Below are positions 1 to 34,339 of a stretch of DNA of 34,339 bases, one piece after another. Origin of the DNA: Patescibacteria group bacterium (GTDB lineage: Bacteria > Patescibacteriota > Patescibacteriia > JAGPKW01); the NCBI GenBank assembly GCA_021734125.1, contig JAIPJN010000005.1, forward strand, positions 1 through 34,339. The letters run 5' to 3'. Under the pieces are notes generated by a model that saw only the letters and a list, made by a program, of their open reading frames with translations, ran no database searches and was not told where the DNA came from. The number at the start of each line of letters is the position of its first letter. Position 1 is the first letter of the stretch. A program made the translations under genes and the position numbers.

Positions 1-2
1 TT

Positions 3-158
3 GTTAGAGTTGATTATATTATAAAAGGTAATGAAGTTTATATTTTAGAAATCAATACCATTCCTGGTATGACAAAAAATAGCTTAATTCCTAAGGCTAT
101 TAAATATATGAATTTAGATTTGAAAGATTTAATTTTTGAAATAATCAAATATAGTTAA
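3..158 (+). CDS. ddl: D-alanine--D-alanine ligase, C-terminal fragment (5' truncated by window edge)
   Basis: Frame 3 translation VRVDYIIKGNEVYILEINTIPGMTKNSLIPKAIKYMNLDLKDLIFEIIKYS*; EINTIPGMT..S..P is the characteristic ATP-grasp Ddl C-terminal motif. Confidence 0.85.
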   Translation, partial: VRVDYIIKGNEVYILEINTIPGMTKNSLIPKAIKYMNLDLKDLIFEIIKYS

Positions 159-168
159 AAATAAAAAT

Positions 169-2442
169 ATGGGTAGACCAAAAGGTTCAAAAAATAAAAA
201 ACATAAAACAGTAAAATCTCCTTCAAAATCTCCTTCAAAAGAAAAGTATAAAAGTGATCCTATTATAGAGATAAGTCCTGAGATTAAAAGAACTATAGTT
301 CTTATATTTTGGATTTTAATTGCTATTTTATTTTTACTTGCTTTATTTGATTTGGCAGGACAATTTGGTTTTATATTGAATGATAGTTTATCATTTTTAA
401 TGGGGAAGGCTAGATGGTTTTTTGTTTTTGTATTTTTAATAACTCTTCTTTTAAGGTTTTTTAAAAGAAAACAGAAAAATGATTACAAATATTTTTTAGG
501 TAGTATTATTTTCTTTTTATCTGTTTTTGGATTTTTTATGCTTTTTGGTACTCCTTCAGATTTGAGTATTAAATTTTATGGAGATGGTGGAATATTAGGA
601 TTTCTTTTTGCTAAACTTTTCATTAAATATACTGGTGATATAGCTACATTTTTTATTTTATTTACTTTCGCTTTTATAGGATTTATATTAATGTTTGATG
701 AAGAATTTTTAAATAAATTTAAATCAAAAACTGTAGAAAATGAAGATTCTGATTTAGAAGATGAAGAAATAATAAAAAAAGCAAAAGAATTGAAGCCTTT
801 TAAAAATAAAAAATTATCTAAAAGAGAAAAAAAGTTTATTCATGATCTACAAGAGGAAACTGTTATTGCTTCTCCTGAAGATAGCAAGAAAAAGAAAAAA
901 TCTAAGAAAGTTACTCCACTTCCTAATAATTTAGAAAACTCTCTAAATAATGCTACTTCTAAAAAATATAATTTACCAAAGAAAGAAATTTATTTACCTT
1001 TAAATTTACTTTCTGATATTGAACCTACACCTGTTTCTGCTGGGGATGTTGAGCTTAAAAAACAAATAATATCTCAAACTTTAGAAAATTTTAATATACC
1101 TGTTGAAATGGGTAAAGTTAGAGTCGGTCCTGCTGTTACTCAATACACATTTAAGCCTTCAGATGGAGTTAAACTTCAAAAGATAGTTAATTTACAAAGT
1201 GATTTAGCTTTATCTCTTGCTGCAAAATCTTTAAGAATGGAAGCTCCTATTCCAGGTAAATCTCTTGTTGGTATTGAAATTCCAAATGAAAAATCTTCTA
1301 TAGTTTCACTTAAAGATCTTTTACAGAGTCCTAGTTTTAAAACTAGAAAAACAAATTTAACTTTAGTTTTAGGAAAAGATGTTTCTGCTAATGTTTTCAC
1401 TGCGGATTTAGGAAGAATGCCTCATCTTTTGGTTGCAGGAGCAACTGGAACAGGTAAAACTGTTTGTTTGCATGGTATTATAGCTTCGCTTATGTATCAA
1501 AATTCTCCTGACGATTTAAAATTTATAATGATAGATCCTAAAAGAGTTGAAATGACTTTATATAATGGGATTCCTTATTTAATAACACCTCCTGTTACAG
1601 ACAGTAGAAAAATCGTCAATGTTTTTAAATGGGCTGTTTCTGAAATGGATAGAAGATATCAACTTCTTGCTTCTAGTAAAAAAAGAGATATTGATTCTTA
1701 TAATAGTTCTGTTTCAAATAATGAAAAAATTCCTAAAATAGTTATTGTTGTTGATGAACTTGCTGATCTTATGATGCTTGCAAGGCAAGAAATAGAACCT
1801 TGTATAATTAGAATTGCTCAACTTGCTCGTGCTGTTGGTATACATCTTATTCTTGCTACTCAAAGACCTTCTGTTAATGTTATTACCGGACTTATAAAAG
1901 CAAATATTCCTGCTAGAATTTCTTTTTCTGTTACTTCATCTGTTGATTCTAAAACCATTTTAGATTCTGTAGGGGCTGAAAAACTTTTAGGAAAAGGGGA
2001 TATGCTTTTTTCTTCAGCTGAAATTTCAAAATCTGTTCGTATTCAAGGTACTTATGTCTCTGATGAAGAAATAAAAAATATAGTTCTTCATTTAAAATCA
2101 ATGGATTTTGATATTGAATATGATAATACTGTTGTTGAAAGACCTTCTATAAAAAATGGTGTTTCAGCTGGTGATTTTTCTGGTGCAGATGATGATTTAT
2201 TTGAAGAAGCTGCAAATGAAATTATATCATCTAAAAAAGCTTCTACTTCTTATCTTCAGAGAAAACTTAGAATTGGTTATGCAAGAGCTGCTAGATTAAT
2301 GGATTTATTAGAAGAGGCTGGAGTTGTTGGTCCTTCTGAAGGTTCAAAAGGAAGAGATGTTTTAATTGATTCATTTGATGATCTTTATTCTAATTCTAGT
2401 TCTTCTTCTGATCCTTTTGTTTCAGAAGAAGCAGAAGAATAG
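169..2442 (+). CDS. ftsK: DNA translocase FtsK/SpoIIIE
   Basis: N-terminal TM helices, Walker A (VAGATGTGKTV), Walker B (IVIVVDELADLMM), and C-terminal gamma winged-helix (SYLQRKLRIGYARAARLMDLLEEAGVVGPSEGSKGRDVL). Confidence 0.96.
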   Translation: MGRPKGSKNKKHKTVKSPSKSPSKEKYKSDPIIEISPEIKRTIVLIFWILIAILFLLALFDLAGQFGFILNDSLSFLMGKARWFFVFVFLITLLLRFFKRKQKNDYKYFLGSIIFFLSVFGFFMLFGTPSDLSIKFYGDGGILGFLFAKLFIKYTGDIATFFILFTFAFIGFILMFDEEFLNKFKSKTVENEDSDLEDEEIIKKAKELKPFKNKKLSKREKKFIHDLQEETVIASPEDSKKKKKSKKVTPLPNNLENSLNNATSKKYNLPKKEIYLPLNLLSDIEPTPVSAGDVELKKQIISQTLENFNIPVEMGKVRVGPAVTQYTFKPSDGVKLQKIVNLQSDLALSLAAKSLRMEAPIPGKSLVGIEIPNEKSSIVSLKDLLQSPSFKTRKTNLTLVLGKDVSANVFTADLGRMPHLLVAGATGTGKTVCLHGIIASLMYQNSPDDLKFIMIDPKRVEMTLYNGIPYLITPPVTDSRKIVNVFKWAVSEMDRRYQLLASSKKRDIDSYNSSVSNNEKIPKIVIVVDELADLMMLARQEIEPCIIRIAQLARAVGIHLILATQRPSVNVITGLIKANIPARISFSVTSSVDSKTILDSVGAEKLLGKGDMLFSSAEISKSVRIQGTYVSDEEIKNIVLHLKSMDFDIEYDNTVVERPSIKNGVSAGDFSGADDDLFEEAANEIISSKKASTSYLQRKLRIGYARAARLMDLLEEAGVVGPSEGSKGRDVLIDSFDDLYSNSSSSSDPFVSEEAEE

Positions 2443-2586
2443 TAAAAATTTAGTAAATATTTATTTTATTTTATTATTAAATTAATCTATATAAGATATT
2501 ATTATAAAGTAGCTACTTTTGCATTTTTTTACCCTGGTGATAAATTGTGTATAATCTGTTATAATCTATATAGATAATATAAAAAT

Positions 2587-3252
2587 ATGGAGCTTTCTTT
2601 TGTTTTAAAAAAAATTAGACTAGTTCAAAAAATAACTCAAGAAGAGCTTGCTTCTTCTTTTGTTTGTGATGTTTCTGAAATACAAGCATTAGAAAATGGT
2701 TATTATAATAGATTTATTTCTAAAAAAAAGATAAGAAAAATTTTAAAATTATATTCAAAAAAATTTGATTTAAATTATAAATATTTATTGAAATTATATA
2801 AAAATAATTTTAAAGATTATATTAAAAATAGATCTTGTATTTTTTTAGAAACTGATAATTTTAATCGGAAAAATATATTTTTACCAAATGTTGCTAAATA
2901 TTTACTTATATTTATTTTTAGTTTTAGTTTTATTTTTTATTTTTCTTTACAAATTAAAGATAAATATGAACCACCATTATTGCAGGTTATAAATCCTGTC
3001 TCTGATTATAAAACAAATGATAAAAAGATACTTGTTTATGGAAAAAGTGTTCCTGAGACTTCTTTAACTGTAAACAATAAAGAAATTTATATTGATGGCG
3101 ATGGAAGTTTTTCTTTTGAAATTTCTTTACATAAAGGTGTAAATATTTTAAAATTTGTAGCATCTAAAAAAGGAAGTAAAGAAAATGTAATAATTAAAAG
3201 AGTATTTTTAGAGGAGGAAAACCAGGTTGCTAAATTAGATAAATCTAAATGA
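2587..3252 (+). CDS. RodZ-like helix-turn-helix membrane protein
   Basis: N-terminal HTH ([32 protein letters not shown]), one TM helix ([19 protein letters not shown]), C-terminal beta-rich domain. Confidence 0.7.
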
Positions 3253-3259
3253 TAAAATT

Positions 3260-4276
3260 ATGTCAGAAAAAAAAGATAGTAAAAAAGATAATATAAATAA
3301 AAAAAATGAAGCTGTTGATTTAGCTTTAGATCAAATAAAAACTAAATTTGGAAAAGGTTCAATTATGAAAATGGGTGAAGCTACTACGATGGATCTTGAT
3401 TGTGTTTCTACTGGATGTCTTTCTTTAGATATTGCTGTAGGTAAGGGGTTACCTAGAGGTAGAGTTGTTGAAGTATATGGTCCAGAATCTTCTGGTAAAA
3501 CTACAGTAGCTCAACATGTTATAGCAGAAGTTCAAAAAAATGGCGGTGTTGCTGCTTTTGTTGATGCAGAACATGCTTTGGATCCTGCTTATGCTAGAAA
3601 AATTGGAGTTAATATAGATAATTTAATAATTTCTCAGCCAGATTATGGTGAACAAGCCTTGGAGATAGTTGAAACTTTAGTTAGATCTAATGCTGTTGAT
3701 GTTATTGTTGTTGATTCAGTTGCTGCTCTTACTCCTAAAGCAGAAATAGAAGGTGATATGGGGGATTCTCATATGGGACTTCAAGCTAGGCTTATGAGCC
3801 AAGCTTTGAGAAAACTTACTGGCGTTATAAGTAGAACAAAAACTGTTTTAGTTTTTATAAATCAAATCAGACAAAAAATAGGTATTGTTTTTGGAAATCC
3901 TGAAACTACTACGGGAGGGAATGCTCTGAAATTTTACTCTTCTGTAAGAATTGAAATTAGAAGATCTGCACAAATAAAACAAGGCGATAGTATAATTGGT
4001 AATCAAGTTAAAGTAAAAATTGTAAAGAATAAGGTAGCTCCTCCTTTTAAGACTTGTGTTTTTGATATCATGTATAATGAAGGTATTTCTGTTTCTGGTG
4101 ATGTTCTTTTGCTTGGAGTTGAAAAGGGAGTTATTGATAAAAAAGGTAATTCATATAGTTATGGAGATTTGAAGTTGGGTGTAGGTAAAGAAACTGCTAA
4201 AACTTTTTTAAGAGAAAATCCTAAAACCTTACTTGAAATAAGGAATAAAATATTGGAAATAATAAACAAAGTTTAA
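3260..4276 (+). CDS. recA: Recombinase RecA
   Basis: GPESSGKTT Walker [65 protein letters not shown]. Confidence 0.98.
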
Positions 4277-4297
4277 ACAAAAACATTTTTTGTAAAT

Positions 4298-4328
4298 AAA
4301 AGTTTCACTTTAAAAGGTGAAACTTTTT
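4298..4328 (+). terminator. Rho-independent terminator after recA
   Basis: aaaagtttcacttt-aaaaggtgaaactttttt: perfect stem followed by a T-run. Confidence 0.85.
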
Positions 4329-4428
4329 TATTTTAAAAAATTAATCTAAATATAAGGTTATTTTCATATAATTTTAATTATTTTGTTTTAGTATTCTAAT
4401 ATCTATTTTAATTTTAAAAAATTGTTTT

Positions 4429-4989
4429 ATGAAAAAAATTAAAGTCTATTTTATTTTTATACTTTCTTTTTTATTTTTAATTATTTTATATATATTTTTT
4501 ATTTCTTTTATTTTAAAAGATTTGAGTAAAACTAGTTTAAAAAAATCTAATTTTAAAGTTTTAGAAAATGAAAATTTATTAGTTTCTAATAAGGTAGTAA
4601 AAAATGAAAAGTATAATTTTGAAATTCAATCTCCTTATAAAACTGAATTTAAAAATGATTATAAATTTTTAACTTTAAAAGATGAAAATTGCGTTTTAAA
4701 TATCGTTTCATTTATTAATAATGATATTAAAAATGTTTGTGATTGGGTTGAAAAAGAATGTTTAGATTTAGAATGTTCAAATTATATTTGTGAATATTAT
4801 AAAAATGATTGGTATAAAGTTAGATATTTTGGTGATTTTATGGGTTCTTCTGATTATGAACTTGTATATAAATATAATAATTATATTTATTCAGCTAATT
4901 TAGAGTGTTTTTCTTATGAATTGGATAATTATAAAAATCCTTTATTTTCGAATTTAATTTTAAATTTTAATGTAAAAAAAGATGATTAA
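4429..4989 (+). CDS. Hypothetical single-TM membrane-anchored protein
   Basis: ORF with N-terminal hydrophobic segment; overlaps the next CDS by 8 nt. Confidence 0.6.
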   Translation: MKKIKVYFIFILSFLFLIILYIFFISFILKDLSKTSLKKSNFKVLENENLLVSNKVVKNEKYNFEIQSPYKTEFKNDYKFLTLKDENCVLNIVSFINNDIKNVCDWVEKECLDLECSNYICEYYKNDWYKVRYFGDFMGSSDYELVYKYNNYIYSANLECFSYELDNYKNPLFSNLILNFNVKKDD

Positions 4990-7702
4990 AAAAATACTAA
5001 AATTATTTATATTAATAACTATTTTGTTTTTTTATAGAAATACTTATGCAAAAATTATAGAAAATGTATTATTTAAATCTCAAGTTCCTCCTGGGTCTTG
5101 GAGTAGGACTTTAAATTGTGGCCAAACTAGCGTAATTATTGCTAATTCTTATTATAATAATTCATCTATATCTGAAGAAGATATAAAAAATATTGATATT
5201 TGGTTAAATGAAAAATTTTCTGATCCTATAAGAGATTTTAATGGATATTATACTAATACTACTAAATTAAAAACTTTATGTTCTGATTATTTTGATATGG
5301 ATTATTGCACTATAAATTCTGGGGAAAATTTATTTTCTTTTTTAAAAGAGCAAATAAATTTAGGTAATTTATCAATTTTACAAGTTAGAGTAAAAATGAA
5401 ACTTACTAAAGTTCCTCATTTTATGGTTTTTTTAGGGTATGATAATGATTTTGTTTATTTTCATGATCCTGGTCAGTCTAAAGGAAGCTATGTTAAATTT
5501 AAAATACAAGATTTTTTAGAAGTTTGGGAAAATCAAAATTTTAATTATTTATTATTTCAAAAAAATAAAAAAGAAGACAAAGAAGATGAGGTTGTAAATT
5601 TTTTAAAAATAAAAGAAGTAAATGCTAAAGAAAATAAAAATCTTGAAAATAATATTATAATTGATGAAAATAATGACGAAAATATTGAAAATAATGATGA
5701 AATTGATGATGCTATAATTGATAATGAAAATAATAATGTAGGAGCGAACAATGTTTCCCCAATTAACGAAAATGATTCAAATGCAAATAATGAAGATGAT
5801 GACGAAAATATTGAAAATGATGATGATGTAGGGGCGAACATTGTTCGCCCAATTGATGAAAATAATTTAGATAATAATGTAGGGGCGAACATTGTTCGCC
5901 CAATTGATGAACATGATTTAGATGATAATTCTGAACAAGAAGAAGAATATGGCTATATTACTAATGAAAATATATTAGTTTTAGGGCCTTATTTAAAAAT
6001 AGATTTAAATCCTCATCATGCTTCTACATCAACTCCAAAGGTTGATGTAGAGGAGAACGGTGTTCTCCCGATTGATGATGAAAATAATGATAATAACGAT
6101 GAGGATGAAAATGATGATAATAATAGTGACGAAAATACTGAAAATACCGATGATAATAATGACGAAAATACCGAAAACATCGAAAACGATGAAAATAACG
6201 ATAATGACAATAATGATGAAAACATTGAAAATAACGATAATGACAATAATGATGAAAACATTGAAAATGATGATAATAACAATAATGATGAAAATAACGA
6301 TGATGACGAAAATGATGATAATAATAATGACGAAAATGATGAAAACATTGAAAATGATGATAATAACAATAATGATGAAAATACTGAAAATACCGATGAT
6401 AATAATGACGAAAATACCGAAAATATTGTAAACGATGAAAACAATAATAATGATGAAAATAATGATGATGACGAAAATGACGAAAACGAAAATGATGGAA
6501 ATGATGAAGCTGATGAAAATGAAGAAAGTTTAGAGGTTAATAATTTATTTGGAGAATTAAATTCTGATATTACCTTAACCCCAGAAATTCCTTATACTAT
6601 AAATAGTGAATTTATTGTTCCTCAAAACGTAATATTAACAATATTACCTGGTGTTAAAATTTTATTTGGTGTAAATGGATCTTTAATTGTTGAAGGTAAA
6701 ATAGAATCTTTAGGTTCTTCTCAAAATAAAATTATTTTTACTACAAGTAAAACTGAAAATCCTGTAGAAAATTCTTGGAAATGGATAAAAATAAAGAATA
6801 GTGGTGAAGCAGTTTTTAATTGGACTATTATTGAATATGGTGGTTATGATTATTTATCAGGTGAAAAAAGAGCTCCTATAATAATTGATGGTGGTTATTT
6901 AGATGCTGATAATTTATATATTAAAAATATTGATAATGATTGTATAAAAGCAAATTTTTCTTATCTTAATATAAAAAATTCAAGTTTTAAAAATTGTAGA
7001 TATGGTTTAAATTTAACTAATTCCGAAGGTATTATAAAAGATTCTTTATTTTTAGAAAATTTTAATGGTTTTGTAATAAATAATTCTTTTTCTGATTTAA
7101 TTTTAAAAAATAATTCTATAAATAATTCTTTAGATTATTCTATAAAATTAATAAATTCTGTTCCTATGATTATTGATATGAATTATTCAGATAATAAATA
7201 TGATGAAATATTTTTAGATTTAAATTTAGATTTTGGAGATTATGTTTTAAGTAAAGGTATTTATTATGTTTTAAAAGTTAATTTATCAGAAAATACTAAT
7301 TTTACAATATCTCCTGGATGTGTTTTTAAGTCTTATAATTCTGGTTATTTTTCAGGAAGTTGGTATGTTAGATCAAATATTTTTAATGCTGTAGGAATGG
7401 AAAATTCTCCTATTATTTTTGATTCTTATTATGAAAATCCAGAACTTAATCAAAGGTGGGGAAAAATAAATTTTTATAATAATAATTTTTTAAATGCTGA
7501 AAATGTAATAATAAAAAATGGTGGTAGAAATTATTTTTTAGGAGAAAAAGGGTTTCCTATTTATTTAGAAAATGTAAAAAATATAAATGCTTTAAATATT
7601 TATTTATATAATAATTTTGAAAATGATTATTTTTATAAAAATAATTTAGAGGAATATACTTATAATCTAAATAATATTTATATAAATGATGAGGAAATAT
7701 AA
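4982..7702 (+). CDS. Secreted/surface multidomain protein: C39-like cysteine peptidase domain, long D/N/E-rich linker, C-terminal parallel beta-helix-like region
   Basis: Signal-like N-terminus; WSRTLNCGQTSVIIAN (Cys nucleophile context) and KVPHFMVFLGYDNDFVYFHDPGQSKG (His...Asp) resemble peptidase_C39_2; low-complexity region about codons 190-520; then repetitive NxxIxxS/xIxN pattern typical of beta-helices. Confidence 0.7.
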   Translation: MIKKILKLFILITILFFYRNTYAKIIENVLFKSQVPPGSWSRTLNCGQTSVIIANSYYNNSSISEEDIKNIDIWLNEKFSDPIRDFNGYYTNTTKLKTLCSDYFDMDYCTINSGENLFSFLKEQINLGNLSILQVRVKMKLTKVPHFMVFLGYDNDFVYFHDPGQSKGSYVKFKIQDFLEVWENQNFNYLLFQKNKKEDKEDEVVNFLKIKEVNAKENKNLENNIIIDENNDENIENNDEIDDAIIDNENNNVGANNVSPINENDSNANNEDDDENIENDDDVGANIVRPIDENNLDNNVGANIVRPIDEHDLDDNSEQEEEYGYITNENILVLGPYLKIDLNPHHASTSTPKVDVEENGVLPIDDENNDNNDEDENDDNNSDENTENTDDNNDENTENIENDENNDNDNNDENIENNDNDNNDENIENDDNNNNDENNDDDENDDNNNDENDENIENDDNNNNDENTENTDDNNDENTENIVNDENNNNDENNDDDENDENENDGNDEADENEESLEVNNLFGELNSDITLTPEIPYTINSEFIVPQNVILTILPGVKILFGVNGSLIVEGKIESLGSSQNKIIFTTSKTENPVENSWKWIKIKNSGEAVFNWTIIEYGGYDYLSGEKRAPIIIDGGYLDADNLYIKNIDNDCIKANFSYLNIKNSSFKNCRYGLNLTNSEGIIKDSLFLENFNGFVINNSFSDLILKNNSINNSLDYSIKLINSVPMIIDMNYSDNKYDEIFLDLNLDFGDYVLSKGIYYVLKVNLSENTNFTISPGCVFKSYNSGYFSGSWYVRSNIFNAVGMENSPIIFDSYYENPELNQRWGKINFYNNNFLNAENVIIKNGGRNYFLGEKGFPIYLENVKNINALNIYLYNNFENDYFYKNNLEEYTYNLNNIYINDEEI
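5738..5760 (+). repeat. Degenerate GTAG-headed palindrome (family A)
   Basis: gtaggagcgaacaatgtttcccc; diverged from the copies at 5828 and 5879. Confidence 0.65.
5828..5850 (+). repeat. GTAG-headed palindrome, family A, in frame in CDS
   Basis: GTAG-GGGCGAAC-ATT-GTTCGCCC, perfect 8-bp inverted repeat; encodes VGANIVRP. Confidence 0.85.
5879..5901 (+). repeat. GTAG-headed palindrome, family A, second perfect copy
   Basis: Identical 23-mer gtaggggcgaacattgttcgccc plus shared downstream aattgatga. Confidence 0.85.
6047..6069 (+). repeat. GTAG-headed palindrome, variant stem
   Basis: GTAG-A-GGAGAAC-GGT-GTTCTCC-C, 7-bp perfect inverted repeat followed by gattgatga as in the other copies. Confidence 0.8.
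6070..6530 (+). repeat. Codon-phased Asp/Asn/Glu low-complexity tract with internal tandem repeats
   Basis: Dense GAY/AAY/GAA codons; includes a 36-nt tandem duplication (gaaaataacgataatgacaataatgatgaaaacatt at 6191 and 6227). Confidence 0.85.
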
Positions 7703-7778
7703 TATATATTTTGCTTATTTTATATGTTATAATTAAGGTGAAATAATTTAATTATTTGTTTTCTTTTGTTGTTTTTTT

Positions 7779-10700
7779 ATGAAACTTATTATATCACTTT
7801 TTAATGCATTACAAGAAGGAGTATTCTATCTTTCTAATATAATTATGAAAGGATATAGTTTTATTATGAATATTACTTCTACGGGTGTTAATGAGCCTGG
7901 AATTGTTGATGTTTGGATGATGTTAAGAGATATATGTAATATGTTTTTTATACTTATATTACTTATAATAGGTATTTCTACAATATTAGGTATAAAAAAA
8001 TATAGTTATAGAAAAAATCTAATTAATGTTTTAATATCAGCTTTTTTAATAAATTATAGTAAGGTTATTGTAGGTATGATGATAGATTTTGCTCAGATAT
8101 TTATAATACCTTTTAACGATGCAATTTCTAATAGTATTAGTTTAATAACACATCCTGCTTTTGTCATAGATGCTGGAGTAAGTAGTGTTTGGGCTGCTAT
8201 ATTAGGTTTTATTTTTTCTTTAGCATTTTTTGCTGTTGCTATAATAGCTTTAGTATATTCTTTAATCAGGCTAGTTTTTATATGGATAACTATTGCAATA
8301 TCTCCTATAATTGTTTTAGGTTATGGGGTCCCTTTTGATAAAGTTAAAAAAAGTTTGAAAGGATTTTTTCAAAAATTTATTTCTTTTCTAATGGGAGGAA
8401 TATTATTATCTTTTTTTATGTGGTTTGCTCTTTATATATTATCTTCGAGTTCTAGTGGTATGGTAGAAAATATAAAAAATGATACTTATTTTTATGTTCA
8501 TTCTGCTAATAGTGAAACTGAAGAGGTTAATATTAGTGGGTCAAATATGATGTTAATGATTGTTTCTTTAGTTTTTTTAATTTATGCTCAAAAATTTGCT
8601 ATAAGCTCTTCTAAACAAGCTGGAAATTTTGCAGGAGATATTGCTTCAAAAGCTAATTCTATTGGAATGAAACCCCTCAATAAATTAAAAGGTTTAGGTT
8701 TAAAATCCGCTAAATTAGGAAAGAGCACTTTAAAAGGAGCTGCAAAAGGAGCTGCTAATATACCAAAGAATTATGTAAGTTCTGCTTCTAGTAATGTTTT
8801 TAAAACAGGTCTTTCTTCTTTAAGAAACAAAAGTAATTTTTTTGATAGAAAAATGTCTAATCGTGAGGAGAGATTAAAGATGGGGAATGAAGCTTTTAGA
8901 CAACAAAGAACTGATAATTATATGTATGGAGGAACTCCAAGTTCAAAAGGTTCTATTAAGAAAGAAACTTTAGAAAGTTTAAAAAGAAATAAAAGTATGG
9001 ATTTAGCAAAATTAAAATCTGAAGGAGCTTCTGTTTCTGAAATAAAACTTGCTAAGTTTAATTGGGATTTAAAAACAAAAGAGAAAGAAATGCATAATAG
9101 TAGAAATAAATTAAAAAGTGCTTCTTCTCCTGATGAAAAAGATAAAATACAAAAAGAATTAAATACAAAAAGAGCTGAATTTTCTAAACTTAAAGGTGAT
9201 AAAGCTAAATATATAAATGAATTAAAAGATATACAATTTGGTAAATCTGCTTCTTCTGAAGATAGCTCTCAATTAAAAGATATTAAAGGTATAATGGATA
9301 ATATAGGAACTGGTGAAAATATTAATTTATCAACAGAATATTCTGATTTATTAGGAAAAGATGGAAAATTAAAGAAAAATATTACTTCTGATAGCAGAAA
9401 AGAAATTATGGCTACAATAATATCTAAGATGAAAAATAAAAATCTAAAAGGTAAAGACGAAGAATTTATAGAAAATAATTCTGCTTTGTTTAGAACTATG
9501 AATCAAGATGTTTTATCTACTATGAATTCTCAAATAGATAAAAATTACAGTGATGATGAACGTGTTAAGAAATTTAAACAAAAAATAAAAAATCCTGGAA
9601 CTTTTGAATTAAGTGATAAAGAAAATGCTGATATAGAAAAAGGTGATAAATATAAAGAATATCAAGATTTAATAAATGAGGCTTTTTCTGAAGTTAAAAA
9701 TATAAAAACTGAAGAAGAAAGGGATGAGAAATTAGGAGAATTAGATAAAAAAGGTGTTAAAGAGGATTTTAAAGAATTATTTAAAAAACAAGCTGATCTT
9801 ATTATTTCAAGAAAAGATCTAGAAGAAAGAAGAAAAATAATTTCTAGAAAAAGAGAGGAATTAGATGCAATTGTTGATACATCATATTATTCTAAAGAAA
9901 AATATGAAAAAGATATTAAAGAAATTTCTGATTTAGAAAAAGAATATAAAAAAGAAGAAAAAGACTATAAAAAATTAAAAAAACAAATTTCTTCTAAAAA
10001 AATAGAAGATTTAGATTTGGGTTTTATTAATAAAAAAGAAACTAATGAAGATGCTAGTTCTGATGATTGGGATAATAAAGGTTTTGAAGATAATTATGAA
10101 GGATTTGGAGAATCAAATTCTTCTAGTCAATCTCAAGATCAAGGTAAATCTGAAGATGCTAGTTCTGATGATTGGGATAATAAAGGATTTGGAGATGGGG
10201 GTTTTGGAGAATCTAATTTTTCTAATCAATCTCAGAATGGAAGTTCTAAAAATCAATCTGGAAGTTCTTCTAACCAATCTCAGTCTGAGTCTAATGCAGG
10301 ATTTAAATCTGAAAGCACTACAAACCAATCTCAAAATAAAGAAAATTCTGGGAAATCTGAAAGTGGAGATTCTAATAGTCAAGGAAATAATGGAGGACAA
10401 AGTTTTAATAATCAGTCTAAAAATCAAGAAAAATCTGGTTCTAATAAAAAATCTCAATTTCAAAATTCAGAGGCATTTAAAAATAATAGAACTTCTAATT
10501 TTAGTAAAAAGAGGTCTTCTGGTAGAAAGGCTAATAGTTCAATGAAAAATGATTCTAATCTTAAATATGCACAAAAAAAGAAAAAAGCTAAAGAATCAGA
10601 TAAAGATAATTCTTTTAATGACAACAATATAAATAATTTTGAAGATAATTTAGAAAAAGAAAAAGTAGAAAATAAAGGAAAAACTTATAAAGAAACAAAA

Positions 10701-10835
10701 AATAAAAGAAGAAGAAAAGCTCGAAAATCAAGTGGTACAAAGAATTTTTCTAAAAATCAAGAAACATCAGAAAAAACTGAACAGTCTGATTCTAGTGGGA
10801 ATTCTAAAAATAATAGAGAAAATAAAGGTTTTTAA
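7779..10835 (+). CDS. VirB6/TrbL-like type IV secretion integral membrane protein with long disordered C-terminal tail
   Basis: Multiple TM helices in the first ~280 aa (DVWMMLRDICNMFFILILLIIGISTILG..., AFLINYSKVIVGMMIDFAQIF...), then ~700 aa of charged/coiled and S/N/Q/K-rich sequence; located with PrgI and VirB4 homologues. Confidence 0.65.
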   Translation: MKLIISLFNALQEGVFYLSNIIMKGYSFIMNITSTGVNEPGIVDVWMMLRDICNMFFILILLIIGISTILGIKKYSYRKNLINVLISAFLINYSKVIVGMMIDFAQIFIIPFNDAISNSISLITHPAFVIDAGVSSVWAAILGFIFSLAFFAVAIIALVYSLIRLVFIWITIAISPIIVLGYGVPFDKVKKSLKGFFQKFISFLMGGILLSFFMWFALYILSSSSSGMVENIKNDTYFYVHSANSETEEVNISGSNMMLMIVSLVFLIYAQKFAISSSKQAGNFAGDIASKANSIGMKPLNKLKGLGLKSAKLGKSTLKGAAKGAANIPKNYVSSASSNVFKTGLSSLRNKSNFFDRKMSNREERLKMGNEAFRQQRTDNYMYGGTPSSKGSIKKETLESLKRNKSMDLAKLKSEGASVSEIKLAKFNWDLKTKEKEMHNSRNKLKSASSPDEKDKIQKELNTKRAEFSKLKGDKAKYINELKDIQFGKSASSEDSSQLKDIKGIMDNIGTGENINLSTEYSDLLGKDGKLKKNITSDSRKEIMATIISKMKNKNLKGKDEEFIENNSALFRTMNQDVLSTMNSQIDKNYSDDERVKKFKQKIKNPGTFELSDKENADIEKGDKYKEYQDLINEAFSEVKNIKTEEERDEKLGELDKKGVKEDFKELFKKQADLIISRKDLEERRKIISRKREELDAIVDTSYYSKEKYEKDIKEISDLEKEYKKEEKDYKKLKKQISSKKIEDLDLGFINKKETNEDASSDDWDNKGFEDNYEGFGESNSSSQSQDQGKSEDASSDDWDNKGFGDGGFGESNFSNQSQNGSSKNQSGSSSNQSQSESNAGFKSESTTNQSQNKENSGKSESGDSNSQGNNGGQSFNNQSKNQEKSGSNKKSQFQNSEAFKNNRTSNFSKKRSSGRKANSSMKNDSNLKYAQKKKKAKESDKDNSFNDNNINNFEDNLEKEKVENKGKTYKETKNKRRRKARKSSGTKNFSKNQETSEKTEQSDSSGNSKNNRENKGF
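10047..10186 (+). repeat. Direct repeat pair inside the VirB6-like tail (35-nt units at 10047-10081 and 10152-10186)
   Basis: gaagatgctagttctgatgattgggataataaagg occurs twice, 105 nt apart (in phase), encoding EDASSDDWDNKG. Confidence 0.9.
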
Positions 10836-10864
10836 ATAAATATAAAAAATAAATAAAAGGTTAT

Positions 10865-12463
10865 ATGGATAAAATTTTAGAGATAATTTTATCTCCTGAT
10901 TCTGAAAAATTTAGAGGTGATCTTTTTGAGAGATATGAAATTTCTGATGATGATATTTTTATTATAAATTCTAATTTTAAGAAATTTTTTTCTGGTGAAA
11001 TTAAATTTTTAGATTTTTTAAAAGAGTGTTCCGATCTTAATATAAAATTAATAGAAGAATATTTAGATTTTCATTTAAAATTAATAGAAGAGTATTTAGA
11101 TAGTGATTATAATACTTTGATGAAAGATTTTTCTAATTTTATTATTTCAAAAAATAATATAAATGGTAGTGATCAGCCATTGTTAAATAAAAACGATGAT
11201 GTTTTGAATAAAACAGGTGAAAAAAATAAAAAAAATAAAAATGATAAAAAAGGTAGTGGTCAGAGATCTCTGACCAATAAAGAAAATATAGGTAGTGACC
11301 AACGATCGTTGGTCAATACAAATTCATATAAACATGGTGATATAAAAAATATTTTGGAAGATGATAAAAATAAACGTAGTGATCAGCCATTGTTAAATAA
11401 AAACGATGATGTTTTGAATAAAACAGGTGAAAAAAATAAAAATGATAAAAAAGGTAGTGGTCAGAGATCTCTGACCAATAAAGATGATAAAACAGAAAAA
11501 TATGCTGAAGAAATTAGAAAAATTATAAAAGAAGAAATAAATCAAGATTTTTTATTAGGTGCAAAAAATAAAAATAAGGAATTAACTGATGGCGTTTTTA
11601 ATCCTTTTGATAATCCTTCTTTAATTGTTGATGAAGTTATTAATATTATAGGACTTAGGTTTAAAAATGAAAAAAATAGAGATAAATTTTATTCTATATT
11701 AATAAAATATTTGAAAAATATTAGGAATAAACATCAGTCTTATGAAATTTTAGTAGATGATAAAATAGGTTTATCTGTTTCTAAAATTGCTGCTGAAAAA
11801 ATATTGAATCTTACCGAAAAAATAAAAAAACAAAAAGAGAACAATCTACTTGAATATAAAAAAAGTAAATTAATAAAAAAAGAAAAAAAAGATTCAGTAA
11901 ATAACATATTAAATGTAAAATCTGATAATTCTATAGAAAATAAAAAAAGCAGTGGTCAGTCACAGCTTGTTAATAAAAAAAATAAAGATTTAACTGGATT
12001 AAAAACAGAAGAAGATATTTTTCACTTTTATGATGGAAATATTGAAGAGTTATATATGAAAAGAGAAAAAGAAAGATCTAAGGAAATAGATATGGATATG
12101 GATATTGGCGGTGATATTCATAGAGATTTTTTATCCAATAGATTAGTTGGCCCTGTTGAAGAATTAGCTTATTTTACAATTATTGATTTTAGAAATTTAG
12201 GAGAAGATTTAGATGAAAGAATAAAAAAATTAAAACAGAAAATTAATGTTTTGGAAGATTATGGTTTGAATAAAAAAATCCTTGGAATAAAAGCTTGGCT
12301 TAATTCAGAAGTTTCAGAAGTTTATAAAGCTATTTTAAATGAAAGTATTGAATTTGGTAGCATAGAAAATGCTGTTTTAAAAAGAAAAGAAAAGGGTCGT
12401 TTATATTTGACAGAAGAAGAAATAAATAAAATAGCAGAACTTAATAGGGAATTTAGAATTTAA
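10865..12463 (+). CDS. Hypothetical disordered/coiled protein of the T4SS-like cluster
   Basis: Long ORF between VirB6-like and PrgI-like genes; charged, carries six palindrome-derived peptides (GSGQRSLTNK, GSDQRSLVN, GSDQPLLNK etc.). Confidence 0.7.
   Translation: MDKILEIILSPDSEKFRGDLFERYEISDDDIFIINSNFKKFFSGEIKFLDFLKECSDLNIKLIEEYLDFHLKLIEEYLDSDYNTLMKDFSNFIISKNNINGSDQPLLNKNDDVLNKTGEKNKKNKNDKKGSGQRSLTNKENIGSDQRSLVNTNSYKHGDIKNILEDDKNKRSDQPLLNKNDDVLNKTGEKNKNDKKGSGQRSLTNKDDKTEKYAEEIRKIIKEEINQDFLLGAKNKNKELTDGVFNPFDNPSLIVDEVINIIGLRFKNEKNRDKFYSILIKYLKNIRNKHQSYEILVDDKIGLSVSKIAAEKILNLTEKIKKQKENNLLEYKKSKLIKKEKKDSVNNILNVKSDNSIENKKSSGQSQLVNKKNKDLTGLKTEEDIFHFYDGNIEELYMKREKERSKEIDMDMDIGGDIHRDFLSNRLVGPVEELAYFTIIDFRNLGEDLDERIKKLKQKINVLEDYGLNKKILGIKAWLNSEVSEVYKAILNESIEFGSIENAVLKRKEKGRLYLTEEEINKIAELNREFRI
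11166..11188 (+). repeat. Degenerate GTAG-headed palindrome (family B)
   Basis: gtagtgatcagccattgttaaat; aligns to GTAGTGACCAACGATCGTTGGTC with substitutions; encodes GSDQPLLN. Confidence 0.6.
11253..11275 (+). repeat. GTAG-headed palindrome, family C
   Basis: GTAG-T-GGTCAGAGATCTCTGACC, perfect 18-nt palindrome; encodes GSGQRSLT. Confidence 0.85.
11292..11314 (+). repeat. GTAG-headed palindrome, family B
   Basis: GTAG-T-GACCAACGATCGTTGGTC, perfect 18-nt palindrome; encodes GSDQRSLV. Confidence 0.85.
11376..11398 (+). repeat. Degenerate GTAG-headed palindrome (family B), duplicated copy
   Basis: Same 23-mer as 11166-11188, 210 nt downstream. Confidence 0.6.
11454..11476 (+). repeat. GTAG-headed palindrome, family C, second copy
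   Basis: Same 23-mer as 11253-11275. Confidence 0.85.
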
Positions 12464-12466
12464 TTT

Positions 12467-12898
12467 ATGAAACAATTTTTAGTTCCACAATTTTCTGATG
12501 TAGAACCTAAAATATTAGGTCCTTTGACTGTAAAGAATTTTATAATAATAATAATAGGAATTTTATTATGTGTTCTTGCTTGGAAGTTTGCAGATCTTAC
12601 ATTATTTATTTTAGAAGCTTTAGTTATTATAACTGTTACAGCTCTTGTTGGTTTTGTTAAAATTAATGGTAGATCTTTTCATTATTTTTTATTAGATTTA
12701 ATTAATTTTTCTAAAAAAGGTAAAATTAGAGTATGGAACAAAGATTATGATAAAATAAATACAATACAAGAAAAAAAAGAAGAAAAAAAAGAAGAAAAAA
12801 GAGAAAAAGACACTATAACTGGATCAAAATTAAATGAGCTTTCATTATTGCTTGATACAGGTGGTGCTTATAAAGTAGATGATGAAAATTTAAATTAA
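12467..12898 (+). CDS. PrgI family membrane protein (T4SS-associated)
   Basis: MKQFLVPQFSDVEPKILGPLTVKNFI..., two TM helices, ...NGRSFHYFLLDLINFSKKGKIRVWNK: PrgI-like pattern; adjacent to VirB4. Confidence 0.75.
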   Translation: MKQFLVPQFSDVEPKILGPLTVKNFIIIIIGILLCVLAWKFADLTLFILEALVIITVTALVGFVKINGRSFHYFLLDLINFSKKGKIRVWNKDYDKINTIQEKKEEKKEEKREKDTITGSKLNELSLLLDTGGAYKVDDENLN

Positions 12899-12903
12899 TT
12901 ATT

Positions 12904-13614
12904 ATGGCAAAAAAAACAGAAACAATGCACAATCCTAAGATTACTAAATCTAAACCTTCTGCGTCTACACAGAAATTTTTAGATATTTCAGAAATAAGAG
13001 ATGACCTTGTTATTTTAAAAGATGGTTCTATCAGATCTGTTATTATGGTTTCTTCAATAAATTTTGCTTTAAAATCTGTTGAAGAACAGGAAGCCATTAT
13101 TTCTTCTTATGTAAGGTTTTTAAATAGTTTAAATGCGCCTATACAAGTAGTAATTCAATCTAGAAGATTGGATTTAGATTCTTATATTGAAGAATTAGAA
13201 GGGAATGCAAAAAAACAAAAAAATGATTTACTTAAAATGCAGATAAATGAATATATTAAATATATTAAAGATTTGGTTGTATTAGGAAATATAATGACTA
13301 AAAAGTTTTTTGTTGTTGTTTCTTATGATCCTTCTGGAAAATCTAATTCAAGTAAAACCTTTATGCAAAGTTTGACTGAAATATTTTCCCCTTCTGCATC
13401 TATTACTATTTCTAAAAAAAGTTTTGAAAAATATAAAGTTAATTTATTTAAAAAGGTGAATTATATAAAATCAAATTTAAATAATTTAGGCTTACTTACT
13501 ACAACTTTAGATACTAAAGGTCTTATAGAGTTGTTTTATTCTACTTATAATATGACTGTTTCTAAATATCAAAAAATATATGATATAGAGGAAATGAGGG
13601 TAGATGAAGAATAA
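12904..13614 (+). CDS. VirB4/TraC N-terminal-domain-like protein
   Basis: FLDISEIRDDLVILKDGSIRSVIMVSSINFALKSVEEQEAIISSYVRFLNSLNAPIQVVIQSRRLDLDSYI resembles TraC/VirB4 N-terminal regions; directly upstream of the VirB4 ATPase. Confidence 0.65.
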   Translation: MAKKTETMHNPKITKSKPSASTQKFLDISEIRDDLVILKDGSIRSVIMVSSINFALKSVEEQEAIISSYVRFLNSLNAPIQVVIQSRRLDLDSYIEELEGNAKKQKNDLLKMQINEYIKYIKDLVVLGNIMTKKFFVVVSYDPSGKSNSSKTFMQSLTEIFSPSASITISKKSFEKYKVNLFKKVNYIKSNLNNLGLLTTTLDTKGLIELFYSTYNMTVSKYQKIYDIEEMRVDEE

Positions 13615-13633
13615 TATATTAATCTATTAATTT

Positions 13634-15694
13634 ATGGCATTTGATTTAAAACAATTATCTTCTATTTCTTCTGAAAATACTGATGAAAAAATTAATAAAA
13701 AGAAAAAAGAAAAGATAGATAAAAAAAAGCAAAAGGAAAAAGAGATAGACAAAAATACTGAAAAAGATATAAAGTTTGTTCAAGAAGAAAAATTGTATAG
13801 GAAAGGTACCGTGTCTGTGAGAGATTTGATTTCTCCTGCATCTATGAAGGTTACTCCTAAATTTTTAGAAATTAATGGTACTTTTGTTAGAACTATATAT
13901 GTTGTTAATTATCCTAGATTTTTATCAATAGGTTGGTTGAATCCTCTTATAAATATTGATAATACTGTTGATATAGCTATGTTTTTTTATCCTATTGATA
14001 TCCCTAAAATTTTAAAACAACTTCGTAATAAGGTAGGTTCTCTTCAGGCTCAATTAAATGCTGATGAAGAAAAAGGGGCTCCTAGAGATCCTTTAAGACA
14101 AGCTGCTTTAGAAGATATGGAAAATTTAAGAGATTCTTTAACCCAAGGAACTGAGCATTTTTTTCAATTTGCTTTATATCTTACTATTTATGCTGATTCA
14201 GAAAAAGAGCTTGAAAAATTATCTGATGAAGTAGATTTTTTGTTTGGTTCTAGATTAATATATACAAAAAGAGCTTTTTATCAGTCTGAACAAGGTTTTA
14301 ATTCTACATTACCACTTGGAAATGATGAACTTAATATTATTTTTAATTTAAATTCTTCTCCTATTGCATCATCTTTTCCTTTTGTTTCATCTGATTTAAC
14401 TTCAAATAGTGGAATATTATATGGAGTTAATGAACACAATAATAGTTTAATTATTTTTGATAGATTTTCACTTGCTAATGCAAATAGTGTTGTTTTTGCT
14501 ACTTCTGGAGCTGGTAAAAGTTATGCTGTAAAACTTGAGGTTTTAAGGAGTTTGATGATGGGGACTGATGTTATTATTATAGATCCAGAATATGAATATA
14601 AACAATTATCAGATGCTGTTGGAGGTACTTATATAAATATTTCTTTGAATTCAGAAAATAAAATGAACCCTTTTGATCTTCCTAAAACTCCTGGTGTTGG
14701 TGGTAGTAAAGTTTCTGATATTATTAGATCTCAGGTTATAACTATGAAAGGACTTTTAAAACTTATGGTTGGTGAGATGTCAAATACAGAAGATGTTATT
14801 ATAGATAAAGCCCTTCTTGAAACTTATGCTAAAAAAGATATAGACGCTAATGCAGATTTATCTTCAATAGAAAGTCCTCTAATGCAAGATTTTTATGAGG
14901 TTTTAAGTGGTATGGAAGGAGGTGAAGATCTTGCGCTCAGGGTAAAAAAATATGTTGATGGAACTTTTGCTGGTTTATTTAATAGTCCGACAAATGTTGA
15001 AGTTAATAATCAACTTGTTGTTTTTTGTGTAAGAGATTTGGAAGACGAGTTAAGACCTATTGGAATTTATAATATTGTTACTTATATATGGAATATTATA
15101 AGATCTGAGACTAAAAAAAGAATATTAATAGTTGATGAGGCTTGGTGGCTTATGCAAAATGATGATTCAGCAAAATTTATATTTGCCCTTGTTAAAAGAT
15201 GTAGAAAATATTATATGGGTGTTACCACTATTACTCAGGATGTTAATGATTTTTTAAATAATCAGTATGGAAGAGCTATTGTAACTAATTCTGCTATGCA
15301 AATTTTATTAAAACAATCTTCTGCTGCAATTGATAATATAGCTAAAGTTTTTATGTTAACTGAAGGTGAAAAATATTTATTATTAGAAAGAAGTGTTGGA
15401 GAAGGAATATTTTTTGCTGGTAAAAAACATGCTGCTATAAAAATTATAGCTTCTTATACAGAAGATCAGCTTATTACTTCTGATCCTAGACAACTGCTTA
15501 AAATAAAAGAAGAAAAAGAAGAATTTGAAGAAGAAATTAAATCTTCTGTTTCTGAGGAAACAAAAAAAGATTTAAAAGAAATAGAAAATAGTGATGAATT
15601 AAAAGATGAAAAAGATACAGAATTAGAAAGTAAAAAAGAAGATCCAAAGTCTTCTAAAAAGAAAAAAAATGAATTTGAATCTGAGTCAGAATAA
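13634..15694 (+). CDS. virB4: VirB4-like type IV secretion ATPase
   Basis: Walker A FATSGAGKSYAVKLEVLRSLMMGTDVIIIDPEYEY, Walker B RILIVDEAWWLMQ, TITQDVNDFL; MNPFDLP motif. Confidence 0.9.
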   Translation: MAFDLKQLSSISSENTDEKINKKKKEKIDKKKQKEKEIDKNTEKDIKFVQEEKLYRKGTVSVRDLISPASMKVTPKFLEINGTFVRTIYVVNYPRFLSIGWLNPLINIDNTVDIAMFFYPIDIPKILKQLRNKVGSLQAQLNADEEKGAPRDPLRQAALEDMENLRDSLTQGTEHFFQFALYLTIYADSEKELEKLSDEVDFLFGSRLIYTKRAFYQSEQGFNSTLPLGNDELNIIFNLNSSPIASSFPFVSSDLTSNSGILYGVNEHNNSLIIFDRFSLANANSVVFATSGAGKSYAVKLEVLRSLMMGTDVIIIDPEYEYKQLSDAVGGTYINISLNSENKMNPFDLPKTPGVGGSKVSDIIRSQVITMKGLLKLMVGEMSNTEDVIIDKALLETYAKKDIDANADLSSIESPLMQDFYEVLSGMEGGEDLALRVKKYVDGTFAGLFNSPTNVEVNNQLVVFCVRDLEDELRPIGIYNIVTYIWNIIRSETKKRILIVDEAWWLMQNDDSAKFIFALVKRCRKYYMGVTTITQDVNDFLNNQYGRAIVTNSAMQILLKQSSAAIDNIAKVFMLTEGEKYLLLERSVGEGIFFAGKKHAAIKIIASYTEDQLITSDPRQLLKIKEEKEEFEEEIKSSVSEETKKDLKEIENSDELKDEKDTELESKKEDPKSSKKKKNEFESESE

Positions 15695-15715
15695 TTTATA
15701 TATAATTAAAAAAAT

Positions 15716-16264
15716 ATGACTAGAAAAAAAATAATTATAATTTCATTAATTTTTTTGTTACTTAGTGCTTTTTTTGTATTTTTAATATATTTATTAGATA
15801 AGCAAAATCCTGATTATAATTTATTAAATAATAATGATAAGAATATTGAAGAAAAGGAAGAAGTAGCACCATCTTATGATATAGTTATCTCTGATCAAGA
15901 AAAAATAACATCTCTTTCAAGAGGTTTTATACAAACTTTAAAAACATATAATAATAAAACAAATTTTTCTAATATTGTTGATATGTATCCACTAATGACC
16001 GATTCTTTTAAGTCTAAAATGATATCTACTTTAGAAGGATATTTAGAAAATTCTGAGCCTTCTTCTGATTTTTTTACTCAAAAAATTCATGTTAGAGATG
16101 TTAATCTTATATTATTTAATGAAGGTGATACAGTTGCTAATGTTGAAGTATTTTGTGATAAATATTCTGGGGATGATCCTTCTAATTTAAATTTAGAGGA
16201 AGTTAAATATATTTTAGATTTAGTGAAAATAGGTTCAGAATGGAAAGTTGATAATATATATTAA
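15716..16264 (+). CDS. Hypothetical membrane-anchored protein of the T4SS-like cluster
   Basis: N-terminal TM helix then a ~130-aa soluble domain with NTF2/VirB8-like length and position (fold not demonstrable by eye). Confidence 0.5.
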   Translation: MTRKKIIIISLIFLLLSAFFVFLIYLLDKQNPDYNLLNNNDKNIEEKEEVAPSYDIVISDQEKITSLSRGFIQTLKTYNNKTNFSNIVDMYPLMTDSFKSKMISTLEGYLENSEPSSDFFTQKIHVRDVNLILFNEGDTVANVEVFCDKYSGDDPSNLNLEEVKYILDLVKIGSEWKVDNIY

Positions 16265-16265
16265 T

Positions 16266-16826
16266 ATGTTAAGTCAGGATCAAATAGAGAAAAAATATAA
16301 AAGAGAATTAGATAAAAAAAAGAATGATTATAATGTTTCTCAAGCTGAGAATATAAAACGTTCTAAGGTTTTTGATGATAAATATTCAGAAATTTCTTTA
16401 TCTTCTAAAGAAGCAGAAGAATCGGAGAATAATTTAGAGGATGAAAATCATTCTTCTAATTATGAGAAAGCTTTAAAAAGAAAATTAGAAATTAATAAAA
16501 AAAATAAAAAAACAAAATTAAAAAAGAAGGCTAAAGAAAAAGTAAAAAAGGAAAGTATTGATAAAGTTAAAAAGGCTGTTGCAAGAAAAATTTGGGTAGT
16601 TATTGCTCCATATTTAATATATATTATTCCAGTTTTATTAGGTATTCTTTTGTTATTTTTTATAATTTTATATGTATTTTCTATTTTTGATATAGGTAGA
16701 AATTATAATGATTATTCAGAAGATGAAAAAGCATATAATGAAGAAATTAAAGAAGATTATGATGCAGAAATTAAAGAAGATTATGATTCTGAGTATTGGG
16801 AAAATCAAGAAGAAGAGGATGAATAA
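16266..16826 (+). CDS. Hypothetical single-TM charged membrane protein
   Basis: ORF listed from 16248, but ATG at 16266 follows the upstream stop by 1 nt and is the more plausible start (MLSQDQIEKKYKREL...). Confidence 0.6.
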   Translation: MLSQDQIEKKYKRELDKKKNDYNVSQAENIKRSKVFDDKYSEISLSSKEAEESENNLEDENHSSNYEKALKRKLEINKKNKKTKLKKKAKEKVKKESIDKVKKAVARKIWVVIAPYLIYIIPVLLGILLLFFIILYVFSIFDIGRNYNDYSEDEKAYNEEIKEDYDAEIKEDYDSEYWENQEEEDE

Positions 16827-16871
16827 AATCGTTTTTTGATGTATAATAAAGTAAATAATTTATAATTTTTT

Positions 16872-18155
16872 ATGAGTGAAAGATTAAAAAAAATATTGTA
16901 TGTTATAGGTTTTTTATTACTATCTATATTAATTGCTTTTTTAATATATTTTTTCTTTTTTAGAGATTTTGTAATAGATGAACCGATAGATTTAGGTGAA
17001 GAAACAGAAGAACAAACAGGTTCTACAGGCGGTCTTACTGGATCTCCCGAAGGTGGACAAAATATTATAGATGTTGATATAGATGAAGAAGAAGATGAAG
17101 ATGAAGATAGTTCTTTAGTTCCAGTTGAAGATACAGAAGAAGATTATCAACCTCCATCAGAATTAGCAAGTGGGGGTAAAACTTTATCAGAGATTATTTC
17201 TTTTGAAAATACATATAATCCAACTTTATCTCCTGGTGGTGATATATTGTCTTATAACAAAGATACAGGAGAATTTTCTAGATTAGACACTGAATCTGGT
17301 GAGAGTATTATATTTGATAGCATTTCTTATAAAGGTGCCGAAACTATAGAATGGTCTCCTGATTCTACAAAAGTTTTGGCAGAATTTCCTGATGGTTCTA
17401 ATGTTATATATGATTTTGATAAAAATAGGCAATATGTTTTACCTACTAATTGGTATAATTTTGACTTTACAGAAGATAGTTCAGGTTTAGTTTTTTTAAC
17501 AGAAAGTACTGATCCTAAAAAAAGATGGCTTTCTACTTCTGATGTTGATGGTTCTAATTATAATCCCATTGAAAATTTAGGTGAAAATGAAAGATTTGTT
17601 GATGTTGTTTATTCCCCAAATGATCAATATATTGCTCTTTCTAGAACAGGAAAACCTCTTGGGTTATGGAGACAACAAGTAATTCCTATAGGTTTAAATG
17701 ATGAAAATTTTAAGGCTATAGAAATAGAAGGTAGAAATTATCATCCTTTATATACTCCAGATGGAGAAAAAATGGTTTATGATTGTTATAATTTAGAGAG
17801 TAATTATAAACCTATTTTGTATGTAGTTGATGTTGCCCCTGGAAGTGTTGGATTAGACCATTTTTCATTGAATATTAATACTTGGGTTTCTAAATGTACC
17901 TTTAATAATTCTGGAACTTATTTATTTTGTGGTGTTCCTAGAGAGCTTCTAAAAGGATCTGGTTTATTTGAGGAATTTTCTAAAGATACTGTTGATGATA
18001 TTTATGCTATAAATATTTCTACTGGAAATTCAGTAAAGATAGCAGAACCAACAATAAAAGTTAATATTGAATCTATGTTTTTATCTGAAGATCAATCTGT
18101 TTTGTATTATACAGATTCTTCTTCTGGGTCAATTTATAGTATTAATTTAAAATAA
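16872..18155 (+). CDS. Membrane-anchored TolB-like beta-propeller protein
   Basis: N-terminal TM, acidic linker, repeating blade motifs (NPTLSPGGDILSY, IEWSPDSTKVLAEF, DVVYSPNDQYIALSR, HPLYTPDGEKMVYD). Confidence 0.7.
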   Translation: MSERLKKILYVIGFLLLSILIAFLIYFFFFRDFVIDEPIDLGEETEEQTGSTGGLTGSPEGGQNIIDVDIDEEEDEDEDSSLVPVEDTEEDYQPPSELASGGKTLSEIISFENTYNPTLSPGGDILSYNKDTGEFSRLDTESGESIIFDSISYKGAETIEWSPDSTKVLAEFPDGSNVIYDFDKNRQYVLPTNWYNFDFTEDSSGLVFLTESTDPKKRWLSTSDVDGSNYNPIENLGENERFVDVVYSPNDQYIALSRTGKPLGLWRQQVIPIGLNDENFKAIEIEGRNYHPLYTPDGEKMVYDCYNLESNYKPILYVVDVAPGSVGLDHFSLNINTWVSKCTFNNSGTYLFCGVPRELLKGSGLFEEFSKDTVDDIYAINISTGNSVKIAEPTIKVNIESMFLSEDQSVLYYTDSSSGSIYSINLK

Positions 18156-18214
18156 TATATAAAACACTTTACAAAGCTTTTATTAAAGGTTAGAATATTT
18201 TATATAGTTTATAT

Positions 18215-18302
18215 GCCGAGGTGGTGGAATTGGTAGACACGCAAGACTTAAAATCTTGTTTCATTTTATGAAGTGCGGGTTCAAGTCCCGCCCTCGGCAC
18301 CA
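18215..18302 (+). tRNA. tRNA-Leu (anticodon TAA), CCA encoded
   Basis: gccgagg...cctcggc acceptor, class II long variable arm, anticodon loop cttaaaa, ggttcaagtccc T arm. Confidence 0.95.
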
Positions 18303-18316
18303 ATATTAAAGCAGTG

Positions 18317-18341
18317 GGAACGCGCCTTGGCGCGTTCCTAC
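18317..18341 (-). repeat. GTAG-headed palindrome on minus strand; possible tRNA-Leu terminator on plus strand
   Basis: Minus strand GTAGGAACGCGCCAAGGCGCGTTCC; plus strand ggaacgcgcc-tt-ggcgcgttcc (10-bp perfect stem) followed by tacaattttttt. Confidence 0.85.
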
Positions 18342-18435
18342 AATTTTTTTAATAAATTTATTTCAATTTTATTTTATTTTAATTTTATTTTAATTTTTAT
18401 ATATCATTATTAAAGTGTTTTTAATTTAAAAAATA

Positions 18436-20514
18436 ATGATTATAAAAAAATTTTTATTTATATTTTTATTCTTATTTTATATAAGAAATGTTTATGCTAT
18501 CTCTGAAGGAGATATAGTAATAAATGAAATTATATCAAATCCAGCTGATGGTGAATCTGAGGCTATAGAACTTTTTAATGAAACTAATAATGAAATTATT
18601 TTAGATGGATTTTCTTTAGAAGATGCTACAGCTAATCCTTTTTATTTAGATGATTTTATTATAGAAGCTAATGGTTTTATATTTTTTACACAAGGTGAAG
18701 ATTTTTCCTTTGTTTTGAATAATTCTTCTGAAACTTTAAAATTAAAATATAATGATTTATTAATAGATATTGTAGAATATGGTACTTCTGAAATTCCTTT
18801 TCCAGAAAAAGGAGAATCTTTATGTAGAGATGATGAAAATTTTTTTATTACTGAAGATAATACTTTAGGTTTTGAAAATATTGTAAATTCATCTGAAGAT
18901 GAAGATTCTTCCGACTCTTCTGATTCTTCAACTCCTGATTCATCAGAAGAGGAAAATAATAAAAAAAATTTAATAAAAGGTAATATTATAGTTTCTGAAT
19001 ATTTCCCTTTTTCTTTAGAAAATGATGAATTCATAGAATTATTTAATAAATCTAATAATCATATTGATATTTCTGGTTTTTATATAAAAAATTCAATATC
19101 TTCTTATTATTTTGATGATATTATTTTAAATCCCAATGATTATTTAACTATTTATAGGAAGGATTTTTTATTTCCGCTTTTAAATGATAAAGATTTTTTA
19201 AAAATATATGATAAAAAAGATAATTTAATTTTTAATTTTGATTATAAAAATCCCTTAAAAGATTTTAGTTATATATTTGATAAAAATTCTAAAAAATATA
19301 TTCCAACTCAAATTTCTACTCCTGGTTCTGAAAATATTTTAAAAAAACAAGAAGAATTTCCTATTATAATTTGTGATTTTCCTGAAAAATTTCAAAAAGG
19401 ATTAGCTTTTAATTTTAATTGTTCTGATTCTTATAGTTTAACCGATAATAATTTAGATATAGAAGTTTCTTGGGGAAATAAAAAAAGTTCTTCTTTTGAT
19501 AATTATATTATGTTTTTAAAGGAAGGGACAAAAGAAATAAATGTAACTTTAAAAACTTCTTCTTTACTTTCTTCTTTTTCTAAATTTTTTATTGATATTT
19601 GTGATACTTCTGATTTAAAAGATAAAGAAAAGGATTTAGAAAATAAAATAATAAAAAAGGATGATTTAATTTTATCTACAGAAGAATCTTCTGAAAATAT
19701 TTTAGATGATAACTTAGAAAATTTTATAGAAGTTTTAAATATTTCTGATTTTTCTGATTTAGAAAAAGATGATTATATAAAATATTGTGGAATTGTAACA
19801 TCTTTACCATCTGATATTTCCGATAAATATTTTTATATAGAGGGGGCTCAAATTTATAACAATAATTCAAATTTTATACCTTTAGAATTATCTGATTATA
19901 TTTGTGTTTATGGTGATTTTTCTACCTATTATTCTGAAAATAGAATTAAAATTTCAGATATTTCAGATATTTCTTTTTTAAATAAAGCTAATATAAATAT
20001 TTTAAAAATTGATGAACTAGAGGATTTAAATAAAAATATCGGGAATTTGGTTGAAGTTTCTGGGGTTATTACTAATAAAAAATCTTATAAAGTTATTTTA
20101 GAATCAAATTTTGGTAATCAATATGATATACAATTATTATCTGATAATATTTCTTCTTCTGATTTTGTAAAAGATAAAAAATATAAGATTTTAGGCATTT
20201 TAAGTCTTAGAAATTCTAATTTTAGAATTATTCCTAGGTATATAGAGGATATAGCGCCTATAGAAGAGGAAAAATTAGATAAATCTTTAGAAAATAATAA
20301 TTTAGAAAGTTCTAATTTAGAAGAACTTGAAGAAGATTTTTTGGTTGGAGAAGATAATAATTTAGTAGAAGAAATTTTTATAGAAAATGAATCGAAAGAA
20401 GTTCTTTTAGATCAAAATAATAAACAAAAAATATTAATTTTTATTTCATCATTTCTTTTTTTAAGTGTTTTAATTTTAATAATTTTTAAAATTAAAAAAA
20501 ATATTAAAAAATAA
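18436..20514 (+). CDS. Lamin-tail-domain (LTD) secreted membrane-anchored protein
   Basis: Signal peptide; two LTD-like segments (GDIVINEIISNPADGESEAIELFNETNNEIILDGFSLED...; GNIIVSEYFPFSLENDEFIELFNKSNNHIDISGFYIKN...); OB-like segment (NIGNLVEVSGVITNKKSYKVIL); C-terminal TM helix. Confidence 0.75.
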   Translation: MIIKKFLFIFLFLFYIRNVYAISEGDIVINEIISNPADGESEAIELFNETNNEIILDGFSLEDATANPFYLDDFIIEANGFIFFTQGEDFSFVLNNSSETLKLKYNDLLIDIVEYGTSEIPFPEKGESLCRDDENFFITEDNTLGFENIVNSSEDEDSSDSSDSSTPDSSEEENNKKNLIKGNIIVSEYFPFSLENDEFIELFNKSNNHIDISGFYIKNSISSYYFDDIILNPNDYLTIYRKDFLFPLLNDKDFLKIYDKKDNLIFNFDYKNPLKDFSYIFDKNSKKYIPTQISTPGSENILKKQEEFPIIICDFPEKFQKGLAFNFNCSDSYSLTDNNLDIEVSWGNKKSSSFDNYIMFLKEGTKEINVTLKTSSLLSSFSKFFIDICDTSDLKDKEKDLENKIIKKDDLILSTEESSENILDDNLENFIEVLNISDFSDLEKDDYIKYCGIVTSLPSDISDKYFYIEGAQIYNNNSNFIPLELSDYICVYGDFSTYYSENRIKISDISDISFLNKANINILKIDELEDLNKNIGNLVEVSGVITNKKSYKVILESNFGNQYDIQLLSDNISSSDFVKDKKYKILGILSLRNSNFRIIPRYIEDIAPIEEEKLDKSLENNNLESSNLEELEEDFLVGEDNNLVEEIFIENESKEVLLDQNNKQKILIFISSFLFLSVLILIIFKIKKNIKK

Positions 20515-20654
20515 ATATCAATGTATTTTTATAAAAATTAAGTTAAAATTTTATTTTCTTACTTTTACTTTATTTATATGAGTTTCAAATGTATTGAATT
20601 AATACATGGTATTGATTTACTTATTTTCTTGTGATATCATTTATTTATAAATTT

Positions 20655-20732
20655 GGTCCTATGGTGTAGCTGGTCTAACACGTCGCCCTGTCACGGCGAA
20701 GATCACGGGTTCGAATCCCGTTGGGACCGCCA
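20655..20732 (+). tRNA. tRNA-Asp (anticodon GTC), CCA encoded
   Basis: Cloverleaf with anticodon loop ctgtcac, T arm cgggttcgaatcccg, 3' gcca. Confidence 0.95.
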
Positions 20733-20740
20733 TATTTAAT

Positions 20741-20777
20741 AATTGAGATTATAAAATCTCGATTTTTTTATTTTTAA
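20741..20777 (+). terminator. Rho-independent terminator after tRNA-Asp
   Basis: aattgagatt-ataa-aatctcgatt followed by T-run. Confidence 0.8.
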
Positions 20778-20844
20778 TATTATATAAAAACTATAATTTT
20801 GCTATAATACTTATAGATTGAATTAATTTTAATAATAAAATTAT

Positions 20845-21651
20845 ATGAATAAAAATTTAATTATCAAGATTTTAGCGCTTATTTCATATGTTGTTATGGT
20901 TGTTATTAATAGCTTGGCTAATATTTTAGATTTTAATAATTATACAACAGGAGAAATATCTAATTTATATCCAAACCTTTTTGCTCCAGCTGGTATAGCA
21001 TTTTCTATTTGGGGACTTATTTATCTATTATTATTTGTATATTCTATTTATCAATTTAAAAAGAGTGATAATGAAGAATTATATAGAAAAATAAATATTT
21101 ATTTTATACTATCATCTGTTGCTAATATTTTATGGATATTTTCTTGGCATAATAATATAATTTCATTATCAGTTTTATTGATTGCAATAATATTATTTTC
21201 ACTAATAAAAATTGCAGATTTATTAAATAAAGAGAAGCTTTCTAAAAGAGATGCTATTTTAATAGCATTACCTTTTACTATATATTTTGGATGGATCACT
21301 GTTGCAACTATAGCTAATATAACAACATTCTTAGTAAGTTTAGGATGGGGACGTTTTGGTTTACCTGATTATATTTGGATGATTATAATATTATTAATCG
21401 CTACTTCAATTGGTGTTTTAAGATTATTTAAAGACAAAAGATATTCTTATGGACTAGTTTTTATTTGGGCTTATACAGGAATATTAATAAAACATATTTC
21501 ATCTTCTGGTTTTGCTGGTAGATATATGCAAGTTATTATTACTACTTCTATTTGTATCTTAGTATTTTTAATTTCTGAAATTATTTTATATATTAAGAGT
21601 AGAAAAAATAAAATAATATCAAAAAATCCAGAAATTAAAAACGTTCTTTAA
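20845..21651 (+). CDS. TspO/MBR-like tryptophan-rich membrane protein
   Basis: NLFAPAGIAFSIWGLIYLLLFVYSIYQF, LSSVANILWIFSWH, multiple TM helices; pattern of the tryptophan-rich sensory protein family. Confidence 0.6.
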   Translation: MNKNLIIKILALISYVVMVVINSLANILDFNNYTTGEISNLYPNLFAPAGIAFSIWGLIYLLLFVYSIYQFKKSDNEELYRKINIYFILSSVANILWIFSWHNNIISLSVLLIAIILFSLIKIADLLNKEKLSKRDAILIALPFTIYFGWITVATIANITTFLVSLGWGRFGLPDYIWMIIILLIATSIGVLRLFKDKRYSYGLVFIWAYTGILIKHISSSGFAGRYMQVIITTSICILVFLISEIILYIKSRKNKIISKNPEIKNVL

Positions 21652-21812
21652 TTTTTTATTTACCAGTAATTTTCTATAAAATCCGATTTTTTAAAAAATA
21701 AGACCCTTTTTTATTCTGAATTTTACTCAAAAAAAGTTAGATTTTTAATTAAAAAAGTTCCGTTGATTAATGTAAAAACTGTTTTAAATAATAATTTAAT
21801 AAAAAATATTTT

Positions 21813-22013
21813 ATGAAAAATAAAAAAATATTATTAATTAGTATAATTTTATTCATGTTAGTTTTAATTGGAGTAACTGCAGTAGAACCAGTTTCGAAAG
21901 CTTTAGATTGGATAGAGCCTTTTTTGCCTACAATAATAATAACTGGATTTTTTACTTTTATAGTTTCAGTTTCTCTTTTTGTTTATTTTATTATAAGTAA
22001 TATTAAAAAATAA
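21813..22013 (+). CDS. Small hypothetical two-TM protein (66 aa)
   Basis: ATG ORF with two hydrophobic segments, followed by a terminator. Confidence 0.5.
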   Translation: MKNKKILLISIILFMLVLIGVTAVEPVSKALDWIEPFLPTIIITGFFTFIVSVSLFVYFIISNIKK

Positions 22014-22090
22014 TTATTTAATATATACTAGATTTTTTATAATCTTAAATTAAGTAAGTTTGTAAACGGTTGTTGAAAAATTTCATAATA

Positions 22091-22128
22091 AAAAAGCTGA
22101 TCATTTTTTTGACCAGCTTATTTTTTTA
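22091..22128. terminator. Bidirectional terminator between convergent genes
   Basis: aaaaagctgatca-tttttt-tgaccagctta with A/T tracts on both sides. Confidence 0.75.
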
Positions 22129-22380
22129 TTTTTTTATTTTTCTAAATTTACCTCTTGTAAATTTAAAAATATTAAAGCAAAGATTTTTAGAATATGGTGA
22201 AGCCTTTTTATAAGATTCAAAAATTCTAAAATTTTCTTCACTAATTTTTAAAACCCTATGATCGTACCCTTTTTCATCTTTTATAGATGGACTTATTGCT
22301 TCTTCCATTACTCCAGAATCGTGAAGAAGTTTAGTTAGGGTATAATTTGTAAAATCATTCAAAGGTTCTAAATATAACAT
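22126..22380 (-). CDS. Hypothetical protein (84 aa)
   Basis: ORF preceded on the minus strand by a perfect Shine-Dalgarno (aaggaggaatat-ATG). Confidence 0.65.
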   Translation of the reverse strand: MLYLEPLNDFTNYTLTKLLHDSGVMEEAISPSIKDEKGYDHRVLKISEENFRIFESYKKASPYSKNLCFNIFKFTRGKFRKIKK

Positions 22381-22509
22381 ATATTCCTCCTTAAATAAAA
22401 GTTTTTGTAATGGTATCTAATTTTCAATAAAAAATCAAATTTATTTTTGTATTTTTAAATAATTTTTGGTAATATTTATATTACTATAAGAATTTTAATT
22501 AAAAAAAAT

Positions 22510-23079
22510 ATGGCTAAAAAAACTTTTGAAAATTTAGTAAATGCTTTTATAGGAGAATCACAAGCTAGAAATAAATATAGTTATTATTCAAAAATTGCTA
22601 AAAAAGAAGGATTTGTTGAGATTTTTAATAAATTTTTAGAAATTTCAGAACAAGAATCAGTTCATGCAAAAAGAATTTATGAATTTATACAAGATTTTAG
22701 AAAAGATGAGGATATAAAAGTTGATTTGAAAGTAGATACTTCATCTTTAGTTTATGGTTCTACATCAGAAAATTTAAAAGCTGCAATTGCTGGTGAATCT
22801 CATGAATATCAAGAAATGTATCCAGAATTTGCTGAAATTGCTGAATCTGAAGGATATTCAAAAATAGCTGATCGTCTTAGAGCTATAGCAAAAGCAGAAG
22901 AAAATCATAAAGAAATTTTTTCTAATTTTTTAGAAAATATTGAAAATAATAGTGTTTTCAAAAAGAATGAGGAGATTTATTGGGTTTGTCAAGAATGTGG
23001 TTATATTCATTATGGAAATGAAGCTCCAGAACTTTGCCCAAGTTGTAATCATCCTCAGGCTTATTTTAAAGTAAGATAA
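22510..23079 (+). CDS. Rubrerythrin
   Basis: Diiron motifs (FIGESQARNKY, EQESVHAKR, AGESHEYQEMYPEFAEIAESEG, KAEENHKE) and C-terminal rubredoxin-like CxxC...CPSC. Confidence 0.95.
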   Translation: MAKKTFENLVNAFIGESQARNKYSYYSKIAKKEGFVEIFNKFLEISEQESVHAKRIYEFIQDFRKDEDIKVDLKVDTSSLVYGSTSENLKAAIAGESHEYQEMYPEFAEIAESEGYSKIADRLRAIAKAEENHKEIFSNFLENIENNSVFKKNEEIYWVCQECGYIHYGNEAPELCPSCNHPQAYFKVR

Positions 23080-23097
23080 AGTTTTAATTATTAAAAA

Positions 23098-23814
23098 GTG
23101 TCAGGACATTCTAAATGGGCTACTACTCATAAACAAAAAGCTTTAAAGGATTCTAAAAAATCTTCTGTTTTTTCTAAATATGCAAAATTAATAACAATTT
23201 CTGCAAGAGATAAAGGTGGGGATTTAGAAACTAATTTTAATCTTAGAATTTTAGTAAATAAGGCAAAAAAAGATAATATGCCAAAGGATAAGATAGAAAA
23301 TGCTATAAAAAAAGGAACAGGAGAATTAGAATCTGAAATTATAGAAGAGCTTTTATATGAAGCTGTAGGTCCTTATAATACCCAATTTATTATAAAATGC
23401 ATTACTGATTCAAGAAATAGATGTGCTAATGATATAAAACATATTCTTTCAAAAAATGGAGGTAATTTATCTTCTGTTATTTGGAATTTTGATTATTTAG
23501 CAGTTTTTGAAGTTGATTTATCAGAAAATAAAATAGATTATGACAAATTTGAGCTTGATTTAATAGATTTTGATATAAAAGATATTATAGTAAAGAATAC
23601 TTCTATTATTATATATGCTGATTTTTCTAAATTTTATGATATAAAAAATTTTTTAGATTCTCAAAATATTGTTATAACTTCTGAAGAAATAAAATATATT
23701 CCAAGATCCAAATTAAATTTAGCTTTTAAGGAATTAGATGATGCTTTAAAATTAAAAGAGACTTTGTTAGATTATGAAGATACTGTAGAAATTTGGACTA
23801 ATTTTTCTATTTAG
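23098..23814 (+). CDS. yebC: YebC/PmpR (TACO1) family protein, GTG start
   Basis: SGHSKWATTHKQKALKDSKKSSVFSKYAKLITISARDKGGD...NMPKDKIENAIKKGTGE. Confidence 0.93.
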   Translation: MSGHSKWATTHKQKALKDSKKSSVFSKYAKLITISARDKGGDLETNFNLRILVNKAKKDNMPKDKIENAIKKGTGELESEIIEELLYEAVGPYNTQFIIKCITDSRNRCANDIKHILSKNGGNLSSVIWNFDYLAVFEVDLSENKIDYDKFELDLIDFDIKDIIVKNTSIIIYADFSKFYDIKNFLDSQNIVITSEEIKYIPRSKLNLAFKELDDALKLKETLLDYEDTVEIWTNFSI

Positions 23815-24667
23815 TTTTAAAATTTATATTTAAAGCTAATTTTTTCTTTCCCATTATTGTTTTAATACTTTCTCTACTAGAAATTTTTCTGTATTTTTTT
23901 ATTATATTAGCCTTTTTTTTATTACTTATTTTATTATTTATAATATCAGGTCCACCTATACACCCACCTTTACAATTTAATATATCTATAAATCTGTAAT
24001 TTGTTTTGTTATTATTAATTTTATCTAGTATTTCTATATTTTCTTTTATTCCCTCTGTTATTAGTATTTCATTTTTTTTAAATAATTTTGATATTTTTGA
24101 AGTTTTAGATAATCCTCCTGATATTGGATATATTTTTGTATATTCTCTGATATAAGAATTAAATTTTCTTTTTTTATTTAATTTATTTATATCTATTTTT
24201 TTATAATCAAAAATTTCTTGTAATTCTTTAAAGGTTATAGTTTCATCTACTATATTATTATTGTCTGTTTCTAGTATCCTTTTAGCTTTACATGGAGATA
24301 TAAAAACTATTTTGTAATTAGGATTATGTTTTTTTATAATTTTTGCTGTAGCAATAAGAGGAGAATCATATTTTAATAAGTATTTTTCTAGTTTAGGGTA
24401 TCTATTTTTTATAAGTGTGTTAACAGTTGGACAAGGAGAGGTTATATAATATTTTTGATTTGGGTTCTCTTTTATATATTTTATGTAATAATAATTAGTC
24501 ATTCTTGCTCCAAATGTTAATTCTGTTACTTTAGAAAATCCTAATTTTTTAAGTGCGTTTATAATATTTGGATATTTAAAATCGATAGGGAAGCTTGGAG
24601 CTATTAAACAATATGTTTTTTTATTATTTTTTATTAAACTAAGAACCTTTTTTTGATAAATATTCAT
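23807..24667 (-). CDS. Stand-alone [FeFe]-hydrogenase large-subunit C-terminal-domain-like protein
   Basis: H-cluster-like motifs TSPCPTVN, ISPCKAKR, NCKGGCIGGPDIIN in order; 286 aa, no N-terminal ferredoxin domains. Confidence 0.75.
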   Translation of the reverse strand: MNIYQKKVLSLIKNNKKTYCLIAPSFPIDFKYPNIINALKKLGFSKVTELTFGARMTNYYYIKYIKENPNQKYYITSPCPTVNTLIKNRYPKLEKYLLKYDSPLIATAKIIKKHNPNYKIVFISPCKAKRILETDNNNIVDETITFKELQEIFDYKKIDINKLNKKRKFNSYIREYTKIYPISGGLSKTSKISKLFKKNEILITEGIKENIEILDKINNNKTNYRFIDILNCKGGCIGGPDIINNKISNKKKANIIKKYRKISSRESIKTIMGKKKLALNINFKTK

Positions 24668-24958
24668 ATTTTTATTAATTTTTAATAACTTTTAATAACT
24701 TTTAATTAATTATAACATTTTTGTAGAACAAAGTGGAACTTAAAGTCCTTAAAATTCAATATCAAAAAAGCCATTTTTTTGGCTAAAGACGCCTGTGGAT
24801 ATTTATGTTTTATGTCTAATATTAGATTAAAAATTGTTCAAAAAAAATTAAAATATTTTTTATTTATAATGCTATTATATATTTAAAGAGATTGAAAATA
24901 TAATTATTTATTTTTCTGTCTATTGTTGTATATAAATTGTTAATAACTTGTTTATATT

Positions 24959-27073
24959 ATGTCTATAACAAAGGTAAAAAAAAGAAATGGAGCTATAGTT
25001 AATTTTGATATATCAAAAATAGAAAAAGCTATTTTTTTAGCAGCTAAATCTGTTGGTGGAGATAATGAAGATCAATCTAAAGAACTTGCTAAAAAAGTAA
25101 AAGAAGAATTGTTTAATAAATTTGGTGATTCTATACCAACAATAGAAGATATACAAGATACTGTTGAAACTGTTTTAATAGAAAATGGTCATGCTTCTAC
25201 TTCTAAAGCTTATATTAGATATAGAGAAAAAAGAGAAATTGCTAGAAATGAAAAAGATGTTGTTGTAGAAGTTAATAAAACTGTATCTGAATATTTAGAT
25301 AAGTTAGATTGGAGGGTAAATGCTAACTCTAATCAAGGCTACTCTTTAGGTGGTTTAATGCTTAACACTTCTGGTAAAGTTACAGCTAATTATTGGCTTT
25401 CTTGTCTTTATCCTAAAGAAGCTGGAGATTTTCATAGAAATGGAGATTTTCATATACATGATCTTGATATGTTTTCTGGATATTGTGCTGGTTGGAGTCT
25501 TAGAGCTTTACTTGAAGAAGGGTTTAATGGTGTTAGCGATAAAATAGAATCTAATTCACCTAAACATTTAAGTTCTGCTGTTGCCCAAATGATTAATTTT
25601 TTAGGAACTTTGCAAAATGAATGGGCTGGAGCTCAAGCTTTTTCTAGTTTTGATACTTATATGGCTCCTTTTGTGAAAAAGTATGAAATAGAATTAAGAA
25701 AAAAAATAGAAGATAATAAAATTACTTTTCCATCTGAAAAAGAAAAAGAGGAATTTATAGAAAGTGAAGTTTATGATTATGTTTATCAAAATATTCAGTC
25801 TTTTGTTTTTAATTCTAATATACCATCTAGATGGGGAACTCAAACCCCTTTTACTAATATAACTTTAGATTGGACTGTTCCAGAAGATTTAAAGGATAAA
25901 AGGCTAAAATTAGGAGGAAAATATTTTGATTATACTTTTTCTGAATTAAAAAAGGAAATGGATATAATTAATAAAGCTTTTATTAATGTGATGTTAAAAG
26001 GTGATGCTAAGGGTAGAATTTTTACTTTTCCTATTCCTACTTATAATATAACTTCTGATTTTAATTGGGATACTGAAAATGCTAATTTATTATTTGAAAT
26101 GACAGCTAAATATGGAGTTCCTTATTTTCAAAATTTTATAAATTCAGATTTAGATCCAGGAGATGTTAGATCTATGTGTTGTAGATTGCAACTTGATTTA
26201 AAAGAATTAAAAAAGAGAGGTGGAGGTTTATTTGGCTCTTCTGAAATGACAGGTTCTGTTGGTGTTGTTACTATAAATTCAGCAAGAATTGGTTATGTTT
26301 ATAAAGATAATGAAAAAGAATTTTTAAAGAGGCTAGATTATTTAATGGAAGTTGCTAAAAATGTTTTAGAAATAAAAAGAAAGGAAATACAAAAATGGAT
26401 AGATAGAGGTCTTTTTCCTTATACAAAAAGGTATTTAGGTCGATTAAAAAATCATTTTTCTACAATTGGTATTAATGGTTTAAATGAAGCTATTAGAAAT
26501 TTTTATTCTGATTCTGAAAATATAACAACAGAAGAAGGTAAAAAATTTGCTGAAAGAGTTTTAGATCATATGAGAGAAAAGCTTGTAGATTTTCAAGAAG
26601 AAACTGGTAATTTATATAATTTAGAGGCTACTCCAGCAGAAGGCGCTACTTATAGATTTGCAAAAGAAGATCAAAGGAAATATCAAAATATTTTACAAGC
26701 AGGAACAATAGAAGCTCCTTTTTATACAAATTCTTCTCAACTTCCAGTTGGTTATACTGATGATGTTTTTGAAGCTTTAGAAAATCAAGAAAGTTTTCAA
26801 AGAAAATATACAGGAGGAACTGTTTTACATCTTTATACTGGGGAAAGAATGTCTTCTGACACTTGTAAAGTTTTAGTAAAAAAGGTTCTTGAAAAACATA
26901 GAATTCCATATTTAACTATTACTCCTATTTTTTCAATATGTCCTATTCATGGTTATATTCCGGGGGAACATGATTTTTGCCCTATATGTGATAGAGAACT
27001 TGGTATTACTTCAGATTCTGATTTAGATGAAGAGTTTAGAAAAACTTATAGGGACGAAGAAAGTTATAAATAA
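24959..27073 (+). CDS. nrdD: Anaerobic (class III) ribonucleoside-triphosphate reductase, core (ATP-cone + barrel + Zn-ribbon-like), lacking glycyl-radical segment
   Basis: ATP-cone (ITKVKKRNGAIVNFDISKIEKAI), RNR core (NGDFHIHDLDMFSGYCAGWSLRALLEEG, MCCRLQLD, FGSSEMTGSVGVVTIN), C-terminal FSICPIHGYIPGEHDFCPICDRELG then stop. Confidence 0.93.
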   Translation: MSITKVKKRNGAIVNFDISKIEKAIFLAAKSVGGDNEDQSKELAKKVKEELFNKFGDSIPTIEDIQDTVETVLIENGHASTSKAYIRYREKREIARNEKDVVVEVNKTVSEYLDKLDWRVNANSNQGYSLGGLMLNTSGKVTANYWLSCLYPKEAGDFHRNGDFHIHDLDMFSGYCAGWSLRALLEEGFNGVSDKIESNSPKHLSSAVAQMINFLGTLQNEWAGAQAFSSFDTYMAPFVKKYEIELRKKIEDNKITFPSEKEKEEFIESEVYDYVYQNIQSFVFNSNIPSRWGTQTPFTNITLDWTVPEDLKDKRLKLGGKYFDYTFSELKKEMDIINKAFINVMLKGDAKGRIFTFPIPTYNITSDFNWDTENANLLFEMTAKYGVPYFQNFINSDLDPGDVRSMCCRLQLDLKELKKRGGGLFGSSEMTGSVGVVTINSARIGYVYKDNEKEFLKRLDYLMEVAKNVLEIKRKEIQKWIDRGLFPYTKRYLGRLKNHFSTIGINGLNEAIRNFYSDSENITTEEGKKFAERVLDHMREKLVDFQEETGNLYNLEATPAEGATYRFAKEDQRKYQNILQAGTIEAPFYTNSSQLPVGYTDDVFEALENQESFQRKYTGGTVLHLYTGERMSSDTCKVLVKKVLEKHRIPYLTITPIFSICPIHGYIPGEHDFCPICDRELGITSDSDLDEEFRKTYRDEESYK

Positions 27074-27145
27074 CTTTCTGGCTGTTTGGCTTGATTTTTA
27101 TTAAAAAATTTTATTAAATATAATTAATAAATTAAAAAAAGGTAT

Positions 27146-27316
27146 ATGACTATACAAAATAAAAGAACAAAATGTGAAGTTTGGATGAGAACTATGGGTT
27201 ATTATCGTCCTGTTTCACAAATGAACACTGGTAAAAAAGCAGAAGCTTGTTCTAGAAAAACTTTTAGTGTTGTAAATTCCATGAACTCTAGATTTTTAGA
27301 TCAATATTCTGAATAA
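27146..27316 (+). CDS. Separate 56-aa glycyl-radical domain ORF of class III RNR
   Basis: MTIQNKRTKCEVWMRTMGYYRPVSQMNTGKKAEACSRKTFSVVNSMNSRFLDQYSE; RxMGYYRPV..xNxGK is the NrdD C-terminal glycyl-radical signature. Not in the ORF track (below size cutoff). Confidence 0.85.
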   Translation: MTIQNKRTKCEVWMRTMGYYRPVSQMNTGKKAEACSRKTFSVVNSMNSRFLDQYSE

Positions 27317-27327
27317 TTTTTGTTTTT

Positions 27328-27579
27328 ATGTATTATTTACTGTTTACAACTAGTAATTGTTTTAAGTGTCCAAATTTTAAAAAAAATGTTTTAAAAGAAA
27401 TAAATTTTAATGGTGAAGCTTTAGACGAAAGTAATGATGATTTTTTAAGTAGAGCTGAAAAATATTCTGTTATGTCTGTTCCTTCTGTTATTATTTTTAA
27501 AGATAATACACAAAAAGAAGAAATTTTTAGAACATCTGAAGAGTATGATTTTTTAATTTGGGCAAAAAATAATTTATGA
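27328..27579 (+). CDS. Glutaredoxin/thioredoxin-like redoxin (CFKC)
   Basis: LFTTSNCFKCPNFKKN... YSVMSVPSVIIFKDN: CxxC and cis-Pro (VPS) of a redoxin fold; overlaps nrdG start by 4 nt. Confidence 0.8.
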   Translation: MYYLLFTTSNCFKCPNFKKNVLKEINFNGEALDESNDDFLSRAEKYSVMSVPSVIIFKDNTQKEEIFRTSEEYDFLIWAKNNL

Positions 27580-28286
27580 TAATATCTGGAATACAAAAAT
27601 TTAGCACATTAGATTTTCCTAGTTATGTTAGTTGCATAGTTTTTACACCTTACTGTAATTTTAGATGTAAATATTGTCATAATAGCGAGCTTGTTATTCC
27701 ATCTGAAATAGAAAAAATAAAAAATACTTTTATCCCTGAAGAAGTATTTTTTAATTTTCTTAAAAAAAGAAAAAATAAGCTTGATGGTGTAGTTATAACA
27801 GGTGGTGAACCTACTATGCAATCTGATTTAAAAAATTTTATTTTAAAAATAAAAAAAGAGGGTTTTTTAGTAAAATTAGATACTAACGGAACAGATCCTA
27901 ATTTAATTGCAGATCTTTTGGAAAATGATTTGATTGATTATATAGCTATGGATGTTAAAGCTCCTTTGGATAAATATAAAAAAATTATTGATGTAGATAT
28001 TGATACTAATTTAATAAAAAGAAGTATAGATATAATAAAATCTTCTAGTATAAATCATGAATTTAGAACTACAATAGAAAAGAGTTTACTTGATATTGAT
28101 GATATTATGGAAATTGGAAAATTAATTTCTGGATGTATGAAATATGCTATGCAAAAAGTTAATATACATGAAAATGTTTTAGATAAAAATTATCATTTTT
28201 TAGGTGCTTATACAGATGAGTGGTTTGAGCAAGCTAGAAAAATGCTTGTAGATGAACATTATATAGATAATTGTGAAATCAGGTAA
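27576..28286 (+). CDS. nrdG: Anaerobic RNR activating radical SAM protein
   Basis: GIQKFSTLDFPSYVSCIVFTPYCNFRCKYCHNSELV (CxxxCxxC), TGGEPTMQ, VKLDTNGT. Confidence 0.9.
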   Translation: MIISGIQKFSTLDFPSYVSCIVFTPYCNFRCKYCHNSELVIPSEIEKIKNTFIPEEVFFNFLKKRKNKLDGVVITGGEPTMQSDLKNFILKIKKEGFLVKLDTNGTDPNLIADLLENDLIDYIAMDVKAPLDKYKKIIDVDIDTNLIKRSIDIIKSSSINHEFRTTIEKSLLDIDDIMEIGKLISGCMKYAMQKVNIHENVLDKNYHFLGAYTDEWFEQARKMLVDEHYIDNCEIR

Positions 28287-28341
28287 TTTTAAACTGTTGT
28301 TTTTTTAGCTTTCGTTTGTTAAAATAACTCTAAATAATTTT

Positions 28342-28412
28342 GGCGACTTGTCCGAGTGGTTAGGTCAGGGTCTGCAAAACCCTTTACAGCGGTTCAAATC
28401 CGCTAGTCGCCT
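28342..28412 (+). tRNA. tRNA-Cys (anticodon GCA), CCA not encoded
   Basis: ggcgact/agtcgcc acceptor, anticodon loop ctgcaaa, T arm agcggttcaaatccgct, discriminator U73. Confidence 0.93.
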
Positions 28413-28452
28413 CCGTTTTTATATTTATTAATTAAAAAGTTAAGTAAAAAAT

Positions 28453-30354
28453 ATGGATAATAATGAAGAGCAAAACAACTTGGAGGAATTAAAAGAAAAG
28501 GATACAAATAAAAATGAAAATAATATTTCTTCTAAAGAAGAAACAGAAGAAATAAAAGAAAATTTAAAATCTAATAAAATTAAAGATTTTTTTACTAAAT
28601 CTAATAATAAAATTAATTTTGAAAGAATCTTTTTAATTTTTTCTTCTTTAGGTTTTCTTGTTTTTTTATTTTTATATTTAAATACTGTAGGTCTATTTTC
28701 TAATATTTCAATAGCATCTTCATATAATGGTGAAAAAGTAAAAGTAGATCTTTATGCTATGAGTCAATGTCCTTATGGTGTTGAAGCTATGAATACTATG
28801 GATTCAGTTTTAGATTCCATGGGTGAAGTTATAGATTATAATATAAATTATATAGTAAATTTAGACGATACTGGTAATTTAACTTCTTTACATGGCGATC
28901 CTGAAGTAAAAGGAAATATAGTTGAACTTTGTGCTAAAGAATATGCTCCAGATAAATATTTAGATATGATTTCTTGTATGAATGAATCATATTCAGAAAT
29001 TCCAGATAATTGGAGAGATTGTGCAGCAGAATCTTTTATTACTTCTTTAGATCAAATTAAAACCTGTTATGAGGGTGAAGAAGGTGAGGAATTATTAAAA
29101 GAAAATATGAAAAAAGCTAATGAATTGCAAGTTGCTGCTAGTCCTACTTTTTATATAAATGATGAAAAATATCAATCAGCAAGAGATGAAGTTAGTATAA
29201 AAAGATTTTTATGTTCTCAAATAGATTATGATTATAAAGCATGTTTTGACATTCCTGCTTGTGTAGTTGATAGTGATTGTGTTGAAGAAGCTGATAAGAT
29301 TGGTAAATGCATAACAGAAGGAGATGAATCATATTGTGAATATTATGATCCTGAAACTATAGACCTTACAATTTTAAATGATGAAAGATGTGAAGATTGT
29401 GCTTTTGCAGATCAAGTTGTAGCTTCTCTTTCGCAAATATTTAAAGGCCTTAATATAGAAAAGATTGATTATAATACTGAAGAGGGAAAGAAAATATACG
29501 AAGAAAATGATTTAGAATTTTTACCATCTTTCTTATTTGCAGAAAATGTTAAGGGTGGAGAGGGATATCAAAATGTACAAAATTATTTATATGAAAAAGG
29601 TGAATATTTAGAACTTGCTGTTGGTTCAGAATTTAACCCATCTTTAGAAATATGTGATAATTCTAAAGACGATACAGGAAATGGTTTAGTAGATTGTTTA
29701 GATCCTGATTGTTCTTCTGCTCTTGTATGTAGACAAGAAATAGCTAAAAACTTAGATGTTTTTGTTATGAGTGATTGTCCTTATGGAACTCAAGCTTTAG
29801 ATGCTTTAAAAGAAGTGAATGAAAATTTTAAAGACGATAACATTAATATAAATGTTAATTATATAGGGGATCATTATACTGAAGAAGAATTTAATAATTT
29901 AAATGATATTGCTAAGGGTATGTGTGAACAAAGATCTAACGATAAATATTATTGTTCTCTTCATGGTGGATATGAGGTTGAAGAAGATATTAGGAGTTTA
30001 TGTGTAAATAATTATTATCCTGATAAATTTTTAGAATATACTTGGTGTAGAATTGATCAAGGTATAAAAGATGGTGATTATGCAGAATGTTTTAATGGAA
30101 GAATGGATGTTGCCACAATAGATAATTGTGTTTCTTCTTCTGAAGGTACTTATTTATTTGAACAAAATACTCAAATTGCTAAAGATTTAAATATTGGAGC
30201 TAGTCCTACTTGGGTTGTAAATAATAAATATGAAGAGTCTGGGGTAGATGCAAATGCTATAAAACAGGCTTTTTGTAAATATAATTTAAATATTGAAGCT
30301 TGTGAGAATGAATTGAGTTCTACTGCAACTTCTGCTGATGCTTCTTGTAGTTAG
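28453..30354 (+). CDS. Membrane-anchored protein with tandem thioredoxin-fold (DsbA/GILT-like) domains
   Basis: One TM; two homologous domains (VDLYAMSQCPYGVEAMNTM... and LDVFVMSDCPYGTQALDAL...; each with ASPTxxxNxxY), a central CEDC redoxin-like segment and a CDNSKDDTGNGLVDCLDPDCS insert. Confidence 0.75.
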   Translation: MDNNEEQNNLEELKEKDTNKNENNISSKEETEEIKENLKSNKIKDFFTKSNNKINFERIFLIFSSLGFLVFLFLYLNTVGLFSNISIASSYNGEKVKVDLYAMSQCPYGVEAMNTMDSVLDSMGEVIDYNINYIVNLDDTGNLTSLHGDPEVKGNIVELCAKEYAPDKYLDMISCMNESYSEIPDNWRDCAAESFITSLDQIKTCYEGEEGEELLKENMKKANELQVAASPTFYINDEKYQSARDEVSIKRFLCSQIDYDYKACFDIPACVVDSDCVEEADKIGKCITEGDESYCEYYDPETIDLTILNDERCEDCAFADQVVASLSQIFKGLNIEKIDYNTEEGKKIYEENDLEFLPSFLFAENVKGGEGYQNVQNYLYEKGEYLELAVGSEFNPSLEICDNSKDDTGNGLVDCLDPDCSSALVCRQEIAKNLDVFVMSDCPYGTQALDALKEVNENFKDDNININVNYIGDHYTEEEFNNLNDIAKGMCEQRSNDKYYCSLHGGYEVEEDIRSLCVNNYYPDKFLEYTWCRIDQGIKDGDYAECFNGRMDVATIDNCVSSSEGTYLFEQNTQIAKDLNIGASPTWVVNNKYEESGVDANAIKQAFCKYNLNIEACENELSSTATSADASCS

Positions 30355-30389
30355 TAAAAATATTGTATGTGATAATGTACACCCAGTAA

Positions 30390-30427
30390 AAATAAAATCG
30401 TCCATTTAAATAAATGGGCGATTTTTT
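30390..30427 (+). terminator. Rho-independent terminator
   Basis: aaaatcgtccattt-aaat-aaatgggcgattttttt (one G-U) ending at the tRNA-fMet 3' end. Confidence 0.8.
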
Positions 30428-30501
30428 GGTTGCGGGAGTAGGATTTGAACCTACGACCTTCTGGTTATGAGCCAGACGAGCTGCCACTGCTCCATCCCGC
30501 T
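30427..30501 (-). tRNA. Initiator tRNA-fMet (anticodon CAT), CCA encoded
   Basis: Minus strand AGCGGGATGGAGCAGTGGCAGCTCGTCTGGCTCATAACCAGAAGGTCGTAGGTTCAAATCCTACTCCCGCAACCA; 1:72 mismatch and A11:U24 as in bacterial initiators. Confidence 0.9.
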
Positions 30502-30610
30502 ATATATTAACTTTTTCATGCTAATATAATTATCTTCTTTTGTCAAATTTTAGTTTACTTATAATTTTATATGTTATAATGTATTTAATTATTAACCCTT
30601 TAACTTATAT

Positions 30611-32062
30611 ATGTTTAATAAGTTTTATATAACAGCAACTTTGCCTTATGCTAATGGAAATCCACATTTAGGACATGCTTTAGAATTTATACAAGCTGAT
30701 GTTATTTCTAGATATAAAAGAAGTATAAGTTCTAAAGATAATGTTTTTTTTAATCTTGGTGTAGATGAACATGGTTTAAAAATATATTTAAAAGCTAAAG
30801 AATTAGGTTTAGAACCTATTGAATTAGTTAATAAAAATACTCAAATATTTAAAGATTTTTGTTCTTTGCTTAATATTTCTTATGATAATTTTTATAGAAC
30901 ATCTTCTGATTTTCATAAAGAAAATGCTAAAAAGTTTTGGAATATTTCATTTAAAAATGGAGATATTTATAAAAAGAAGTATAAAGGATTATATTGTGTT
31001 GGTTGTGAGTCTTTTGTTTTTGAAAATGATTTAGTTGATGGAAAATGTCCTTTGCATAATAAAAAACCTATTTTAATAGAAGAAGAAAATTGGTTTTTAA
31101 AACTTTCTAAATATAGAAAAGCTCTTTCTGATTTTTTATCATCAGGAAATAATATAAAACCTGATTTTAAATCGAATGAGCTTTATAATTTTAATTCTCA
31201 AATTTCTGATATATCTATTTCTAGAAGTGTAGAAAATTTACCTTGGGGAGTTGAAGTTCCAAATGACAGTAGTCAAGTTATGTATGTTTGGTTTGATGCT
31301 TTAACTAATTATCTTTCTGCTTTAAAATTTAACAATAAGAGTTATGAGGAATGGTGGAATAATGAAAATTGTGAAACTATTCAAATTTTTGGTCCTGATA
31401 ATTTAAGATTTCAAGGTGGAATTTTTCAAGGAATGCTTAAATCTTTCAATTTTGATTTTACTAAAAAATTACTTTGTCATGGAACTATTTTAGATAATAA
31501 TGGAAATAAAATGAGTAAAAGTATTGGTAATGTTGTAGATCCTATAGAACAAATTAATAAGTATAATTTAGATGCTTTTAGATATTATCTTATAGTTGGA
31601 ATGTCTACTTTTGCTGATAGTCCTTATAAAGAATCTACACTTGTTGATTTATATAATTCTCATTTAGCTAATAATTTTGGTAATCTTTTAAATAGAGTTA
31701 TACATCTTGCTAATAAAAATGAAGTTTCTTATTTTTTAGATGAAAATAAAATTGAAAAAGATTTTAATAATAATTTTATAAAAGAGCCTTTTGAACAATT
31801 TAATAAATATATTGAAGAGTATGAATTACAAAAAGCTTTTTTAAAGATTAATGAAGTAAATTCTTTGGCCAATGAATATATTACTGAAAAAGCTCCTTGG
31901 AAAATGGAAAATAAAGATGAAATTGAAAATATTTTAAATAATTTAAGTATTTTATTATATAAAGTATCTTCTATTTTAGAGATTTTAATTCCAAATTCTG
32001 CTAAAATAGCTAAGGATATGCTTACAAAAAAAGAAAAAGGAATTTTATTTGAAAAATTATGA
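30611..32062 (+). CDS. metG: Methionyl-tRNA synthetase
   Basis: ITATLPYANGNPHLGHALEFIQADVISRYKR, GHGTILDNNGNKMSKSIGN-type KMSKS, WFDALTNYLSAL. Confidence 0.96.
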   Translation: MFNKFYITATLPYANGNPHLGHALEFIQADVISRYKRSISSKDNVFFNLGVDEHGLKIYLKAKELGLEPIELVNKNTQIFKDFCSLLNISYDNFYRTSSDFHKENAKKFWNISFKNGDIYKKKYKGLYCVGCESFVFENDLVDGKCPLHNKKPILIEEENWFLKLSKYRKALSDFLSSGNNIKPDFKSNELYNFNSQISDISISRSVENLPWGVEVPNDSSQVMYVWFDALTNYLSALKFNNKSYEEWWNNENCETIQIFGPDNLRFQGGIFQGMLKSFNFDFTKKLLCHGTILDNNGNKMSKSIGNVVDPIEQINKYNLDAFRYYLIVGMSTFADSPYKESTLVDLYNSHLANNFGNLLNRVIHLANKNEVSYFLDENKIEKDFNNNFIKEPFEQFNKYIEEYELQKAFLKINEVNSLANEYITEKAPWKMENKDEIENILNNLSILLYKVSSILEILIPNSAKIAKDMLTKKEKGILFEKL

Positions 32063-32619
32063 TTTTTTATCTTGAAGGTTTTATATTAAATGTTTTTTCT
32101 GACTTTTTTGTTATAAATGTTTCAGGAATTGGTTACAAGGTTTATATAGCTTCTCCTAAGCTTTTTTCTTTTAATGTTTCAGATAAAATATCATTATATA
32201 TTTATCAAAATTTAAAAGAAGACTCTTCTGATCTTTTTGGATTTTCTAATATTTCTGAAAGGGAATTTTTTGAAAAATTAATTTCTGTTAAGGGAGTTGG
32301 ACCAAAATCAGCTTCATCTATACTTATTGGTTCTGATATAAATATTTTAAAAGAAGGAATAGCGACTGGTGATGTTAATATTGTTTCTAAAATTAAGGGG
32401 ATAGGTAAAAAAACAGCAGAAAGGATTATTTTAGAACTTGCAGGTAAGTTAAATTTAGAAGATATATTAAAGAGTGATAATTTGAAAGATGTTTCAGATG
32501 AAGCTATAGGAGCTCTTATTAGTTTAGGGTTTTCTGAAAAAGAAGCAAAAGACTCTTTAAATTCAATTGATTCTAATTTGTCTGTTGAAGATCAAATTAA
32601 ACAAGTTTTAAAAAAATAA
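32059..32619 (+). CDS. ruvA: Holliday junction branch migration protein RuvA
   Basis: VINVSGIGYKVYIASP, FEKLISVKGVGPKSASSIL, SKIKGIGKKTAERIILEL, C-terminal ALISLGFSEKEA; overlaps metG by ATGA. Confidence 0.95.
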   Translation: MIFYLEGFILNVFSDFFVINVSGIGYKVYIASPKLFSFNVSDKISLYIYQNLKEDSSDLFGFSNISEREFFEKLISVKGVGPKSASSILIGSDINILKEGIATGDVNIVSKIKGIGKKTAERIILELAGKLNLEDILKSDNLKDVSDEAIGALISLGFSEKEAKDSLNSIDSNLSVEDQIKQVLKK

Positions 32620-32620
32620 G

Positions 32621-34018
32621 ATGTTTTTTTATAAAATTAAACAATTTATTAGAAAAATTACTCCCAAATTTTTTATTAATTTTTATCATTTTACATTAGC
32701 TTTTTTAGCTTCTTTATTTTATGGTTTTCCTTCAAGAAAAATGATAATTGTTGGAATTACTGGTACTAATGGTAAAACTACTACTGCTAATATGTTAGCT
32801 TCTATTTTAGAAGAAAATAATTATAGAGTTGGAATGACGACAACTATTAATTTTAAAATAGGAAATAAAATTTGGGAAAATGAAACTAAACAAGGCATGC
32901 AGGGAAGATTTAAAATGCAAAAATTACTTTTTTCTATGAAAAAAGAACTTTGTGATGTTGCTATTGTTGAAACTACTTCTCAAGGTATAGAACAATTTAG
33001 ATCTTTTGGTATAAAATATGATATTTGTATTTTTACTAATATTACCCCAGAACACATAGAAGCTCATGGCGGTTTTGAAAATTATAAGAAAATGAAATTA
33101 AAATTATTTAAACAATTAGAAAATAGAAGTAAAAAATTTATTAATGGTAACTACATTCCGAAAACTATAATTGCTAATTTTAATGATTCTTCTGTTTTAG
33201 ATTTTATAAATTTTGATGTTGATAAAATTTATGGAAATATAGTTTATGATGGTGATAATAAAATAGATGTTTCTGATTTTATTTCTGATGAAAAATATAG
33301 TTTTATATTTGCTAGGAATTTAGATTTAGATATTAAAACTTCTTTTGATTTAATTTATCAAAAGAATCCTTCTTCTTTTGAGAATTCTAGAATAAAACTT
33401 AATTTATTTGGTGTTTATAATATTTATAGTGCTATTTCTGCCTCAAGTTGCGCTATTTCTTTGGGTGTTAATCTTGATTCTGTTAAAAAATCTTTAGAAA
33501 AAATAGTTACTATTTCTGGTAGAATGGAATTTGTTCCAAATACTAAAGGAGTTTTTGGTGTTGTTGATTATGCTCATGATCCTATCTCACTTGAAAGAGT
33601 TTATAGAAGTTTAAAAAATATAACATTAAAAAATAATTCCAAACTAATTTGTGTTTTAGGTTCTTGTGGTGGTGGAAGAGATAAAAAATCTAGATATCAG
33701 AAAGGTTTAATTGCTGGGAAATTATGTGATTATGTTTTTGTTACAAATGAAGATCCTTATGATGATGATCCAAAAGAAATTATAAATGATGTTTTTTCTG
33801 GTGTTTCTGCTGCTTCTTCTAAAAAAGAAAATATTAATTGTTTTAAAATAGATTCTAGAAAAGATGCTATTTTAAGAGCTGTTAATATTTCAAAACCTGG
33901 AGATGTTATTGTTGCTACAGGTAAAGGCTCTGAGAGATGTATAGTTTCTAAAAATGGAGAAAAAATAAATTGGAATGAATTTGAAGTATTAAAAAGTGCA
34001 ATAGAATCTAAAAAATGA
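32621..34018 (+). CDS. Mur ligase family protein, MurE-like
   Basis: IVGITGTNGKTTTANMLASILE, ETTSQGIEQFR, NITPEHIEAHGGFENYKKMK, SGRMEFVPNTKGVFGVVDYAHDPISLERVYRSLK, VLGSCGGGRDKKSRYQKG. Confidence 0.9.
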   Translation: MFFYKIKQFIRKITPKFFINFYHFTLAFLASLFYGFPSRKMIIVGITGTNGKTTTANMLASILEENNYRVGMTTTINFKIGNKIWENETKQGMQGRFKMQKLLFSMKKELCDVAIVETTSQGIEQFRSFGIKYDICIFTNITPEHIEAHGGFENYKKMKLKLFKQLENRSKKFINGNYIPKTIIANFNDSSVLDFINFDVDKIYGNIVYDGDNKIDVSDFISDEKYSFIFARNLDLDIKTSFDLIYQKNPSSFENSRIKLNLFGVYNIYSAISASSCAISLGVNLDSVKKSLEKIVTISGRMEFVPNTKGVFGVVDYAHDPISLERVYRSLKNITLKNNSKLICVLGSCGGGRDKKSRYQKGLIAGKLCDYVFVTNEDPYDDDPKEIINDVFSGVSAASSKKENINCFKIDSRKDAILRAVNISKPGDVIVATGKGSERCIVSKNGEKINWNEFEVLKSAIESKK

Positions 34019-34050
34019 TATAATTTTAGTGTAAATATAAATATATTATT

Positions 34051-34339
34051 ATGAAAAAGGTTTTTATTTTATTTCTTTTTTTAAGTTTATTAGTTGTTTT
34101 ACCTGGTTTTGGTTGTAAAGACACTGTTATTTCTTCTAGAATTAAAGATGAAGTAGAAAATGTAAATCTTTCTTATTGGAGAGTTTGGGATAATTCTTCT
34201 GATTTTTCTCCTTTAATAAAGGCTTATAAAGATGATCATCCTTATGTAAAAGTATCTTATAAAAAAATTAGATATGAAAATTTAAGAGATGAATTAATAG
34301 ATGCTTGGTCTAGAGATAAGGGGCCAGATATTTTTAGTA
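34051..34339 (+). CDS. Extracellular solute-binding lipoprotein, N-terminus (truncated by window edge)
   Basis: MKKVFILFLFLSLLVVLPGFGCKD... (lipobox-like) ...NLSYWRVWDNSSDFSPLIKAYKDDHPYVKVSYKKIRYENLRDELIDAWSRDKGPDIFS. Confidence 0.7.
   Translation, partial: MKKVFILFLFLSLLVVLPGFGCKDTVISSRIKDEVENVNLSYWRVWDNSSDFSPLIKAYKDDHPYVKVSYKKIRYENLRDELIDAWSRDKGPDIFS

What the first reader, a model, noticed from the sequence alone, without database searches (positions are those of the whole stretch)
5738..6069. Palindromes inserted in frame into the linker of a secreted peptidase/beta-helix protein
Four GTAG palindromes are translated in the same frame as VGANNVSPI, VGANIVRPI, VGANIVRPI and VEENGVLPI, each followed by D/N-E-N-rich sequence. 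The two exact copies share a flanking aattgatga, so they may also have spread by tandem duplication. This parallels the Rickettsia palindromic elements (RPEs), which insert in frame in protein genes, but in an unrelated genome and in a disordered, extracellular linker.
Basis: partly seen in the sequence, partly recalled or inferred. Interest (0 to 1): 0.7.

Follow-up and report, generated by a model that had tools for sequence, protein, structure and literature searches.

The report
GTAG REP repeats inside a gene
Short mobile-looking hairpin repeats (REP elements), scattered through this tiny bacterium's genome together with the transposase that usually moves them, have landed inside a gene's floppy linker without breaking the reading frame; this is a new example of a known phenomenon, with an unusually clear reason why the frame survives.

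Summary
Four GTAG-headed elements lie in one frame of the 906-aa ORF 4982-7702: two perfect hairpins, one covarying variant and one decayed copy (5738). The two exact copies are a 51-bp tandem duplication (48/51), so there are about three insertion events, not four.

They belong to a REP family dispersed in this genome: 22 places within 3 mismatches, 19 of 24 catalogued copies outside long ORFs, several flanking a REP-associated tyrosine transposase (RAYT). Among 193 genomes of the class, only one other has even a single site. Orthologues in the two same-family genomes keep the peptidase-linker-beta-helix layout but lack the peptides.

Frame: T precedes GTAG in all 24 copies, TNNT in 21. In a linker of AAT/GAT codons such sites end at codon position 3 (94/105), so GTA starts a codon; one other phase puts TAG in frame. 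No peptide selection is needed.

Other palindrome families also occur in frame here (UvrC, TruB, DnaX, a conjugation-like ATPase, a second RAYT). UvrC shows an occupied site that is empty in ten orthologues. Intragenic GTAG REPs are known (Di Nocera 2013); RPE-4/RPE-6 are CGTC-tagged, so these are not RPEs. New member of a known kind.

The parts
4982..7702 (+). host gene: 906-aa protein with an N-terminal hydrophobic segment, a C39-like peptidase domain (C46, H146, D162 invariant in 3 orthologues), an acidic/Asn linker and a beta-helix
   Evidence: (DUF3335 Peptidase_C39-like, 18.5 bits, below cut-off)
5567..6535 (+). linker (aa 196-518), predicted disordered, no secondary structure apart from one short low-confidence helix near its start; made mostly of AAT, GAT and GAA codons
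   Evidence: pLDDT below 50 throughout (alignment only 3 deep); codon counts
5738..5760 (+). REP family A copy 1, decayed, reads VGANNVS(P)
5828..5850 (+). REP family A copy 2, perfect hairpin, reads VGANIVR(P)
5879..5901 (+). REP family A copy 3, a tandem duplicate of copy 2
5828..5929 (+). two units of a 51-bp tandem duplication (48/51 identical), each containing one REP
6047..6069 (+). REP family A copy 4, covarying variant GTAGAGGAGAAC-GGT-GTTCTCCC, reads VEENGVL(P)
11252..11319 (+). related GTAG palindromes of family B, in frame in ORF 10865-12463, reading GSGQRSLTN and GSDQRSLVN
11453..11479 (+). further family B palindrome, GSGQRSLTN, in a duplicated segment of the same ORF
18314..18341 (.). 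family C palindrome GT[AG]GGAACGCGCC-NN-GGCGCGTTCC in the intergenic gap 18156-18435

Best explanation
The palindromes are GTAG-tagged REP elements of a family (A) that has multiplied in this one lineage, most likely moved as single-stranded DNA by its own TnpA_REP/RAYT enzyme, whose gene on contig C10 is flanked by copies. Insertions into structured coding sequence were lost; those in disordered linkers and protein tails survived. Elements join 3' of a T, usually TNNT. In a linker of AAT/GAT codons almost every such site ends a codon, so the element is read GTA-GGG-GCG...; one of the other phases would put TAG in frame. After insertion, one copy was doubled by slippage or recombination (51 bp) and one decayed. 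SHOWN: elements, dispersal, lineage restriction, RAYT association, 5' flank preference, phase arithmetic, tandem duplication, absence from orthologues, and an occupied/empty site for family B in uvrC. INFERRED: that the C10 RAYT is what moves them, that TNNT is a target rather than part of the element, and that the protein tolerates the peptides.
For: Family A: 22 places within 3 mismatches, most outside long ORFs; coding fraction of sampled DNA is about 87%, so coding copies are strongly under-represented. RAYT: PF01797 over cut-off, NF047646 REP_Tyr_transpos E=1e-16, NHIH and YIIENP motifs; family A copies at C10:2734, 2927, 3654 and 3849 surround the gene at 2957-3460. Related RAYTs elsewhere in the phylum also have GTAG hairpins beside them. 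Lineage restriction: 192 other class genomes give one 3-mismatch site in one genome, and none in the two same-family genomes. Peptides absent from both same-family orthologues. DNA origin: CGC occurs 0 times and GCG 7 times in about 9,700 other window codons. Phase: T at -1 in 24/24; in 19 intergenic copies T at -1 19/19 (p=1e-8) and T at -4 16/19 (p=5e-5); linker TNNT ends at codon position 3 in 94/105. uvrC: SVQRSLD, inside GTAGTGTCCAAAGATCTTTGGACA, is a 7-aa insertion absent from 10 orthologues.
Against: No empty site could be aligned in the host gene itself, because the linker is not homologous position by position. The RAYT scores below NCBIfam's equivalog cut-off (61 of 80 bits). The coding copies share a 3' tail ([AG]ATT[AG]A) and, with one exception, a GAAC/GTTC stem not seen in intergenic copies, so they may not be independent insertions of the RAYT-flanking subtype. 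The assembly is about 70% complete.
Confidence: 0.85

Rival explanations
1. The peptides VGAN-x-V-x-PI-[DN]E are a selected short motif (for example a binding or processing signal) and the DNA palindrome is incidental or a relic.
For: All coding copies are followed by ATT (PI) although ATT is only 4-5% of linker codons, and the tail [AG]ATT[AG]A is absent from 19 intergenic copies. The R to S change occurs with two different serine codons (TCC at 5738, AGC in C30).
Against: Same-family orthologues lack the motif. Codons are those of the DNA element and nearly unused otherwise (CGC 0, GCG 7). Copy 6047 (VEENGVLPI) keeps the stem by covariation but not the peptide. The same peptide sits in an unrelated ATPase tail. 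Many intergenic copies have no peptide at all.
Confidence: 0.08
2. The coding copies are a separate coding-resident sub-lineage: one REP entered a linker once and spread to other linker sites and one other gene by recombination or template switching between D/N-rich repeats, carrying its AATT tail, without RAYT.
For: Shared GAAC/GTTC stem and shared 3' tail in the window gene and the C30 gene; a proven 51-bp tandem duplication.
Against: 5' flanks follow the same TNNT rule as the intergenic copies. Other families also show in-frame copies in genes without such linkers (uvrC). An intergenic copy with a partly GAAC stem exists (C22:6673).
Confidence: 0.2
3. Chance palindromes within low-complexity D/N/E-coding DNA.
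For: The linker is repetitive, and one of the four copies is no longer a palindrome.
Against: GC-rich 19-bp hairpins in 24%-GC DNA; exact copies genome-wide against zero reversed-pattern controls; shuffles give no such stems.
Confidence: 0.01

Closest known systems
Intragenic GTAG-tagged REPs (Di Nocera et al. 2013, PMC3733652)
   Same: GTAG tag, 6-13 bp stem, short loop, dispersed, mostly intergenic, some in frame inside genes, RAYT genes flanked by copies; that paper also lists REP-bearing repair genes and truB, and suggests flexible linkers tolerate them.
   Different: Found here in a Patescibacteria genome of 24% GC; several in one linker; frame preservation explained by the TNNT flank and AAT/GAT codons; the paper describes no such phase rule in the sections read.
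REPtron / TnpA_REP systems (Corneloup et al. 2021, PMC8266576; HuH survey PMC6006769)
   Same: RAYT gene flanked by GTAG hairpins; HUH motif NHIH or DHIH, YIxxNP motif; REP insertion inside a RAYT gene, reported as typical of subclass 2.4.
   Different: Studied enzymes cut at CT or CA dinucleotides; here the 5' flank is T-rich. Subclass assignment rests on motifs only.
Rickettsia palindromic elements RPE-4/RPE-6 and RPE-1
   Same: Palindromic repeats inserted in frame in unrelated protein genes of a reduced, AT-rich genome.
   Different: RPE-4/RPE-6 carry a CGTC tag and that class lacks a known dedicated transposase (PMC3733652); RPE-1 is longer. Here the tag is GTAG and a RAYT is present.
REPIN (paired inverted REPs, PMC3116915)
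   Same: REP units moved by a RAYT.
   Different: Units in this linker are single and direct, not inverted pairs.

Membership tests
GTAG-tagged REP superfamily | GTAG (or GTRG) tetranucleotide directly 5' of the palindrome | tested here: met
   All 24 family A copies begin GTAG.
GTAG-tagged REP superfamily | short stem-loop, stem 6-13 bp, short loop | tested here: met
   8-bp stem and 3-nt loop in 5828/5879; 7-bp in 6047; copy 5738 itself no longer folds.
GTAG-tagged REP superfamily | multi-copy, dispersed, mostly intergenic | tested here: met
   22 places on at least 11 contigs; 19 of 24 not in long ORFs.
GTAG-tagged REP superfamily | associated with a RAYT gene flanked by the same repeat | tested here: met
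   C10:2957-3460 with family A copies on both sides.
GTAG-tagged REP superfamily | mobility catalysed by the cognate TnpA_REP | not testable with these tools
   Needs biochemistry; only the association is shown.
RAYT (TnpA_REP), for the C10 gene | Y1_Tnp domain with HUH motif and catalytic-Tyr YIxxNP motif | tested here: met
   PF01797 31.5 bits against a cut-off of 23; NHIH and YIIENP.
RAYT (TnpA_REP), for the C10 gene | NCBIfam NF047646 equivalog cut-off (80 bits) | tested here: not met
   61 bits, E=1e-16: a relative, not within the curated equivalog. The C10 gene is called RAYT-like on association and motifs.
Rickettsia RPE-4/RPE-6 (CGTC REPs) | CGTC terminal tetranucleotide | tested here: not met
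   Tag is GTAG in all copies. Not a member.
REPIN | two REPs in inverted orientation close together forming one mobile unit | tested here: not met
   In the linker all copies are direct and 51-168 bp apart; around the RAYT there are inverted neighbours, so the genome as a whole is open on this.

The most novel reading that the evidence does not exclude
A REP sub-lineage has become resident in coding DNA: copies with the GAAC/GTTC stem and an [AG]ATT[AG]A tail are found only inside reading frames, spread from linker to linker, and deliver a ready-made in-frame peptide module (VGANxVxPI[DN]E) because their target rule matches AAT/GAT codon ends. REPs would then be a steady source of new linker peptide in small AT-rich genomes.
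Probability: 0.15. Interest if true: 0.65.

Novelty: new member of a known kind. Interest (0 to 1): 0.4.

Why it matters
It extends in-frame REP insertion to the Patescibacteria, in a genome where at least three palindrome families enter genes, and gives a simple testable rule (T/TNNT flank against AAT/GAT codons) for why insertions in disordered acidic linkers keep the frame. It makes the old question of whether such peptides are tolerated noise or raw material for proteins open to a strain-level test.

Tried and rejected
Chance palindromes: rejected. RPE membership: rejected on the tag. Four independent insertions: rejected, two are a tandem duplication. Conserved functional motif across relatives: not seen. 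A fourth palindrome type behind VGTGQAPCPI in C30 was sought as a dispersed family (GTAGGGACAGG...): no copies. First genome-contig scan with the peptidase domain found no relatives, so no named close strain was available. PDB sequence search with the RAYT found nothing at E 0.01. Papers on REPs or RAYTs in Patescibacteria: none found in the held library. The 3-sequence structure model is poor in the peptidase domain and was used only for linker disorder and the beta-helix fold class.

Full report
Observation. Four GTAG-headed elements at 5738, 5828, 5879 and 6047 lie in frame 0 of ORF 4982-7702 (906 aa) and read VGANNVSPI, VGANIVRPI, VGANIVRPI and VEENGVLPI. As single-stranded DNA, 5828 and 5879 fold at -9.2 kcal/mol with no shuffle as good; 6047 folds at -5.5 with a C-G pair replaced by A-T; 5738 no longer folds. 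The two exact copies are units of a 51-bp tandem duplication, 48/51 identical, so about three insertion events are needed.

Organism. RecA is nearest to Magasanikbacteria and Uhrbacteria (75% and 73%); with a 663-kb, 24%-GC assembly this is a Patescibacteria genome, probably class ABY1 (class assignment is inference from those names).

Host protein. An N-terminal hydrophobic helix, a C39-like peptidase domain (DUF3335, below cut-off; C46, H146 and D162 invariant in three orthologues), a linker of aa 196-518 with pLDDT below 50, then a beta-strand-rich domain at high confidence whose structural neighbours are right-handed beta-helices (weak E-values, fold class only). Export is inferred from the N-terminus.

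A dispersed REP family. Within 3 mismatches the assembly holds 22 places of GTAGGGGCG[CA]AC-NNN-GT[GT]CGCCC, none for the reversed control pattern. Most lie outside long ORFs, although about 87% of sampled DNA is coding. Among 193 class genomes only one other has even a single 3-mismatch site, and the two same-family genomes have none.

Transposase. Contig C10 carries a 167-aa Y1_Tnp protein that matches the REP-associated tyrosine transposase model at E=1e-16, below its equivalog cut-off. It is flanked by family A copies at 2734, 2927, 3654 and 3849. Its nearest relatives are other Patescibacteria RAYTs, 42-51% identical among the top matches, several with their own GTAG hairpins. A second RAYT on C28 (2719-3219, 46% identical) has a different palindrome, GGACGCACCATGGTGCGTCC, both beside its 5' end and in frame inside the gene; REP insertions inside tnpA_REP genes are reported as typical of subclass 2.4 (PMC6006769).

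Why the frame is kept. T precedes GTAG in 24 of 24 copies. In the 19 intergenic copies alone T is at -1 in 19 (p=1e-8) and at -4 in 16 (p=5e-5). In the linker, TNNT ends at codon position 3 in 94 of 105 cases, position 2 in 9 (this gives an in-frame TAG) and position 1 in 2. So about 98% of stop-free insertions at such sites read GTA GGG GCG, as seen. The T could instead be part of a 24-nt element; either way the rule is derived from intergenic copies and predicts the coding ones. A DNA origin is also shown by codons: CGC 0 and GCG 7 among about 9,700 other window codons.

Insertion evidence. Orthologues in the two same-family genomes have the same domain layout but different linkers and none of the peptides. 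Because linkers do not align, the exact empty site is not shown here. It is shown in uvrC: GTAGTGTCCAAAGATCTTTGGACA at C24:4461-4484 underlies a 7-aa insertion (SVQRSLD) absent from 10 orthologues. A second uvrC loop, VGTGENLSPVQRSL, lies where relatives vary in length, so it is only suggestive.

Other families. Family B (GTAGTGACCAAC-[CGA]AT[CGT]-GTTGGTCA, about a dozen places) and family C (GT[AG]GGAACGCGCCNNGGCGCGTTCC, 84 strand hits, many counted on both strands) are also dispersed. In-frame copies are in window ORF 10865-12463, a TrwB/TraG-like ATPase with three element types, TruB's N-terminal extension, and the DnaX tail.

Residual puzzle. The coding family A copies share the tail [AG]ATT[AG]A and GAAC/GTTC-type stems; no intergenic copy has this tail. 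ATT is only 4-5% of linker codons, so four independent cases by chance is about 5e-6. A coding-resident sub-lineage or selection on PI[DN]E remains possible.

Known work. Di Nocera et al. (PMC3733652) described GTAG REPs inside genes, including repair genes and truB, and proposed tolerance in flexible linkers. Rickettsia RPE-4 and RPE-6 are CGTC-tagged. The finding is therefore a new member of a known kind, in a phylum where I found no report (held library only).

Noticed in passing
window 10865-12463: ORF with repeated in-frame family B palindromes (GSGQRSLTN, GSDQRSLVN) and relics GSDQPLLN/SSGQSQLVN whose differences from a family B element read in the same frame are partly synonymous; includes a segmental duplication (11165 and 11375 onwards).
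   Followed up: partly
L040:4461-4484 and 3850-3890 (G000:C24): uvrC carries in-frame palindromes; the 7-aa SVQRSLD insertion is absent from 10 orthologues.
   Followed up: yes
L207:8481-8660 (G000:C13): TruB has an extension of about 60 aa at its N-terminus built from family B palindromes (GSGQRSLTKRSL...); the true start may lie downstream.
   Followed up: partly
L018:3-1223 (G000:C10): DnaX-like C-terminal tail contains an in-frame GGACGCACCATGGTGCGTCC palindrome (MGTHHGASV).
   Followed up: partly
L274:2719-3267 (G000:C28): Second RAYT gene with a palindrome inserted in frame between its HUH and Tyr motifs, and the same palindrome just upstream of its start.
   Followed up: partly
L039:9341-11500 (G000:C30): TrwB/TraG-like ATPase whose C-terminal tail holds VGANSVSPI, VGTRHGAFQHGA and VGTGQAPCPI; the last has no dispersed family in this assembly.
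   Followed up: partly
window 5828-5929 and C30:23941-23967: Coding family A copies share a 3' tail [AG]ATT[AG]A not found beside any intergenic copy.
   Followed up: partly
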